NCBI GenBank assembly: GCA_002529455.1
Contig: NYMS01000062.1
Coordinates: 62,001-126,000 of the forward strand
DNA from: Glycomyces fuscus
GTDB lineage: Bacteria; Actinomycetota; Actinomycetes; Streptosporangiales; Streptosporangiaceae
Length of the DNA: 64,000 nucleotides
Direction: 5' to 3'
Positions 1-64,000 of the stretch are shown here, piece by piece. Position 1 is the stretch's first letter, and each line of letters starts with the position of its first letter. Position numbers and translations under genes: made by a program. The notes below the pieces were generated by a model. That model was not told where the DNA came from. It saw nothing but the letters and a program-made list of their open reading frames with translations, and did not search any database.

Positions 1-645
1 CCGGGACCGGAACTCGGGGTCGCTGAAGTAGTTCGCCGTGCCCTGGCTGCGCAGGAACGGCAGGTGTCCCAGCGCCAGGTCGCGGGGCCGCCACCCCAGC
101 CGCTTGGTGTCGGCGGTGACGACGACCGCCTCCGCCCCGGCCGCCGTCGCCCGCCGCACGAACGACTCGGCCAGCGCGTCGTCGCTGGGCCAGTACAGCT
201 GGTACCACCAGGAGTCGGCGGCCTCGGCGACCCGCTCCATCGGGGTGGAGGCGGCCGTGGACAGCACCATCGGCACCCCCACGGCGTTGGCGCCCTCGGC
301 CACGGCGAGTTCGGCCTCCTCGTGCACCTGCTCCAGCACGCCGATCGGCGCGGTCAGCAGCGGAGTGGGGTACTCCCTGCCGAACAGGGTGACCCCCAGC
401 CCTCCGGCCCCCTCGGCTCCCGGCCGCAGGCTGCGCGGGCGCAGCGCGTAGCGGGCGAACGCGTCCACGTTGGCGCGGGCGGTGCGCTCCCGGCCCGCGC
501 TCCCCTCCACGTAGCCGAACGGCCCCGGCTCCATGGCCTTCTCGGCCAGGTCGCGCAGGTCCTCGTGGTGGTAGGGCAGCCCGGGCAGGCGGCCGTTGGT
601 CGCGTCGGCGTAGACGCCGTCCTGGTACTGGGCGAAGTCGGTCAT
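1..645 (-). CDS. Lactate 2-monooxygenase-like FMN enzyme, 5' part
   Basis: Runs off the left edge of the window, so only the first 215 residues are seen. The protein resembles the FMN-dependent alpha-hydroxy-acid oxidase family, most like L-lactate 2-monooxygenases. It has an N-terminal YQDGVYADATNG segment, then APIGVLEQVHEEAE and GVPMVLSTAAS strand motifs, WYQLYWP, VVVTADTKRLGWRPRDL and ANYFSDPEFRS, all in the family order. The family oxidises L-lactate or related 2-hydroxy acids with oxygen; the exact substrate cannot be read here. The catalytic His and Arg of the C-terminal half lie outside the window. The ATG at 645 follows GAGGG with 5-base spacing. The next gene to the right is an ABC exporter on the same strand, ending 158 bases away. 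Confidence 0.82.
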   Translation of the reverse strand, partial: MTDFAQYQDGVYADATNGRLPGLPYHHEDLRDLAEKAMEPGPFGYVEGSAGRERTARANVDAFARYALRPRSLRPGAEGAGGLGVTLFGREYPTPLLTAPIGVLEQVHEEAELAVAEGANAVGVPMVLSTAASTPMERVAEAADSWWYQLYWPSDDALAESFVRRATAAGAEAVVVTADTKRLGWRPRDLALGHLPFLRSQGTANYFSDPEFRSR

Positions 646-802
646 GGATCCCTCGCTGGCGCCGCGGCGCCGGGTACGGGCACCGCGGGGCACGGCGCAC
701 GGGACGGAAGCAGGGCGGGCCGGGCCGCGGGGGCCGTGCCCCCGCGGCCGTGGCCGTCGAACCGTTCGCGCCGACCGGTCCTGGCCGGATGCTACCGCGC
801 GG

Positions 803-2653
803 TCACGTGACCGGCGCCGCCCGGTCCGCCGCCGTCCGGTCGCCGCCGGGGGCCGGAGTCCCGGACCCGGCGATGTGCAGTGCCGCGATCAGCTCCCGGT
901 ACAGGTCGTCCCGGTCCATCAGCTCCCGGTGCGTGCCCCTGTCCCGCACCCGTCCGTCCTCCATCAGCACGATGGTGTCGGCGCGGATCACGGTGGACAG
1001 CCGGTGCGCGACGGTCACCACGGCCGCCCGCGCGGCGTGGGCGCGCACGCTCTCGGTGATGGCGGCCTCGGTGATCGCGTCCACCTGCGAGGTGGCCTCG
1101 TCCAGCAGCAGCACGTCGGGCGAGCGCAGCAGGGCGCGGGCCAGGGCGATGCGCTGGCGCTGGCCTCCGGAGAAGGACGTGGCCTCCAGCGGGGTGTCCA
1201 GTCCCTCCTCCAGGGCGTCGACCTTGTCGGCCAGCCGCACCTGGGCCAGGACCCGGCGTACCTCCTCCTCGGTGGCGTCGGGCCGGCTGAACAGCAGGTT
1301 GTCCCGGACGGTGCCGGGGATGACGGGGGTGTCCTGCTCCACGTAGGCGAAGTGGCCGCGCACCTGCGCGGGGGTGAGCTCCCGGTAGGGCGTCCCGTCC
1401 AGGAACAGCCGCCCCTCCTCGGGTTCGAGGAAGCGCAGCAGCAGTGAGAGCACGGTGGTCTTGCCCGCGCCGGAGGGGCCCACGATCGCGGTGTGCCCGC
1501 GACGGGGAATGGCCAGGTCCACTCCGTCCAGGGCGGACTCGGCGCCGGGGGCGTAGCGGGCGGTGACCCCGCGCAGCTCCAGCAGCGCGTCCTCGCGGTC
1601 CCCGTCGGCGGGGGCGGCCGGTGCGGACGCGTCCGGCTCCTCGGAGGAGGGTTCGAGCGGGATGGCCTCCACCTCGCGGATGCGCCTGGCCGCGGCGACG
1701 CCCGACTGGAGCGTGGTGACGCTCTGGGACAGCTCCATGACCGGGGTCATCAGGGTGAACGCGTAGAGCAGGAAGGCGATGAGGGTGGAGACGCCGATGT
1801 CGCCCGAGGACACGCGCAGCGCGCCCGCGCCCAGGATGGCGATGATGGCCAGCTGGATCCCGCTGAACGCGATCGTCCAGGCGACCGCCTCGCGCCGCAC
1901 CGAGCGCACTCCGTGCCGCGCGGACTCCCGGGCGTGTTCGAGGATCCGGCCGCCCAGGCGCTCCTCGGCCCGGCTGACCTTGACCGTGCGGATCGCCCGC
2001 AGCGCGCCGTCGAGCACGCCGCCCATCAGGCCCAGGGAGTTCTGCGCCCTCTCCTGGGCCCTGGCCAGGGAGGGCATCAGCGTCAGGAACAAGGCGGTGA
2101 CGACGAGCACCGCGACGAAGGTGATCGCGAGCAGGAACAGGTCCAGCACGCCCATCATGACCAGTGTCCCCGTCAGCAGCACGCCTCCGTTGACGAGGCT
2201 GATGACGCTGCTGGAGGCGGCCTCGCGCAGGAGCACCGTGTCGGAGGTGGCCCGCGTGACGAGCTCTCCGGAGGGGCGGCGCGACAGCGGGACGAGCGCG
2301 GCGCGGAAGTAGCGGCGCACCAGCGAGGTGCGCGCGTCCAGCACCACCTTCTCGGCGACGGTGCCCAGGAGGATCCAGTGCCACACGCCGAACACCGCGC
2401 CCACGGCGAACAGGCCCAGCAGCAGGGTGATCGGTCCCAGCAGGTCGCCCCCGTCGGAGACGGTGTCCAGGACGAGCTTGATCACCATCGGGTTGGCGAG
2501 CTGGAGCGCCGAGCCGGCCAGCGCCAGGACCAGGCCCAGCGCCAGCTTGCCCCGGTGCGGCCGCACGAACGACCACAGCACCCGGAGCTGGGCGAACCGG
2601 GGTCCGGGTGTGCCCGGACCCGAGTCAGTATCTACCATAGATGGATAAGTCAT
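803..2653 (-). CDS. ABC transporter, fused permease and ATPase (exporter type)
   Basis: 616 residues in the half-transporter layout: six hydrophobic segments in about residues 25-320, then a nucleotide-binding domain. Walker A GPSGAGKTT lies near residue 391, the signature SFSGGQRQR near 494, Walker B VLLLDEATSQVD near 513, and the H-loop VAHRLST near 550. Such proteins pump lipids, peptides or drugs out of the cell as dimers. It is divergent from a TetR regulator 66 bases away, the classic arrangement of a locally controlled efflux pump. The first ATG (2653) has no clear Shine-Dalgarno sequence; an in-frame ATG five codons later is an alternative. The substrate is unknown. Confidence 0.9.
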   Translation of the reverse strand: MTYPSMVDTDSGPGTPGPRFAQLRVLWSFVRPHRGKLALGLVLALAGSALQLANPMVIKLVLDTVSDGGDLLGPITLLLGLFAVGAVFGVWHWILLGTVAEKVVLDARTSLVRRYFRAALVPLSRRPSGELVTRATSDTVLLREAASSSVISLVNGGVLLTGTLVMMGVLDLFLLAITFVAVLVVTALFLTLMPSLARAQERAQNSLGLMGGVLDGALRAIRTVKVSRAEERLGGRILEHARESARHGVRSVRREAVAWTIAFSGIQLAIIAILGAGALRVSSGDIGVSTLIAFLLYAFTLMTPVMELSQSVTTLQSGVAAARRIREVEAIPLEPSSEEPDASAPAAPADGDREDALLELRGVTARYAPGAESALDGVDLAIPRRGHTAIVGPSGAGKTTVLSLLLRFLEPEEGRLFLDGTPYRELTPAQVRGHFAYVEQDTPVIPGTVRDNLLFSRPDATEEEVRRVLAQVRLADKVDALEEGLDTPLEATSFSGGQRQRIALARALLRSPDVLLLDEATSQVDAITEAAITESVRAHAARAAVVTVAHRLSTVIRADTIVLMEDGRVRDRGTHRELMDRDDLYRELIAALHIAGSGTPAPGGDRTAADRAAPVT

Positions 2654-2664
2654 GTTTTAAAGTA

Positions 2665-2678
2665 GGTCATAAGTGACC
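2665..2678. promoter_or_regulatory. Inverted repeat in ABC/TetR intergenic region
   Basis: GGTCA-TAAG-TGACC, five-base perfect arms, 13 bases upstream of the ABC exporter start. It could be an operator half or a second regulator site. Function is inferred only from its position. Confidence 0.4.
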
Positions 2679-2683
2679 GATTA

Positions 2684-2713
2684 TTGTCAACCAATTACCG
2701 ACAAGCCTAGGAT
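2684..2713 (+). promoter_or_regulatory. Promoter and probable TetR operator
   Basis: A -35-like TTGTCA (2684-2689), an 18-base spacer and a -10 TAGGAT (2708-2713) precede the TetR gene. The -10 ends only six bases before the ATG at 2720, so transcription should begin at or next to the A of the start codon: a leaderless mRNA. An inverted repeat TTGTC-N11-GACAA (2684-2704) covers the -35 box. The opposite strand of the same repeat reads TTGACA, a consensus -35 facing the exporter. One bound TetR dimer could therefore block both directions. Confidence 0.55.
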
Positions 2714-2719
2714 GAGGGC

Positions 2720-3319
2720 ATGGTGAAGAGCGCTCCCTCAGACGAAGAGACGAGGACCCGTGCCCGGACCCGGCGCGCGATCCTCGACGCGGCGGTGAAG
2801 GTGCTCGGGGAGAACTCCTCGGCCCCCCTGTCCCAGGTGGCCAGAACCGCGGGTGTGGCGCGCAGTACGCTCCAGCGCTACTTCGCCGAACGCGCCGACC
2901 TGGTGTGCGCCCTGGGCGAGTACGCCGACGAGCTCATCAACGAGGCCACCGAACGGGCGCGCACCACCGAGGGCACCGGCTTGGAGGCCTTCCGGCGGCT
3001 CGTGCCCGAGTACTTCGGGCTCCAGAAGGTGATCATGCTGGCGTTCGGGACCGACGACTCCTGGAGCGAGCTGGTCGAGGAGGAGTGCAGCGAGGCGGAC
3101 CGGGCCCTGTTCGCCCTGGTCGAGCGGGGACACGCGGACGGCAGCATCGACCCCAGGATCACCCCGATATGGGCGCAGCAGCTCCTGTGGTCGGGGCTCT
3201 ACGCGGCCTGGGCCTACGTGAGCGTCGGCCGCACGCCCGCCTACGAGGCCCTCAACCTGTGCGTGCACTCGCTGGTCAAGGCCGTCGCGAACACCGACGC
3301 GAACGACGCGAGCGCCTGA
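2720..3319 (+). CDS. TetR-family transcriptional regulator
   Basis: 199 residues. The N-terminal helix-turn-helix is typical of TetR: a RTRRAILDAAVKVLGE helix followed by PLSQVARTAGVARSTLQRYF at about residues 36-55. The C-terminal part is the ligand-sensing and dimerisation domain, which varies within the family, and the ligand cannot be predicted. The gene is divergent from an ABC exporter and shares with it a short intergenic region holding inverted repeats. It most likely represses itself and the pump until the pump substrate binds. The ATG at 2720 is placed so close to the -10 box that translation is probably leaderless; no Shine-Dalgarno sequence precedes it. Confidence 0.92.
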   Translation: MVKSAPSDEETRTRARTRRAILDAAVKVLGENSSAPLSQVARTAGVARSTLQRYFAERADLVCALGEYADELINEATERARTTEGTGLEAFRRLVPEYFGLQKVIMLAFGTDDSWSELVEEECSEADRALFALVERGHADGSIDPRITPIWAQQLLWSGLYAAWAYVSVGRTPAYEALNLCVHSLVKAVANTDANDASA

Positions 3320-3446
3320 CCCGGGTCGGCGCGCGCCGGATCCCGCCGGGCCGGACCCGGCGGGCGGAGGCGGTCGCGGCGCAGCGGTGGCGGGCCCGGC
3401 GGGAGGCGCCGGGGGAACGGAGCCGTCCGGAGCCGGGCGGAGGCGG

Positions 3447-3770
3447 TTACAGGTACAGGCCGGTGCCGCGCTCGGGGGCCTCGTTGGCGATGGCGTGCAC
3501 GTCGCGCTCGCGCAGGATCACGTAGCGCTCGCCGTTCAGTTCGACCTCGCCCTGCTCCTCGGGGTCGAAGAGCACCCGGTCCCCGGTCTTCACGTGGCGG
3601 GCGCTGGTCCCGGCGCCGACGACCTCTCCCCACGCGAGCCTGGTCGCCAGCTTGACCGTGTCCGGGATGACCAGGCCGGCGCTGCTGCGCCGCTCGGTCC
3701 TGTCCGGGACCGACTTCACCAGCAGGCGGTCGTGGAGCATCTGGATTTCAAGCTTTGATTCGGGCACCAC
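3447..3770 (-). CDS. GroES-like co-chaperonin-related protein
   Basis: About 107 residues, close to the Cpn10/GroES length. The core MLHDRLLVK, the GLVIPDT segment, and GDRVLFDPEEQGEVELNGE match the GroES beta-barrel, but the mobile loop and roof differ from true GroES. This is a known divergent actinobacterial group that is not linked to groEL. No groEL is nearby, so a chaperonin role is uncertain. Homologues as I recall them have about ten residues before MLHDR, which favours a GTG start (3770 or 3767) over the internal ATG at 3740; neither has ideal ribosome-binding spacing. It converges on the TetR gene, with a 127-base gap that shows nothing notable. Confidence 0.72.
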   Translation of the reverse strand: MVPESKLEIQMLHDRLLVKSVPDRTERRSSAGLVIPDTVKLATRLAWGEVVGAGTSARHVKTGDRVLFDPEEQGEVELNGERYVILRERDVHAIANEAPERGTGLYL

Positions 3771-3894
3771 TCCAGGGTATTCGGAGCCGAGGCCGGCCAC
3801 CGCGCGTCCACCCGCGGGCCCCGAGGTCGCAACCCACTCCCAACCTCCGGTACAGTAATTCCATCGCCGAGCGGGGGAACCGCCCGGCATACAA

Positions 3895-3967
3895 GGGGCT
3901 ATGGCGCAGTTGGTAGCGCGCCTCCATGGCATGGAGGAGGTCTGGGGTTCGAATCCCCATAGCTCCA
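3895..3967 (+). tRNA. tRNA-Ala (anticodon GGC), copy 1
   Basis: 73 bases folding into a full cloverleaf: acceptor GGGGCTA/TAGCTCC, anticodon stem CCTCC/GGAGG with loop ATGGCAT (anticodon GGC), and T-arm TGGGG-TTCGAAT-CCCCA. The acceptor stem has the G3-U70 wobble pair that identifies alanine tRNA. The final A of the acceptor end is encoded but CCA is not. An identical copy lies at 5522-5594. Confidence 0.97.
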
Positions 3968-3974
3968 CAGAACC

Positions 3975-4018
3975 AGGACGACCCTGTTCGCGCGTGACCG
4001 CGCTCACCGGGTCGTCCT
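3975..4018 (+). terminator. Terminator after tRNA-Ala copy 1
   Basis: AGGACGACCC (3975-3984) pairs with GGGTCGTCCT (4009-4018) eight bases after the tRNA, followed by TCGTCTTTC. Likely intrinsic terminator. Confidence 0.75.
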
Positions 4019-4075
4019 TCGTCTTTCCCGGGGAAAGACCCCGAGGCGATCCCCCGCGGCACGGCCGCGGCGGCC

Positions 4076-4957
4076 CTACGGGAGGCGGTCGCCGCTCCGG
4101 GCCCGGAGCGCGTGGATGACGGCGGCCATGTCCTCCCCGCCGTGGCCCAGCCGGTCGGTCTCCCCGTAGAGCTCCTCGCAGGCCTCCATCAGGGGGGATG
4201 CCGCCCCGGCCGCGCGGGCGGCCTCGGCGATCAGCCTGCTGTTCTTCCACACGTCGCCGATTCCCGCCTGGACCGCGAAGTCGCCGCTGACCAGCTTGGC
4301 CGTCTTGGCCCGGGACACCTCGCTCGCCATCGGGCCCGCGTCGAGCACGTCCGCCAGGCGGGCCAGGTCCAGTCCGTGGCTCTCGGCGAAGTGCACCGAC
4401 TCGGCGAGCCCGGTCGCCATGGTGATGAGGAACACGTTCACCGCCAGCTTCATCAGCAGGCCGCCCGGCACGGCCCCGCAGGCGAAGGTCTCCCGGCACA
4501 TCGGCGCCATCAGCGCGGCGACCTCCCGCACGGCCTCGTCCCGACCGGCCAGCATCGCCACGAGCCGCCCCGCCTCCGCGGGGCCGCGCGACCCGGAGAC
4601 CGGGGCCTCGACGTAGCGGCCCCCGGCGCCGGTGACGGCGGCCTCCAGCTCCCGGGAGTAGCCGGGCGAGACCGTGCCCGCCTGTACGACGGTGCGCCCG
4701 GCGACGTCCACGCCCAGGCCCCCGGGGCCGCGCCCGAGGACCTCGTCCACGGCCCGCTCGTCGGCCAGCATGAGGAACACGGTGCCGGACCGGCGCAGCA
4801 CCTCGGCCGGGGACCCCGCGACGGCCGCGCCGAGGTCGGCCAGCGGCCGACACCTCTCCGGGGTCCTGTTCCACACCACCAGCGGCGTTCCCGCGCGGGC
4901 CAGGTTCAGCGCCATCGCCCGGCCCATGACACCCAGGCCGAGAAAACCGACTCCCAT
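4076..4957 (-). CDS. NAD(P)-dependent beta-hydroxyacid dehydrogenase (3-hydroxyisobutyrate dehydrogenase family)
   Basis: 293 residues, the usual family length. It begins with the Rossmann motif [16 protein letters not shown] and carries the substrate-binding signature [16 protein letters not shown] at about residues 118-133. The catalytic lysine region [11 protein letters not shown], with the conserved K-x3-N, lies in the middle, and the C-terminal half is the all-helical dimerisation domain. Members oxidise small 3-hydroxy acids or reduce tartronate semialdehyde or imines; the substrate cannot be told from sequence. The start at 4957 is fixed by a perfect AAGGAGG five bases upstream. The gene sits alone between the two tRNA-Ala copies, facing the first. 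Confidence 0.9.
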
Positions 4958-5081
4958 GACGTCCTCCTTCGTCCGGGACCGTTCTAGCCCGGACGGGGGC
5001 GGCCGGTCTTGGACGCCCGTGCGCGCCGGGGCGCGGCCCCCGGCGCGCCGCGGCGTTCGGGGCCGCGGACCGGAGGCGGGC

Positions 5082-5297
5082 TCAGGGGGCCGGCGGGGGA
5101 GGACCGACCCGCCCGTCCACGAAGGCGAGGAGGTCCGGGTCACCGGAGACCAGGCGCTCCACCTCCTCGCCCCCGTCGCACCGGCACAGGGCCACCGTCA
5201 CCTCGGAGGCGGTACGTCCCACCACACGCCACACGGCGCCGTGCTCCTCCCAGCGGAGCAGGGTCTCGACCGGGTTCTGCTGTGCTCTGTCGCCCAT
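5082..5297 (-). CDS. Small conserved actinobacterial protein, unknown function
   Basis: 71 residues: a short charged N-terminus, a central strand-rich stretch ([20 protein letters not shown]), then [11 protein letters not shown] and a proline tail. I recognise this pattern from many small hypothetical proteins in actinomycetes, but no function is known to me. The ATG at 5297 follows GAGAGGAC, a good ribosome-binding site. It lies upstream of, and on the same strand as, the dehydrogenase gene and may be co-transcribed with it across the 124-base gap. Confidence 0.7.
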
Positions 5298-5521
5298 GTC
5301 CTCTCATGTGCCCCGTCGGGGACCGCTGAAGAGGACCCCGCCCCGCCCCGGCCGGGGCGGCCGGTCCGCACGCACGAACGCGCCTCCCGGTCGCCGCGGA
5401 GTGCCCGCGGGGCGGCGGCCGGTGGCCGCGAGCGCCGGGGACGTGTGGGGCGGCCGACACCGCGGCTGGTCGTCCCACCCCTTCGCGTCCGCTAGACTCG
5501 TACCGTTGCCGCAGGGCACAC

Positions 5522-5594
5522 GGGGCTATGGCGCAGTTGGTAGCGCGCCTCCATGGCATGGAGGAGGTCTGGGGTTCGAATCCCCATAGCTCCA
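5522..5594 (+). tRNA. tRNA-Ala (anticodon GGC), copy 2
   Basis: Identical over all 73 bases to the copy at 3895-3967, with the same GGC anticodon and G3-U70 identity pair. A TAGACT box at 5493-5498, 24 bases upstream, is a plausible -10 element. The intervening 1.55 kb carries a dehydrogenase and a small gene, so the pair forms a direct repeat able to recombine. Confidence 0.97.
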
Positions 5595-5603
5595 CCCGAG
5601 TCC

Positions 5604-5647
5604 GAGACGACCCCGATCGCTTGAGAACGCGATCGCCGGGTCGTCTC
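5604..5647 (+). terminator. Terminator after tRNA-Ala copy 2
   Basis: GAGACGACCC (5604-5613) pairs with GGGTCGTCTC (5638-5647), with a second nested stem CGATCGC/GCGATCG inside. The outer arms resemble those after copy 1, so the duplicated unit included the terminator. Confidence 0.75.
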
Positions 5648-5828
5648 GTCGTTTCTCCCGGGGCGGCCCCCGACCCCCCGAGGCGGGGCTCCACCCCGCG
5701 GGTCCGGGTGACGTCCCCCACCAGTTCGCTTCCTCGTTTCCGCCGGGGGCGCGGTCCGCCTCCCCGTGTCCCGGCGCGGTGCCGGGGCCCCTTCGCCGAA
5801 CCCTTGACCCCGGGTGTGCCGTGAGCCA

Positions 5829-5850
5829 TAATCAACACATCGGTTGATTA
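5829..5850. promoter_or_regulatory. Perfect 22-base inverted repeat, probable ArsR operator
   Basis: TAATCAAC-ACATCG-GTTGATTA: perfect 8-base arms with a 6-base centre, AT-rich against a GC-rich background, 22 bases before the ArsR start codon. The symmetry and size fit a dimeric winged-helix repressor, so autoregulation is likely. Confidence 0.65.
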
Positions 5851-5871
5851 ACAGGAAAGTTGAATGCGCAG

Positions 5872-6234
5872 ATGGCGACCGACCCATTGAGTCTCACGTT
5901 CGCGGCACTGGCCGACCCGACCCGTCGGGCGCTGCTGGCGAGGCTCGCTGAGGGTGAGGCCACCGTCAACGAGCTGGCGGAGCCGTTCCCCATCAGCCTC
6001 CAGGCGGTCTCCCGGCACCTGAAGGTGCTGGAGAGGGCGGGGCTGGTCAGCCGGGGCCGCGACGCGCAGTGGCGCCCCTGCCGACTGGAGACCGCGCCCC
6101 TGGAGGAGGCGACGGGGTGGATCGAGCGCTACCACCGCCAGTGGGAGGACCGCTTCGACCGGCTCGACGCGCAGATCCGCCGGATCCAGCAGGCGCAGCA
6201 CAGGGACATGCAGGAGGAGAGCAGCCATGAGTGA
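5872..6234 (+). CDS. ArsR-family winged-helix regulator
   Basis: 120 residues from the ATG at 5872. It has the ArsR fold of the type paired with SRPBCC proteins: LTFAALADPTRRALLARLAE, then the recognition region ELAEPFPISLQAVSRHLKVLE at about residues 34-54 and the wing GLVSRGRDAQWRPCRL. No cysteine cluster for metal sensing is present, so this is not a classic arsenic sensor. A TTG at 5860 in the same frame sits against AGGAAAG and is an alternative start adding four residues. The gene overlaps the following SRPBCC gene by 8 bases, so the two are translationally coupled. A perfect palindrome upstream is the likely operator. Confidence 0.9.
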   Translation: MATDPLSLTFAALADPTRRALLARLAEGEATVNELAEPFPISLQAVSRHLKVLERAGLVSRGRDAQWRPCRLETAPLEEATGWIERYHRQWEDRFDRLDAQIRRIQQAQHRDMQEESSHE

Positions 6235-6700
6235 CCTCACGGTGATCGCCGAGCCCGGGCAGCACGACATCGTCGTCACGCGCAGCTTCGACGCGCCCCG
6301 CGACGTGGTGTTCAGGGCCATGACCGAACCCGAGTACCTCGCCCGGTGGTGGGGGCTCAAGGAGAACGAGACCGTCGTCGACCGCGCCGAGCTGCGCCGG
6401 GGCGGCTCCTGGAGGTTCGTCGAGCGCGCGCCCGACGGCCAGGAGTACGGCTTCCACGGCGTGGTCCACGACGCGGTCGCGCCCGAGCGCCTCGTGCAGA
6501 CCTTCGAGTTCGAGGGCATGCCCGGCCACGTGTGCCTGGAGACCACCACCCTGGAGGAGAGGGACGGCCGCACCCTCTACACGTCGGTCTCGGTCTTCCA
6601 GAGCGTCGAGGACCGCGACGGCATGGTCGGGTCCGGGATGGAGTACGGCCTGAAGCAGTCCATGGACGCCCTGGACGAGGTCCTGGCCACGATGGCCTGA
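6227..6700 (+). CDS. SRPBCC (AHSA1/START-like) domain protein
   Basis: 157 residues in one SRPBCC domain: an IVVTRSFDAPRDVVFRAMTEPEYLARWWG start typical of the AHSA1 group, then GGSWRFVERAPDG and LVQTFEFEG strands and a long C-terminal helix ending GLKQSMDALDEVLA. These proteins have a deep hydrophobic pocket for a small ligand. Pairs of ArsR regulator and SRPBCC protein are common in actinomycetes, and the ligand is generally unknown. The start codon lies inside the end of the ArsR gene. A strong hairpin follows the stop codon, making this a two-gene unit. Confidence 0.88.
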   Translation: MSDLTVIAEPGQHDIVVTRSFDAPRDVVFRAMTEPEYLARWWGLKENETVVDRAELRRGGSWRFVERAPDGQEYGFHGVVHDAVAPERLVQTFEFEGMPGHVCLETTTLEERDGRTLYTSVSVFQSVEDRDGMVGSGMEYGLKQSMDALDEVLATMA

Positions 6701-6712
6701 GGACCCCCGGGA

Positions 6713-6748
6713 GGAGCGGCCGGGCCCCGCTCGGGGCCCGGCCGCTCC
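6713..6748 (+). terminator. Terminator after ArsR/SRPBCC unit
   Basis: Perfect 17-base arms beginning GGAGCGGCCGGG and closing with CCCGGCCGCTCC around a two-base centre, 13 bases after the stop codon. Confidence 0.85.
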
Positions 6749-6798
6749 GGCCTGTGGACAACGCCCGCCCTGTCCCCCGCGGCCGGTACTGTCGATCC

Positions 6799-8964
6799 GT
6801 GGCAGATCTCCCCGACGTTCCCACCCTGCTCGACGCGGCCGTCGCCGCCCTGGGCGGCAGCCGCCGCGAGGGCCAGGCGACCATGGCCGGTGCCGTGGCC
6901 GAGGCGGTCGACAAACGCGAACACCTGGTGGTCCAGGCCGGTACCGGTACCGGCAAGTCCCTGGCCTATCTGGTGCCCGCGGTCAGACACGCGATGGCCA
7001 GGGAGAGCACCGTGGTGGTCTCCACCGCCACCATCGCCCTGCAGAACCAGCTCATCGAGCGCGACCTGCCGCGCCTGGCCGGGGCCCTCGCCCCGATGCT
7101 GCCCCGCGAGCCCACGTTCGCCGTGCTCAAGGGCCGCCGCAACTACCTGTGCCGCAACCGGCTCCAGACCGCGGGCGAGGAGGCCGAGGACACCGAGCTG
7201 TTCGACCCGCGTCAGCTCTCCTCGCTGGGCCGCCAGGTGGCCCGCCTGCACGAGTGGGCCGAGGACACCGTCACCGGGGACCGCGACGAGCTCGTCCCCG
7301 GCGTCAGCGACCTGGCCTGGCGCCAGGTGTCGGTGGCCGCCAACGAGTGCATGGGCGCCCGCATCTGCCCCTTCGGCCAGGAGTGCTTCGCCGAGTTCGC
7401 CCGCGAGGCCACCCAGGGCGTGGACGTGGTGGTCACCAACCACGCCATGCTCTCCATCGACATGTCGCAGGGCCACCACATCCTGCCCGAGCACAACACG
7501 ATCATGATCGACGAGGCGCACGAACTCGTCGACCGCGCCACCTCCGTGGCCACCGGCACCCTGGGCGAGCGCGTCGTCAACGCCGCGGCCAAGCGCGCCG
7601 CCCGCCTGGTCGAACCCGGCGTCAGCGAACGCCTGGCCGAGTGCGCCGACGGCCTCGCCCTGATGTTCACCGAGTCGCCCGACGGACGCCTGGACCACAT
7701 CGACGACGCCCTGGCCAACGCGGTCGCCGCCACCCGCGACGCCGCCTCGGCCTGCGTCACCGCCATCGGCCCCTCGCCCGGTGAGCTGGACCCGGACGGC
7801 GCCAGCGACCGCCGCCTGGCCCTGGCCGCGCTCGGCGAGGTGCACGACACCGCCGTGCGCGTCCTGGAGTCCTTCGAACCCGCCCTGCGCGACCGTACCG
7901 AGGTCGTCTGGCTGACCAAGGCGCCCGGCCGCCAGCCCGCGCTCCACGTCGCCCCGCTCGGCGTGGGAGGGCTGCTGCGCGAGAAGCTCTTCGGCGACCG
8001 CACCGTGGTCCTGACCTCCGCCACCCTCACCCTGGGCGGTTCCTTCACCGCCCTGGCCAACCAGTGGGGGCTGGGCCGCGAGGTGACCCGGGAGGCCGCC
8101 GAACGCGCCGCCGCGGGCCGCGGCCCGGAACCGGACGGACCCCGGCGCGCAGCCGTTTCCGGAGACGCCGCGGGGCCCCGGGGCGCGGACGGTCCCGGCA
8201 GGCCCGACGCCGGCGGCCCCGACGGCGGCGCCGGAGGGGACGACGACGAGGAAGGCCCGCACCGCGCGGCCGGGGAGCCGCGCTGGCGCGCGCTGGACGT
8301 GGGCTCGCCCTTCGAGCACGCCCGCCGGGGCATCCTCTACGTGGCCACCCACCTGCCGCCGCCCGGCCGCGACGGCCTCGCACCCGCCTACCTGGACGAG
8401 ATCACCGAGCTCATCGAGGCCGCCGACGGCCGCGCGCTGGGTCTGTTCTCCTCCATGCGCGCCGCCCAGCAGGCCGCCGAGGAGCTCCGGGAGCGCCTGG
8501 ACCAGCCGATCCTGTGCCAGGGGGAGGACTCCACAGGGCAGCTGGTGCGCCGCTTCGCCGAGGACGAGCGGTCCTGCCTGTTCGGCACCCTGTCGCTGTG
8601 GCAGGGCGTGGACGTGCCCGGCCCCTCGCTGTCCCTGGTGATCGTGGACCGCATCCCCTTCCCCCGGCCCGACGACCCGCTGGCCTCCGCGCGCCAGCGC
8701 GCCGTCGCCGCGCACGGGGGCAACGGCTTCCTGTCGGTGGCCGCCACCCACGCCGCCCTGCTGCTCGCCCAGGGCACCGGGCGCCTGCTGCGCTCCACCG
8801 AGGACCGGGGGGTCATCGCCGTCCTGGACCCCCGCCTGGCCACGGCCCGCTACGGCGGCTTCCTGCGCGCCTCGCTGCCGCCCTACTGGGGGACCACCGA
8901 CCCGGCGGTGGCCAGGTCGGCGCTGCGCCGCCTGGCGGGCCAGCCCGAACCCGCCGCCGGGTAG
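6799..8964 (+). CDS. DinG/YoaA-type iron-sulfur DNA helicase
   Basis: 721 residues from a GTG at 6799. This is a superfamily 2, XPD-like 5'-3' DNA helicase. Walker A GTGTGKS is at about residues 48-54, followed by motif Ia VVSTATIALQNQLIERDL. Cysteines that would hold the 4Fe-4S cluster include NYLCRN and CMGARICPFGQECF; then come VTNHAMLS and the DEAH box IDEAHEL. The C-terminal half has LTSATLTLGGSF, LFGTLSLWQGVDVPG and the Q-x2-GR-like QGTGRLLR. Members unwind R-loops and recombination intermediates. Unusual here is a Gly/Asp/Pro-rich stretch of about 60 residues between the LTSATLTLGGSF strand and the next folded block, probably a disordered insert. The gene is monocistronic between two strong hairpins. 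Confidence 0.93.
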   Translation: MADLPDVPTLLDAAVAALGGSRREGQATMAGAVAEAVDKREHLVVQAGTGTGKSLAYLVPAVRHAMARESTVVVSTATIALQNQLIERDLPRLAGALAPMLPREPTFAVLKGRRNYLCRNRLQTAGEEAEDTELFDPRQLSSLGRQVARLHEWAEDTVTGDRDELVPGVSDLAWRQVSVAANECMGARICPFGQECFAEFAREATQGVDVVVTNHAMLSIDMSQGHHILPEHNTIMIDEAHELVDRATSVATGTLGERVVNAAAKRAARLVEPGVSERLAECADGLALMFTESPDGRLDHIDDALANAVAATRDAASACVTAIGPSPGELDPDGASDRRLALAALGEVHDTAVRVLESFEPALRDRTEVVWLTKAPGRQPALHVAPLGVGGLLREKLFGDRTVVLTSATLTLGGSFTALANQWGLGREVTREAAERAAAGRGPEPDGPRRAAVSGDAAGPRGADGPGRPDAGGPDGGAGGDDDEEGPHRAAGEPRWRALDVGSPFEHARRGILYVATHLPPPGRDGLAPAYLDEITELIEAADGRALGLFSSMRAAQQAAEELRERLDQPILCQGEDSTGQLVRRFAEDERSCLFGTLSLWQGVDVPGPSLSLVIVDRIPFPRPDDPLASARQRAVAAHGGNGFLSVAATHAALLLAQGTGRLLRSTEDRGVIAVLDPRLATARYGGFLRASLPPYWGTTDPAVARSALRRLAGQPEPAAG

Positions 8965-8978
8965 CGCGGTGAACACGG

Positions 8979-9008
8979 CGGCCGGGCGCCCGTCGGGGCG
9001 CCCGGCCG
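8979..9008. terminator. Bidirectional terminator between convergent genes
   Basis: CGGCCGGGCGCCC pairs with GGGCGCCCGGCCG over 13 bases around a GTCG loop. It lies between the helicase gene and the opposite-strand zinc-ribbon gene and can serve both. Confidence 0.85.
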
Positions 9009-9077
9009 TGTGCCGCGGGGTGCGCGCCGGGACGAGCCCCGCCGCCGGGGTCCGTGTCCCGGGAGCGGGGCCCGGTC

Positions 9078-9605
9078 TCAGCCGCGGGTGCGGTAGCCGA
9101 ACAGCCGGACCGCGTACGCGGGGGAGTCGTCGTCCTCCGCCTCCTGGATGAACCAGCGGTCGTCGTGCTCGCCCACCAGGAGTTCGTTCCACATCATGTC
9201 GATGAGCTTGAGCCGGGAGACCACGGACGCCTCGGGGTCCAGCACGATCGAGTAGGCGTGGTCGGTCAGCCGCTGGGTCACCATGCCCACGGACTGACCG
9301 TCCCAGATGGCCGGGACGGGGGCGTGCCCGATCTCGACCCCGCACAGCCGCAGCTGCTCCACCTCCTCGTCGAGGGCCTCGGCCGCCAGGGCGCCGTCCA
9401 GTCGCAGGGCGTCCTCCAGTTCGTCGCGGTCCTCGTCGGCGCGCAGGTAAGCGTGGTAGGTGCGGTAGCCGCAGGTGCGGCACTTGCGCCAGACGACGCA
9501 GCGGGCCAGCCCGTAGGCGGACTGCGCCTCGCCCACACTCTGGTAGTCGCTCACCTCGCGAATCGTGCCGCAGTCGCAGCACAGGGCCGTGAGATCCTGC
9601 TTCAT
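9078..9605 (-). CDS. Conserved hypothetical protein with zinc-ribbon-like cysteines
   Basis: 175 residues. The N-terminus holds CCDCG near residue 10 and KCRTCGYRTYH near residue 42, spaced like two knuckles of a zinc ribbon. The rest is acidic and helical (ELEDALRLDGALAAEALDEEVEQL), followed by a strand-rich C-terminal part ending YAVRLFGYRTRG. I do not recognise a characterised family. The start is well supported: GGAGGGGGG lies six bases before the ATG. It converges on the helicase gene and follows another uncharacterised gene on the same strand. Confidence 0.75.
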   Translation of the reverse strand: MKQDLTALCCDCGTIREVSDYQSVGEAQSAYGLARCVVWRKCRTCGYRTYHAYLRADEDRDELEDALRLDGALAAEALDEEVEQLRLCGVEIGHAPVPAIWDGQSVGMVTQRLTDHAYSIVLDPEASVVSRLKLIDMMWNELLVGEHDDRWFIQEAEDDDSPAYAVRLFGYRTRG

Positions 9606-9789
9606 CAGAGTCCCCCCTCCGAGGCGAGTATGCGACGGATGAAGCCCGTTAGGGAACCCGTTCGGCGAGGAAGTCGCGGCAAGGACTCGTCATCAATGCC
9701 CAAAATGACCCAGTCGCGGGTTTCGGGCCATCCCCAACGGCGTGTCGGTGTGGCGAGTCTTACGTCCGCCCACTACGGCGCCGCGCACC

Positions 9790-10137
9790 TCACTCGTCCA
9801 TCGACAGGCCGCGCTTGTTGCGTGCGCTCCAGTCGCGCATCCGCTGCGGGTAGCCGACGACCTGCACGTCGTAGGCCGGAGTCACCAGGTCCCTGGCCAC
9901 CTTGCGGATCACGTCGGGTGATCCGCACCGGCGGCGGATCCACTCGCCGTCCGTCGCGACGGCGACCGCCGTGGTCTGCGTGGCGAAGGTCTCCGGCTCG
10001 ACGAAGAACTCCACCCCCACCCGGCTCTTGGCGAAGTCGATCAGCGCCTTGATGTCCGAATCCTCGGACGCCCGGTCGAAACGGGTCCTGCTCTTGCGGT
10101 TGGCCTTGCGGAGTCCGAAACGGTCTCGCCATCCCAT
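9790..10137 (-). CDS. Conserved hypothetical protein
   Basis: 115 residues, basic at the N-terminus (RFGLRKANRKSRTRF), then a compact alpha-beta domain with VGVEFFVEPETFATQTTAVAVATDGEWIRR and ending in VQVVGYPQRMRDW. No signal peptide, membrane segment or catalytic motif is visible. It resembles small soluble proteins of unknown function common in actinomycetes. The ATG at 10137 has only a weak ribosome-binding site. Stop and start codons leave 184 bases to the zinc-ribbon gene on the same strand; that gap holds no gene. Confidence 0.65.
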   Translation of the reverse strand: MGWRDRFGLRKANRKSRTRFDRASEDSDIKALIDFAKSRVGVEFFVEPETFATQTTAVAVATDGEWIRRRCGSPDVIRKVARDLVTPAYDVQVVGYPQRMRDWSARNKRGLSMDE

Positions 10138-10356
10138 CGGCGCTCATGTCCCCTTGGTGCGGCTCGTTGTTGCTGGATGCTCCGGGACCTCGCGCCGGTC
10201 CCCGCCTGGCATCACGGCCCCCGAGTCTAGCGGGCCGCATCCGCCCCCACAGGACGCGTATCCCCCTTGCTCCACGGCTTTGCGCGTTCTCCGGACAGCT
10301 CTGTCACCGCGCTGCTACGTTCTGTTCTCACATGGTGCTTACAGGGGGTGCAGACC

Positions 10357-11874
10357 ATGCCGATGTGGACGTGGGCGGGGGAGACCGCACGACGGCTCCG
10401 GGCGGCCGGGCAGGTGGAGCTGGCCGAGGCGGTCGCGGGACTGCCCGTGCTCTGCGAGGCCGGGGACCCGGTGCGCGTGGAGGCCGTGGCCCGCTCGGCG
10501 CTGCGCACCGCGCGCCGGCTGGTCGCCGAGGCGGGCGCGGCCGAGGCCGCGGTCCCGGGGGTCTTCGGCCCGCCGACCCTGTTCTTCCTGGCGCACTGGC
10601 CCCTGGCCGTGCGTGTGGGGGCCCTGGCCGAGGGCGGGCGCGCGCTCGCCCAGGTGAGCGCGGCGGCCGACGACGAGCCCGAGCCCCTGGCCCACGGCCC
10701 GCTGCCGGTGTCCCTGCTGGAGACCCTCGTGCGCTGCCACGCCAACATCGACGCCCGCGGCACCACCGGGCAGCGCCGCGAACTGCTCTCCAGCCGGCGC
10801 CTGGCCGGCTGGGAGCGCACCCCGGCCTGGCCCGCCTTCACCCTCGCCCGGGTGAACCTGCTCATCGACGAGGACCTGGCCGACCGGGCCGAGGCCGAGC
10901 TGCGGCGCTACGAGCACACCGCCACCGGTCCGGCCATGCTCGGAGCCGACGGGGTGTTCACCCTCGTCCGGGCCCTGCGCCACCAGGACGAGCACGCCCA
11001 GGCCCTGGAGGTGCTGGACCGGATGGAGGCGGAGCTGACCCTGGACGAGGCCAACCCGCGCCGGGCCGCCCTGCACCGCCGCATCCGCTTCGAACGGGCG
11101 CGGCTGCTGTCCTGGCTGGCCCGTCTGGGCCACTGCCCGCCCCACGAGGCCATCGTCCCGCTGCCCACCGTGGAGGAGGCCGAGGCCCACCCGAGCCTGC
11201 GCCCCGCGTGGGTGGAGGCGGTGGAGAACCTGGTGTGCCAGGGCGCGGTGCGCAACGACTGGCGGCTGGGGGTGCGGGTGACCACCTGGTCGCGCTACTT
11301 CGAGCGGGTGGGGGCGCCCCGCCGCGGCGCCGAGCTCGCCCTGTCCGCCGCGCGCCTGGCCTCGGCCCGCGGCGCCCGCTGGGTGGCGAGCTGCTCCGCG
11401 CAGCGGGCGGAACGGCTCATCGGGGAGCTGGGGCGCACCGAGGAGATCCTGGGCGACCTGGCGGAGGTACGGGCCATGATCGCGACGATGCCCCCGGTCC
11501 GGCCGCTGGCCCCCGCCGAGGGAGTGCTGGACTTCCTGCGGGCGCAGCCCGTGGAGGAGGTCGACCCCGAGCAGCAGGCCGAACAGGTCAACGCCGCCCT
11601 GGAGAGGATGCCGCACGACACCCCGCTGCTGACCGCGCTCGGCCAGGTCGGCCGGACCCTGATGCTCTCGGACGCGGCGACCGAGCCCCAGTGGCGCCAC
11701 GTACGCGAGCAGCCGGGGGACCAGCGCGCGGCGCTGTCGCTGCTGGAGACCCTCCTGCACGACAACGACACCGTCGGGGTGCGCACCCTGGTGAGCACCC
11801 TCGCCGCCGGAGCGCTGGGCGATCCGGCGCGGGTCGCGGTCGCCGGGCGGGGAGCCCTGACGCCCCATCCCTGA
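10357..11874 (+). CDS. Helical-repeat protein of unknown function
   Basis: 505 residues from ATG 10357, chosen because AGGGGG lies eight bases upstream; an in-frame reading reaching back to 10267 lacks such a site. The protein is almost wholly helical and rich in Ala, Leu, Arg and Glu, with repeated helix pairs such as ADRAEAELRRYEH, HAQALEVLDRMEAEL and GAELALSAARLASARG. These resemble degenerate tetratricopeptide repeats. There is no membrane segment or enzyme motif. It is followed by a convergent racemase-like gene. I do not recognise a function; a scaffold role would be a guess. Confidence 0.72.
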   Translation: MPMWTWAGETARRLRAAGQVELAEAVAGLPVLCEAGDPVRVEAVARSALRTARRLVAEAGAAEAAVPGVFGPPTLFFLAHWPLAVRVGALAEGGRALAQVSAAADDEPEPLAHGPLPVSLLETLVRCHANIDARGTTGQRRELLSSRRLAGWERTPAWPAFTLARVNLLIDEDLADRAEAELRRYEHTATGPAMLGADGVFTLVRALRHQDEHAQALEVLDRMEAELTLDEANPRRAALHRRIRFERARLLSWLARLGHCPPHEAIVPLPTVEEAEAHPSLRPAWVEAVENLVCQGAVRNDWRLGVRVTTWSRYFERVGAPRRGAELALSAARLASARGARWVASCSAQRAERLIGELGRTEEILGDLAEVRAMIATMPPVRPLAPAEGVLDFLRAQPVEEVDPEQQAEQVNAALERMPHDTPLLTALGQVGRTLMLSDAATEPQWRHVREQPGDQRAALSLLETLLHDNDTVGVRTLVSTLAAGALGDPARVAVAGRGALTPHP

Positions 11875-11912
11875 AGGGCGGGCCGCGGGCTCCCCCGCAG
11901 GGGGACCGCCCT
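11875..11912. terminator. Hairpin between convergent genes
   Basis: AGGGCGG (11875-11881) pairs with CCGCCCT (11906-11912), with a smaller GC-rich stem between. It fills the whole 37-base gap between the helical-repeat gene and the racemase gene. Confidence 0.6.
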
Positions 11913-12697
11913 CACGCGGTCGCGGCGCCCACCCCGTCCGCGAGCGAGCGCCCCGCGGGATAGGCCAGCGCGGCGGCGGGCAGCCGGGAGGGCCGTCCGC
12001 TGGCCAGCACCCGTATCCGGCCAGGCAGGTCGCCGACGGGCCTCTGGGCGGTCCGGCGCAGGGCCTGCGCGGCGACCGCTCCGGCGGCGGTGAACAGCTC
12101 CGCCCGCCCGCCCAGGGCCGCGGAGATCTGCGTGGCCACCAGGTCGTAGTGCGTGCACCCGAGCACCACGCCGCGCACGTCGCCGGGGGTCATCTCGGCG
12201 GCGTAGGCCACCGCGTCGTCGATCAGCCGCGGGTCGGCCGACTCCACCGCCTCGGCCAGCCCGACGCAGGCCACCGCGGTCACCTCCACCCCGGCGGCGA
12301 AGGTCTCGATGAGCTGGCGCTGGTAGCCGCTGCGCGTGGTCGCGGCGGTGGACCACACCGCGATCGGCCCCCCGGCCGCCGCCGCGGGCTTGATGGCGGG
12401 CACCGTCCCGACCACCGGGACGTCCGGCTCGAACTCGGCGCGCAGCTCGGCCAGCCCGTGCACCGAGGCGGTGTTGCACGGCACCACCACGGCGTCCAGC
12501 CCCGCGTCCGCGGCGGCCTCCCGGGCGGCCCGTGCCCCGGCCAGGGCACGCGCGATGATCTCGTCCTGGGTACGCGGACCCCAGGGCATGTGGTCCGGGT
12601 CCATCGACAGGAACAGGTCGGCGTCCGGCCGCGCGGCGCGCAGGGCCGCCGCGGTCGAGAGCATGCCGATACCGGAGTCAACGAGAGCGATACGCAC
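11912..12697 (-). CDS. Glutamate/aspartate racemase family protein (MurI-like)
   Basis: 261 residues, matching the usual MurI length. It has VDSGIGMLSTAAAL at the N-terminus, corresponding to the DSG nucleotide-like loop of glutamate racemase. The two catalytic cysteines appear in PCNTAS (Cys74) and GCTHYD (Cys181). Both halves of the pseudo-symmetric active site are therefore present, so an active racemase is expected. The sequence around DSGIGML differs from the usual DSGVGGL, so this could be a second racemase beside the essential MurI, or one for another acidic amino acid. The GTG start at 12697 is preceded by GGATCGGGA. It is divergent from tmsA. Confidence 0.82.
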   Translation of the reverse strand: MRIALVDSGIGMLSTAAALRAARPDADLFLSMDPDHMPWGPRTQDEIIARALAGARAAREAAADAGLDAVVVPCNTASVHGLAELRAEFEPDVPVVGTVPAIKPAAAAGGPIAVWSTAATTRSGYQRQLIETFAAGVEVTAVACVGLAEAVESADPRLIDDAVAYAAEMTPGDVRGVVLGCTHYDLVATQISAALGGRAELFTAAGAVAAQALRRTAQRPVGDLPGRIRVLASGRPSRLPAAALAYPAGRSLADGVGAATA

Positions 12698-12950
12698 GAA
12701 TCCCGATCCTACGACCACCTCCGCACCGCACCGGCGGGACACCGCGGGGAGGGGCCGGATCCGCCCGGCACGGCCGTGCCCCGGACACAACCGCAGGCAG
12801 GACGAGTGCGGGGAAGACACGGAACAAATGGGGTGGCACAACGTCGTTACCGGTAGGTAGAACTGAGTGGATCGGCCGTCCCAGCCGCCCGGCGGCCATC
12901 GCCGATCCGACACGCGAGTGCGTGTCGCCGACACCGGAACGGGAACTGGC

Positions 12951-14399
12951 ATGACTCTTCAACAGCAGGGCACCAAGGGCAGCGCCGCCTCCGCGCGGAC
13001 GGGGCTCGCCGAGCACATAGCGGCGGTCCAGAGACTGCGCCGCGACTACCGGGCACTCCCCCCGGGTGCGCCGGTGCGCCTGGCCAAACCCACCTCCAAC
13101 CTCTTCCGGTTCCGCGAGCCCACCAGCGCTCCCGCCCTGGACGTGTCCGCCTTCACCGGGGTCATCGCCATCGACCCCGTCGAGCGCCTCGCCGATGTCG
13201 GCGGCATGACCACCTACGAGGACCTCGTGGCCGCCACCCTGCCGCACGGCCTCATGCCGACGGTCGTCCCCCAGCTGCGCACCATCACCCTCGGCGGCGC
13301 CGTCACCGGCATGGGCATCGAGTCCTCCTCCTTCCGCAGCGGCCTGCCGCACGAGGCCGTCCAGGAGATGGAGATCCTCACCGGCGCCGGCGAGGTCGTC
13401 ACCGCCACCAGGGACAACGAGCACAGCGCCCTCTTCCACGGCTTCCCCAACTCCTACGGGACCCTGGGCTACAGCCTGCGCCTGCGCATCGAACTGGAAC
13501 CGGTCTCCCCGTACGTGCACCTGCGCCACCTGCGCTTCCACGACGCCGCCGAGGCCATGGACGCGCTCGCCCGGATCTGCGCCGACCGCGAGCACGGAGG
13601 CCAGCCGGTCGACTTCGTCGACGGGGTCGCCTTCGGCCCCGACGAGCTGTACCTGACCCTGGCCCGCTTCACCGACCAGGCCCCCTGGGCCAGCGACTAC
13701 ACCGGCCAGGAGGTCTACTACCGGTCCATCCAGCGCTACGCGGGCACCGGCCCCGGCGACTACCTCACCGTCGCCGACTACCTGTGGCGCTGGGACACCG
13801 ACTGGTTCTGGTGCTCCCGGGCCTTCGGCACCCAGCACCCGCTGGTGCGCCCCCTGTGGCCGCGCTCCCTCAAGCGCTCCGACGTCTACCGCAGGCTGGT
13901 CGCCTGGGACCGGCGCACCGACTTCTCCCGCCTCCTCAACCACTACCGGGGCCGGCGGCCCCAGGAACCCCTCATCCAGGACATCGAGGTGGGCGTCGAA
14001 CGGGGCGCGGAGTTCCTCGACACCTACCACGCCGAGATCGGCATGACCCCCGTGTGGATGTGCCCCCTCCGGCTCCGCGAGCCCCGGCGCCCCGGCCAGG
14101 GCGCGGACGAGCACGTGTGGCCCCTCTACCCGCTCGACCACGACCGCCTCTACGTGAACTTCGGCTTCTGGGGACTGGTCGACATGAAGCCGGGGCAGCG
14201 CCGGGCCCACCACAACCGCCTGGTCGAGGAGACGGTCGCCGAGCTGGGCGGCCACAAGTCCCTGTACTCGGACTCCTTCTACGGCGAGGAGGAGTTCTGG
14301 CGCCTCTACAACGGCGCCGCCTACGCCGGGCTCAAGGAGGCCTACGACCCAGAGGGGCGGCTGCTCGACCTGTACGCCAAGTGCGTGCGCAACCGCTGA
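12951..14399 (+). CDS. tmsA: FAD-linked reductase TmsA, 10-methyl fatty acid synthesis
   Basis: 482 residues with an N-terminal FAD-binding domain of the vanillyl-alcohol-oxidase type: VIAIDPVERLADVGGMTTYEDL, then TITLGGAVTGMGIESSSFRSG contacting the flavin. A long C-terminal cap follows. Homologues are annotated as FAD-binding oxidoreductases of the DprE1/delta-24 sterol reductase kind. In actinobacteria, the gene next to a CFA-synthase-like methyltransferase reduces the 10-methylene intermediate to the 10-methyl fatty acid (tuberculostearic acid). The name rests on family similarity plus the adjacent tmsB. The ATG at 12951 follows GGGA with seven-base spacing. tmsB starts 70 bases downstream, in the same unit. 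Confidence 0.88.
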   Translation: MTLQQQGTKGSAASARTGLAEHIAAVQRLRRDYRALPPGAPVRLAKPTSNLFRFREPTSAPALDVSAFTGVIAIDPVERLADVGGMTTYEDLVAATLPHGLMPTVVPQLRTITLGGAVTGMGIESSSFRSGLPHEAVQEMEILTGAGEVVTATRDNEHSALFHGFPNSYGTLGYSLRLRIELEPVSPYVHLRHLRFHDAAEAMDALARICADREHGGQPVDFVDGVAFGPDELYLTLARFTDQAPWASDYTGQEVYYRSIQRYAGTGPGDYLTVADYLWRWDTDWFWCSRAFGTQHPLVRPLWPRSLKRSDVYRRLVAWDRRTDFSRLLNHYRGRRPQEPLIQDIEVGVERGAEFLDTYHAEIGMTPVWMCPLRLREPRRPGQGADEHVWPLYPLDHDRLYVNFGFWGLVDMKPGQRRAHHNRLVEETVAELGGHKSLYSDSFYGEEEFWRLYNGAAYAGLKEAYDPEGRLLDLYAKCVRNR

Positions 14400-14469
14400 C
14401 GGCACGAGACCACCGGGACGCGACCCGCGAGGGGGTGGGCCGCATCCGACACGAGGGAAGGACAGAGCA

Positions 14470-15756
14470 ATGCGGCTTGCTGAGATCTTCGAACGCGTCG
14501 TGGGATCCGACGCGCCCATCCGGTTCACCGCCTACGACGGCAGCAGCACGGGGGACCCCGGCAGCGACGTGGCCCTGCACGTGCGGACCCCGGTCGCGGT
14601 GAACTACCTGGCGCAGTCCCCGAACGCCGTCGGCCTGGCCCGGGCCTACATCTCCGGCCACCTGGAGCTGGAGGGGGACATGTACACCGCCCTCAGGCTC
14701 ATGGCGGACTTCGTCTTCGCCGACGGGGCCAGGGTCTCGGTGCGCGACGCGGTCGAGATCGCGCGGTCGGTGGGCTGGGTCAAGTTCGTCAACCGGGTCG
14801 CCCCGCCGCCGCAGGAGATGCGCCGCGGGCGCCTCAGCGGACTGGGCTGGCGGCACTCCAAGCAGCGCGACGCCGAGGTCATCCACCACCACTACGACGT
14901 CTCCAACGCCTTCTACGAGATGGTCCTGGGCCCGTCCATGACCTACACCTGCGCCGTCTTCGACGACGAGGACGGCACCCGGGACCGGGTCGGCCGCTTC
15001 GACGGAGCCCTGGAGGGCGCCCAGTTCCGCAAGTACGAGCTGGTCTCGCGCAAGCTCGGCCTGGAGCCGGGCATGCGCCTGCTGGACGTGGGCTGCGGCT
15101 GGGGCGGCATGGTCATGCACGCCGCCCGCGAGCACGGGGTCCGCGCGCTCGGCGTCACCCTGTCCAAGGAGCAGGCCGAGTGGGCGGCCAAGAGGATCGC
15201 CCAGGAGGGGCTGTCCGAGCTGGCCGAGGTCCGCCACATGGACTACCGCGACGTCCCCGACGGCAGCTACGACCGGATCAGCTCCATCGGCCTGACCGAG
15301 CACGTGGGCGCCAACAACCTGGCCTCCTACTTCGCCTCGCTCAACGACAAGCTCGTGCCCGGCGGGCGGCTGCTCAACCACTGCATCACCCGGCCGCGCA
15401 ACGACCTGCCGTCCATGAACCGCGGGGGCGTCATCAACCGCTACGTCTTCCCCGACGGGGAGCTGGAGGGGCCCGGCCGGATCCAGACCGCCATGAACGA
15501 CGCCGGTTTCGAGATCCGCCACCAGGAGAACCTGCGCGAGCACTACGCCCTGACCCTGCGCCACTGGGGCGCCAACCTGGACCGGCACTGGGACGATGCC
15601 GTCGCCGAGGTCGGCGAGGGCACCGCACGGGTCTGGCGGCTCTACATGGCCGGGTGCGTGCTCGGCTTCGAGCGCAACGTGGTGCAGCTGCACCAGATCC
15701 TCGGCGTCAAGCTGGACGGCACCGAGGCGCACGTGCCGCTGCGCCCCTGGTTCTGA
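14470..15756 (+). CDS. tmsB: S-adenosylmethionine-dependent lipid methyltransferase TmsB
   Basis: 428 residues of the cyclopropane-fatty-acyl-phospholipid synthase family. The lipid-binding N-terminal part is followed by the family signature IHHHYDVSNAFYEMVLGPSM (about 139-158). The SAM-binding loop LLDVGCGWGG is at 204-213, with IGLTEHVG and the C-terminal LRHWGANLDRHW. Within tms operons this enzyme adds a methylene group at C10 of oleoyl chains in phospholipids, which TmsA then reduces. The ATG follows GAAGGA. A strong hairpin 57 bases after the stop ends the two-gene unit, so the third gene tmsC described in some actinobacteria is not part of it. Confidence 0.92.
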   Translation: MRLAEIFERVVGSDAPIRFTAYDGSSTGDPGSDVALHVRTPVAVNYLAQSPNAVGLARAYISGHLELEGDMYTALRLMADFVFADGARVSVRDAVEIARSVGWVKFVNRVAPPPQEMRRGRLSGLGWRHSKQRDAEVIHHHYDVSNAFYEMVLGPSMTYTCAVFDDEDGTRDRVGRFDGALEGAQFRKYELVSRKLGLEPGMRLLDVGCGWGGMVMHAAREHGVRALGVTLSKEQAEWAAKRIAQEGLSELAEVRHMDYRDVPDGSYDRISSIGLTEHVGANNLASYFASLNDKLVPGGRLLNHCITRPRNDLPSMNRGGVINRYVFPDGELEGPGRIQTAMNDAGFEIRHQENLREHYALTLRHWGANLDRHWDDAVAEVGEGTARVWRLYMAGCVLGFERNVVQLHQILGVKLDGTEAHVPLRPWF

Positions 15757-15813
15757 CCGGTCCGCCCGCCGCTGCGGTCCGCCGCCCGAGGCGGCACCCC
15801 GACGCGCGCACCG

Positions 15814-15854
15814 CCGAAGGTCCTCCCCTCTGTTCGCCGGGGGAGGACCTTCGG
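15814..15854 (+). terminator. Terminator after tmsAB
   Basis: CCGAAGGTCCTCCCC pairs perfectly over 15 bases with GGGGAGGACCTTCGG around an 11-base loop. Confidence 0.9.
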
Positions 15855-15990
15855 CCTGTCAGGGGCCCGGAGGGCCCGCTTCGCGGCATCATGGACCCGG
15901 GGCGTGTCCGGCGGACGCACACCCCGCCGCGCGACCGGCGGGGTCCACCGGACGCACCCCGGCCGCACACCCACCAGAAGGGACCACGAC

Positions 15991-16476
15991 GTGTCCTCAT
16001 CCTCCGACGGCAGCACCGACGGGACCACGCCCGCGCCCGACGCGCCCGACCACGTCAAGCGGACCGCGATCGACCTGATCGAGGCCTACGCCGACCGCGA
16101 CCGGCAGGAGCTCGACGCGGTCGTCCCGCGCGCCTCCGACGACGTCGAGGCCGTCACCTCCGAACTCAAGGTCATCGCGGCCTTCCTCGGCCGCCGCGTG
16201 CAGCAGACCGGGGTGGTCTGGAAGCCCGCCGACTCGCGCGAGGCCGTGGCCCGCATGGTCGCCGAGATGCTCCCGCCCGAACTGGAGTTCGCCGTCTCCA
16301 CCGCCTGGGAGGCCCACTCGGTCGGGGAGGAGGAAGCCGCCGAGCACTTCACCCGGGGCGACCCCATGGTCTACGTGCACATGCTCGCCGCCTTCGGCGC
16401 GGCCATCGGCCTGGCCGTGTACAAGCGCGCCGAACTCCTCTCCACCCTGCGCCAGGTCACCGGGCTGTCCGAGTAA
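15991..16476 (+). CDS. Conserved helical protein of unknown function
   Basis: 161 residues from a GTG at 15991 with AAGGGA seven bases upstream. A Ser/Asp/Pro-rich N-terminal tail of about 25 residues precedes a helical domain (VKRTAIDLIEAYADRD, VEAVTSELKVIAAFLGRRVQQTG). A mildly hydrophobic C-terminal stretch, VYVHMLAAFGAAIGLAVYKR, might contact the membrane. It begins after the tmsAB terminator, so it is a separate transcription unit even though it lies next to lipid genes. I do not recognise the family. Confidence 0.68.
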   Translation: MSSSSDGSTDGTTPAPDAPDHVKRTAIDLIEAYADRDRQELDAVVPRASDDVEAVTSELKVIAAFLGRRVQQTGVVWKPADSREAVARMVAEMLPPELEFAVSTAWEAHSVGEEEAAEHFTRGDPMVYVHMLAAFGAAIGLAVYKRAELLSTLRQVTGLSE

Positions 16477-16482
16477 GGGCAG

Positions 16483-16516
16483 GTGACCAAGGGTCACGCG
16501 GGCCCGAAGCGGCCCG
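16483..16516 (+). terminator. Paired hairpins after the 161-residue gene
   Basis: GTGACC-AAG-GGTCAC (16483-16497) is followed at once by CGGGCC-CGAAGC-GGCCCG (16499-16516). The second, stronger stem is the likelier terminator. Confidence 0.6.
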
Positions 16517-16585
16517 TGGGACACGCCCCACCGGCCGCGACACTCCGGACATGCCCTGCCCCCTAACAGCTCAGACACAAAAGGC

Positions 16586-16601
16586 AGTGGTTTACTTCAC
16601 T
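16586..16601. promoter_or_regulatory. DasR-like operator (dre-type) upstream of sugar importer
   Basis: AGTGGTTTACTTCACT is an imperfect palindrome that agrees at 12 of 16 places with the dre-type site AGTGGTCTAGACCACT bound by the GntR regulator DasR in Streptomyces. It covers the -35 region of the importer promoter. The site assignment is from remembered consensus, not a search. Confidence 0.45.
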
Positions 16602-16624
16602 CGACGCGGTTCTTTACGTAGGTT
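16596..16624 (+). promoter_or_regulatory. Promoter of sugar importer operon
   Basis: -35-like TTCACT (16596-16601), 17-base spacer and -10 TAGGTT (16619-16624), about 48 bases before the start codon of the binding protein gene. Confidence 0.5.
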
Positions 16625-16671
16625 TCCTACCAACCCTCAGGGGACCCTCGAAAGGAACGGGAGGCGTGCCG

Positions 16672-17955
16672 ATGGCCCGCAGACGAACACACGAGTACGT
16701 TCCGCTCCCCGCCGCGGCCGTGGCCCTGGTCCTGGCCGCGACGGCGTGCGGGAGCGGAGGGGACGGCGCCTCCGGCTCCGACAGCCTCCTGGTCTGGATC
16801 ATGCAGGGCACCAACCCCGACGAGACGGGGTTCTTCGAGGAGGCCAACGCCGCGTTCACCGAGGAGACCGGCGTCGAGGTCGACGTCGAGTTCGTGCCCT
16901 GGCAGGACGCCCAGAACAAGATCTCCACCGCCATCGCGGGCGGCACCATGCCCGACGTCGCCGAGCTCGGCAACACCTTCACGCCCGGGTTCGCCGACGC
17001 CGGAGCCCTGCACGACCTGTCCGGCTACGGCGTCGACACCTCCCAGTACATCCCCGGCCTGATGGAGATGGGCCAGATCGGCGACGGCGTCTACGGCGTC
17101 CCCTGGTACGCCTCCATCCGCTCCGTCGTCTACCGCAGCGACGTCTTCGAGGAGCACGGCCTGGAGGTCCCCGAGAACTGGGAGGAGCTGCGCGAGACCG
17201 CCCTGGCCCTGTCCGAGGCCGAGGAGGACATGATCGCCTTCCCCGTCCCGGGCGACGCCCAGTACTCGGTCATGCCGTGGATCTGGGGCGGCGGCGGGGA
17301 GATCGCCGTCGAGCAGTCCGACGGCACCTGGGTCTCGGGGATCGACAGCGAGGAGGCCCGCGCCGGGATCGGGTTCTTCACCGACCTGGCCCTGGAGGAC
17401 GGCACCTCCACCACCGGCGCCGTCAACTGGAACGAGATCGCCGTCATGGAGGCCGTCGCCGAGGAGGAGGCCGCCATGGCCATCCTCGGCAGCGCCAACC
17501 CCAAGGCCATCCTGGAGGCCAACCCCGACCTGGAGGGCAGGCTCGGCTCCTTCACCCTGCCCGGCCAGGACGGCGGGTACATGCCCTCCTTCGCGGGCGG
17601 CTCGCTGCTGTCGGTCTTCGAGGGCACCGGCCAGGAGGAGGCCGCCTGGCAGTACGTCCAGCACCTGACCGGTGAGGAGCTCGGCATGCGCTGGGCCGAG
17701 GAGACCGGCTTCTTCCCGGGCGTGGTCGACCGGGTCGACGCCTTCTCCGCCTCCGCCGATCCCGTCCTGGAGCCCTTCGCCGTCCAGCTCAACGAGGCCA
17801 GCCGGGGCGTGCCCGTCACCCCCGCCTGGACCCAGGTCGAGGCCGAGAAGGTCCTGGTCGGCATGCAGCAGGCCATCCTCAACGGCGAGTCCACCGTGGA
17901 CGAGGCCACCGAGGACGCGGCCAACGAGATCGAGCGCATCCTCAACGGGGGGTAG
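16672..17955 (+). CDS. Sugar-binding lipoprotein of ABC importer (DasA-like)
   Basis: 427 residues. The N-terminus is a lipoprotein signal: RRR, a hydrophobic stretch, then the lipobox LAATAC, so the mature protein is anchored outside the membrane by its cysteine. The remainder is a family 1 solute-binding protein with LLVWIMQGTNPDE, GGTMPDVAELGNTFTPGFADAGALHDLS and YGVPWYASIRSVVYRSDVFE. The pattern is close to DasA-type proteins that bind chitobiose or related sugars. The ATG at 16672 is preferred because GGAGG lies seven bases upstream; GTG at 16666 is too close. It starts an operon with two permeases and no ATPase, as in systems using the shared ATPase MsiK. Confidence 0.88.
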   Translation: MARRRTHEYVPLPAAAVALVLAATACGSGGDGASGSDSLLVWIMQGTNPDETGFFEEANAAFTEETGVEVDVEFVPWQDAQNKISTAIAGGTMPDVAELGNTFTPGFADAGALHDLSGYGVDTSQYIPGLMEMGQIGDGVYGVPWYASIRSVVYRSDVFEEHGLEVPENWEELRETALALSEAEEDMIAFPVPGDAQYSVMPWIWGGGGEIAVEQSDGTWVSGIDSEEARAGIGFFTDLALEDGTSTTGAVNWNEIAVMEAVAEEEAAMAILGSANPKAILEANPDLEGRLGSFTLPGQDGGYMPSFAGGSLLSVFEGTGQEEAAWQYVQHLTGEELGMRWAEETGFFPGVVDRVDAFSASADPVLEPFAVQLNEASRGVPVTPAWTQVEAEKVLVGMQQAILNGESTVDEATEDAANEIERILNGG

Positions 17956-17959
17956 ACAC

Positions 17960-18973
17960 GTGCGAACACCGGTCGGGCTGGGCACCAGCAGCGGACCGGG
18001 GCCGGAGGCCCGCCGCTCCGCCGAGCCGTCCTCGCGACGGCCCGGACCGCGGCGGCGGGCGCCGCTCCTGGGCCTGCGCGGACGCAGGGCGCTCCTGCCC
18101 TGGGTGCTGCTCGCCCCCGCGCTGACGGTCATCGGACTGCTGCTGCTGCTCCCGCTCGGCCGGATCGTGTGGCTGTCCTTCCGCGAGTACCGGCTGCGCA
18201 ACCTCGTCTCGGGCGAGTCCGACTTCGTCGGGCTCGACAACTACGCCGCCCTGCTCACCGACCCGTACCTGTGGCGCGTCGCCCTGCTCAACACGGTGGC
18301 CTTCGCGGTCGTCGCCGTGGTCACCACCATCGTCCTGGGCACGCTGGTGGCCCTGCTGCTGTCCACGCTGCGCCCGGTGCCCCGGGTGGTCGTGGTCTCC
18401 TGCATCATGGTCGCCTGGGCCATGCCCGCCGTCAGCGGCACCTACGTGTGGATCTGGATCTTCGACGTCGACAACGGTGTCGTCGCCCAGGCCCTGACCT
18501 CCCTGGGCCTGCTGGAGCCCTCCGGGCACAACTGGTTCGCCGACCGGCTCTTCTTCTACGCCATCGTCACGCTCAACGTGGTGCACGGGGGCTTCCCGTT
18601 CGTGGCGGTCACGGTCCTGGCCGGACTGCTCACGGTCCCCGGCGAGCTGCACGAGGCGGCGCGCATCGACGGCGCGGGCGCCTGGAAGCGCTTCTGGAAC
18701 GTCACGTTCCCGGTGCTGCGCCCGGTGTTCGCCGTGGTCACCGTGCTCTCCACCATCTGGGACTTCAAGGTGTTCGCGCAGATCTACCTGATGCCCGGCG
18801 GCGACGTGGGCGGCTCGCAGATGCTCAACCTGGGCGTGTGGTCCTACGTGCGCTCCTTCGGCCACAACGACTACGGCCTGGGCTCGGCCATCGCCGTGCT
18901 GCTCACCCTGCTGCTCCTGGTGATCACCGTGTTCTACCTGCGGGCGCTCTTCCGAGAGGACGAGCTCCGATGA
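17960..18973 (+). CDS. ABC sugar permease 1 (MalF/DasB type)
   Basis: 337 residues from a GTG at 17960, with six consecutive G residues eight bases upstream; it begins five bases after the binding-protein stop. A charged N-terminal tail of about 45 residues precedes six membrane segments, the first being ALLPWVLLAPALTVIGLLLLLPL. The cytoplasmic EAA loop, which docks onto the ATPase, reads HEAARIDGAGAWKRFWNVTFP. It is the first of two CUT1-family permeases, whose partner lies beyond an opposite-strand gene at 19457. The final codons overlap an ATG (ATGA at 18970), but that downstream plus-strand frame lacks coding bias. Confidence 0.93.
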   Translation: MRTPVGLGTSSGPGPEARRSAEPSSRRPGPRRRAPLLGLRGRRALLPWVLLAPALTVIGLLLLLPLGRIVWLSFREYRLRNLVSGESDFVGLDNYAALLTDPYLWRVALLNTVAFAVVAVVTTIVLGTLVALLLSTLRPVPRVVVVSCIMVAWAMPAVSGTYVWIWIFDVDNGVVAQALTSLGLLEPSGHNWFADRLFFYAIVTLNVVHGGFPFVAVTVLAGLLTVPGELHEAARIDGAGAWKRFWNVTFPVLRPVFAVVTVLSTIWDFKVFAQIYLMPGGDVGGSQMLNLGVWSYVRSFGHNDYGLGSAIAVLLTLLLLVITVFYLRALFREDELR

Positions 18974-18987
18974 GCGCGGCGGCCCGC

Positions 18988-19287
18988 TCAGCGGGCGGGG
19001 CCGTGGACCCCCGCGACCAGCTTGTCGCGGACGCGGCGCCAGTCGACCGAGGCCAGGGAGCGCCGGTCGAGGTCCTCGCGCACCGCGCCCATGGTCCGCA
19101 GGTCGTACTCGCCCAGCGGACGTCCGTCGTCGTTGTCCCGGTTGACCAGGTTCTCGACGTAGGCGTGCAGCAGCCGCCCGCTGGGGTCGCGCAGGGCGTG
19201 CCGCACGGCGCGGTCCCGGAAGCGCGCGTCGTGGGGGATCCAGCTGATGACGACCTCGGTGGGGGAGGGCCCGGAGGAATCGCGCAC
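18988..19287 (-). CDS. Small hypothetical protein antisense within the importer operon
   Basis: 99 residues from a GTG at 19287: VRDSSGPSPTEVVISW, then FRDRAVRHALRDPSGRLLHAYVEN and GEYDLRTMGAVREDL. Nearly every codon ends in G or C in this frame, while the plus-strand frame over the same bases gives an odd Val/Gln-rich protein, so the minus-strand reading is the coding one. It is soluble and charged, with no motif I recognise. It lies between the two permease genes on the opposite strand, which is unusual. The ribosome-binding site is weak. Its stop is 15 bases from the end of permease 1. Confidence 0.62.
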   Translation of the reverse strand: MRDSSGPSPTEVVISWIPHDARFRDRAVRHALRDPSGRLLHAYVENLVNRDNDDGRPLGEYDLRTMGAVREDLDRRSLASVDWRRVRDKLVAGVHGPAR

Positions 19288-19456
19288 GGTGCTACGCCAC
19301 CGTCTCCGTCGATCCTGTCGACACGGCCATCACTCCTCCTCCGCCACCGGGGCGTGAAGGACGACCCGCCCCGGACAGTGGAGGAGTCTAACGGCCCGGC
19401 TCGGGCCCGGAACAACCGGATTCGGCCCCCCGGTCACCGCTGAGGAAGGAACGCCC

Positions 19457-20356
19457 GTGGTCACGCGCACAGAGGCACCCGCCGCCGACACCGACTGGGA
19501 GGGCCGCGTCCGCGACGCCCGCCGCAGGGGCGAGGTCCGGCGGACGGGACGGTTCCTGGCCAAGTCCGCCGGGGTGGCCGTCCTGCTGCTGTTCACACTC
19601 TTCCCCGTCTACTTCATGCTCGTCAGCGCGTTCTCGGACCGGGCCACCTCGGGGGCCGGGGCGCTGCTGCCCACCGGACTGTCCCTGGACAACTTCGCCT
19701 ACGTGCTCACCGAGGCCAACTTCGGCCAGTACATGCGCAACTCGCTCACGGTCGCCTGCATCACCGTGGCCGGGGCGTGCGTGCTGTCGCTGCTGGCCGC
19801 CGTGGCGGTGGCCCGCTTCCGGTTCCGCTTCCGCACCGCGGTGCTGGTGATGGTCCTCATCGTGCAGATGGTGCCGCTGGAGGCGCTGGTCATCCCGCTC
19901 TTCCTCCAGGTGCGCGACCTCCAGCTGCTCAACACCATGCTCGGCCTGGGCGTGGTCTACGTGGCGCTGTCCCTGCCCCTGGCGGTGTGGATGATGCGCG
20001 GCTTCGTGGCCGCCGTGCCGGTGGAGGTGGAGGAGGCCGCCTACATCGACGGGGCTTCCTGGGCGCAGATGTTCTGGCGGGTGCTGTTCCCGCTGGTGGC
20101 GCCCGGCCTGGTGGCCACGGCCATCTTCTCGTTCATCGTGGCGTGGAACGAGTTCGTGCTGGCGCTGACCTTCATGACCCAGAGCGAGAACTACACGGTG
20201 GCGGTCGGCCTGCGCCAGTTCTTCGGCCAGTACGCCAACGACTGGGGGCACGTGATGGCCGCCTCCACCCTCATCACCATCCCGGTCATGGTCTTCTTCG
20301 TCGTCGTGCAGCGCTTCCTGGTCTCCGGACTCGTCCAGGGAGCCGTCAAGGGGTAG
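19457..20356 (+). CDS. ABC sugar permease 2 (MalG/DasC type)
   Basis: 299 residues from a GTG with AGGAAGGA upstream. After a 35-residue charged tail come six membrane segments, beginning VAVLLLFTLFPVYFMLVSAF. The EAA loop EEAAYIDGASWAQMFWRVLFP and the signature ending IPVMVFFVVVQRFLVSGLVQGAVKG are those of MalG-like permeases. It pairs with the permease ending at 18973 to form the channel of one importer. The 483 bases between the two permeases hold an antisense gene, and no strong promoter is evident in the last 170 bases, so it is unclear whether this gene is co-transcribed with the first two. Confidence 0.93.
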   Translation: MVTRTEAPAADTDWEGRVRDARRRGEVRRTGRFLAKSAGVAVLLLFTLFPVYFMLVSAFSDRATSGAGALLPTGLSLDNFAYVLTEANFGQYMRNSLTVACITVAGACVLSLLAAVAVARFRFRFRTAVLVMVLIVQMVPLEALVIPLFLQVRDLQLLNTMLGLGVVYVALSLPLAVWMMRGFVAAVPVEVEEAAYIDGASWAQMFWRVLFPLVAPGLVATAIFSFIVAWNEFVLALTFMTQSENYTVAVGLRQFFGQYANDWGHVMAASTLITIPVMVFFVVVQRFLVSGLVQGAVKG

Positions 20357-20389
20357 GGCCCGTCCCCCGCCGGGGCGCCTGGGGGCGGT

Positions 20390-20442
20390 GGCCCGCCCGT
20401 CGCGAAGCGCCCCGCCGGGCGGTGGCGGGCGACGGGCGGGCC
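20390..20442. terminator. Terminator between permease 2 and acyl-CoA ligase
   Basis: GGCCCGCCCGTCGC pairs perfectly over 14 bases with GCGACGGGCGGGCC, between two convergent genes. Confidence 0.8.
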
Positions 20443-20492
20443 GAAGCGAAGCGGAAGGCCCCAAGGGACAAGGACCGGCGCCGCCGCGGGGG

Positions 20493-22052
20493 TCAGGCCC
20501 GCAGCTCGCGCTTGAGGATCTTGCCGGTGGAGGTCATCGGCAGCTCGGTGCGGAACTCCACCTCGCGCGGGTACTTGTATGCGGCCAGGCGCTCCTTGGC
20601 CCAGTCGACCAGCCCCTCGGCGGTGACCTCGGCTCCCTCCTTGGGGATCACGAACGCCTTGACCTCCTCGCCGTGGGTCTCGTGGGGCACGCCCACGACC
20701 GCGGCCAGGCTGACCGCCTCGTGGGTCATCAGGACCTCCTCGACCTCGCGCGGGTAGACGTTGTAGCCGCCGCGGATGATCATGTCCTTGGACCGGTCGA
20801 CGATGAAGTAGAAGCCCTCCTCGTCGCGGCGGGCGATGTCCCCGGTACGGAACCAGCCGTCGCGGATCACCTCGGCGTTGACCTCGGGGCGGTTGTGGTA
20901 GCCCTTCATCACGCAGTGCCCGCGCACCGCGATCTCGCCCTCCTCCGCCTCCTCGTTCCACTCGGGGTCGATGAGCTTCATCTCCACACCCCACACCGGC
21001 AGCCCGATGGAACCGGTCTTGGCCTTGACCTTGGGGTTGTTGAACGAGACCACCGGGGAGGTCTCGGACAGGCCGTAGCCCTCCTTGATGCCCACGCCGA
21101 AGGTCTTGGTGAAGTCCTCGGCGAGCTGGCCGGGCAGGGCGGCGCCGCCGGAGACCGCGTCCACCACGTTGGCCGCGATCTTCTCCAGGTCGTAGGTGCC
21201 CGGCTCGGCGGCCTGGACGGCGCCCAGCAGCCCCCAGTACATGGTGGGCACGCCCGCGAAGGCGGTGACGCCCTCCTTCTCCATGATCCTGAGCGCCTCG
21301 GCGCCGTCGAAGCGCGGCATGAGGACCATCGTGCCGTGCCGGTACAGGGCCGCGTTGAGCATGACCGTCTGGCCGAAGATGTGGAACAGCGGCAGGACCA
21401 CGAGGGCGACGTCGCGGCCGTCGGGGTGGGGCTCGACCAGCCTGGCGGAGCCGACCGCGTTCAGCAGCAGGTTGTGGTGGCTCAGCTCGGCGCCCTTGGG
21501 CTTGCCGGTGGTGCCGCTGGTGTAGATGATGACCGCGGTGTCGTCGGAGCTGGCCTGCACCGTCTCGAACTCGCCGGGCTGGCCCTCCAGGGCCTTCCAG
21601 AAGGTCTCGGCGCCGTCGATGGTCGACTCCGTGGCACCCGGGGAGGCGGGCAGGTCCACGTAGAACTCGCAGCCGTCCACCTGGCCGAAGGCCTCGAAGG
21701 CGCGCTCGCCCAGCGGCAGCTCCGGGCTCCCGGTGAAGGCGAAGAGCGCCCGGGCTCCGGAGTCCTCCAGGTGGTAGGCGATCTCGCGCGGGGTCAGCAG
21801 CACGTTCAGCGGCACGACCACCGCCCCCGCCTTGAGGGCGCCGAAGTACACGAAGGGGAAGTAGGGCACGTTCGGGCTGGCCAGCGCGATCCGGTCCCCG
21901 GGCCTGATCCCGCGCGCGACCAGCAGGTTGGCCACCTGGTTGGCGATCATGTTGGTGATCGCGTAGTTCAGGCGCAGGTCGCCGAAGACCAGGCACTCCT
22001 TCTCCGGAGCCGACCGGGCACCGTCCTCCAGAAGCACGGACAGGTTGAGCAT
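20493..22052 (-). CDS. AMP-forming acyl-CoA ligase (long-chain fatty acid type)
   Basis: 519 residues of the ANL adenylating superfamily. The phosphate loop YTSGTTGKPKG is at 177-187. Also present are the VLPLFHIFGQ and VPTMYW motifs, the core GYGLSETSPVV, the DGWFRTGD motif binding AMP ribose, the hinge-region DRSKDMIIRGGYNVYP and the catalytic lysine motif PMTSTGKILKREL at the C-terminus. It activates a carboxylic acid, most likely a fatty acid, to its CoA thioester. The start is fixed by GGGAGG five bases before the ATG at 22052. The 363 bases to leuS on its other side hold only promoter-like sequence and no further gene. Confidence 0.93.
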   Translation of the reverse strand: MLNLSVLLEDGARSAPEKECLVFGDLRLNYAITNMIANQVANLLVARGIRPGDRIALASPNVPYFPFVYFGALKAGAVVVPLNVLLTPREIAYHLEDSGARALFAFTGSPELPLGERAFEAFGQVDGCEFYVDLPASPGATESTIDGAETFWKALEGQPGEFETVQASSDDTAVIIYTSGTTGKPKGAELSHHNLLLNAVGSARLVEPHPDGRDVALVVLPLFHIFGQTVMLNAALYRHGTMVLMPRFDGAEALRIMEKEGVTAFAGVPTMYWGLLGAVQAAEPGTYDLEKIAANVVDAVSGGAALPGQLAEDFTKTFGVGIKEGYGLSETSPVVSFNNPKVKAKTGSIGLPVWGVEMKLIDPEWNEEAEEGEIAVRGHCVMKGYHNRPEVNAEVIRDGWFRTGDIARRDEEGFYFIVDRSKDMIIRGGYNVYPREVEEVLMTHEAVSLAAVVGVPHETHGEEVKAFVIPKEGAEVTAEGLVDWAKERLAAYKYPREVEFRTELPMTSTGKILKRELRA

Positions 22053-22415
22053 GGGGGCCTCCCGCAGCCAGATGGGTCCAGTGGGTACACGACGATTCGG
22101 GATGATGTGACCCGCATCGCGTGTTCTGCGCCACTTTGACGGCAGAGTAACAAACCGGCCGGTCGGTGTGGAGGGGGCGGGAGTCCGTAATCTCACCGAT
22201 CTTCCCCTTCACTCTCCGTGACCGCGTCTCGGAGGGGCGCCCCGGCGGCGCCGGACCCGTCCGTGCGGGAGGCCGCGGGGGAGCTGCGGCCCCCCGGCCC
22301 CGGCCGCCCGCCCCCCGGGCGCACCCGCGCGGGGCGCGCAACCGGTCCGCGCCCCGACCCGCCAGCCGCTAACCTGAGTCCTGTACACCCCGAACCGGCT
22401 AAGGAACATGCAGCG

Positions 22416-24911
<2,496 letters not shown>

Positions 24912-24927
24912 CCAGGCACACGAGGAC

Positions 24928-24954
24928 GCGGCGGCCGCAGGACGCGGCCGCCGC
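24928..24954 (+). terminator. Terminator after leuS
   Basis: GCGGCGGCCGC pairs perfectly over 11 bases with GCGGCCGCCGC around AGGAC. Confidence 0.85.
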
Positions 24955-24998
24955 CCGTGTGCGGTTGGCGCGGTGACCGACAGGGAGGCGGTGGCCGG

Positions 24999-25589
24999 GT
25001 GGGTCCCCTCGTGCGGGTGGCCGTGATCGGCGCGGGCACGGTGGTGCTGTCCGCGGTCGCGATCGGCGGCGGGCTGTGGCTGTCCGGGGACGACCCGGGC
25101 GTGCCCGAGAGCGGCGACGTCCACACCGCCGCGCCCGGGTGCGCGGTGGCCTCGGACGCCCTCGTCACGGGGCTGGTGCCCGGCGCCGTCCTGGAGTCCT
25201 CCGAGCAGGGTCCCCTGGCGGACGGTGTCAGCACCATGTGCTCGTGGTCCTCCGCCGGTGCGGCCGAGGGACCGCAGGGGGTGCTCCGGCTGCACCTGTC
25301 CGCCCGTTTCACCGGCACCACGGGGGAGGAGCCGGTCACCGGCGCCCAGCGGGCGCGGGAGGCCTACACCGCCCTGGCGCCGGCGCGCGGCGAAGCCGTG
25401 GAACTGCCCGCGGGGGAGGGCCGGGTGTGGCGCGGCCAGGTGCCGGGCACCGCGGAACTGGCCTTTCCCACCGACAACCTGCTGGTGCGGGTGTCCTACG
25501 CCGGAACCTCCGGCACCGAGCCGGTCGGCTTCGACGAGGCCCGTGACCTGGCAGTGGAGTTCGCCGTACAGCTCGGAGAGGTCCTGTGA
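24999..25589 (+). CDS. Membrane-anchored protein of unknown function
   Basis: 196 residues from a GTG at 24999 (GGAGG about ten bases upstream). One hydrophobic segment near the N-terminus, VAVIGAGTVVLSAVAIGGGLWL, anchors an extracytoplasmic domain. That domain starts CAVASDALVTGLVPGAVLES and contains a second cysteine in TMCSWSS, suggesting a disulfide. The next gene carries a similar domain with the same CxVA...LVP...CxW spacing, so the two are tandem paralogues. They overlap by four bases (GTGA) and are surely co-transcribed. Function is unknown; lipoprotein-like DUF3558-type proteins look similar in layout. Confidence 0.68.
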   Translation: MGPLVRVAVIGAGTVVLSAVAIGGGLWLSGDDPGVPESGDVHTAAPGCAVASDALVTGLVPGAVLESSEQGPLADGVSTMCSWSSAGAAEGPQGVLRLHLSARFTGTTGEEPVTGAQRAREAYTALAPARGEAVELPAGEGRVWRGQVPGTAELAFPTDNLLVRVSYAGTSGTEPVGFDEARDLAVEFAVQLGEVL

Positions 25590-26659
25590 GCGACCAGCAC
25601 CCCGATCCGCGGGACCCCCGGCCGGGAGAGGGGCAGAACGACCCGGAGCGGCCCCAGGAGAGCCACCAGCCTCCGCGGGCATCCGAGGATCGGTCCCAGC
25701 AGCAGCACGAGGCGCCGCGGTCACCGCAGCCGTACGGGCGGCAGGAGCCTTCTCAGGCACCACAGACGCATGCGGAACAGCCTCCGCAGGCGCACGGGCA
25801 GTCCCAGCCTCAGCAGCCGCCTGGGCCGCACGGGGAGCACCAGTCACCGCAGGTACATGGGAGCCAAGGGCCCCCGCAGCCGTACGGGCAGCAGCCACCG
25901 CAGCCGCCTCAGGCACCGCAGCCCCACGGCCAGCAGCGGGCCCACCACCCCCGACAGCCGCCGCAGGGGCAGTACCCGCCGCCCCAGCACCCCCCGTGGC
26001 AGCAGCCCCACTTCCAGCAACCCGCGCCCGAGGTGGTGTCCTCCGTCCAGCCGCAGAGCCGGGGCTGCGCCACCGCCGCCGTGGTCGCCGCCGCGCTGGT
26101 GCTGGTCCTGCTCGCCGCCGGGGCGATCTGGTACGTGGTGGCGCGCGACAACCCGGAGACGGGTGCCTTCGAGGCGGCGCCCGAGTGTTCCGTCGCCGAG
26201 ACCGGGGTGCTGGACGAACTGGTGCCCGACCACGAGCTGGAGGTCGAGGAACCGATCGGCGGTCCGCAGGAGGCGTTCGGCTCGGGGTGGCAGTGCCGGT
26301 GGGCGACCCCCGGCGGTCCGGGCGAGGAGGTTCCGGCCACCGCGACGCTGGTGGCCGTGGCCGCCCCCGACCCGGGCGGTGTCACGACGGCCGTCGACAA
26401 CCTGCGCACCACCACCTCCCAGTACGAGACGCGGGAGCTGGAGGGTGTCGGCGAGGAGGCGGTGGCCTGGGTCGACGAGGACCCGTACACCGTCGCCTGC
26501 GTCGGCACCCGGGTGTCCAACCTGTACCTGGAGACCTGTTACAGCGTGTCGGCCAGCTACGACGCGCAGGACCCGGGGGACGAGGAGCGCATGGTCGCGG
26601 GCGCCGAGGAGTTCGCGCTGTCCGTGACGGAGGCGCTGCCGGACTCCATTCCCGAGTGA
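25586..26659 (+). CDS. Membrane protein with long Pro/Gln/His-rich cytoplasmic tail
   Basis: 357 residues in three parts. Residues 1-155 are disordered and dominated by Pro, Gln, His and Ser with repeated PQPYG, PPQ and PHG units. A single membrane segment, TAAVVAAALVLVLLAAGAIWYVV, follows at about 165-187. The outer domain (190-357) opens with ECSVAETGVLDELVPDHELEV and has cysteines in WQCRW, TVACVG and LETCYS. It is paralogous to the outer domain of the preceding gene. The start codon GTG overlaps the stop of that gene. Proline-rich tails of this sort often serve interaction with cell-envelope or signalling partners, but no partner is evident. Confidence 0.72.
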   Translation: MSDQHPDPRDPRPGEGQNDPERPQESHQPPRASEDRSQQQHEAPRSPQPYGRQEPSQAPQTHAEQPPQAHGQSQPQQPPGPHGEHQSPQVHGSQGPPQPYGQQPPQPPQAPQPHGQQRAHHPRQPPQGQYPPPQHPPWQQPHFQQPAPEVVSSVQPQSRGCATAAVVAAALVLVLLAAGAIWYVVARDNPETGAFEAAPECSVAETGVLDELVPDHELEVEEPIGGPQEAFGSGWQCRWATPGGPGEEVPATATLVAVAAPDPGGVTTAVDNLRTTTSQYETRELEGVGEEAVAWVDEDPYTVACVGTRVSNLYLETCYSVSASYDAQDPGDEERMVAGAEEFALSVTEALPDSIPE

Positions 26660-26672
26660 GGCCCCGGCGGGG

Positions 26673-27764
26673 CTACCAGGCCGTGCCCAGGAACTCCTCC
26701 AGCGCGGGGGCGACCTCCTCGGCGAAGGGGCGCTGCTCGTCCAGGACGGCGGCTCCGGGCTCGTCCCGGTAGCGGCGGAGGATGTGGTCGGTGTCGGGGA
26801 CGTCCACCCGCCGGGCGCCGTCCAGGCCGGTCATCAGCCGGTCCACGTCCTCCCGGGAGACCTGGGCGTCCTCCTCGCCCCACAGCACCAGTACCGGGGT
26901 GCCCCCGGGGAGGTCCTCCGCCAGCTCCACGGGGTCGAAGGCGTCCATGTAGGCCAGGAAGTCCTCGTTCGGGCGGGTGTAGACGCCGAAGACGCCCCCG
27001 CCGACCTCCACGTCGGCGAGCGAGCGCCCGGATCTGATCGCGGCCCGTCCGGCGCGGGCGTCGGAGAGCAGCTGGACCGCCTGGCTCTCCCCCATCTGGC
27101 CCGTGGCCTCTGCGGTACGCGTCTGCTCGGTGAGCTGGCGGTCGATCAGGTCGAGGTAGCGCGTACCGGGAGGCGCGGCCAGCACGAGCGCGGGGGAGGG
27201 ATGCTCCCCGCCGATGAGCTCGTGGGCGCGCAGCGCGTACAGGGCGCCCTCGCTGTGCCCGACGACGACCACCCGCTCGGGGTCCACCTCGGGCTGGGAG
27301 ACGAGTTCCTCGTAGGCGGCCGCGACCTGCTCGTCGAAGACCAGGGGGTCCACCGGTTCGACCCCGCCGTCGGGGCCCCGCGCGTCGAAGTCCGGAGCGC
27401 TGCCGTACTTGTCGTAGCGCAGCGAGGCGACCCCGACGTCGGCGAGCACCCGGGACAGGTTCTGGTTGGTGTTGGCGTTGGGCCGCACGGTGCTGTTGCC
27501 GTCGTGGTCGGTGGGGCCGCTGCCGGAGATGATGAGCGCGCCCGGAACGGTTCCGGAGACGCCCTCGGGCATCCGGAAGGCGCCGGACACCTCGTACCCG
27601 CCGCCCTCGAAGACCACCTTGCGCTCGACGCCGCCGACCCCCGGCGCCTCGACGGCCGCGTCGTCCGCGGGGGCGCAGGCGGCGGTGGACAACAGGGCGG
27701 CGCCGACCGCGCCGACCAGCGCGGTGCGCCGACGGACGGCGGGGGAGGAGGTACGTGTGAACAC
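26673..27764 (-). CDS. Secreted lipoprotein alpha/beta hydrolase
   Basis: 363 residues. The N-terminus has twin-arginine-like RRRTALVGAVGAALLSTAAC ending in a lipobox cysteine, so export and lipid anchoring are likely. The hydrolase domain shows the oxyanion-side IISGSGPTDHDGN, the nucleophile elbow GHSEG (VVVVGHSEGALYALR), an acidic residue in VLVLWGEEDAQV and the final catalytic His in PDTDHIL. The complete Ser-Asp-His triad suggests an active esterase or peptidase of unknown substrate. The GTG at 27764 is the first start in frame; its ribosome-binding site is weak. It converges on the preceding membrane-protein gene. Confidence 0.85.
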   Translation of the reverse strand: MFTRTSSPAVRRRTALVGAVGAALLSTAACAPADDAAVEAPGVGGVERKVVFEGGGYEVSGAFRMPEGVSGTVPGALIISGSGPTDHDGNSTVRPNANTNQNLSRVLADVGVASLRYDKYGSAPDFDARGPDGGVEPVDPLVFDEQVAAAYEELVSQPEVDPERVVVVGHSEGALYALRAHELIGGEHPSPALVLAAPPGTRYLDLIDRQLTEQTRTAEATGQMGESQAVQLLSDARAGRAAIRSGRSLADVEVGGGVFGVYTRPNEDFLAYMDAFDPVELAEDLPGGTPVLVLWGEEDAQVSREDVDRLMTGLDGARRVDVPDTDHILRRYRDEPGAAVLDEQRPFAEEVAPALEEFLGTAW

Positions 27765-27866
27765 GTTCTCAGCCTAGCGGCCCGTCTCCGTCGGCCCTCC
27801 GCCCTCCACGGGGGAAGCGCCCCCGATCCGTCCGAGGGGAGAGGGACCGGGGACGCGGGCGCGGGC

Positions 27867-28586
27867 TCAGACGCGGCGCATGACCGCGACCACCTTGCCG
27901 AGAATGGTGGCGTCGTCGCCGTTGATCGGCTCGTAGGCCTCGTTGCGCGGCATCAGCCACACGTGGCCGCCCTCCTCGCGGCGCAGCACCTTGACGGTCG
28001 CCTCGTCGTCGAGCAGCGCCGCCACGATGTCGCCGTTGTTGGCGTCCTGCTGCTGGCGCACCACCACCATGTCGCCGTCGGTGATGGCGGCGTCGGTCAT
28101 CGAGTCACCGACCACGGTGAGCATGAACAGGCGTCCCTCACCCACCAGCTGACGCGGCAGCGCGAGCACGTCCTCCACCGACTCCTCGGCCAGGATCGGA
28201 CCGCCGGCGGCGATCCGGCCGACCAGCGGCACGGCGGCGGCGCGCGAGAGGTCGATGTCCTCGGGCACCAGGGTCTGGCCCGAGGCGCGCCCGGGCGTGC
28301 GCAGCTCCACCGCGCGCGGCCGGTTCTGGTCGCGGTGCAGGTAGCCCTTGCGCTGGAGGACCTTGAGCTGGTGCGCCACGCTGGACGGGCTGGACAGGCC
28401 GACCGCTTCGCCGATTTCCCTTATCGACGGGGGGAAACCCCGCTCGCGTACATAGCGCTGGATGCAGTTCAGCACGCTCTGCTGGCGTGCGGTGAGTTTG
28501 GGGGCTTCGGGCGTGGACCCGCCCGCGTTCTCCGCTGGTGCGAGAACGGTGGCGGTGTCTGCGGTTCCGGGATTCTCCTCCGGCAC
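27867..28586 (-). CDS. lexA: LexA repressor of the SOS response
   Basis: 239 residues from a GTG at 28586 with GAGGAGG seven bases upstream. The N-terminal winged helix carries [20 protein letters not shown] and [22 protein letters not shown]. The self-cleavage region is intact: the Ala-Gly bond in RIAAGGP (127-128), nucleophile Ser162 in GDSM and general-base Lys199 in ATVKVL. RecA filaments on damaged DNA trigger this cleavage and so free SOS genes. An extended frame reaches back to 28724 but lacks a ribosome-binding site. A recognisable SOS box at 28735-28748 lies in its own promoter, so it is autoregulated. Confidence 0.98.
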
Positions 28587-28734
28587 GGCCGGGCCTCCTC
28601 GGCATTCGGTTCGGTCAGGGCCTGCTTGTGTGACTGGCCACCCCCGGCCCGCGACCGTGCCGACCTGGGGGTCCACGTGATGGCGAAACCGGTGTGAAAT
28701 CAAGGTCAACTTTAGTCGTTGCACACGGTGATAT

Positions 28735-28748
28735 CAAACAAGCGTTCG
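28735..28748. promoter_or_regulatory. LexA binding site (SOS box)
   Basis: On the lexA strand this reads CGAACGCTTGTTTG, which fits the Gram-positive SOS box CGAACN4GTTYG almost perfectly. It lies about 150 bases upstream of the lexA start codon. Confidence 0.85.
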
Positions 28749-29110
28749 AGGCTGGGGACAATTGCCGTCGCGTGTATTCGCGGTCAATTTCCGGCCTGCA
28801 CTTACGTGTGTACACGCGTTCACGCGCTGTTGTCCCCGGAATGCGCGAACGCGTGTCCGCGCCACCGGTTCCGGTGGGGCGCGGGGGCCTTGTCCTGGGG
28901 CGCCGCCCCGACCGAAAACCCGGCGCCGTCGGGATCCCGGGGCCCGCCGCCGGGATTCGCGGCGCCCCCGGCCGACGGCGCTATCCTTGACCGCGGTGCC
29001 GGGCCGACCCCGGAGCGATGCGCCCGCGCCGAACCCCCACCCCCACCCCGTCGTCCTCGGCCGCGGGATCGCGCGGCCGCTCGACCGTGCCGGAACACGC
29101 CCGCGCCAAG
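28749..29110. other. Long intergenic region between lexA and nrdR
   Basis: No gene is supported here. Open frames exist on both strands but show no third-position GC bias and none has a ribosome-binding site. The first 100 bases are comparatively AT-rich and contain further incomplete SOS-like pieces, such as CGAACGCGTGTCCG. A GC-rich imperfect hairpin lies around CCACCGGTTCCGGTGG. The rest is featureless. Confidence 0.6.
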
Positions 29111-29139
29111 GTTGCGGCGGGCCGGGAAGAAGTCTAGGT
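29111..29139 (+). promoter_or_regulatory. Promoter of nrdR-nrdJ
   Basis: -35 TTGCGG (29111-29116), exact 17-base spacer and -10 TAGGTT (29134-29139). The start of transcription would fall inside the adjacent NrdR box. Confidence 0.6.
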
Positions 29140-29142
29140 TCG

Positions 29143-29158
29143 ACCACAACATCTGGTG
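29143..29158. promoter_or_regulatory. NrdR box
   Basis: CCACAACATCTGGTGT matches the consensus ACACWATATATWGTGT at 11 of 16 places. A weaker copy begins 31 bases downstream (TGCCCAGAAATTGTGG), the spacing expected for the tandem boxes that NrdR binds. It lies just downstream of the -10 element, so binding should block transcription. Confidence 0.6.
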
Positions 29159-29241
29159 TCGCGGTGGGGGTAGTTGCCCAGAAATTGTGGTTTAGTGGTA
29201 CCTAAGCGTTGTTGTTCGGTGAGAGAAGCAGGTGAACCAGG

Positions 29242-29745
29242 GTGCACTGTCCGTTCTGCCGCCATCCGGACACCAGGGTGATCGACAGCAGGTCCACCGA
29301 CGACGGCGCGGCCATCCGGCGCCGCCGGTCCTGCCCCGTCTGCGAGCGCAGGTTCACCACCCAGGAGACCGTCCTGCTGATGGTCGCCAAGCGCTCCGGG
29401 GTCACCGAGCCCTTCAGCCGGACCAAGATCATCGCCGGGGTGCGCCGGGCCTGCCAGGGCCGCCCCGTCTCCGAGGACGCCCTGGCCAAGCTCGGTCAGC
29501 AGGTCGAGGAGGAGATCCGCGGCCGCGGGGTGGCCGAGGTCCCGGCCCACGAGATCGGCCTGGCCATCCTGGGCCCGATGCGCGACCTGGACGAGGTCGC
29601 CTACCTGCACTTCGCCAGCGTCTACCGCGGATTCGAGAGCCTCTCCGACTTCGAGGCCGAGATCGCCAGCCTGCGCCAGGACCGCGAGGCCGAGGCCGGC
29701 AGGGGCACAGGAACCGACCCCCGGAGCGGCGCCACCGCCGGATAG
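29242..29745 (+). CDS. nrdR: Transcriptional repressor NrdR
   Basis: 167 residues from a GTG. The N-terminal zinc ribbon has HCPFC and [10 protein letters not shown]. The ATP-cone domain follows, starting [19 protein letters not shown] and continuing to [21 protein letters not shown]. NrdR senses ATP/dATP and represses ribonucleotide reductase genes. The tail ([15 protein letters not shown]-like) is short and disordered. It is followed 113 bases later by nrdJ, the usual nrdR-nrdJ order of actinomycetes, and a candidate NrdR box lies in the shared promoter, which implies autoregulation. Confidence 0.98.
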
Positions 29746-29858
29746 CGCCCCCGCGGCCGTCACGCGGACCGCGGTCCGGGCGGGCGCCGACCCCGGGACA
29801 GGGCAGGGACACCGCGCACGGTCGGTGACCGTGCCCACGAGCGAGGGGAGACCCGGCG

Positions 29859-32800
29859 ATGACGGAGACCGCCAACGGCCCGACCGGACGCAAGGGCAGG
29901 GGGAACCGCAAGGGGATCAGGGTGAGGCGCGTCTTCACCTCCCCGGGCACGCACCCCTACGACTCCCTGGAATGGGAGCGCCGCGACGTCGTCATGACCA
30001 ACTGGCGCGACGGCACGGTCAACTTCGAGCAGCGCGGAGTGGAGTTCCCCTCCTCCTGGTCGATGAACGCCACCCAGATCGTGGCCAGCAAGTACTTCCG
30101 CGGCGCGGTCGGCACCCCCGAACGCGAGTGGAGCCTCAAACAGCTCATCGACCGCGTCGTCGGCGTCTACACCGAGACCGGCCGCGAGCACGGCTACTTC
30201 GCCTCCGCCGAGGACGCCGAGGTCTTCGACCACGAGCTCAAGTACGCCCTCGCCCACCAGCTGTTCAGCTTCAACTCCCCGGTGTGGTTCAACGTCGGCA
30301 CGAGCGCGAAAGCGCAGGTGAGCGCCTGTTTCATCCTGTCCGTGGACGACACCATGGAGTCGATCCTGGACTGGTACAAGGAGGAGGGGATCATCTTCAA
30401 GGGCGGGTCCGGCGCGGGTGTGAACCTGTCGCGCATCCGCTCCAGCAAGGAGCTGCTCTCCTCCGGCGGGACCGCCTCCGGGCCCGTCTCCTTCATGCGC
30501 GGCGCCGACGCCTCGGCCGGGACCATCAAGTCCGGCGGAGCCACCCGCCGGGCCGCCAAGATGGTCGTACTGGACGTCGACCACCCCGACATCGAGGACT
30601 TCGTCGAGACCAAGGCCCGCGAGGAGCACAAGATCCGTGCCCTGCGCGACGCCGGGTTCGACGTCGACCTCGGCGGCGACGACATGTTCAGCGTGCAGTA
30701 CCAGAACGCCAACAACTCCGTGCGGGTCTCCGACGCCTTCATGCGCGCCGTGGAGAGCGGCTCGGACTTCGGGCTGACCTCGCGCACCACCGGCGAGGTC
30801 GTCGCCACGGTGGACGCCAGGGAGCTGTTCCAGCGCATGGCCAGGGCCGCCTGGGAGTGCGCGGACCCCGGTATCCAGTACGACGGCACGATCCAGGACT
30901 GGCACACCACGCCCGAAAGCGGACGTATCAGTGCAAGTAATCCGTGCTCGGAATACCTCCACCTGGACGATTCGTCCTGCAACCTGGCCTCGATCAACCT
31001 GTTGAAGTTCCTGCGCGAGGACGACACCTTCGACGTGGAGCGCTTCACCGCGCTCACCGAACTGGTCATCACGGCGATGGACGTCTCCATCACCTTCGCC
31101 GACTTCCCCACGGAGAAGATCGGCGAGACCACCCGCGCCTACCGGCAGCTCGGCATCGGCTACGCCAACCTGGGCGCCCTGCTGATGGCGACCGGCCACG
31201 CCTACGACTCCGACGGCGGGCGCGCCGTCGCCGCCGCCGTGACCTCGCTGATGACCGGCACCGCCTACCGGCGCAGCGCCGAGCTGGCCGGGGTGGTCGG
31301 CCCCTACGACGGCTACCGGCGCAACGAGCAGGCCCACAAGCGGGTCATGCGCAAGCACGCCGCCGCCAACGACGACCTGCGCACCGTCGGGACCCTGGAG
31401 GAGCCGGTCCACGCCGCGGCCACCCGCGAGTGGGCCGAGTGCCTCAGGATCGGCGAGCGCAACGGCTGGCGCAACGCCCAGGCGAGCCTTCTCGCGCCCA
31501 CCGGCTGCCTCACCGGCGACTCCATGGTCACCACCGACCGGGGGCTCGTCCGGCTCACCGAACTGGGCGACGTCTACGGATCCAGGTGGCAGGACCTCTC
31601 CGCCCGGGTCTCCACGGACGAGGGGACCCGTGAGGCGACGAGGTTCTTCGTCAACGGGGAGGAGCCGACCCGGCGTATCGTGACCAAGGGCGGGTACCGG
31701 CTCCAGGGCACGCACACCCACCGGATCAAGGTGGTCTCCCCCCGTACCGGTGACTGGGAGTGGAAGCGCTTCGCCGACATCGCCGAGGGCGACGTCGTTC
31801 CGGTCCAGCTGGGCACCCTGGTCGGGCAGCCCCGCCGTGTGGTGCTGCCGGTCCTGGACCAGGCCTACTACACGGGAGAGCACGACCTGTTCGTGCCCGA
31901 GGCGGTGGACGAGGAACTCGCGGAGCTCGTCGGTTACTTCATGGGCGACGGCAGCCTGCACGCCAAGGGCATCCGCATGTGCGTCGCCGACACCGACGAG
32001 GACGTCGTCGAGCGGCTGCGCATCCTGGCCAAGGGGCTGTTCGGCCTCGCGCCCACGGTGACCGCCGGACAGGGCTGCCAGGAGGTCACCCTGTCGTCGG
32101 TCCGCCTGGCCCGGTGGTGGAAGGCGGCGGGGTTCGCCAAGGACCTGCCCGGTCAGGACCACTCCGGCAAGGGCTGGACCCCCCGGGTGCCCTCCTCGAT
32201 CCTGGAGGCCAACGACCCGGCGGTGTACGCGGCCTTCCTGCGCGGCCTCTTCGAGGCGGACGGCACCGTCCTGGAGGGTGTGCCGAGCATGTCCACCGCG
32301 CACGCCTCCTTCGCCGGAGAGATCCGCACGCTGCTGCTGACCCTGGGCATGGCCTCCACCACGCGCACGACTCAGAGCGGATACGGCGGGGAATGCCACG
32401 TGGTCCGCCTGCGCAACGTCGACCACGCCCTGCGCTTCGGCGAGACCGTCGGATTCCTGGGCGACCGCAAGAACAAGCTCGTCGTCCAACTGGAGCCGGA
32501 CCGCTCGGCCAAGGGCGACCGGATCGTTCTGCCCCGCCAGGTGTGGGACGAGCTGGTACCGGTCGGGCACGCCGCGCGGGGGACGGTCGTGCAGTCGCTG
32601 AGGAAGTACGGTGGCGTGGCCCGGCAGCTGGCCTCGGCCATTCACTCCGAGACGCTCGACGCCAGGCTGGGCCACGTGCTCGGCTACCTCTTCGAGGAGG
32701 TCGGCGCCAACGAGGACGGCGGCGTGCAGCCGACCTACGACATCTCGGTGCCCGACAACGTCACCTATGTCGCCAACGGCCTGGTCAGCCACAACACCAT

Positions 32801-33992
32801 CGGCTTCATGATGGACTGCGACACCACCGGCATCGAGCCGGACTTCTCGCTGGTCAAGTTCAAGAAGCTGGTCGGCGGCGGCTCCATGCAGATCGTCAAC
32901 CAGGCCATCCCGCGCGCGCTGGGCAACCTCGGCTACCAGGACGAGCAGGTCGAGGCCGTCGTCGAGTACGTGTCCGAGAACGGCCACGTCGTGGACGCGC
33001 CCGGCCTGCGCACCGAGCACTACGAGGTGTTCGACTGCGCGATGGGGCGCCGCTACATCCGGCCCATGGGCCACGTGCGGATGATGGCGGCGGTGCAGCC
33101 GTTCCTGTCCGGCGCGATCTCCAAGACGGTGAACGTGCCGGAGGAGGCCTCGGTCGAGGACTTCGAGCACATCTACTTCGAGGGCTGGCGGATGGGCCTG
33201 AAGGCGCTCGCCGTCTACCGCGACAACTGCAAGGTGGGCCAGCCGCTGTCCACCGGCGGGACGCGGGAGAAGGAGGCCGAGCCCGAGGTGCGGACCGTCG
33301 AGGTGCACCGGCCGGTACGGCGCCGCCTGCCCAAGAAGCGGCCGAGCGAGACCACGTCGTTCTCCGTGGGCGGGGCCGAGGGCTACATCACCGCGGGCTC
33401 CTACCCCGACGACGGCCTGGGCGAGGTGTTCATGAAGCTCGGCAAGCAGGGGTCCACCCTGGCCGGGGTGATGGACGCCTTCTCCATCGCGATCTCCATC
33501 GCCCTGCAGTACGGGGTCCCGCTGGAGACCTACGTGGACAAGTTCACGAACATGCGGTTCGACCCGGCGGGCATGACCGACGACCCCGACATCCGCATGG
33601 CCCAGTCGGTGGTGGACTACATCTTCCGCCGCCTGGCACTGGACCACCTGCCCTACGAGGAGCGCGCCGCGCTGGGGGTGCTCTCGGCCGCCGAGCGCCA
33701 GGCGCAGGTGGCGGGCGAGGACCCGGCCCAGGTCGCCGCGCAGGTGGAGTCCTACGCCCAGTCCGCCGCCACCCGCGGGGCGGACGCTGCCGAGGAGGCC
33801 CCGGCGGCTCGCGCGCAGGAGCCGCACGCGGCGGCGGAGCGGCCGACCCGGGCGCACTCCACCGCGGAGCTGATGGAGGGCAAGGGCTTCGTGGCGGACG
33901 CGCCGCTGTGCGTCACCTGCGGCACCAAGATGCGCCCGTCGGGCAGCTGCTACGCCTGTGAGGGCTGCGGCGCCACCAGCGGGTGCAGCTGA
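29859..33992 (+). CDS. nrdJ: Class II (B12-dependent) ribonucleotide reductase with intein
   Basis: 1377 residues as translated; 947 after removal of a 430-residue intein (residues 550-979). The reductase makes deoxynucleotides from ribonucleotides using adenosylcobalamin to form a thiyl radical, needing no oxygen. Visible landmarks are FNSPVWFNVG, the active-site cysteine in SACFILS, the GGSGAGVNLSRIRS loop, NPCSEY (Cys363), the split motif APTG/TIGFMM interrupted by the intein, and a C-terminal cysteine-rich tail with LCVTCGTKM and CYACEGCGATSGC that should re-reduce the active site. The tail is preceded by a linker of Ala, Glu and Arg. It follows nrdR in the same unit and ends in a strong hairpin. 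Codons around NPCSEY are atypical. Confidence 0.98.
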   Translation: MTETANGPTGRKGRGNRKGIRVRRVFTSPGTHPYDSLEWERRDVVMTNWRDGTVNFEQRGVEFPSSWSMNATQIVASKYFRGAVGTPEREWSLKQLIDRVVGVYTETGREHGYFASAEDAEVFDHELKYALAHQLFSFNSPVWFNVGTSAKAQVSACFILSVDDTMESILDWYKEEGIIFKGGSGAGVNLSRIRSSKELLSSGGTASGPVSFMRGADASAGTIKSGGATRRAAKMVVLDVDHPDIEDFVETKAREEHKIRALRDAGFDVDLGGDDMFSVQYQNANNSVRVSDAFMRAVESGSDFGLTSRTTGEVVATVDARELFQRMARAAWECADPGIQYDGTIQDWHTTPESGRISASNPCSEYLHLDDSSCNLASINLLKFLREDDTFDVERFTALTELVITAMDVSITFADFPTEKIGETTRAYRQLGIGYANLGALLMATGHAYDSDGGRAVAAAVTSLMTGTAYRRSAELAGVVGPYDGYRRNEQAHKRVMRKHAAANDDLRTVGTLEEPVHAAATREWAECLRIGERNGWRNAQASLLAPTGCLTGDSMVTTDRGLVRLTELGDVYGSRWQDLSARVSTDEGTREATRFFVNGEEPTRRIVTKGGYRLQGTHTHRIKVVSPRTGDWEWKRFADIAEGDVVPVQLGTLVGQPRRVVLPVLDQAYYTGEHDLFVPEAVDEELAELVGYFMGDGSLHAKGIRMCVADTDEDVVERLRILAKGLFGLAPTVTAGQGCQEVTLSSVRLARWWKAAGFAKDLPGQDHSGKGWTPRVPSSILEANDPAVYAAFLRGLFEADGTVLEGVPSMSTAHASFAGEIRTLLLTLGMASTTRTTQSGYGGECHVVRLRNVDHALRFGETVGFLGDRKNKLVVQLEPDRSAKGDRIVLPRQVWDELVPVGHAARGTVVQSLRKYGGVARQLASAIHSETLDARLGHVLGYLFEEVGANEDGGVQPTYDISVPDNVTYVANGLVSHNTIGFMMDCDTTGIEPDFSLVKFKKLVGGGSMQIVNQAIPRALGNLGYQDEQVEAVVEYVSENGHVVDAPGLRTEHYEVFDCAMGRRYIRPMGHVRMMAAVQPFLSGAISKTVNVPEEASVEDFEHIYFEGWRMGLKALAVYRDNCKVGQPLSTGGTREKEAEPEVRTVEVHRPVRRRLPKKRPSETTSFSVGGAEGYITAGSYPDDGLGEVFMKLGKQGSTLAGVMDAFSIAISIALQYGVPLETYVDKFTNMRFDPAGMTDDPDIRMAQSVVDYIFRRLALDHLPYEERAALGVLSAAERQAQVAGEDPAQVAAQVESYAQSAATRGADAAEEAPAARAQEPHAAAERPTRAHSTAELMEGKGFVADAPLCVTCGTKMRPSGSCYACEGCGATSGCS
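31506..32795 (+). other. Intein with LAGLIDADG endonuclease motifs inside nrdJ
   Basis: 430 residues, starting at Cys550 (CLTGDSMVTTDRG) and ending VSHN; the first extein residue after it is Thr. Splicing block B is GTHTHRIKV, block F is TYDISVPDNVTYVANG and block G is LVSHN with its terminal His-Asn. Two dodecapeptide motifs, LVGYFMGDGSLH and FLRGLFEADGTV, each retain the acidic residue needed for DNA cutting, so the homing endonuclease may be active. Removal rejoins APTG with TIGFMMDCDTTG, the conserved core of class II reductases. Base composition is similar to the host gene. Confidence 0.95.
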
Positions 33993-34009
33993 CCGGGAGC
34001 GGACGGCCC

Positions 34010-34039
34010 GGGGCGGGGAGCGGCACGGCTCCCCGCCCC
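34010..34039 (+). terminator. Terminator after nrdJ
   Basis: GGGGCGGGGAGC pairs perfectly over 12 bases with GCTCCCCGCCCC around GGCACG, 17 bases after the stop. Confidence 0.9.
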
Positions 34040-34101
34040 GCGGGCGCGGCGGACGGGGACGGGGCCCTCCCCGGTGCCCGAGCCCCCGTCCCGGGCCCGG
34101 G

Positions 34102-34407
34102 TCAGCCCCGGTCGCGGTCCCCCGACGCGGCCGTGACCGCCGCGGTCACGGCGGTCGCCCCCAGCACGGCGGGCCAGGCGCCGACCCTCCTCGCCAGCGG
34201 GTGGGACAGTCCGAACGCGCCCACGTACACGGCGGTGAGCGCGACCGCCGTGCCCACGCCCGAGCGGCGCCGCCAGGTCTCGAAGGCCGCGGCGCCGAAC
34301 GCGGCCAGCACGGCTCCGCCCAGCGGGCGGTTGCCCGTCGCGCGGGCCACCGTGTAGCCGCCGATCAGGCCCGCGGTGGTGAGGACGGAACCGGGTACTG
34401 CGGGCAT
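34102..34407 (-). CDS. Small membrane protein, unknown function
   Basis: 101 residues, mostly hydrophobic with Ala and Gly, forming about three membrane segments: VLTTAGLIGGYTVARA, LGGAVLAAFGAAAFE and VGTAVALTAVYVGAFGLSHPLA. It ends in a short charged tail (ASGDRDRG). Small membrane proteins of this composition occur near nrdJ in related actinomycetes. It is divergent from the SPFH operon and convergent with nrdJ. No function is known to me. Confidence 0.7.
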   Translation of the reverse strand: MPAVPGSVLTTAGLIGGYTVARATGNRPLGGAVLAAFGAAAFETWRRRSGVGTAVALTAVYVGAFGLSHPLARRVGAWPAVLGATAVTAAVTAASGDRDRG

Positions 34408-34758
34408 CGGTGGATCCCCCTCTCGTTCCGGCCGGAGCCGGTGGTCACGTGCGCCAACGACGTTATCCCCCTCCCGGCGCCGGTGCCATCCGGCCCGCGC
34501 ACCGCCGGGACGCGACCGCGTGGCCCCGCGCCCGTCCGGGGGCCCACGGGCCCGCGCACGGCCGGTACCCCCTGCCCGGCCCCGGGGGGAACGTCCTCGT
34601 CACGCTCTGGACACAGCCCTGGGTTCCGGACACGTCCCGTGCCAAGGTTGGTGCTGTCCACTACGGCCCCTCCGGTCGCGCAACAGGGCTCCACCTGGAA
34701 CCGGACCGCGATACGCGACGTCGTAGCCGATAGTTCCCGACCTCCGACCAAGGAGCCC
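34408..34758. other. Intergenic region upstream of SPFH operon
   Basis: No convincing gene: the open frames lack codon bias. It presumably holds the promoters of the small membrane protein (leftward) and of the SPFH operon (rightward), but I see no clear -35/-10 pair. Confidence 0.5.
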
Positions 34759-36540
34759 ATGCCTATGTCGTTCGCGCAGACCGTGCGCGGCGCGGCCGGT
34801 GCCGTCGCCCAGGGGGGCGATCCGCGCCAGGCGGTGTCCGACGCGTTGCAACAGGCCACCGAGGACGGTGGCCTCGACCCCCGGGACTTCGTCGCCGCCC
34901 GCGAACAGGGTGACTCCGTCGGCACCCGCATCGAGCAGAAGAGCACCTCCCTCAACAACGCGGGCGAGGCGATCAACCGCAGCTACTACGAGCGCGGCGC
35001 CAGCGGGCCGGTCCACGTCATCTGCCCCATGGTCATCCCCCGCGGACGCACCCTGGTGACGATGCTCCCGGCCATCGCGCTGGTCGTCGTCGGCGTCCTC
35101 GGCACCTCCGCGGTCCTGGCCACGCAGACCCTGACCGGCGGAAGCGCCCTGCTCAACCCGTTCTTCGGCATCCACTACTGGCTGATCACCATCGCCGTGG
35201 CCGTGTTCATGTGGTGGCGCCAGGGCATGGTGATGGTGCCGGAGGGCTGCGAGGCCATCGTCACCCGCTTCGGCAAGATGGAGAACGTCTTCCAGGCCGG
35301 GCGGGTCACGCTCTTCAACCCCTGGAAGCGCGTCTCCTACATCGTCAACACCACCCGCGAGTACCCCTTCAACGCGCCGATCCGCTCGGCGCCCACCAAG
35401 AGCGGCGTGCAGGCCTCCATCGACCTGTTCGTGCAGTTCAGGATCATCAACGCCACCGACTTCGTCTACACGCTGGGCGGCGTGAACGGCTTCCAGGAGA
35501 AGCTCAACAACGCGATCAGCGAGACCACCCGCAGCCTCATCTACGAGCAGCAGGCCTCGGCCATCTACGACATGGTCGGCGACAACACCCAGAGCCTGGT
35601 GGAGCAGCTCAACCGCCAGTTCAGCGGGATCGTCGAGCTGACCAGCGCCAACATCACCCACGCCGAGCCCTCCAACCAGGAGTACCGGATGGACCTGGCG
35701 GCGCCGGAGATGGTCCGCGTCGCCAAGGACGCCTACACCTTCGAGTACGAGCTCCAACTGCGCAAGGAGCAGAACGAGGGCGACCTGAACAAGGAGCTGG
35801 CGACCCTCAACGAGACCCTGTCCGCGATCCAGGCCGACATCGCCCAGTACCAGGCGCAGATGGACACCGCCCTGGAGCGCGAGACCAACCGGGCCCGCTC
35901 CCTGGCCCACCAGCGCTTCGTGGAGGCCGAGTCCGAGGCCAACGCCAACGCGGCCCTGCTCCAGGCACAGGCCCTGGACATCCGCGCGGTCAGCGCCGCC
36001 GAGGCGCCCGAGATCCTCAACTACCGCTTCCGTGAGAACCTCATGGACAAGCTGGAGGCGGTCGCCGACAGCCTGCCGCAGGTCCTGCGGATCGGGTCGG
36101 GCGACTCCGCCAGCGTCGACTACCTGCGTATCGCCCAGGAGATCATCGGCCAGGCCGACACCGCCCTGTTCTCCCAGGAGGACATGGAGGCACTCCGCTC
36201 CCGCCTCGGTGACATCCGGGGCCGTATCTCCGAGCGCGAGCAGGAGATCAGCGCGCTCGTGGAGGACGCCGACACCGCCAAGGTCCGGCCGGGCGGAGGT
36301 GAGGACCCGGGCGAGGACCGGGTGGAGGAGATCCGCCAGTCCGTCTCGGACGAGGTCATGGACGAGCGCCTCACGGATCCCCCGCAGGAGCCCCACAGGG
36401 GGCAGGGGAGCGGCCCGCCCCACGGACAGACCCCGGTCGACGCACCGCCGCCCACCGGCGCGCCCCACCAGTCTCCCGAGGGCCCGCCCCCGCCGCCGTG
36501 GGGTGCCCAGGGTCCGGGACCGAACCAGGGAGGTCAGTAG
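34759..36540 (+). CDS. SPFH (band 7/stomatin-like) membrane protein 1
   Basis: 593 residues. A soluble N-terminal region (1-90) precedes two membrane segments, LVTMLPAIALVVVGVLGTSAVLA (about 99-121) and YWLITIAVAVFMWW (140-153). An SPFH domain follows, opening VPEGCEAIVTRFGKMENVFQAG and containing the paired strands VNTTREYPFNAP and VQASIDLFVQFRIIN. A long coiled coil then runs from about 330 to 470 (NEGDLNKELATLNETLSAIQ), with a Pro/Gly-rich tail at the end. SPFH proteins form large ring or cage assemblies that organise membranes. The start has AAGGAG close by; an ATG two codons later has better spacing. The stop codon abuts the ATG of a second SPFH gene. Confidence 0.88.
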   Translation: MPMSFAQTVRGAAGAVAQGGDPRQAVSDALQQATEDGGLDPRDFVAAREQGDSVGTRIEQKSTSLNNAGEAINRSYYERGASGPVHVICPMVIPRGRTLVTMLPAIALVVVGVLGTSAVLATQTLTGGSALLNPFFGIHYWLITIAVAVFMWWRQGMVMVPEGCEAIVTRFGKMENVFQAGRVTLFNPWKRVSYIVNTTREYPFNAPIRSAPTKSGVQASIDLFVQFRIINATDFVYTLGGVNGFQEKLNNAISETTRSLIYEQQASAIYDMVGDNTQSLVEQLNRQFSGIVELTSANITHAEPSNQEYRMDLAAPEMVRVAKDAYTFEYELQLRKEQNEGDLNKELATLNETLSAIQADIAQYQAQMDTALERETNRARSLAHQRFVEAESEANANAALLQAQALDIRAVSAAEAPEILNYRFRENLMDKLEAVADSLPQVLRIGSGDSASVDYLRIAQEIIGQADTALFSQEDMEALRSRLGDIRGRISEREQEISALVEDADTAKVRPGGGEDPGEDRVEEIRQSVSDEVMDERLTDPPQEPHRGQGSGPPHGQTPVDAPPPTGAPHQSPEGPPPPPWGAQGPGPNQGGQ

Positions 36541-38001
36541 ATGAGTCAGCCCGTGAACGCCGGCGGCGGCTCCAGCATCAAGGAGTCCCTCGCCTCCTGG
36601 GGCGACCTGGCCGGTCTGCTGCGCGGCGGCGACCAGGGCGCGATCGTCCCCGTGGTCATCCCGCGCGACAACCGCGGCCTGCGGTGGATGGTCCTGGTCT
36701 GGTTCGGACTGTTCGCCCTGTGCTCGGCGCTGATGATGACCCTCAACGCCGTGATGGGCGGGGCCGTCGCCGGGATCGCCTACCCGGTCCTGGCCGTCCC
36801 GACCCTGATCGTCGGCGTCCTCAGCATCGTCGCGGCGGGCCTGTGGTGGTGGCGCAGCTCGATCATCGAGATCGAGGAGGGCACGCACGGCATCCTCACC
36901 AAGTACGGCGCGATCGTGAAGCCGATCGGCCCGGGCCGCCACTACCTGTGGCACCCGTGGTCGCGGGTGGACTTCGTGGTGGACACCCGCACGGAGATCC
37001 CCTACACGGCTCCGGTCCTGGCCTGCCCCACGCGGGAGAACGTGCCTCTGAAGTCGATCGAGTTCTTCCTCAAGTTCCAGATCACCGACCCGATCCGGTT
37101 CGTGACGATCATCGGCGCCAGCAACTTCGACCTCGTGATCTCCAGCGCGGTGCAGGACGCCATCCGCCAGCGCAGCCGCCAGGTCAACACCGAGTCCGCC
37201 TACGACCTGCGCGGTTCCAACGTCGAGGACATGCGCCGCCTGCTCAACGGACAGCTGGAGAAGTACGGTGTGCGGATCACCGGCTGCAACATCCCCGACG
37301 TGCAGCTGCCCAGCCAGTACCAGCAGCACCTGTCCACCCGGGAGCGGGTCGCCAAGGAGCTGGTGGCCTACGAGCAGGAGTGGGAGCTGACGCGCAAGCG
37401 CCGGATCGACACCCTGCTGATGGACATCGAGCGCTCCAAGAAGACCCGCGACGCGAAGATCGTCGAGGTCAACGCCTCCCTCAACAAGGCGCGCAAGGAC
37501 GTGGCGCAGATGCTGGAGGAGCAGGAGACCGAGGCCCAGCGGGTGCGCTACGAGATCGAGACGCGCGGACGCGCCGACCTGGTGGCCGCCGAGAACGAGG
37601 CGAAGGCGCAGGAGCGCCTGGCCACGGCCTACCGGGACAACCGGGCGGTGCTGGAGTACGAGCTGGCCCGCCGCCGCCTGGACGTGGGCGCCACCCTGGC
37701 CGAGCGCGCCCCGCGCCCGGTGGTGGTGCAGACCGAGGCCGGCGCGGGGGACGGTTCGGCGCTGTCGACGCTGCTGACCGCGCACCTGCTGCCCCAGGTG
37801 ATGAACGACCGGGGGCCGCGGGCACCGCTGGGGACCGCGGACGGGGCCAGGGACGTCCTGGACTCCGCGCAGGGCGCGATCTCCGCGGCCGCCGAGCGCC
37901 AGCAGCAGATGGCCGACGAGTACCAGCGCCAGCAGGAGGCCGCGATGCGCGGGCAGTTCGAGCGCGGTGAGGGGTACGGCGGGCAGGGACGCCGCCGGTA
38001 G
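36541..38001 (+). CDS. SPFH (band 7/stomatin-like) membrane protein 2
   Basis: 486 residues with the same plan as its neighbour but diverged sequence: soluble N-terminus, membrane segments near 48-68 and 84-104, then an SPFH domain starting IEEGTHGILTKYGAIVKPIGPG. A coiled-coil region (DIERSKKTRDAKIVEVNASL onward) and a Gln/Arg-rich tail follow. The ATG follows the stop codon of gene 1 with no gap, so translation is coupled and the two should be made in fixed ratio, like HflK/HflC or other paired band 7 proteins. No protease or NfeD-type partner is adjacent. A hairpin with 18-base arms ends the unit. Confidence 0.88.
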   Translation: MSQPVNAGGGSSIKESLASWGDLAGLLRGGDQGAIVPVVIPRDNRGLRWMVLVWFGLFALCSALMMTLNAVMGGAVAGIAYPVLAVPTLIVGVLSIVAAGLWWWRSSIIEIEEGTHGILTKYGAIVKPIGPGRHYLWHPWSRVDFVVDTRTEIPYTAPVLACPTRENVPLKSIEFFLKFQITDPIRFVTIIGASNFDLVISSAVQDAIRQRSRQVNTESAYDLRGSNVEDMRRLLNGQLEKYGVRITGCNIPDVQLPSQYQQHLSTRERVAKELVAYEQEWELTRKRRIDTLLMDIERSKKTRDAKIVEVNASLNKARKDVAQMLEEQETEAQRVRYEIETRGRADLVAAENEAKAQERLATAYRDNRAVLEYELARRRLDVGATLAERAPRPVVVQTEAGAGDGSALSTLLTAHLLPQVMNDRGPRAPLGTADGARDVLDSAQGAISAAAERQQQMADEYQRQQEAAMRGQFERGEGYGGQGRRR

Positions 38002-38044
38002 CCCGACGCCCCGCCCCGCGGCCCGGCCGCGCGGGTCGGGCACG

Positions 38045-38084
38045 GGGAGGGACCCGCGACCGCTCCCGGTCGCGGGTCCCTCCC
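38045..38084. terminator. Terminator after SPFH operon
   Basis: Perfect 18-base arms, GGGAGGGACCCGCGACCG against CGGTCGCGGGTCCCTCCC, with loop CTCC. It lies between convergent genes and can act in both directions. Confidence 0.92.
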
Positions 38085-38098
38085 GCTGTCGGGGGCTC

Positions 38099-38290
38099 TC
38101 AGGCGACGGGGGAGAGGGAGGAGTAGCCCTCGGCGATGTCGATCCCGTTGCGTGCGGCGATCTCGACCAGGTCCTCGACCTCGCCCGCCTGAGTGCTGGC
38201 CAGGTCGTCGTCGCCGAGTGCGTGGGCGCGGCGCAGCGCGGTGATCGAGTCGTGGATGCGCACGTGAAGGGTGAGCGCGAACTCGCGCAT
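38099..38290 (-). CDS. Small conserved protein, unknown function
   Basis: 63 residues: MREFALTLHVRIHDSITAL, then a helical acidic middle (GDDDLASTQAGEVEDLVEIAARNGI) and IAEGYSSLSPVA. GAGGAGAGG lies just before the ATG at 38290, and codons are strongly GC-ending, which supports a real gene. The longer frame reaching 38491 has no codon bias in its extra part. It is soluble with no motif known to me, and lies directly after the membrane-protein gene on the same strand. Confidence 0.65.
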   Translation of the reverse strand: MREFALTLHVRIHDSITALRRAHALGDDDLASTQAGEVEDLVEIAARNGIDIAEGYSSLSPVA

Positions 38291-38494
38291 GGGCCTCTCC
38301 TCAGGATGGGCGGCGCTGCCGGGGAGGGCCGGGTGGCTCTCCCCCGGGGGGTCGCGTCCCTGTGTATCCGTCGAGGGTGAGAGCGGGGTTGGAGGAGGAC
38401 AAGCCGCGGCAAGGGGAGGGTGAGAACGCGCCCGCCCGCCGCGCGTCGGGCGCGGCGGGCGGGGGAGCCAGGGCGGGTATCCGCCACACACGCC

Positions 38495-39151
38495 CTAGTG
38501 GTCGACCCAGACGTACCACTCGCCCGACACGTGCTCGTAGATCCTGGAGCCCTGTCCCGGGACGAAGACGCCCTCGGGGATGCGCTCGGCGCTGTGGGCC
38601 AGGCCGGAGGGGCTGAACAGCCCCGAGCCCTCCACCGCGTAGTGGGTGACGCCCTCGTACTCCGAGACGCTGCGCAACGAGTACAGCCCCACCCGTTCGC
38701 CGTTGAGCGGGATGGAGGTGCGGCCGTCGGTGCCCTCGCGCAGCGAGAGCAGCTCCTCGGCGGAGGCGCTGACCCGGCCCTGGAGCGGGACGTCGGCCAC
38801 GGCCAGGCCGAGCGCGACGGCGGCGATCAGCGGTGCGGACACCCAGCGCAGCCAGTAGTGGCGGATCATCGGGCGGGCCACCGCCAGGGCGATGCCCAGG
38901 CGCAGGGCGCCCATCCCGGCGAGCAGCAGGCCGCCCACCATGCCGATGAGGAACGTGGGCAGGTGCCCGGCGGGGACGCTGTCCTCGAAGAGCAGGACCA
39001 GGCCGACCACGCCGCACGCGGGGATGTAGAGCCGACCGGGCGGTCGGGAGGCCCAGCTGATCAGGCGCTGGCCGAGCGTCGGCTTCTCCGCGATCTCGAT
39101 CAGCTTGGCCAGGGACCTGTCAGGTGCCGGGCCGGAAGCTGCGGCGGACAT
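38495..39151 (-). CDS. Membrane protein, unknown function
   Basis: 218 residues. Four hydrophobic segments occupy the first 125 residues (LYIPACGVVGLVLLFE, TFLIGMVGGLLLAGMGAL, PLIAAVALGLAV among them), followed by a soluble strand-rich domain with GERVGLYSLRSVSEYEGVTHYAVEGSG and SRIYEHVSGEWYVWVDH. The latter part is probably outside the membrane. Six G residues precede the ATG at 39151. The end of the upstream DoxX-like frame overlaps this start by 52 bases. No characterised homologue is known to me. Confidence 0.72.
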   Translation of the reverse strand: MSAAASGPAPDRSLAKLIEIAEKPTLGQRLISWASRPPGRLYIPACGVVGLVLLFEDSVPAGHLPTFLIGMVGGLLLAGMGALRLGIALAVARPMIRHYWLRWVSAPLIAAVALGLAVADVPLQGRVSASAEELLSLREGTDGRTSIPLNGERVGLYSLRSVSEYEGVTHYAVEGSGLFSPSGLAHSAERIPEGVFVPGQGSRIYEHVSGEWYVWVDH

Positions 39152-39801
39152 GGCGTTCCCCCCACCGAATCCGTGTCATGGGGACGCGGACCCGGAGCGA
39201 GCGGGAAGAGGGGCCGCACAGGGGCCGCGTCACAGTCGATACGGCCGTCGAAGCGCGGCCTGTCCACAGGATAGAGCAGTGGCGGAGCGTGTTCGGGGAG
39301 ACGGGGAGAAACGCCGCCGCCTTTTCCGTGGGCCCCGGAAGGGTGACGCCGGTGCTGCCGGTGTCGCACGCCGGCTCGCCGGGAGAGGACGAGGTGGTCC
39401 CAGGACCAGCGTCCGCCGCTCACCGCCATCAGCACGCACACCGCGCTGACCAGTGACGTCGTACCCCACGAGGAGAAGGGCGCCAGGTCGGGCGCGTCCG
39501 CGGCGAGGGTGCCGAGCACGGCCGCGACGGCGAGCAGGGGACCGGTCAGCCATGTGAGCAGGCCCACGGCGAAGGCGATCGCGAGCGACACGAGCAGGGC
39601 GGGCAGCGCCACCGCGGCGGGGGACAGCGCGCCCAGCCCGGCGGCGGCGAGGTGCTCGGACACCGCGGCCCCCCGGTCGCGCAGCGCGAGCCCGTACCCG
39701 GCGAACGTCCATCCGACGCCCACCCGGACGAGGGCGGCGACGGCGTCGTGGAGGAGTCCCCGGCGGATCCGTGGCCGCGGATACGGTCTGGCGCGCTGCA
39801 T
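39100..39801 (-). CDS. DoxX-like membrane protein with doubtful C-terminal tail
   Basis: 233 residues as translated. The first 140 form a DoxX-type membrane domain: LVRVGVGWTFAGYGLALRDRG, ALPALLVSLAIAFAVGLLTWL, PLLAVAAVLGTLAADAP and LVSAVCVLMAVSGGRWSWDHL. DoxX proteins normally end at about this point. From roughly residue 142 on, codons lose their GC-ending bias and the sequence becomes Arg/Pro/His-rich, continuing into the next gene. This looks like loss of the natural stop or a frameshift, so the tail is probably not a natural domain. GGAGGAG five bases before the ATG at 39801 supports the start. Confidence 0.66.
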   Translation of the reverse strand: MQRARPYPRPRIRRGLLHDAVAALVRVGVGWTFAGYGLALRDRGAAVSEHLAAAGLGALSPAAVALPALLVSLAIAFAVGLLTWLTGPLLAVAAVLGTLAADAPDLAPFSSWGTTSLVSAVCVLMAVSGGRWSWDHLVLSRRAGVRHRQHRRHPSGAHGKGGGVSPRLPEHAPPLLYPVDRPRFDGRIDCDAAPVRPLFPLAPGPRPHDTDSVGGTPCPPQLPARHLTGPWPS

Positions 39802-40017
39802 GTCCGCTCCTCCTGGACGGCCGCTGGTTCTGACAAGCGGAAACTACACAAAGACATGACCGATAACCTCGTGTGGTGGTCGGCGGGTCGCGCGTGAGGG
39901 CGTGGGGAGGCCCCCGTACGGGAGTCCTCCCCCCCTCCCGGTCCCCGGCGCCCGGGGCCTTCCGCGCGGATGCCTTCCCCCGCGCGGCGTCCGCGCGGCA
40001 CGCCCTAAGGTGGTGGT

Positions 40018-40716
40018 GTGCCGACCACATCCACGCCCGCCCCGCCGCCCGCCGCGCCCACCTACGAGCTGGAGGACGAACTCCGGGCCTCCGGAGCGCG
40101 GGTGGTCGCCGGAGTGGACGAGGTGGGCCGCGGCGCCTGGGCCGGACCGCTCCTGGTCTGCGCCGCCGTCCCCGGCGAGGGCGCCCCGCCCTCCGGGCTG
40201 ACCGACTCCAAGCGCCTGACCCCCAAGCGCCGCCGGGAGATCGCCGACCAGCTGCGCCCCTGGGTCGCCGACCACGCCTTCGGGTGGTCCTCCCCGGAGG
40301 AGATCGACGAGGTCGGCATGACCGAGGCCCTGCACCGGGCCTCCCGCCGCGCACTGGACGCGCTCTCCCCGCGGCCCGACGCCGTCATCCTCGACGGCAG
40401 GCACGACTTCATCGGCCGCCCCTGGCGGGTGCGCACCTGCGTCAAGGGCGACCTGGCCTGCGTCAGCGTCGCCGCGGCCGCGATCCTGGCCAAGGTCCAC
40501 CGCGACGCCCTCATGGCCGAGCTGGCCGCCGACCACCCCGGCTACGGGTTCGAACGGGCCGCCGGCTACCCCTCGCCCGCGCACCGCGCCGCCCTGGCCG
40601 AGTCCGGCCCCACCCCGCACCACCGCATGAGCTGGGCCTACCTCGACGACCTGCCCCGGTGGAAGCACCTGCGCAGGGTCCGCCCGGCTCCCGGCGGGCA
40701 GCTCCCCCTGCTGTGA
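40018..40716 (+). CDS. rnhB: Ribonuclease HII
   Basis: 232 residues from a GTG at 40018 with AAGG upstream. The active-site signature [14 protein letters not shown] supplies the first Asp-Glu pair, [10 protein letters not shown] follows, then [11 protein letters not shown] and [16 protein letters not shown]. The enzyme removes ribonucleotides misincorporated into DNA and RNA from hybrids. The short Pro/Ala-rich N-terminal stretch is typical of actinomycete versions. The promoter must lie in the 216 bases downstream of the divergent DoxX gene start. The following AAA gene starts 187 bases later, possibly under its own promoter. Confidence 0.97.
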
Positions 40717-40902
40717 GCGCCGGACCGGCGGCCCCCGGGCGGCCGCCCACCAGGGGGCACGACACGCTGTCCCGTACTGGACATCCGCCCCACTTGGGGC
40801 AAGGCTGTGGCTGTGGACGTCGGCCCCCCGACGCCCTCCGGCCCGACCCCCGCCGGTCAGGAGAGCCGACCGCCACGGACCCCCACGCAGGAAGGTGCAT
40901 GG

Positions 40903-43374
40903 ATGACGCGTGAGATGCGCTCCACCGCCGCCGCGGAGCCGGGACGCGCCTCGGGACTCGACCGCCTGCGCGCCCTCTACCACCGGATCCCCCTCGGCAG
41001 ACGGCTCGTGTCCGCCCTGGTCCTGCTGACCGTGGTCGCCGTCGCCGCGTTCGTCGCGGGCACCTCCGTCCCCGGCGCGGTCACCGCGGCCCTGGTCCTG
41101 CTGATGGTCCTGGCCGCCCTCATGCGCTCGGTCGACGCCTTCGCCACCGTCATGGTGTGCGTGCTCTGGCTCGCGGTGTCCGTCCCCCTCTTCCAGATCC
41201 CCCTCACCGGCGAACCCGTCACGCTGCTGGTCCTGCCCCTGCCCCTGCTCGTGGTCCTGGCCGCCGGACGGGCGCGCGAGTTCCCCGTCTGGCACACCGC
41301 CGTGCTCTCGCTGACCGCCGGGCTCATCGCCGGTTTCTCCCTGGCCCTGGTCGGACTGGTGGTCGAGGCCTTCCCCGCCTCCTGGGGGATCGCCCTGCTC
41401 TACGCCGCGGCGGGCGCCTGCCTGCTGTGGCGGCTGTCGGCCTCCCGCCAGATCCACCGGGACAGCGAGGCCAACCGGCGCGAGACCGCCGAGTCCATGC
41501 CCGTCTCGCGCCGCAACGGCGGCTCGGGCCTCCCGGGCGGCGCGAAGGGCCAGGACGGTGCCGACGGCCGCACCCGGCCGCTGCGCGGACGCGCCGGCAC
41601 CGGCCCCCGCGGGGCCTCCGCCGCGGACGCCGACGACGAGCCCGTCCCCGTCGACCAGGCCCTGGCCGAACTGGAGGACATGATCGGCCTCGACCCGGTC
41701 AAGCAGCAGGTGCGCGGGATCGCCGCCTCCATCGAGGCGGCCCGCCTGCGCGCCGACGCGGGCTTCCCCGTCGAGCGTCCCCTGCGCCACCTGGTCTTCT
41801 CCGGTCCCCCCGGCACCGGCAAGACCAGCGTCGCCCGCACCCTGGCCACCATCTTCCACTCCTTCGGGCTGCTGCCCACCTCCCGCGTGGTCGAGGCCCA
41901 GCGCGCCGACCTCGTGGGGGAGTACCTGGGCGCGACCGCCATCAGGACCAACGAGCTCATCGACCGGGCGCTGGGCGGCGTGCTGTTCGTGGACGAGGCC
42001 TACTCCCTGGTCAACGAGGGCGACGGCCAGGCCGACCGGTTCGGCAACGAGGCCGTGCAGACCCTGCTCAAGCGAGCCGAGGACGACCGCGACCAGCTCG
42101 TCGTCGTCCTGGCCGGGTACGAGAAGGAGATGGACGCCTTCCTGGCCTCCAACCCCGGTCTGGCCTCGCGCTTCGCCACCCGCATCAGCTTCCCCAGCTA
42201 CTCCGCCGACGAGCTGTTCCGCATCGCCGAGTCCCTCGTCCACCAGCGCGGCGACACCCTCGACGAAGGGGCCGCCCAGGCGCTCCGGAGAAGATTCGAC
42301 CAGGTGGTCCAGCGCGGAGTGGTCGACGAGCTCGGCAACGGCCGCTTCGCCCGCTCGGTGGTCGAGAAGGCCGCCCAGGCCCGCGACGTGCGCGTGGTCA
42401 CCGCCGGGGTGGACGGCGCCGACCCCGCGCCCCGCCCCGAGGCCGAGGACCTCATCACCGTCCGGGCCTCGGACGTGGAGGCCGCCCACCGGGAGCTGAC
42501 CTCACGCCTGCCCGGCTTCGGCGAGGCGCCCGGCATCGAGGAGGCGCTGGCCGAACTGGACGCCATGATCGGCCTGGAGCCGGTCAAGGACCAGGTCCGC
42601 TCCATCGTGGCCCAGTTGCGGGTGGCCAAGCTCCGCGAGGAGCAGGGGCTGCTCAACCAGGCGCCCATGCGGCACTTCGTGTTCTCCGGCCCGCCCGGCA
42701 CCGGCAAGACCACCGTCGCCCGGGTGCTCGGCCGGGTCTTCGCGGCCCTGGGCCTGCTCGGCCGCGCCGACGTGGTCGAGGCCCAGCGCGCCGACCTGGT
42801 CGGCGAGCACCTGGGCGCCACGGCGGTCAAGACCAACCGGCTCGTGGACCGGGCGCTGGGCGGCGTGCTGTTCGTCGACGAGGCGTACTCCCTGGTCAAC
42901 CCCGGTTACAGCGGTGGCGACGCCTTCGGTGCCGAGGCCATCCAGACCCTGCTCAAGCGGGCCGAGGACGACCGGTCCCGGCTCGTGGTCGTGCTCGCGG
43001 GGTACCCGGCGGAGATGGAGCGCTTCCTGGCCTCCAACGCCGGGCTGTCCTCGCGGTTCAACGTGCGGGTGCGCTTCCCCTCCTACACCGCCGACGAGCT
43101 CACCGAGATCGCCGAGGCCGTGGCCGCCCGCACCGGCGACGCCTTCGACGACACCGCCCGCGAGGACCTGCGCAGCATCTTCGCGCACGTGTGCGGGGCC
43201 GGGTGGATCGACGAGCTCGGCAACGGCCGCTTCGCCCGATCCCTGTTCGAGAAGGCGTGCTCCCACCGCGACCTGCGGGTGTCCCAGGAGCTGGGGGAGA
43301 CCGCGACCGCCGCCGAACTCACCGTGCTGACCAGCGTCGACGTCCGCAAGGCCTACGCCGAGGCGACGCAGTAG
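40903..43374 (+). CDS. Membrane-anchored protein with two CbxX/CfqX-type AAA domains
   Basis: 823 residues from ATG 40903, with AGGAAGG seven bases upstream. The N-terminal 190 residues contain about five membrane segments (LVSALVLLTVVAVAAFVAG, AVTAALVLLMVLAALM, and others). A Gly/Arg-rich linker follows. Two AAA domains then occur in tandem: Walker A GPPGTGKT at 301-308 and again at 596-603, each followed by LFVDEAYSLVN as Walker B and DELGNGRFARS as the sensor/arginine-finger region. The domains resemble CbbX and the ESX protein EccA. They are near repeats of each other, so an internal duplication occurred. A membrane-attached double AAA of this kind suggests remodelling of membrane proteins; no ESX genes are nearby. 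Confidence 0.88.
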   Translation: MTREMRSTAAAEPGRASGLDRLRALYHRIPLGRRLVSALVLLTVVAVAAFVAGTSVPGAVTAALVLLMVLAALMRSVDAFATVMVCVLWLAVSVPLFQIPLTGEPVTLLVLPLPLLVVLAAGRAREFPVWHTAVLSLTAGLIAGFSLALVGLVVEAFPASWGIALLYAAAGACLLWRLSASRQIHRDSEANRRETAESMPVSRRNGGSGLPGGAKGQDGADGRTRPLRGRAGTGPRGASAADADDEPVPVDQALAELEDMIGLDPVKQQVRGIAASIEAARLRADAGFPVERPLRHLVFSGPPGTGKTSVARTLATIFHSFGLLPTSRVVEAQRADLVGEYLGATAIRTNELIDRALGGVLFVDEAYSLVNEGDGQADRFGNEAVQTLLKRAEDDRDQLVVVLAGYEKEMDAFLASNPGLASRFATRISFPSYSADELFRIAESLVHQRGDTLDEGAAQALRRRFDQVVQRGVVDELGNGRFARSVVEKAAQARDVRVVTAGVDGADPAPRPEAEDLITVRASDVEAAHRELTSRLPGFGEAPGIEEALAELDAMIGLEPVKDQVRSIVAQLRVAKLREEQGLLNQAPMRHFVFSGPPGTGKTTVARVLGRVFAALGLLGRADVVEAQRADLVGEHLGATAVKTNRLVDRALGGVLFVDEAYSLVNPGYSGGDAFGAEAIQTLLKRAEDDRSRLVVVLAGYPAEMERFLASNAGLSSRFNVRVRFPSYTADELTEIAEAVAARTGDAFDDTAREDLRSIFAHVCGAGWIDELGNGRFARSLFEKACSHRDLRVSQELGETATAAELTVLTSVDVRKAYAEATQ

Positions 43375-43415
43375 GCCCGGGGGCCGCGAACACGCGTGCT
43401 GCTAGTGTCCGAGCC

Positions 43416-44150
43416 ATGACCGCTTCACCCACTTCATCCTCCGCGCCCCCCGTCACCCAGGCGCTCATCCTCGCCGGCGGCCAGGCCACCCGGCTGCGGC
43501 CCTACACCGACACCCGCCCCAAGGCGATGGTGGAGGTGGCCGGACGGCCCATCATCGACTACCAGCTGGAGTGGCTCACCAGTCACGGCGTCGAACAGGT
43601 CGTCGTCTCCTGCGGCTACAAGGCCGAGGTCCTGCGCGAGCACCTGGAGGCCCGCGAGGGCGGCCCGCGGGTCACGCTCCTGGTCGAGGACGAGCCGCTC
43701 GGCCGCGGCGGCGCCCTGCGCTTCGCCTCCACCGGCCTGCGCGACCAGGACGCCCCCTACTTCGCGCTCAACGGCGACGTGCTCACCTGGTTCCCCCTGG
43801 ACGAGATGACCGCCCACCACCGGGACCGGGGCGGACTGGCCACCCTGGCCCTGGCCCGGTTCCGCACGACCTGGGGCATCGTGGACGTGGACGACCAGGA
43901 CCGGATCGAGGGCTTCACCCAGAGCCCGCTGCTGCCCGTGTGGATCAACGCCGGGGTGTACCTGTTCGAGCCGGGCATCACCCCGCTGCTGCCGGCCAAG
44001 GGGGACCACGAGTCCTCCACCTTCCCCGACCTGGCCGAGGAGGGGCGCCTGACCGCCTACCGCATCGACGGCTTCTGGCGAGGCGTGGACACCGCCAAGG
44101 ACGTCAAGGAGGCGGGGGAGCAGCTCACCGCCATGCGGGAGGGGGCCTGA
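43416..44150 (+). CDS. Sugar-phosphate nucleotidyltransferase (GT-A type)
   Basis: 244 residues. The start of the fold is the NTP-binding signature ALILAGGQATRLRPYTDTRPKAM, followed by GRPIIDYQLEWL, DEPLGRGGALRFA, and ALNGDVL with the metal-binding aspartate. INAGVYLF and GFWRGVDTAKD complete the core. It lacks the left-handed helix domain seen in GlmU or long GDP-mannose enzymes. Relatives make GDP-mannose, UDP-glucose or similar sugar donors; the base and sugar cannot be assigned from this sequence. It starts 42 bases after the AAA gene. Confidence 0.88.
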   Translation: MTASPTSSSAPPVTQALILAGGQATRLRPYTDTRPKAMVEVAGRPIIDYQLEWLTSHGVEQVVVSCGYKAEVLREHLEAREGGPRVTLLVEDEPLGRGGALRFASTGLRDQDAPYFALNGDVLTWFPLDEMTAHHRDRGGLATLALARFRTTWGIVDVDDQDRIEGFTQSPLLPVWINAGVYLFEPGITPLLPAKGDHESSTFPDLAEEGRLTAYRIDGFWRGVDTAKDVKEAGEQLTAMREGA

Positions 44151-44221
44151 CCCCGCCCCCGCCCGGGGGAGAGCGGACGTCGGCTGACGGGGCGCCGGGG
44201 AGGGTGGGTATCGTCGCCAAG

Positions 44222-45001
44222 GTGACGAACGACGGTTTCCTCCTCTCCAGCGCCCCCAACTTCCGCGACCTCGGCGGCCACCGTACGGCCTCTGGCCGCA
44301 CGGTCCGCCGCGGGCTGGTGTACCGCTCCGACGCCCTGCACGCGATCTCCGCGGACGAACTGCCGGTCTACAACGGCCTGGGCATCCGCCAGCTCGTCGA
44401 CCTGCGCACCCCGCACGAGCGTGAGACCCTCCCCGACGTCGTCCCCGAGGGCGCCGAGTACGCGGCCGTGGCCGTGCAGGCCCCCGAGGCGTCCGGAGCC
44501 AACTTCTCCCTGGCCCTCGCCGACCCCGAGAAGGCCCGCCTGATGTTCGCCGACGGCGCCGCCGAGCGCTTCATGCACGGCGTCTACCGCGAACTCGTCA
44601 CCGACGCCGAGGCGCTCACCGGCTACCGCGAGCTGGTCGAGCGGGCGGCCGGGGGCCCGGCCTCTCTGGTCTTCCACTGCAGCGCGGGCAAGGACCGCAC
44701 CGGCTGGGGCGCCGCCCTGCTGCTCGGACTGCTGGGCGTGGACCGCGAGGCCGTGGTCGCCGACTACCTGGCCAGCAACGAGCGCCAGGCCAACACCGAC
44801 GAGTGGATGCGCAGGCTCGCCCGGCACAGTGCCCTGGACTGGGAGGACGTCGTGCCGATGACGCGGGTGCGCGCCGAGTACCTGGAGACCGCCTTCGCCC
44901 GGGTGGACGAGGTCCACGGCTCCTTCGACGCCTACGTCGCCGAGGGCCTCAAGCTCTCCGAGGCCACCGTCGAGCAGCTGCGCGAGCGCATGCTGGATTG
45001 A
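44222..45001 (+). CDS. Protein tyrosine/serine phosphatase family protein
   Basis: 259 residues. NFRDLGGHRTASGRTVRRGLVYRSDAL is the hallmark of the Y_phosphatase3 family, and the catalytic P-loop CSAGKDRTGW holds nucleophile Cys153 and Arg159. IRQLVDLRTPHERE precedes them. These act on phosphoproteins or phosphoinositide-like substrates; the latter use is seen in mycobacterial PtpB. A GTG at 44204 gives a six-residue longer protein but overlaps its ribosome-binding site; both starts are possible. The TGA stop lies exactly at the right-end cleavage sequence of a decayed IS200/IS605 element, so the last codons may have been altered. Confidence 0.85.
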   Translation: MTNDGFLLSSAPNFRDLGGHRTASGRTVRRGLVYRSDALHAISADELPVYNGLGIRQLVDLRTPHERETLPDVVPEGAEYAAVAVQAPEASGANFSLALADPEKARLMFADGAAERFMHGVYRELVTDAEALTGYRELVERAAGGPASLVFHCSAGKDRTGWGAALLLGLLGVDREAVVADYLASNERQANTDEWMRRLARHSALDWEDVVPMTRVRAEYLETAFARVDEVHGSFDAYVAEGLKLSEATVEQLRERMLD

Positions 45002-45006
45002 CCTCC

Positions 45007-45028
45007 CCTCCCGCCTGAAGACGGGAGG
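45007..45028 (-). repeat. Sub-terminal hairpin of IS right end
   Basis: CCTCCCG pairs with CGGGAGG around an 8-base loop. On the minus strand it is followed by GGAGGTCAA, whose TCAA matches the right-end cleavage tetranucleotide of IS200/IS605 elements. In such elements this end also encodes the 3' end of the TnpB guide RNA. Confidence 0.6.
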
Positions 45029-45068
45029 ATCCAGTGACAGCACGCGTCCGCCGCTGGTGGTCTACGCT

Positions 45069-45554
45069 TCAACGCCCGCCTGAGGGCGAGGGCTCCACGT
45101 CCTGGCACCCACCATGTCCTGGGGCCGCTTGCCGCCTGACCGCGTGCTCGACGTTGCGCGCGGCGTTGGTGTCGGCGTGCGCGGTGTGCCCGCGCCCGGG
45201 CGCCTTGCACACGAACCGGTCGCGCGACTCACGGCCGCCCTCGGCGATGGCCCGGCACCGCGAGCAGCGCCGCGAGGTGCAGGGGGCGGGCACCCGCACC
45301 AGGTGCCCGCCCCGCTCGGCGAGCTTGTGCGCCAACAACGTGACCGTGCTCCCCCACGCCTGAGCGGCGATCGCGCGGTTCGACCCGGACTTCTGCGCCG
45401 CGTTGGCGCCCGGGGCGTCCACCGTGACCCGGGCCGACCTGGTCATCTGGGTGATGTGGAGGCCCTCGACCCCCACCACGCCGAACTCCCGGGCCAGGGC
45501 GTGCGTGACCTTGTGCTGCCAGTCCAGGGCGCGGCGCGAGCCCCGGGGCGGCAC
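45069..45554 (-). pseudogene. TnpB (RNA-guided endonuclease family) C-terminal fragment
   Basis: 161 codons matching the last third of TnpB. RALDWQHKVTHALAREFGVVGVEGL includes the RuvC-II glutamate; the segment GANAAQKSGSNRAIAAQAWG, the zinc finger start CTSRRCSRC and the RuvC-III aspartate in HADTNAARN follow. The second zinc pair is broken: FVCKAPGRG where FVCxxCG is expected. The RuvC-I aspartate and the whole N-terminal recognition part are gone. It is therefore dead as a nuclease. The fragment begins three bases from the stop codon of the upstream gene. Confidence 0.82.
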
Positions 45555-45557
45555 CGC

Positions 45558-47240
45558 CTACAGCTCGTCCAGGCGGCGGCGCAGGTCGCCCTCATCCGAG
45601 GCGGAGTCCAGCACCTCGCCCAGCGCGGCCAGCACGGTGGGCCGGTCCATGCCCCGGTCCAGCATCCGGCGCGCCGCCGCCCACAGGTTCGCGGGCCTGC
45701 CGTGCCACAGCCGCCGGGCCAGGCGTTCGTGCCGGTCCAGCGCCCGCTCGCGTTCGGGGTCGTCGCCGGTCACGGGCCGGTACCACCGGTCCTGCCCGCT
45801 GGAGTGGCGGCCGCTGTGCGGCGTGGCCGCCTCGTACTCGCCGTAGTGGTCCAGCCGCAGCAGCGCCCGCCGGCCCTCGGCCGTGTCCGGGTCGAACTCC
45901 TCCGGCGCCCACGTCACCAGCTCGCTCGCCAGCAGCGGGAACGCGAACATCCGCCGCGCCAGCGACGCGAAGTCGCCGTCCGGCATCAGCCGCCGCACCG
46001 CCTCCTGGCGCAGCCCCAGCGGGCGCGCCGGATCGCGGTAGGTGCGGGTGAACTCGGCGGTGGACTCCCACACCGCGTCCAGCGTCGCGCCCACCGCCAC
46101 CTCCGGCAGCCCGTTGCGCCCGCCCGCCCAGCGCACCCACGCCGCCAGCACGTGCGGCATGGCCTCCTGCTCCTCGGGCAGCAGCACCACCCGGCCGGGC
46201 AGCCAGTGCAGCAGGAAGGACTCCACCTTGCGGGGGCTGACGCGCATCGGCCGACCGCGGTCCACGTCGCAGCCGTGCGCGATGATGTGGTCGGCGCAGC
46301 GGCTCGCCGCGTAGGAGTCGGAGAGCTCGGCCGCCTCGTCCGAGGCCAGGAAGCGCGCGGCCAGCACCGCGCGCCGGTCGCGCCGCCACACCGGGACGGG
46401 GGAGGGGTCCACCCCGTCGGGGGGCGAGGGCAGGGACCGCACCCGCGCGTTGGCCAGCGCGAAGTGCGCGGCCAGCGAACCCCCGGTCAGGTCGGAGACC
46501 TTCAGCCCCACCGGCTCCACGAGCGATCCCGAGGCCCGGTCGGCCGAGGCGCCCGCCACCACCTGCTCCGTGCGCTCCAGCGCCCGCGACAGCAGCACGC
46601 GCGCCTCGGTCAGCTCCACCTGCCCGAACCGGGCGAACTCGTCCGCCTCGGCCCGGGCCCGGCAGCCCTCCAGCAGCTGTTCGACCTTGGTGGTCACCCA
46701 GGCGTCGCGCAGCACGCCGCCGCCGTTGTGGTCCAGGACCAGGATCAGCGCGTGCTCGGGCGGCAGCGACCCCGGGTCGCCGGGGCGGGCGCTGTCGCGG
46801 CTGAACACGCACACGAAGTCCTCGGTGTCACCGAACTGGTCGGTGCTGACGTAGGCGGCCACCGGGGTGACCACGCCGAGCTGGGAGGCCCACGCGGGCA
46901 CCTGGAGGCCGCGCTCCCGGAGCGCGATCATCCCCTGCTCGGCCAGGCGCCGCTGGGTGGACGAGGTGCCCAGGGCGGTGACCGCCGCGAGCACGCCCAG
47001 CCCCGCGGGCTTGCCCGATGCGGTGGCGTGCGCGACCAGGCCCTCGCCGAGCAGCCTCTCCACGTCCACGCCGGGGACCCGCTCCCCCCACCAGGTGCCG
47101 AGCATCTCGCTGAAGGCCAGTTCGGCGTCGAGGGGGTGGCGCATGGCCAGCAGGGCTCTGGCGGCGCGCAGCATCTCGTCGAAGACGGCGCGGGGAACCG
47201 GTTCGGAACCTGGGGACGGAGGCATCGGGGAGGGCACCAC
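45558..47240 (-). CDS. Large conserved actinobacterial protein, unknown function
   Basis: 560 residues, soluble, rich in Ala, Arg, Leu and Glu. Distinctive stretches are FSEMLGTWWGERVPGVDVERL, STDQFGDTEDFVCVFSRDSARPG, LILVLDHNGGGVLRDAWVT, SYAASRCADHIIAHGCDVDRGRPMRVSPRKVESFLLHWLPGRV and VRWAGGRNGLPE. The last block resembles the C-terminal module of hypothetical proteins often seen in actinomycetes with SEC-C-like or DUF-type annotation. No catalytic or DNA-binding motif is plain. The GTG at 47240 is the furthest upstream start; an ATG at 47225 is an alternative. Its stop codon borders the IS remnant. Confidence 0.72.
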   Translation of the reverse strand: MVPSPMPPSPGSEPVPRAVFDEMLRAARALLAMRHPLDAELAFSEMLGTWWGERVPGVDVERLLGEGLVAHATASGKPAGLGVLAAVTALGTSSTQRRLAEQGMIALRERGLQVPAWASQLGVVTPVAAYVSTDQFGDTEDFVCVFSRDSARPGDPGSLPPEHALILVLDHNGGGVLRDAWVTTKVEQLLEGCRARAEADEFARFGQVELTEARVLLSRALERTEQVVAGASADRASGSLVEPVGLKVSDLTGGSLAAHFALANARVRSLPSPPDGVDPSPVPVWRRDRRAVLAARFLASDEAAELSDSYAASRCADHIIAHGCDVDRGRPMRVSPRKVESFLLHWLPGRVVLLPEEQEAMPHVLAAWVRWAGGRNGLPEVAVGATLDAVWESTAEFTRTYRDPARPLGLRQEAVRRLMPDGDFASLARRMFAFPLLASELVTWAPEEFDPDTAEGRRALLRLDHYGEYEAATPHSGRHSSGQDRWYRPVTGDDPERERALDRHERLARRLWHGRPANLWAAARRMLDRGMDRPTVLAALGEVLDSASDEGDLRRRLDEL

Positions 47241-47370
47241 CCGAGCGTATGCCAGCCCCGGGTGTGCGCTCTTCCGTCGCGGCGGTTCGCGGCGGCGCCC
47301 CGGTGGTGTCGGGTGCGACCGGGGCCCGGTCCCCGCCGGGGGGACCGTGTCCTTCGCGGTGACGGTCGGC

Positions 47371-47658
47371 TCAGCGCGGTTTCGGCAGGGCCCGGTGGCC
47401 TCCGAACAGGCCCGCGGCCGATCTGCGCGCCGACTTCCTGACCGGTTGGGAGGGCGGCACGGAGTTCACCATCGCCTCCAGGTGCTCGCGGGCGACCCGC
47501 TCGACCAGGTGCGGCGTGACCGTGATGCCCAGGTGTTCGACGCAGTTCCAGGTGTCGCTGACGCAGCGTTCGACACATCGGTGGGACAGGGCACTGAACT
47601 CGTCGTGGAGCCGTGCCGAGATCCGACTGAGATCCTGGACCGGGAAGGTCTGGAGCAT
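47371..47658 (-). CDS. Small three-helix dimerisation-domain protein
   Basis: 95 residues. It resembles the actinobacterial three-helix-bundle dimerisation domain: LSRISARLHDEFSALSHRCVERCVSDTW, then VTPHLVERVAREHLEAM. A basic Arg/Lys tail (PVRKSARRSAAGLF) could touch nucleic acid or membranes. The recognition is from overall pattern and is moderate. The ATG at 47658 has a weak ribosome-binding site. It is followed 130 bases later by the large unknown gene on the same strand. Confidence 0.6.
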   Translation of the reverse strand: MLQTFPVQDLSRISARLHDEFSALSHRCVERCVSDTWNCVEHLGITVTPHLVERVAREHLEAMVNSVPPSQPVRKSARRSAAGLFGGHRALPKPR

Positions 47659-48228
47659 TCTCGCTCACACCCCTAGCTGAAGATGGCCTGGACGGTGACC
47701 TTCACCCATTTCACTTGTTCTGGACGGAGTGTCAACCCCTCTCCCGGCACGCTGTTGATAAAACCTCCGGGAAGCATCGTTTACTCGAACACCACCATCA
47801 CCGCAGGTCAACAAGGCGAAAAGGGTGTTTCGGGCACATAACGTTCCTGTTCCCGAGTGGGGAACGCAAACCTCCCGTGAACGCCCATCGCCCGGAATTG
47901 GCGGAAAACACGCCGCCGAAACCCCTCGTCCGCTGTGACGCGACCTGCGGGTGGCCTATTATTTACCTTCCACGTCCGCGGACGGAGCCCCTCCGCGACG
48001 GCCGTTGCGGGTGGACGGCTGTGTCTTATGCTTGAGCCGTGACAGCGGCCGAGAGGAGTCATCGAGCGTGACTCCCGAGAGCCGCGGAGCCCCCCGATCA
48101 CCTTCGGCACCGCGCGACTCACGGCTTTCACGCCACGGGCGGGCGGTCGACAGGGGCCACGCGGCCCAGGCAACACCCCCAACGAAACACGGATGGGGAT
48201 AATCGACGGTTCCGGAGGTGTCGAGCAG
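47659..48228. other. Long AT-richer intergenic region
   Basis: About 570 bases without a supported gene; the open frames here have no GC-ending codon bias. The middle is clearly lower in GC than the surroundings (GATAAAACC, CCTATTATTTACC), which suggests promoters or a regulatory leader for the phosphatase gene. No clear hairpin or -35/-10 pair was identified. Confidence 0.5.
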
Positions 48229-50313
48229 TTGAGCGCCGAGACGTCCATTCCGCCGCCCCGGGTCAGCAGGGCGGAACTCCCCGAAGCGGTCAGATCCCTC
48301 CTCACCGACTCCCCCATCGGATTCGCGCTGCTCGACCCCGACGACGTCTTCGGCACGATCAACCAGCGCCTGGCCGCCGCCGTCCTGGGGCGCACCCCCG
48401 CCGAGTGCCTGGGCCGCGCCCCCGGCGACCTGCTGGAGGAGAGCGGTGACCGCGACACCGCCGCCGACCACCGGGCCAGCCTGGCCGAGGCGCGCGAGAG
48501 GGGGCAGGCCGTCCGCGGGCGCCACCGCACCCCCGCCGGAGAGCCGTGGGACCTGACCTGGTTCCCCGTCACCGAACCGGGCACGGACGAGGAGTACGTC
48601 GCCCTCATCGCCGTCCCCGGCGGTGACGCCGCCGAACCCGCCGTCGACGACGGGGCCGCCGTCCGCCGCGACGAGCAGCGGCTGCGCGCCCTGCTCCAGG
48701 CGGGCAACCAGATCGTCTGGGCCGCCGGACCCGGCGGCGAGGTCCGGGAGGACTGCCCCCAGTGGCGGGCCATCACCGGCCAGGAGCTGGAGCACTACCT
48801 GGGCCAGGGCTGGCTCGACGCCCTCCACCCCGAGGACCGTCCCCGCGTCGAGCGCGCCTGGGAGGACGCCGTCCTCGACGTCACCCCCTTCGACGCCATG
48901 TTCCGCGTGCGCACCCGTTCGGGCGGCTACGGCCACTACCGGGCCAGGGCGCACCCGGTCATGGAGGGCCCGCGGACCGCCGAGTGGGTCGGCACCCTCG
49001 TCGACATCACCACCGAGCGCGAGGCCGACGAACTCCGCCAGCGCCTCAACCAGCAGCTCAGCGAGGCGGCCATGCGCACCGCCCGCCTCCAGAAGGCCAC
49101 CTCCGACCTGGCCGAGGCGCTCACCGCCGACGAGGTCGTCAACGCCATGTCCGAGATCGGCCGCTCCGGGGTGGGGGCCGACCACACCTGCGTCGTCCTG
49201 CTGGACCGCGACCGCCTGCGGCTGCGCACCGTCGCCGCCGCGCACGCCCACCAGCTGCCCCGTTCCGCCTTCCCGGCGGACTACCCGGACATCGCCGCCA
49301 GGGCGGTCGCCGACCGGCTGCCCCGCCTGGCCGCCAACCCCGCCGAACTGCGCGCGCTGTTCGACGACGCGCCCGAGGTCGCCGAACTCGTCGGGTCCAC
49401 GCCCGAACGGGCCTGGATCGCGCTGCCGATGATGGCCGCGGGGCGCCCCATCGGCGCACTGCGCTTCGCCTTCTCCACCCCGCGCGAGGTGACCGACGAC
49501 GAGCGGGTGTTCCTGGAGGCCCTGGCGGGTCAGTGCGCGCTGGCCATCGGCCGCGCGACCCTCTACGAGCAGGAGCACAGCACCGCCGAGGAGCTCCAGC
49601 GCAGTCTGCTGCCCGAGGAACTGCCGGAGGTGCGCGGCGTGCGCCTGGCCGCCTACTACCGGTCCGGATCACAGAACGTGCAGGTCGGCGGCGACTGGTA
49701 CGACGCCTTCCCGCTGCCCGACGGCCGCGTCGCCGGGGTGCTGGGCGACGTCATGGGCAAGGGGATCCCGGCCGCGGCGGGGATGAGCCGCATCCGCAAC
49801 GCCCTGAGGGCCCTGGCCTTCTCCATGCCCGAACCCGCCGACGTCCTGGCCGGCCTGGACCGCATGTTCTCGGCGACGGAGGGTATGGACCAGGTCACCA
49901 CACTGGTCTACTTCGTGCTCGACCCGGTCACCGGACAGCTCGACCTCAGCAACGCGGGACACCTCCCGCCGCTGGTCGTGGCGGGCAGCGCGGGGCCGTC
50001 ACTGCTCGACACCGAACCCGACACGCCGCTCGGGGTCAGCTCCCCGCGGGGCCACCACAAATTCTTCGTCCAACCCGGTAACACCGTCGCCCTGTACTCC
50101 GATGGACTAGTTGAGAACCGCAAACGGTCCGTCGACTCCGGACTCGACGAGCTCGTCCACGTGGCGTCCTCGGCCCCTCCGGAGGTGGTGGGCGATCCAC
50201 AGCAGATGCTGGAGTACCTTGTTGAGAGCATGCTCGATGGGTATGAGCAGGACGATGACGTCACTCTGCTCGCCGTCCAGCTTCCGGTGATCGACTCCGT
50301 GCCGGAGCGGTAG
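48229..50313 (+). CDS. PAS-PAS-GAF-PP2C (SpoIIE-type) phosphatase
   Basis: 694 residues from a TTG at 48229, or 706 from the ATG at 48193. The TTG is preferred because GGAGGTG lies eight bases upstream, whereas the ATG has none. Domain order: a PAS domain (SPIGFALLDPDDVFGTINQRL), a second PAS (IVWAAGPGGEVRE to VGTLVDITTERE), a GAF domain (VNAMSEIGRSGVGADHTCVVLL onward) and a C-terminal PP2C of the RsbU/SpoIIE type. The phosphatase metal motifs GGDWYDAF, GDVMGKGIPAA, LDLSNAGHLPPLV and YSDGLVE are intact. Such proteins dephosphorylate anti-anti-sigma factors in stress signalling. No anti-sigma partner is adjacent. Confidence 0.9.
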   Translation: MSAETSIPPPRVSRAELPEAVRSLLTDSPIGFALLDPDDVFGTINQRLAAAVLGRTPAECLGRAPGDLLEESGDRDTAADHRASLAEARERGQAVRGRHRTPAGEPWDLTWFPVTEPGTDEEYVALIAVPGGDAAEPAVDDGAAVRRDEQRLRALLQAGNQIVWAAGPGGEVREDCPQWRAITGQELEHYLGQGWLDALHPEDRPRVERAWEDAVLDVTPFDAMFRVRTRSGGYGHYRARAHPVMEGPRTAEWVGTLVDITTEREADELRQRLNQQLSEAAMRTARLQKATSDLAEALTADEVVNAMSEIGRSGVGADHTCVVLLDRDRLRLRTVAAAHAHQLPRSAFPADYPDIAARAVADRLPRLAANPAELRALFDDAPEVAELVGSTPERAWIALPMMAAGRPIGALRFAFSTPREVTDDERVFLEALAGQCALAIGRATLYEQEHSTAEELQRSLLPEELPEVRGVRLAAYYRSGSQNVQVGGDWYDAFPLPDGRVAGVLGDVMGKGIPAAAGMSRIRNALRALAFSMPEPADVLAGLDRMFSATEGMDQVTTLVYFVLDPVTGQLDLSNAGHLPPLVVAGSAGPSLLDTEPDTPLGVSSPRGHHKFFVQPGNTVALYSDGLVENRKRSVDSGLDELVHVASSAPPEVVGDPQQMLEYLVESMLDGYEQDDDVTLLAVQLPVIDSVPER

Positions 50314-50452
50314 TGCCGGTTCGAGGCGAACTGGTGGACACCGGTCTGTGGCGGACCGGTGCGCACCGGTCCGCGCCGTGCCGGTGGACCGGCGGTAGAC
50401 CGATGACAGACCGTACGAACAAGTCCATTGCCTTGCCTACAGTGAAGAAGCC

Positions 50453-50586
50453 GTTCCGCCCCGCGATGCGGGGGTGATCCTCTGCGGGGATGACCTCCCG
50501 GAGCGCATACGCTTGAGGGGGACGACCCTGGAGAGCGCATACGCTTGAAAGACCAACGGCTTCCCCGCCCCAGTGGGGACGATCCC
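50453..50586. repeat. CRISPR-like repeat remnant upstream of rpoD
   Basis: Two hairpin-bearing segments, at 50453-50480 (CCCCGC-GAT-GCGGGG core, ending GTGATCC) and 50558-50585 (TCCCC/GGGGA arms, ending ACGATCC), look like diverged 28-base type I-E CRISPR repeats. The core GGGGRYGAYC recurs at 50471, 50486, 50518 and 50575. The spacing is irregular and only the last interval (about 30 bases) fits a spacer. No cas gene is in the window. It may instead be sigma-gene regulatory DNA. Confidence 0.35.
50501..50548 (+). repeat. 16-base direct repeat with 32-base period
   Basis: GAGCGCATACGCTTGA occurs at 50501-50516 and exactly 32 bases later at 50533-50548, each preceded by a related GGGGAYGACC block. 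A tandem duplication of a 32-base unit within the rpoD upstream region. Confidence 0.75.
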
Positions 50587-50679
50587 AGGCCGCAGGTGGG
50601 AGAGGGCGACGTGCCCGGTCCCGGCCAGGCGGACCACCGGGTCCGACAATCTCGCCACACGTCCGTTCGAGAGGTGTTT

Positions 50680-52398
50680 GTGTCATCTGCCAGTTCGACT
50701 CGCTCGAAGCAGTCCGAGTCACTGCAAGAGCCCGTCATTCAGCAGCTGATCGAGCGTGGGCGGTCCCAGGGCTTCCTTGAGCCCGAGGACGTGCGCCGTG
50801 CCTTCGAAGAGGCCGAAATCCCGATGTCGCAGGCGCAGTCCGTGCTCCGCAGCCTCGCGAAGGAGGGCGTGACCGTGCTCGTTCCCGAGTCGGCCTCCTC
50901 CCGGCGCAAGGCGCCGCGGCGCAAGGCGGCGACCACCAAGACGGCGGCCACGCGGTCCACCTCGACCAGGTCCACCAAGACCACCGCGGCGAGCAGGACC
51001 GCCAAGCCCGCGCGCGCGGCCGCGGCCCAGGAGCAGACCGAGACGGTCACCGCCGTGGTCGGCTCCGCCGAGGACGCCGAGGCGGACGCCAGGAAGGCGG
51101 AGAAGAAGCCCGCGGCCAAGAAGACCGCCAAGAAGGCGGCGCCCAAGAAGCCCGCGACCAAGGCCGCCAAGACGACCGCGGCCAAGGGCCCCGCCGCCAA
51201 GGCCACCGGGCTCAAGGCCGCCGGGACCAAGAAGACGGCCTCCAAGGAGCTCGAACTCGCGGCGGACGGCGAGTTCGACGAGGACGAGGACGGCCTGGAC
51301 GACCTCGAGCACACCGGCGCCGAGCTGGAGCTGGTCGAGGACACCCCGGACCCGGCGGACAAGGACCTCAAGCCCGCCAAGCCCGAGGCCGTGGGCGCCC
51401 CGACCAAGCCCGCCAACGAGGACGAGTCCTTCGTCCTCTACGACGACGATGACGACGCCCCCGCCGCGCAGGTCGTGGCCGCGGGCGCGACGGCGGACCC
51501 GGTCAAGGACTACCTCAAGCAGATCGGCAAGGTCCCGCTGCTCAACGCCGAGCAGGAGGTCGAGCTCGCCAAGCGGATCGAGGCGGGCCTCTTCGCCGAG
51601 GAGAAGCTGGCGGAGGAGAGCGAGATCCTCACCGTCGAGCTGCGCGACGAGCTGGAGTGGATCGCCGAGGACGGCGGCCGCGCCAAGAAGCACCTGCTGG
51701 AGGCCAACCTCCGGCTGGTGGTCTCGCTCGCCAAGCGCTACACCGGCCGCGGCATGCTCTTCCTGGACCTGATCCAGGAGGGCAACCTCGGTCTGATCCG
51801 CGCGGTGGAGAAGTTCGACTACACCAAGGGCTTCAAGTTCTCGACCTACGCCACGTGGTGGATCCGCCAGGCGATCACCCGGGCCATGGCCGACCAGGCG
51901 CGCACCATCCGCATCCCGGTGCACATGGTCGAGGTCATCAACAAGCTGGCCCGCGTCCAGCGCCAGATGCTCCAGGACCTGGGCCGCGAGCCCACCCCGG
52001 AGGAGCTGGCCAAGGAACTCGACATGACCCCCGAGAAGGTCGTCGAGGTGCAGAAGTACGGCCGCGAGCCGATCTCCCTGCACACTCCGCTGGGCGAGGA
52101 CGGCGACAGCGAGTTCGGTGACCTCATCGAGGACTCCGAGGCGATCCAGCCGGGCGAGGCGGTCAGCTTCACGCTGCTCCAGGAGCAGCTGCACTCGGTG
52201 CTGGACACGCTGTCCGAACGCGAGGCGGGCGTGGTGTCCATGCGCTTCGGTCTCACCGACGGCCAGCCGAAGACTTTAGACGAGATCGGCAAGGTCTACG
52301 GGGTCACCCGTGAGCGCATCCGGCAGATCGAGAGCAAGACGATGTCGAAGCTCCGTCACCCGTCGCGTTCGCAGGTGCTCCGCGACTACCTGGACTAG
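50680..52398 (+). CDS. rpoD: Primary RNA polymerase sigma factor (HrdB/SigA)
   Basis: 572 residues from a GTG at 50680 with GAGAGG five bases upstream. The N-terminal region (1-270) is an actinobacterial extension rich in Lys, Ala and acidic runs ([20 protein letters not shown], then DDDDDAP). Region 1.2 starts [20 protein letters not shown]. Region 2 holds the -10 recognition block [20 protein letters not shown] and region 3 [18 protein letters not shown]. Region 4 holds the helix-turn-helix that reads -35 ([20 protein letters not shown]) and ends SQVLRDYLD. It directs housekeeping transcription. Its upstream DNA carries unusual repeats, and two strong hairpins follow the gene. Adjacent parE resembles the hrdB-parE neighbourhood in Streptomyces. 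Confidence 0.97.
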
Positions 52399-52713
52399 GT
52401 TCCTCCAGGTGGTCGGACGGCCGGCGGCCCGACCGCTGGCCGGTGGCCGACGAGAACCCGGCCGGTCCCGGGCCAGCGCCCCTGCCCTGAAGGCGGGGCG
52501 CGCTGACCCGGGATCCGGTACCCCCGGGGTCCGCGCGGGTGTGGCGACGCCCGCGTGCGCCGGAGCAGCCCCCGTTGGTGCTCCGGGGCGCCCGTCGCGC
52601 TCGGGAGCGTCCTTGGTCTCCCGGGCGCCGTGTCGTGTCATCCATCCGACGGTGTCCATCGTGCCGCACGTACTGTAGGTGCGGCATAAAGTCGCGATGC
52701 CGAGTCGTTATGT
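52399..52713. other. Intergenic region after rpoD
   Basis: About 315 GC-rich bases before the terminator hairpins. Frames over it have no codon bias; nothing else was recognised. Confidence 0.5.
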
Positions 52714-52744
52714 GACGGGGAGTGGCCTTCGGCCGCTCCCCGTC
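52714..52744 (+). terminator. Terminator hairpin 1 after rpoD
   Basis: GACGGGGAG pairs with CTCCCCGTC, with an inner GGCC/GGCC stem closed by TTC. It lies 315 bases after the rpoD stop. Confidence 0.85.
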
Positions 52745-52782
52745 GTCGTGTGCCCGGCGGGAGGTTCGGGCACACGACGACG
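52741..52782. terminator. Terminator hairpin 2, facing yaaA
   Basis: CGTCGTCGTGTGCCCG pairs perfectly over 16 bases with CGGGCACACGACGACG around a 10-base loop. Its left arm overlaps the right arm of hairpin 1, so the two stems compete. It lies 20 bases after the yaaA stop. Confidence 0.88.
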
Positions 52783-52802
52783 GGCGCGGATCCGCCCGCC
52801 CC

Positions 52803-53543
52803 TCAGTCGCGGACGATGACGTTCAGGACGCGCCGGTCGGGCAGTTCCACGGTGTGCCCCAGGTCGCGCAGGGCGGACACCAGCTCCTCGGGGGTGGCGG
52901 CGTCCACGCCCTCCAGCAGCAGGGACCGGGCGATGTCGCCCCGGGTGGCCTTGGCCATGTGGCTGACCACCGTACGCCTGGCGACCCCGTCCACCGTGCG
53001 CTCGCGCAGCACCTTGACGGAGACGCCGTTGTCCGGCGCGTAGGCGGCGGCGTAGGCGGACGAGCGGCAGTCGACCAGGAGCTGTCCTCCGGTGAGCTCG
53101 TCCAGGGGTGCGGCCGCCGCGCGGCGCCAGTAGGCGCCCAGGCCGCCCAGGGGCGGCAGCTTCACGCCCATGGACAGGCGGTACGGGGGCAGCCGGTCGG
53201 CGGGCCCGACCACGCCCCACAGGCCGGAGAAGATCAGGACGCGGGCGTCGGGGAGGTCGGGAAGGCCGAGCCGGTCGTAGAGCACGCCCGTGTACAGGTC
53301 GGCCGCCCGCAGGGTCGGCGCGGTGGCCAGGTCCAGGTTGCGTTTGAGCGCGTCGGCCTGCCTGGCGCTGATCCCCAGGGTGTCCAGCGCGGTGTCCTCG
53401 GGCCCCGAGCACAGGTCCGCCAGCGCCGCCATGACCCGCTCGCGGGCCCCGGTCAGCTCCGGAAGGGTCAGCGTCCCGAGGTCGAGACGGGGTCCCTCGC
53501 CGGAGTCGGCCTTGCCCTCGGACGGCGGCAGCAGGATGAGCAT
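52803..53543 (-). CDS. yaaA: YaaA-family peroxide stress protein
   Basis: 246 residues. LILLPPSEGKA at the N-terminus and the C-terminal VVSHMAKATRGDIARSLL are the family signatures, with PDARVLIFSGLWGVVGPADRLPPYRLSMG in the middle. In E. coli, YaaA lowers intracellular free iron under hydrogen peroxide stress and protects DNA; the family binds DNA. Length and motifs agree throughout. The ATG at 53543 follows GGGAAG. It converges on rpoD. Confidence 0.93.
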   Translation of the reverse strand: MLILLPPSEGKADSGEGPRLDLGTLTLPELTGARERVMAALADLCSGPEDTALDTLGISARQADALKRNLDLATAPTLRAADLYTGVLYDRLGLPDLPDARVLIFSGLWGVVGPADRLPPYRLSMGVKLPPLGGLGAYWRRAAAAPLDELTGGQLLVDCRSSAYAAAYAPDNGVSVKVLRERTVDGVARRTVVSHMAKATRGDIARSLLLEGVDAATPEELVSALRDLGHTVELPDRRVLNVIVRD

Positions 53544-53588
53544 GGTGGAACTTCCCAGGTGGAGGCGGTGGTCGGGTACCCGCCCATG

Positions 53589-54315
53589 CTAGGGCGTGTC
53601 GGCGGGCGCCGCCCGGTGGCGGAGGATCCGCACGGCGAGGGTGACGAAGGCGACGCACAACAGGGCGTCCAGGACGGTACCCGCGACGCTGAGGCCCTTG
53701 AGGACGCCGTTGGCGTGCAGGGACACCGACAGGACGCACAGGAAGCCGCCCACACCCACGCCACGGGTCGCGAGCAGCCCCGCGGCCAGGAGCACCCAGC
53801 CCAGGTTGGGGGCCCACACCGGCGCGTACACCACGTGGGCCCGGGGGCAGGGGTACGCGACGAACGCGGTGGCCAGTTCCGGGGAGTGGGCGTCGGCCAG
53901 CTGGAGGGACACGGAGTTGGCGCCCTCGAAAGGCCGCCGCCATCAGGCCGAGCAGCCCCACGACCCCCGCGGCGGTACCCAGCGCGGGCCTGGTCCTGGC
54001 GATCGCGGTGGCCAGTCCGGCGAAGGCGGGCACCAGGAACAGCAGCCCGGTGAACCAGGGCCCCTACCCCCAGGCCGTCGGGCCGGGATCGCCGGAGTAG
54101 GCCGCGATCTGGTCCGGGAAGAAGAAGTGGTGCGGCGCCCTGGCCAGTTCGCCCGCCAGGAGCAGCGGCGGAGCCGCCGCCAGCGAGACGGCGGTCGGCA
54201 GGCGGCCGGGGAAGGGTCCGGGCACGGGGGTCTCGGCCCGTCCCGGCAGGTCGCGGAGCAGGGCCGCCTTCACGGGGCCGGACACGGAAGGGCCCTTCCG
54301 GGAAGTGAGGTGCAT
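53589..54315 (-). pseudogene. Broken membrane-protein gene
   Basis: A single former gene of about 240 codons read in pieces. It begins ATG CAC CTC at 54315 and reads to an in-frame TAG at 54064-54066 (DPGPTAWG-stop). It continues in the same frame through GPWFTGLLFLVPAFAGLATAIARTRP and then needs removal of one T near 53937 to reach the next intact piece, EGANSVSLQLADAHSPELATAFVAYP. The rest has hydrophobic segments up to LRHRAAPADTP. Both breaks are in G- or T-rich short runs. It may be a true pseudogene, or two sequencing errors. The protein was integral to the membrane with an unknown role. Confidence 0.7.
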
Positions 54316-54471
54316 GCCGTCGTCCTCGGTACCGGGAGGGTGCCGTGTCAGGAACGCTGCCACGACGCCGCGGCGGGTGCCCGCACCCCCTGGCGGCCGT
54401 ACCGGTGACACGGGTCCGGGCCCCGCGGGCCCGTCGGATAGCATCGTCGGCTTCGAGGGAGGGGAGCCGGC

Positions 54472-55149
54472 ATGCACGAGTGGGCGCGGCGGGTGACGCG
54501 GGACTGGCCGCCGTTCGAGGTGGAGGAGCGCGGCGGCTGGCGGTTCGGATTCGCCGAGGGGATCACCAAGCGCGCCAACTGCGCGCTCGTGCTGGACCCG
54601 GGCGCGGAGGTCGCGGAGGTCACCGCCTACTACACCGAGCGCGGGCTGAGGCCCTGCGTGCAGGTGTGGCCGGGCGAGGAGGAGGTCGACCGGCGGCTGG
54701 CCGGGCACGGCTACACGGTGGTGGAGCCCTCACTGGTCCTGGCCCGCGGACTCGGTGAGCGCCCCGAGGCCCCGGGCACGTCCTCGGTGGCGGCCTCGCC
54801 CGGCGCCGCATGGGCCGCTCCGGAGGCCGCGCGCATCCTCGGCCCGGTCAACGCCGCCTACGGCGTGGCCGCGGAGGGCCTGGGGAGGGGCGCCGCGGTG
54901 CTGGACGGGGAGTCGGTGGCGGTCTGCGCCATGTTCACCGACCCCGCGGCGCGCGGCCGCGGCGTGGCCGCCGGGCTGCTGGCCGACCTGCTGCGCTGGG
55001 GGTATGACGCGGGCGCGCGGCGGGCCTATCTGTGCGTGGTCGCCGACAACGCTCCCGCGCTGCGGCTGTACGGGCGCGCGGGGTTCACCGAGGTGGCCCG
55101 GTACCACAGCCGTGTGCTGGAGGGCGCACACGAGGGCGGCGGCTCCTGA
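54472..55149 (+). CDS. GNAT-family N-acetyltransferase
   Basis: 225 residues. The C-terminal half has the GNAT acetyl-CoA motif, here AMFTDPAARGRGVAAGLLADLLRWG (motif A, with RGRGVA) and AYLCVVADNAPALRLYGRAGFTEV (motif B). The N-terminal half, GWRFGFAEGITKRANCALVLD and PCVQVWPGEEEVDRRL, is a second, degenerate GNAT-like lobe seen in many actinobacterial acetyltransferases. The acceptor substrate is unknown. The ATG at 54472 follows GGAGGGGAG. Confidence 0.9.
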   Translation: MHEWARRVTRDWPPFEVEERGGWRFGFAEGITKRANCALVLDPGAEVAEVTAYYTERGLRPCVQVWPGEEEVDRRLAGHGYTVVEPSLVLARGLGERPEAPGTSSVAASPGAAWAAPEAARILGPVNAAYGVAAEGLGRGAAVLDGESVAVCAMFTDPAARGRGVAAGLLADLLRWGYDAGARRAYLCVVADNAPALRLYGRAGFTEVARYHSRVLEGAHEGGGS

Positions 55150-55194
55150 GAGGAGCCGCCGCCGGTTCAAGCCTGTTCTGTTGTGCTCTCGTGG

Positions 55195-55413
55195 CTAACG
55201 CTCGTCCGCCTTGCTCTCGGTGAGCTTGTCGGTCTCGTCCTGGATGTCCGAGGCGATCTTACGGAGAGAGTCGTCGTGCTTGCGCATGTGGTGGGCGCAG
55301 AACAGCAGCTCGCCGCCGGAGTTCAGCAGCACCCGGACGTAAGCCTGCGCACCACAGCGGTCGCAACGGTCAGCAGCCGTCAGCGGCTGGGTGGGGGCAA
55401 GGGTTCCAGTCAC
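55195..55413 (-). CDS. Small conserved zinc-ribbon-like protein
   Basis: 72 residues from a GTG at 55413 (GAGGA seven bases upstream). RCDRCGAQAYVRVLLNSGGELLFCAHH has CxxC followed by CxHH, a likely zinc site. The C-terminal part is helical and charged (KHDDSLRKIASDIQDETDKL). I recognise it as a small protein widely conserved in actinobacteria close to the parE-type gene. No function is known. It is divergent from parE. Confidence 0.82.
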   Translation of the reverse strand: MTGTLAPTQPLTAADRCDRCGAQAYVRVLLNSGGELLFCAHHMRKHDDSLRKIASDIQDETDKLTESKADER

Positions 55414-55766
55414 TTCGCCATCCTCAATACTCGGCGTTAGTCACCTCTGACAACATTTAACCCGACCAGGACGTTCCCAACCTGGTCCCGTGTACGCCGA
55501 CAGCGGAATCTGCCTGGTTGATGCCTGGATGTCGTCTCATGTCCTTGTTGTACCCGCCTCTCGGCCTGGCATCCCAGGAAAAGGGGAGCATCCGGGTCGC
55601 ATCCACCGGAGGTGGTAGTCTCGCGCGGGGCAGGCCCCCGTCCTCCCGCCGCGTCCGGCGGTAGCAAGCGACCGGCACGCCGCCCCCTTATCGTCAGTGC
55701 GGCGCGGTACAAAGGGCACGCACCGCACAGCGCCCTGATGGCCCTGAAGACGCAGGAGATGTCCGA
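55414..55766. promoter_or_regulatory. Divergent upstream region with inverted repeat
   Basis: No gene supported in these 353 bases. A perfect inverted repeat GACCAGG-N10-CCTGGTC lies at 55464-55487, near an AT-rich patch (CAACATTTAAC). It could be an operator for the divergent zinc-ribbon and parE genes. The remainder presumably contains the parE promoter, which I could not place. Confidence 0.45.
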
Positions 55767-57872
<2,106 letters not shown>

Positions 57873-57881
57873 CCGGGCGGG

Positions 57882-59024
57882 TCAGGGGGTCTGGGGCGGT
57901 TCCCAGACCCCCTCGGAGAGGAACCGGTCGATGGTCGCGCGGTAGGGCGCCGGGTCCAGCCCCCTCTCCGCCACCCAGGCGTCGTTGTAGTAGCTGTGCT
58001 GGTAGCGTTCGCCGCCGTCGCAGATCAGGGTGACCACACTGCCCCTGCGGCCCTCACGGAGCATCCTGGCGACCAGGTGCCACACGCCCCACAGGTTGGT
58101 GCCCGTGGACCCTCCGGCGGACAGCCCGGTGCGGTCGTGCAGGTGGCGCATCGCGGCGATGCTCGCCGCGTCGGGAACCGGCATCATCAGGTCGATCACC
58201 GAGGGCACGAAGCTCGGCTCCATGCGGGGGCGGCCGATCCCCTCGATTTGGGAGGGCATGCCCGTGGCGTAGTCGGACGCGCCGGTGACCCAGCCGGGGA
58301 AGAACGCCGAGTTCTCCGGGTCCACCACCGCCAGCCGGGTCGCCAGGCGCCGGTAGCGCAGGTAGCGGCCGATGGTGGCGGAGGTGCCGCCGGTGCCCGC
58401 GCCCACCACGATCCACTCCGGGCACGGGTGGCGCTCCATCCCCAGCTGCTCGAAGATCGACTCGGCGATGTTGTTGTTGCCGCGCCAGTCCGTGGCCCGT
58501 TCGGCGTAGGTGAACTGGTCCATGTAGTGCCCGCCGGTCTCGGCGGCCAGCCGCTCGGCCTCGGCGTACATCGCGGGCGGGGAGTCCACGAAGTGGCACC
58601 TGCCGCCGTGGCGCTCGATCAGGGCGATCTTCTCCGGGCTGGTCCTGCGCGGGATGACCGTGATGAAGTCCAGGCCGATCAGCTGGGCGAAGTAGGCCTC
58701 CGACACCGCGGTGGAGCCCGAGCTGGCCTCCACGATGGTGGTGCCCTCCCGGATCCATCCGTTGGCCAGGCCGTACAGGAACAGCGAGCGCGCCAGCCGG
58801 TGCTTGAGGCTGCCCGTGGGGTGCACGGACTCGTCCTTGAGGTACAGGTCGATGCCCCACTCCGGGGGGAGCGGGAACACGTGCAGGTGGGTGTCGGCCG
58901 AGCGGTTGGCGTCGGCGACGACCCTGCGTACCGCCTCGTCCGCCCAGGAGCGGGCGCTGTCGTCGCACCGGTCCACCCACGGGGTGTCGTCGCCCGGCCG
59001 CGGGCCTGTCGGTGAGGATGCCAT
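57882..59024 (-). CDS. PLP-dependent cysteine synthase-like protein (Cds1 type)
   Basis: 380 residues of fold-type II PLP enzymes. The lysine that binds PLP is in [28 protein letters not shown] and [16 protein letters not shown] bind its phosphate. The spacing and the motifs [22 protein letters not shown] and [21 protein letters not shown] are like Rv3684 (Cds1), reported to be an L-cysteine desulfhydrase that makes H2S. Desulfhydrase activity is an inference from that similarity; synthase activity cannot be excluded. The ATG at 59024 is preferred to the upstream frame, which lacks a ribosome-binding site. It converges on parE with a 9-base gap. Confidence 0.88.
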
Positions 59025-59051
59025 GCCCAGCAGGGTAGCCCGGACGCGGGA

Positions 59052-59079
59052 GGGGCCGGGCCCTCCAGGGCCCGGCCCC
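59052..59079 (-). terminator. Terminator after TPR gene
   Basis: GGGGCCGGGCCCT pairs perfectly over 13 bases with AGGGCCCGGCCCC around CC. It lies downstream of the TPR gene and upstream of the Cds1-like gene, both on the minus strand. Confidence 0.88.
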
Positions 59080-59186
59080 ACTCCTGTCCCGGCGTCGGCT
59101 CCCGGCCGACCCGGCCGCGCTTCCGGGGACGGGGGGGTCTCCCGTTCTCGGGGCGCACGCGGCAGCGGCGGCCCCGGGGAGGCCGC

Positions 59187-59513
59187 TCAGTCCAGTGAGC
59201 CGCCGGACATCACCGCGTGCATGCGCCGGTAGGTGGCCGCCTCCTCGTGGCGGCTCTGGCGCTCCAGCGTGCGGGCGAGGGCGATGTGCGCCCAGTTGTC
59301 CACCGGGTCCAGCTCGATGATCCTGCGGAAGGTCCGCTCGGCCTTGTTGAGCTGGGCGGAGTGGAAGTAGGCGCGGCCCAGCAGCTCCAGCAGGGAGCGG
59401 CTGTCGGGCTCGTCCTCGACGATCGGCTCGAGGGTGCGGGCGGCGTAGATGGGGTCGCCCAGTTCCATGAACATACGGGCGCGGTTGAAGGTGTCGTAGG
59501 TGTTCTCTTCCAC
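59187..59513 (-). CDS. Small tetratricopeptide-repeat protein
   Basis: 108 residues from a GTG at 59513 with GGAAGGAG four bases upstream. About three helical TPR-like units occur: TFNRARMFMELGDPIYAARTLEPIV, SRSLLELLGRAYFHSAQLNKAERTFRRII and NWAHIALARTLERQSRHEEAATYRRM. The first two are recognisable TPR motifs with the normal 34-residue period. It serves protein binding; the partner is unknown. Homologues are frequent in actinomycetes. A terminator-like hairpin lies downstream. Confidence 0.85.
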   Translation of the reverse strand: MEENTYDTFNRARMFMELGDPIYAARTLEPIVEDEPDSRSLLELLGRAYFHSAQLNKAERTFRRIIELDPVDNWAHIALARTLERQSRHEEAATYRRMHAVMSGGSLD

Positions 59514-59711
59514 GGTGCTCCTTCCGACGGCGCGTAGCCGTCCCGGATCACAACGGCCGGTGTACCGGTCGCATTCCCTGGTGGGGCGTGTGGGACGGAG
59601 GCGCCTGGACGGGCCTGACGGGCCCTCCCGCGCCTCCGGTCCCACTGAAGAGATCCCCGCGCACGTGCGGCGCACACGTGGACGGCCGCGTCCGTCGTTC
59701 CGGAGGGGCCG

Positions 59712-60239
59712 TCAGAGGTCGACGGGCGTGACCCGGCCGGTGTCCACGTCGTAGAGGGCACCGCCCACCGGAAGCCCCTTGGGCAGCAGCGGGTGGTGGC
59801 GGATGCGCTCCAGGTCGTGCCGGAGGGCTCCCATCTGGTCGTTGTCGGTGTGGAACTCCAGGCTGCGGGTGTCCACCCCGTGCTCCTCCTCGATGAGGTC
59901 GTGGACGGCGTCGTCGCTCTCCACGGAGGCCATCTTGCAGCGGGTGTGCGGCATGACCAGCACCCGGTCCACACCGAGCAGGTACACCGCCAGCACCAGG
60001 GTGCGCAGGGTGTCATCGGTCACGCGGGCGCCGGCGTTGCGCAGGATCTTGGCGTCACCGGGCTTCAGCCCGAGCGCGTCCAAAGGCTCGATCCTGGAGT
60101 CCATGCAGGTCACCAGGCCCAGGCCGCGGGCGGCGACGGGCTTGAGCCCCTGGAGGGAGAAGGACTCGGCGTAGGCGCCGTTGGCCGTTATGAGGTCGTC
60201 GAAGACGCCGGAGGTGGTGGTACCGCTGTTGTCGCTCAC
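59712..60239 (-). CDS. Beta-class carbonic anhydrase
   Basis: 175 residues from a GTG at 60239. Zinc ligands are intact: Cys45 in VTCMDSR, with the Asp47-Arg49 dyad, then His98 and Cys101 in MPHTRC. The NAGARVTDDTLRTLVLAVYLLG helix is characteristic. The enzyme converts CO2 and water to bicarbonate. It is of the short beta class found in actinobacteria. It lies downstream of parC on the same strand, separated by a strong terminator, so it has its own promoter. Confidence 0.93.
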   Translation of the reverse strand: MSDNSGTTTSGVFDDLITANGAYAESFSLQGLKPVAARGLGLVTCMDSRIEPLDALGLKPGDAKILRNAGARVTDDTLRTLVLAVYLLGVDRVLVMPHTRCKMASVESDDAVHDLIEEEHGVDTRSLEFHTDNDQMGALRHDLERIRHHPLLPKGLPVGGALYDVDTGRVTPVDL

Positions 60240-60274
60240 GTGGAGACGCTCCCTTGTCCCGTGGTCGCGGACGC

Positions 60275-60308
60275 GCCGCGCGCACCGGACGGCTCCGGTG
60301 CGCGCGGC
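60275..60308 (-). terminator. Terminator after parC
   Basis: GCCGCGCGCACCGGA pairs perfectly over 15 bases with TCCGGTGCGCGCGGC around CGGC, 16 bases after the parC stop. Confidence 0.9.
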
Positions 60309-60323
60309 ACTTTCCGAGACGAG

Positions 60324-62810
60324 TCAGGCTTCCGCTCCGGGAACGGTGATCCCGGAGTCGGTCTGTCCACTACCTACAGTAACGATCGCGCGGGGCAGCG
60401 CGTCACCGGACCCGTCGCGACGCTCGCTCAGGTCGGGCAGGCGGACCGGCTTGCCGTCCGCGCGCGCGGCGCGGGCCGGGGAGCGGCCGATCCATCCGAA
60501 CAGCAGGGTGTCCTCGCCCTTGAGGTAGCGGTGGCAGCGCACGCCGCCGGTGGCGCGGCCCTTGGTCGGGTAGGCCTCGAAGGGGGTGACCTTGGCCGAA
60601 CCGGCCTGGGTGCCGTCCAGGGCGGCCGAGGTGCCCGAGACGGTGACCACCACCGAGTCCTCCGGGCTGGGCACGGCGCCGAACCACAGCACCCGCGCCC
60701 CCTCCGACAGGCGCACGCCCGCCACGCCGCCCGCGGGCCGTCCCTGGGGCCGCACGGTGCTCGCGGAGAAGCGCAGCAGCTGGGCCTCGGAGGTGATGAA
60801 GGCCAGGTCCTCCTCGCCCGTGGACAGCTGGGTGACGCCCACGACGCGGTCGTCGTCCTTGAGCGACATGATCTCGAAGTCGTCCTTGTTGGGCGGGTAG
60901 TCGGGGGAGACCCGCTTGACCACGCCGCCCCGCGTGCCCACGGCGAAGCCGGGGCCCGAGGCGTTCATGGACACCACCGAGACCACCCGTTCGTCGCCGT
61001 CGAGCTGGACGAACTCGGACACGTCCAGCCCCGAGGCCAGCGGCGGGACCTCCCCGCCCTCGTCGGGCAGCTCCGGCAGCTCCACCACCGGCACGCGGAT
61101 CATCCGGCCCAGGTCGGTGACCAGGCCGACGTCGGAGCGCGAGGTGGTGGGGACGGACACGTGGACCGCGTCGTGCCGGGTGCGCAGGCCCTCGTACACG
61201 CGCGGCACGGCGGCCCCCCTGCTGCGGCCGATCGCGCCGTCCACGCCCATCAGCACGTGGCAGGGCTTGTCGGCCATCTCCAGCGGGATCACCGCGCTGC
61301 GGGCCGCGCCGTCGCTCTCGCGCAGCTGCGTGCGGCGCGGGGTGGCGAACTCCTTGGCGACGTCGCCCAGCTCCTTGGAGACCAGGCGGCGCAGCTTCTT
61401 GTCCGACTCCAGGACCGCGGTGAGGGCGTCGACCTCCTTGTTGAGCTTGTCCCGCTCGGTCTCCAGCTCCATCCGGTCGAAGCGGGTCAGGCGCCGCAGC
61501 GGGGTCTCCAGGATGTAGCGGGCCTGGACATCGGACAGGTCGTAGGCGCCCATGAGCGACTCGCGGGCCGCCGCGGTGTCCTCGGCCTCGCGGATCAGGG
61601 AGATGACCCGGTCGATGTCCAGCAGGGCCACGATCAGGCCGTCCACCAGGTGCAGGCGCTCCTGGCGCTTGGCCCGGCGGAACTCGCTGCGGCGGCGCAC
61701 CACCTCGAGGCGGTGGTTGACGTAGACCTCGAGGAGCTCGCGCAGGCCCAGCGTCTGGGGCTGGCCGTCCACGAGGGCCACGTTGTTGATGCCGAAGGAC
61801 TCCTCCATCGGCGTGAGCCGGTACAGCTCCTCCAGGACGGCCTCGGGGTTGAAGCCGTTCTTGAGCTCGATGACCAGGCGCAGGCCCTGGTTGCGGTCGG
61901 TCAGGTCCTTCAGGTCCGAGATGCCCTGGAGCTTCTTGGACTGCACCAGCTCCTTGATCCGGCTGATGACCTTCTCCGGGCCCACGCTGTAGGGCAGCTC
62001 GGTGACCACCAGGCCCGTACGGCGCGCGGACACCTTCTCGATGGCGACGGTGGCGCGGGTCTTGAACGTGCCCCGGCCGGTCCGGTAGGCGTCGCGGATG
62101 CCGTCCAGGCCGACGATGGTGCCGCCGGTGGGCAGGTCCGGGCCCGGCACGAACTCGGTGAGCTCCTCCAGGGTGGCCTCGGGGTGGGCGATCAGGTGGC
62201 GGGCGGCCGCGACGACCTCGCCCAGGTTGTGCGGGGCCATGTTGGTGGCCATGCCCACCGCGATGCCGGAGGCGCCGTTGACCAGCAGGTTGGGGAAGGC
62301 GGCGGGCAGGACCTCGGGCTCGGTCTCCTGGCCGTCGTAGTTGGGCCGGAAGTCGACGACGTTCTCGTCGATGGATGCGACCAGCTGCTCGGCGGCGCGG
62401 TCCAGGCGCGCCTCGGTGTAGCGCATGGCCGCGGGGGCGTCGTCGCCGCCCAGGGAGCCGAAGTTGCCGTGGCCGTCCACCAGCGGCACGCGCATGGCGA
62501 AGGACTGGCTCAGGCGCACGAGCGCGTCGTAGATGGCGGAGTCGCCGTGGGGGTGGAGGCGGCCCATCACTTCCCCGACGACGCGGGCGCACTTGACGTG
62601 GCCGCGGTCGTGCCGGAGCCCCATCTCGTTCATCTGGTAGAGGATGCGCCGCTGCACCGGTTTCATACCGTCGCGCGCGTCCGGTAGCGCGCGTTGGTAG
62701 ATGACCGAGTAGGCGTACTCCAGGAAGCTGCCGCGCATCTCCTCGGAGACGTCGATGTCGATGATCTTCTCGGCGAGATCCTCGGGGGGACGGGAAGTAG
62801 TACGGGCCAT
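60324..62810 (-). CDS. parC: Type IIA topoisomerase subunit A (ParC type)
   Basis: 828 residues from the ATG at 62810. The breakage-reunion domain holds [24 protein letters not shown], the quinolone region [18 protein letters not shown] (Ser91 and Asp95, the susceptible type), and catalytic Tyr131 in MRYTEARLD. The tower and coiled coil follow ([21 protein letters not shown]). The C-terminal beta-propeller has GQ-like blades ([35 protein letters not shown]), but I did not find the long GyrA-box QRRGGKG of gyrase; this supports ParC. It is on the strand opposite to parE, 2.5 kb away. An extended frame to 63107 is not supported by a start site. Confidence 0.92.
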
Positions 62811-63119
62811 GTCCGTAATTCTGGCCTGTGCCAGAGACTGAAACGTACACGGAGGCGTCGCCGGACGCGTGTGAGTCTCGTGACGGGGGGTTCCGCCCGC
62901 CCGTGCGACGTGCGGGTTGTGTGGCCTTGGGCGGGCGCGTGATGTTTCTGCGCTTTGGCATCGGACGGTCGCACAACAGTCCGATTGTGCCCAGAACTCC
63001 CGAAACGGAGCCGTGGAGGCGGTCCGTTTCGGCCGGTGCGTCCCGGGACGGTGCGGGACGCGCGGCGCCCCCGGCGCCCGCGGGGGCACCGGGGGCACCG
63101 GGGGCACCGGTGCCGGCCG
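62811..63119. other. Intergenic region upstream of parC
   Basis: No supported gene. It should carry the parC promoter (leftward). At 63081-63107 a 9-base unit, CGGGGGCAC, is repeated three times in tandem, followed by the palindrome GGCACCGGTGCC, which could help end transcription of the glycoside hydrolase gene. Confidence 0.55.
63081..63107. repeat. Tandem repeat, CGGGGGCAC x 3
   Basis: Three exact copies of a 9-base unit in the region after the glycoside hydrolase stop codon. Such short GC-rich tandem repeats may vary in copy number between strains. Confidence 0.8.
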
Positions 63120-64000
63120 TCAGCCGGTGAAGGGGATCGTCACCGAGGCCCCGCCGTCGGGGCCGAGCAGGACCCGCGAGGACGCGTCGCCCAGGGCGCT
63201 CCACAGCTCGACGCGGACGGAGCCGCCCTCCAGGTCGCCGAGGGACCCGTCGGCGCTCGTCGCGCCCTGGCCCTGGGTGTACTCCTCCCAGCCGGCCAGG
63301 TCGTTGGTGGCGAAGTAGCGGTAGGTCTCCGTGCGGTCGTCGGTGCCGTCGCCGTCCAGGTCGTAGACCACGCGGGCCTGGATCGCGTTGCCGACCGCGT
63401 TCCCGGAGTCCACGGGCAGCGAGAACGCGGTGGCACCGCCGGTGTGGGTGCCGGTCAGGTCGTCGGCGCGCAGCACCACGCGGTCGTTCGGCGGCAGGCC
63501 GTCCTGGTTGCGCCCCCCGGCGGAGGCCACGGTGATCTCGTCGGCGGATCCGTGCGGGGTGCCCGAGAGCGAGGAGGGGGTCAGGTGGAGGCTGCCGTCG
63601 CCGACGTTGCCCTCGCCGGGGTCGCCCGGGTCGCCGGGGTCGCCGGGGCCGCCCGGGTCACCGCCGCCGCCCTCGCCCGTGGTGGAGGCCAGCGAGCGCG
63701 GCTCCACGTCCAGCTCGACGCCGTCGGAGAAGGTGACGGTCAGCGGGGAGGCGGAGGGGTTGAAGGCGACGTGGGTGCGCTCCCCGCCGTCGGTGAAGAC
63801 GGCGTAGTGCGCGGTGTCGGCGGTGACGGAGGTGTCCACGGTGCCGACCTCGGCGAGTGTCGAGGTCCACTGGTAGGTGTGCGCCTTGGACTCGCCCGCC
63901 TCGGGCTCGTAGGTGTCCCACTGCTCGTCGAACATGCGCAGGGCGTCGTCCCCGTCGGAGAGCGCGCGGTGCGCCCAGTGGATGTCCCGCCAGATCTGCG
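63120..64000 (-). CDS. Secreted glycoside hydrolase, 3' part (probable beta-1,3-glucanase)
   Basis: The last 292 codons of a gene that starts beyond the right edge. The segment up to about 63690 ([70 protein letters not shown]) looks like the C-terminal end of GH81-type endo-beta-1,3-glucanase catalytic modules, but the class is not certain. A Gly/Asp/Pro linker ([18 protein letters not shown]) leads to a final beta-rich module with [24 protein letters not shown] and ending SVTIPFTG, probably carbohydrate-binding. A secreted polymer-degrading role is likely. Signal peptide and catalytic residues are outside the window. Confidence 0.7.

Follow-up and report, generated by a model that had tools for sequence, protein, structure and literature searches.

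The nrdJ gene in the window, the 64,000-nt stretch of DNA analysed here, likely carries a class 1 intein of full length that belongs to the rir1-g allele and whose LAGLIDADG homing endonuclease probably works, and, as judged from sequence comparisons, this intein would be in turnover in its lineage rather than anciently fixed. The pattern of presence and absence in close relatives suggests that it is still moving between species, and the allele itself appears to have long been present in actinomycetes and to turn over within the genus, which is what a functional homing cycle would predict.

Host gene and intein structure

The nrdJ ORF is open from 29859 to 33992 on the + strand and encodes a 1377-aa precursor including the intein; the whole 1377-aa protein scores as a B12-dependent ribonucleotide reductase NrdJ (NCBIfam PRK06556, 1560 bits). 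Immediately upstream of the ORF is nrdR (29242-29745, +), beyond which lexA is found (27867-28724, −). The intein begins with a TGC codon at 31506, ends with an AAC codon at 32793-32795, and is inserted at PTG/T after NrdJ residue 549. The locus is organized as follows:

29859 to 31505, + strand: N-extein of NrdJ, residues 1-549, ending in ...LLAPTG (ORF; PRK06556 match of the whole protein)
31506 to 32795, + strand: class 1 intein, probable rir1-g allele, 430 aa, C1 to N430 (profiles, residues, empty site in relatives)
31506 to 31811, + strand: putative N-terminal splicing domain, residues 1-102, with block B GTHTH (T69, H72) (residue conservation, splicing-domain fold matches)
31896 to 32450, + strand: predicted LAGLIDADG endonuclease, residues 131-315, with LVGYFMGDG (D148) and FLRGLFEADG (D252) (LAGLIDADG_3 profile, acidic residues, dN/dS)
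32451 to 32678, + strand: variable helical segment, residues 316-391 (helices in the model, highest dN/dS, shortened family members)
32679 to 32795, + strand: putative C-terminal splicing domain, residues 392-430, with blocks F and G, ending in ...GLVSHN (TIGR01443 over its cut-off; H429 and N430 kept)
32796 to 33992, + strand: C-extein of NrdJ including the stop codon, starting with TIGFMMDC, +1 Thr (ORF, junction)

With the intein excised in silico, 947 residues of NrdJ remain, and these align through the junction with the NrdJ proteins of insert-free relatives. In 35 of the 40 genomes sampled from the genus there is no insert at 549, the alignment is continuous there, and the empty site closes exactly at the intein ends. 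The ORF, the junction codons and the empty site thus confirm to the exact position the initial annotation, which had placed an intein at APTG/TIGF in a class II reductase and had proposed a comparison of strains with and without the intein.

The window intein combines a position-1 nucleophile, the block B TxxH that is the signature of class 1 inteins, a terminal His-Asn and a nucleophilic +1 Thr. All 51 aligned rows, in which one intein is entered twice (as L047 and L125), retain C1, T69, H72, H429 and N430. PMC5050341 characterises class 1 inteins by their position-1 nucleophile. In searches with the intein alone, intein_Cterm (TIGR01443) scored over its cut-off (25.4 vs 15.6 bits), intein_Nterm just under (22.4 vs 24.5 bits), and Pfam Intein_splicing also under (27.8 vs 35.8 bits, E 2.5e-6); a whole-genome search with the latter profile did not report the nrdJ locus. 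Since the generic splicing profiles are weak here, the call rests on the residues, the fold and the empty-site comparison.

An AlphaFold model of the intein, built from a 43-row alignment, has a mean pLDDT of 89.9 and a pTM of 0.92. Its best structural match is the TliVMA intein 7qss (E 7.5e-25, TM 0.74), with 7qsu matching at Z 33.3 over 330 residues at 3.3 Å, followed by PhoVMA, 2cw7 and PI-PfuI. Pfam LAGLIDADG_3 matches the intein in two stretches (71.6 bits vs cut-off 22.5), both acidic residues, D148 and D252, are kept in their motifs, and the model aligns to I-Tsp061I over residues 131-334 and to I-DmoI over 131-328, all pointing to a two-motif, two-lobed LAGLIDADG endonuclease. The splicing blocks and the VSHN/T junction that had been read from the letters of the window are present as described, as are the two motifs, whose acidic residues survived the alignment that had been named as their possible refutation.

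Judging from these residues and the fold, nrdJ would be translated as a 1377-residue precursor in which Cys1 would begin an N-S acyl shift, Thr+1 would receive the N-extein, and Asn430 would cyclise with the aid of His429, leaving NrdJ at 947 residues and releasing the endonuclease as a separate protein of 430 residues. Once free, this enzyme would be predicted to cleave intein-free nrdJ at its conserved PTG-T codons, after which repair templated by the occupied copy would install the intein together with flanking DNA.

Distribution of nrdJ inteins

The 40 species-level Nocardiopsis genomes form a natural comparison set: nrdJ is present in each, the gene has three intein sites, 13 of the genomes carry one or more inteins, and in one trio the presence and absence of the intein can be compared directly with the exchange of flanks. 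The nrdJ matches in G257 and G263 are partial or broken, and that of G259, whose intein is identical to that of L047 (Candidatus Nocardiopsis merdipullorum) and thereby places the genus as Nocardiopsis, has a TAG in frame. Inteins occur at SA/C after residue 156 (6/40), at NP/C after 362 (4/40) and at PTG/T after 549 (5/40). On the NrdJ tree, these sites require six, four and five changes, respectively, which equals the number of carriers at each site; such counts make no distinction between gain and loss, and the five changes at 549 rest partly on the G175+G251 branch, which is not starred (support 92/84). Loss-only histories on the midpoint-rooted tree would take 15, 12 and 11 losses, the last figure being counted in the 36 genomes under the carriers' common ancestor. 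The genome closest to the window by NrdJ, G251 (97% over 2841 columns; 98% identity in the C-extein), has an empty site 549. Within 60 bases of this site, no column separates carriers from empty genomes.

In the family sample, the allele was found at 60% identity or more in 21 of 250 genomes (a count of rows), and each of the 46 loci from species genomes is inserted at PTG/T. Phages and plasmids provided no candidate for a recent vector, as all 45 phage and 237 plasmid records with matches lay below 60% identity; the 15 matches listed for each were 24-27% identical and, where annotated, corresponded to terminase, RecA, helicase, LAGLIDADG endonuclease or hypothetical protein, and IMG/VR yielded one matching contig, at 21% identity.

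The other two sites of the genus are occupied by inteins of 359 aa (SA/C, six genomes) and 400-402 aa (NP/C, four genomes), at loci L109 (G175), L110, L113, L114, L129, L136, L138, L141, L142 and L145, and the four NP/C copies end in ...VVAN, the usual penultimate His being absent. In L013, L022, L026, L033, L041 and L044 the NrdJ frames have insertions at all three sites, and in L013, L033, L037 and L041 some insertions at 156 or 363 are just 136-143 aa, the size of endonuclease-free mini-inteins. In L020 (Actinomadura physcomitrii), 441 residues are inserted behind NrdJ reference residue 659, a possible fourth site. In the L125/L047 intein, Asp148 is replaced by Glu and Asp252 by Asn, and its nrdJ has an in-frame TAG, representing either decay or a metagenome assembly error.

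Divergence, selection and competing explanations

Between the window and G175 (taken to be N. dassonvillei), synonymous differences amount to 6.2% in the intein, in a genus comparison that omitted the 6 of 40 loci failing the motif match (site counts and the NrdJ tree cover all 40), vs ~9.6% when the exteins are taken whole, and the resulting ratio of 0.64 has an interval that touches 1 (95%, 0.39-1.00). The same ratio is 1.35, 1.31 and 1.39 for the window and the other three genus carriers, and 1.00 for G199-G252. With the 380 nearest extein residues as a yardstick, the window-G175 ratio becomes 1.10, and is not below 1 because the near flanks are themselves unusually alike. Near/far extein ratios are 0.31 for G175-G251 (Fisher p = 0.0003), 0.44 for window-G251 (p = 0.003) and 0.45 for window-G175 (p = 0.0025), ranking first to third among 780 genus pairs (median 0.92); these three are mutually dependent, several of the next-lowest pairs come from the same part of the tree, and the test was run after the sliding counts were already known, on a near region set earlier for another purpose. 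The low-difference tract between G175 and G251 extends from ~31000 to 33200 and is roughly centred on the insertion, and the flanks of the occupied G175 are closer to those of the empty G251 than to those of the window.

We read the homogenised flanks of this trio as a probable footprint of recombination at the intein site. It does not fit simple homing with a donor resembling the window, because the occupied G175 is most similar to the empty G251. With somewhat less than even confidence, we propose that the homing cycle has been caught in the act in the window, N. dassonvillei and G251: the intein and ~0.4-0.5 kb of flank on each side may have been exchanged since the species split, with G251 having lost the intein, or G175 having gained it, on a near-identical flank. 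If so, the NrdJ of this genus would be an arena of three sites, with inteins gained and lost at one set of three conserved motifs.

Over the wider set, three of 13 close pairs have inteins that are clearly more similar than their exteins: L005/L059 (ratio 0.23; pS 0.030 vs 0.131), L024/L025 (0.42; 0.045 vs 0.107) and L017/L018 (0.53; 0.069 vs 0.130). Two other pairs are slightly below 1 (0.98, 0.93), and eight are above it, including window-G175 on the near-flank measure. The median ratio is 1.26 over 1485 pairs of 55 of the 56 inteins, L027 being omitted for its short flank; the downstream flanks of L036 and L047 are also short, and that of L020 enters its own insertion at 659, which spoils its extein values in the ratios and the extein tree, the median without L020 being again 1.26 (1431 pairs). 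In outline, the intein tree (supports are SH-aLRT values of a quick search only) follows the host families and the extein tree, departing from them in that the Amycolatopsis inteins lie beside those of Streptosporangiales and not those of Pseudonocardia. This agreement indicates that much of the history of the allele may be vertical, with losses; in our reading, rir1-g would have a long history in actinomycetes, its exchange being mostly between close relatives.

The nuclease is under purifying selection across the family. Summed over 16 hand-chosen and partly overlapping pairs, dN/dS is 0.199 and 0.194 in the nuclease halves, 0.179 in the N-splicing part and 0.174 in the extein, and is highest in the helical segment 316-391 (0.32, vs 0.13-0.20 elsewhere in the intein); the medians over all pairs are 0.22 and 0.27 in the two halves of the nuclease, 0.23 in the N-splicing and 0.17 in the C-splicing part, 0.50 in the helical segment and 0.30 in the extein. 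The second nuclease half in window-G175 has 7 nonsynonymous vs 6 synonymous changes, which, in so small a sample, is also compatible with relaxed constraint.

The foremost alternative, which we regard as rather unlikely, is that of an old vertical resident, present in the ancestor of these actinomycetes, which most lineages would have lost through recombination with alleles lacking it, and whose endonuclease does little today. It would account for the family-level groups that are mostly shared by the two trees, for the host-like codon usage, and for the ratios above 1 in three of the four window comparisons and most close pairs. However, it demands the 11 losses at site 549 alone, each precise loss being itself a recombination event, and does not agree with the conserved nuclease motifs and dN/dS, or with inteins clearly younger than their exteins in the three close pairs and, against the whole gene, in window-G175. 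Codon usage does not decide the matter: the intein has a GC3 of 0.942 vs 0.937 on average in 34 putative genes of the window, picked by our own GC-frame rule, and lies in the 62nd percentile of a CAI-like index. Over the 56 inteins, the GC3 of an intein follows that of its extein (r = 0.78). Dating by codon usage was rejected, since the other carriers are also high-GC actinomycetes and share this base composition. The initial annotation had taken adapted codon usage as a sign of long residence: the host-like usage stands, and a long time fits the allele as a whole, but not this lineage, where five carriers in 40, the low ratio of intein to whole-extein divergence and the homogenisation of the flanks speak of recent turnover. 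The window intein is thus a warning that host-like codon usage is no guide to intein age.

It is improbable that the window harbours a decaying intein, which still splices but has a dead endonuclease. Such decay is seen in the family, with 4 of 55 distinct inteins devoid of an acidic residue at one or both catalytic positions and 6 of 56 reduced to 377-395 aa, i.e. 35-53 residues shorter than the window intein; yet the window copy is full length, belongs with the 51 that have D/E at both positions, and yields a confident fold. Two of the short inteins align as residues 1-332 plus 384-430 and 1-336 plus 391-430 of the window intein, and by this comparison the helical segment 316-391 is variable and apparently dispensable; it is possibly an additional DNA-contact part.

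NrdJ should need splicing, as the initial annotation had reasonably supposed, because site 549 lies inside the barrel-domain match. The genome has class I genes as well, for an alpha subunit (PRK07207, 1479 bits, cut-off 965) and, adjoining it, a beta subunit (PRK07209, 682.5 bits, cut-off 309), on a contig to be viewed with the caveat of a 5.27% contamination estimate for the assembly, so that NrdJ is not the sole reductase and growth need not depend on splicing of its intein. A B12 riboswitch in front of the class I genes was considered and rejected, as the 6.5 kb around them gave no Rfam match of any kind; in the window itself the Rfam matches were two tRNAs and nothing else. That the intein acts as a switch delaying NrdJ maturation under stress is highly improbable: other inteins are known to splice conditionally, and the three genus sites do interrupt short conserved motifs, SA/C, NP/C and PTG/T, which we take to be active-site motifs of NrdJ, but close relatives live without the intein and its presence pattern shows no maintenance.

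Two further loci of this genome deserve mention. A second Ribonuc_red_sm match over its cut-off (55.6 bits) lies apart from nrdB at L170 (G000 C49:110179-110766), and a probable second intein is located at L001 (G000 C56:275908-276702, −) inside a frame scoring as DNA primase DnaG (372 bits, cut-off 283.6), with weak profile matches (Intein_splicing 24 bits, cut-off 35.8; intein_Nterm 20.4 bits, cut-off 24.5).

Relationship to known inteins

In PMC4071816, N. dassonvillei DSM 43111 (YP_003681238.1), Nocardiopsis sp. CNS639 and Thermomonospora curvata DSM 43183 are tabulated under rir1-g, and T. curvata appears there only once, under this allele. G140, which we take to be T. curvata DSM 43183, has a single NrdJ intein, at residue 549, and this links site 549 to rir1-g; with G140 so taken, the window intein is assigned to an already published allele. 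By itself, it is an ordinary full-length rir1-g intein of a catalogued type.

Its nearest known counterpart is the N. dassonvillei intein (G175, taken as the type strain DSM 43111), which occupies the same PTG/T site of the same gene, is likewise 430 aa long and is 96% identical to it, although the G175 nrdJ has a second intein at NP/C and the window nrdJ has one intein only. The T. curvata intein shares the PTG/T site but belongs to another genus, with only 73% identity. The TliVMA intein (7qss, 7qsu) resembles the window intein over the whole length of its fold, a splicing domain combined with a LAGLIDADG endonuclease, but differs in residing in a V-ATPase rather than in NrdJ, and is only 19-26% identical.
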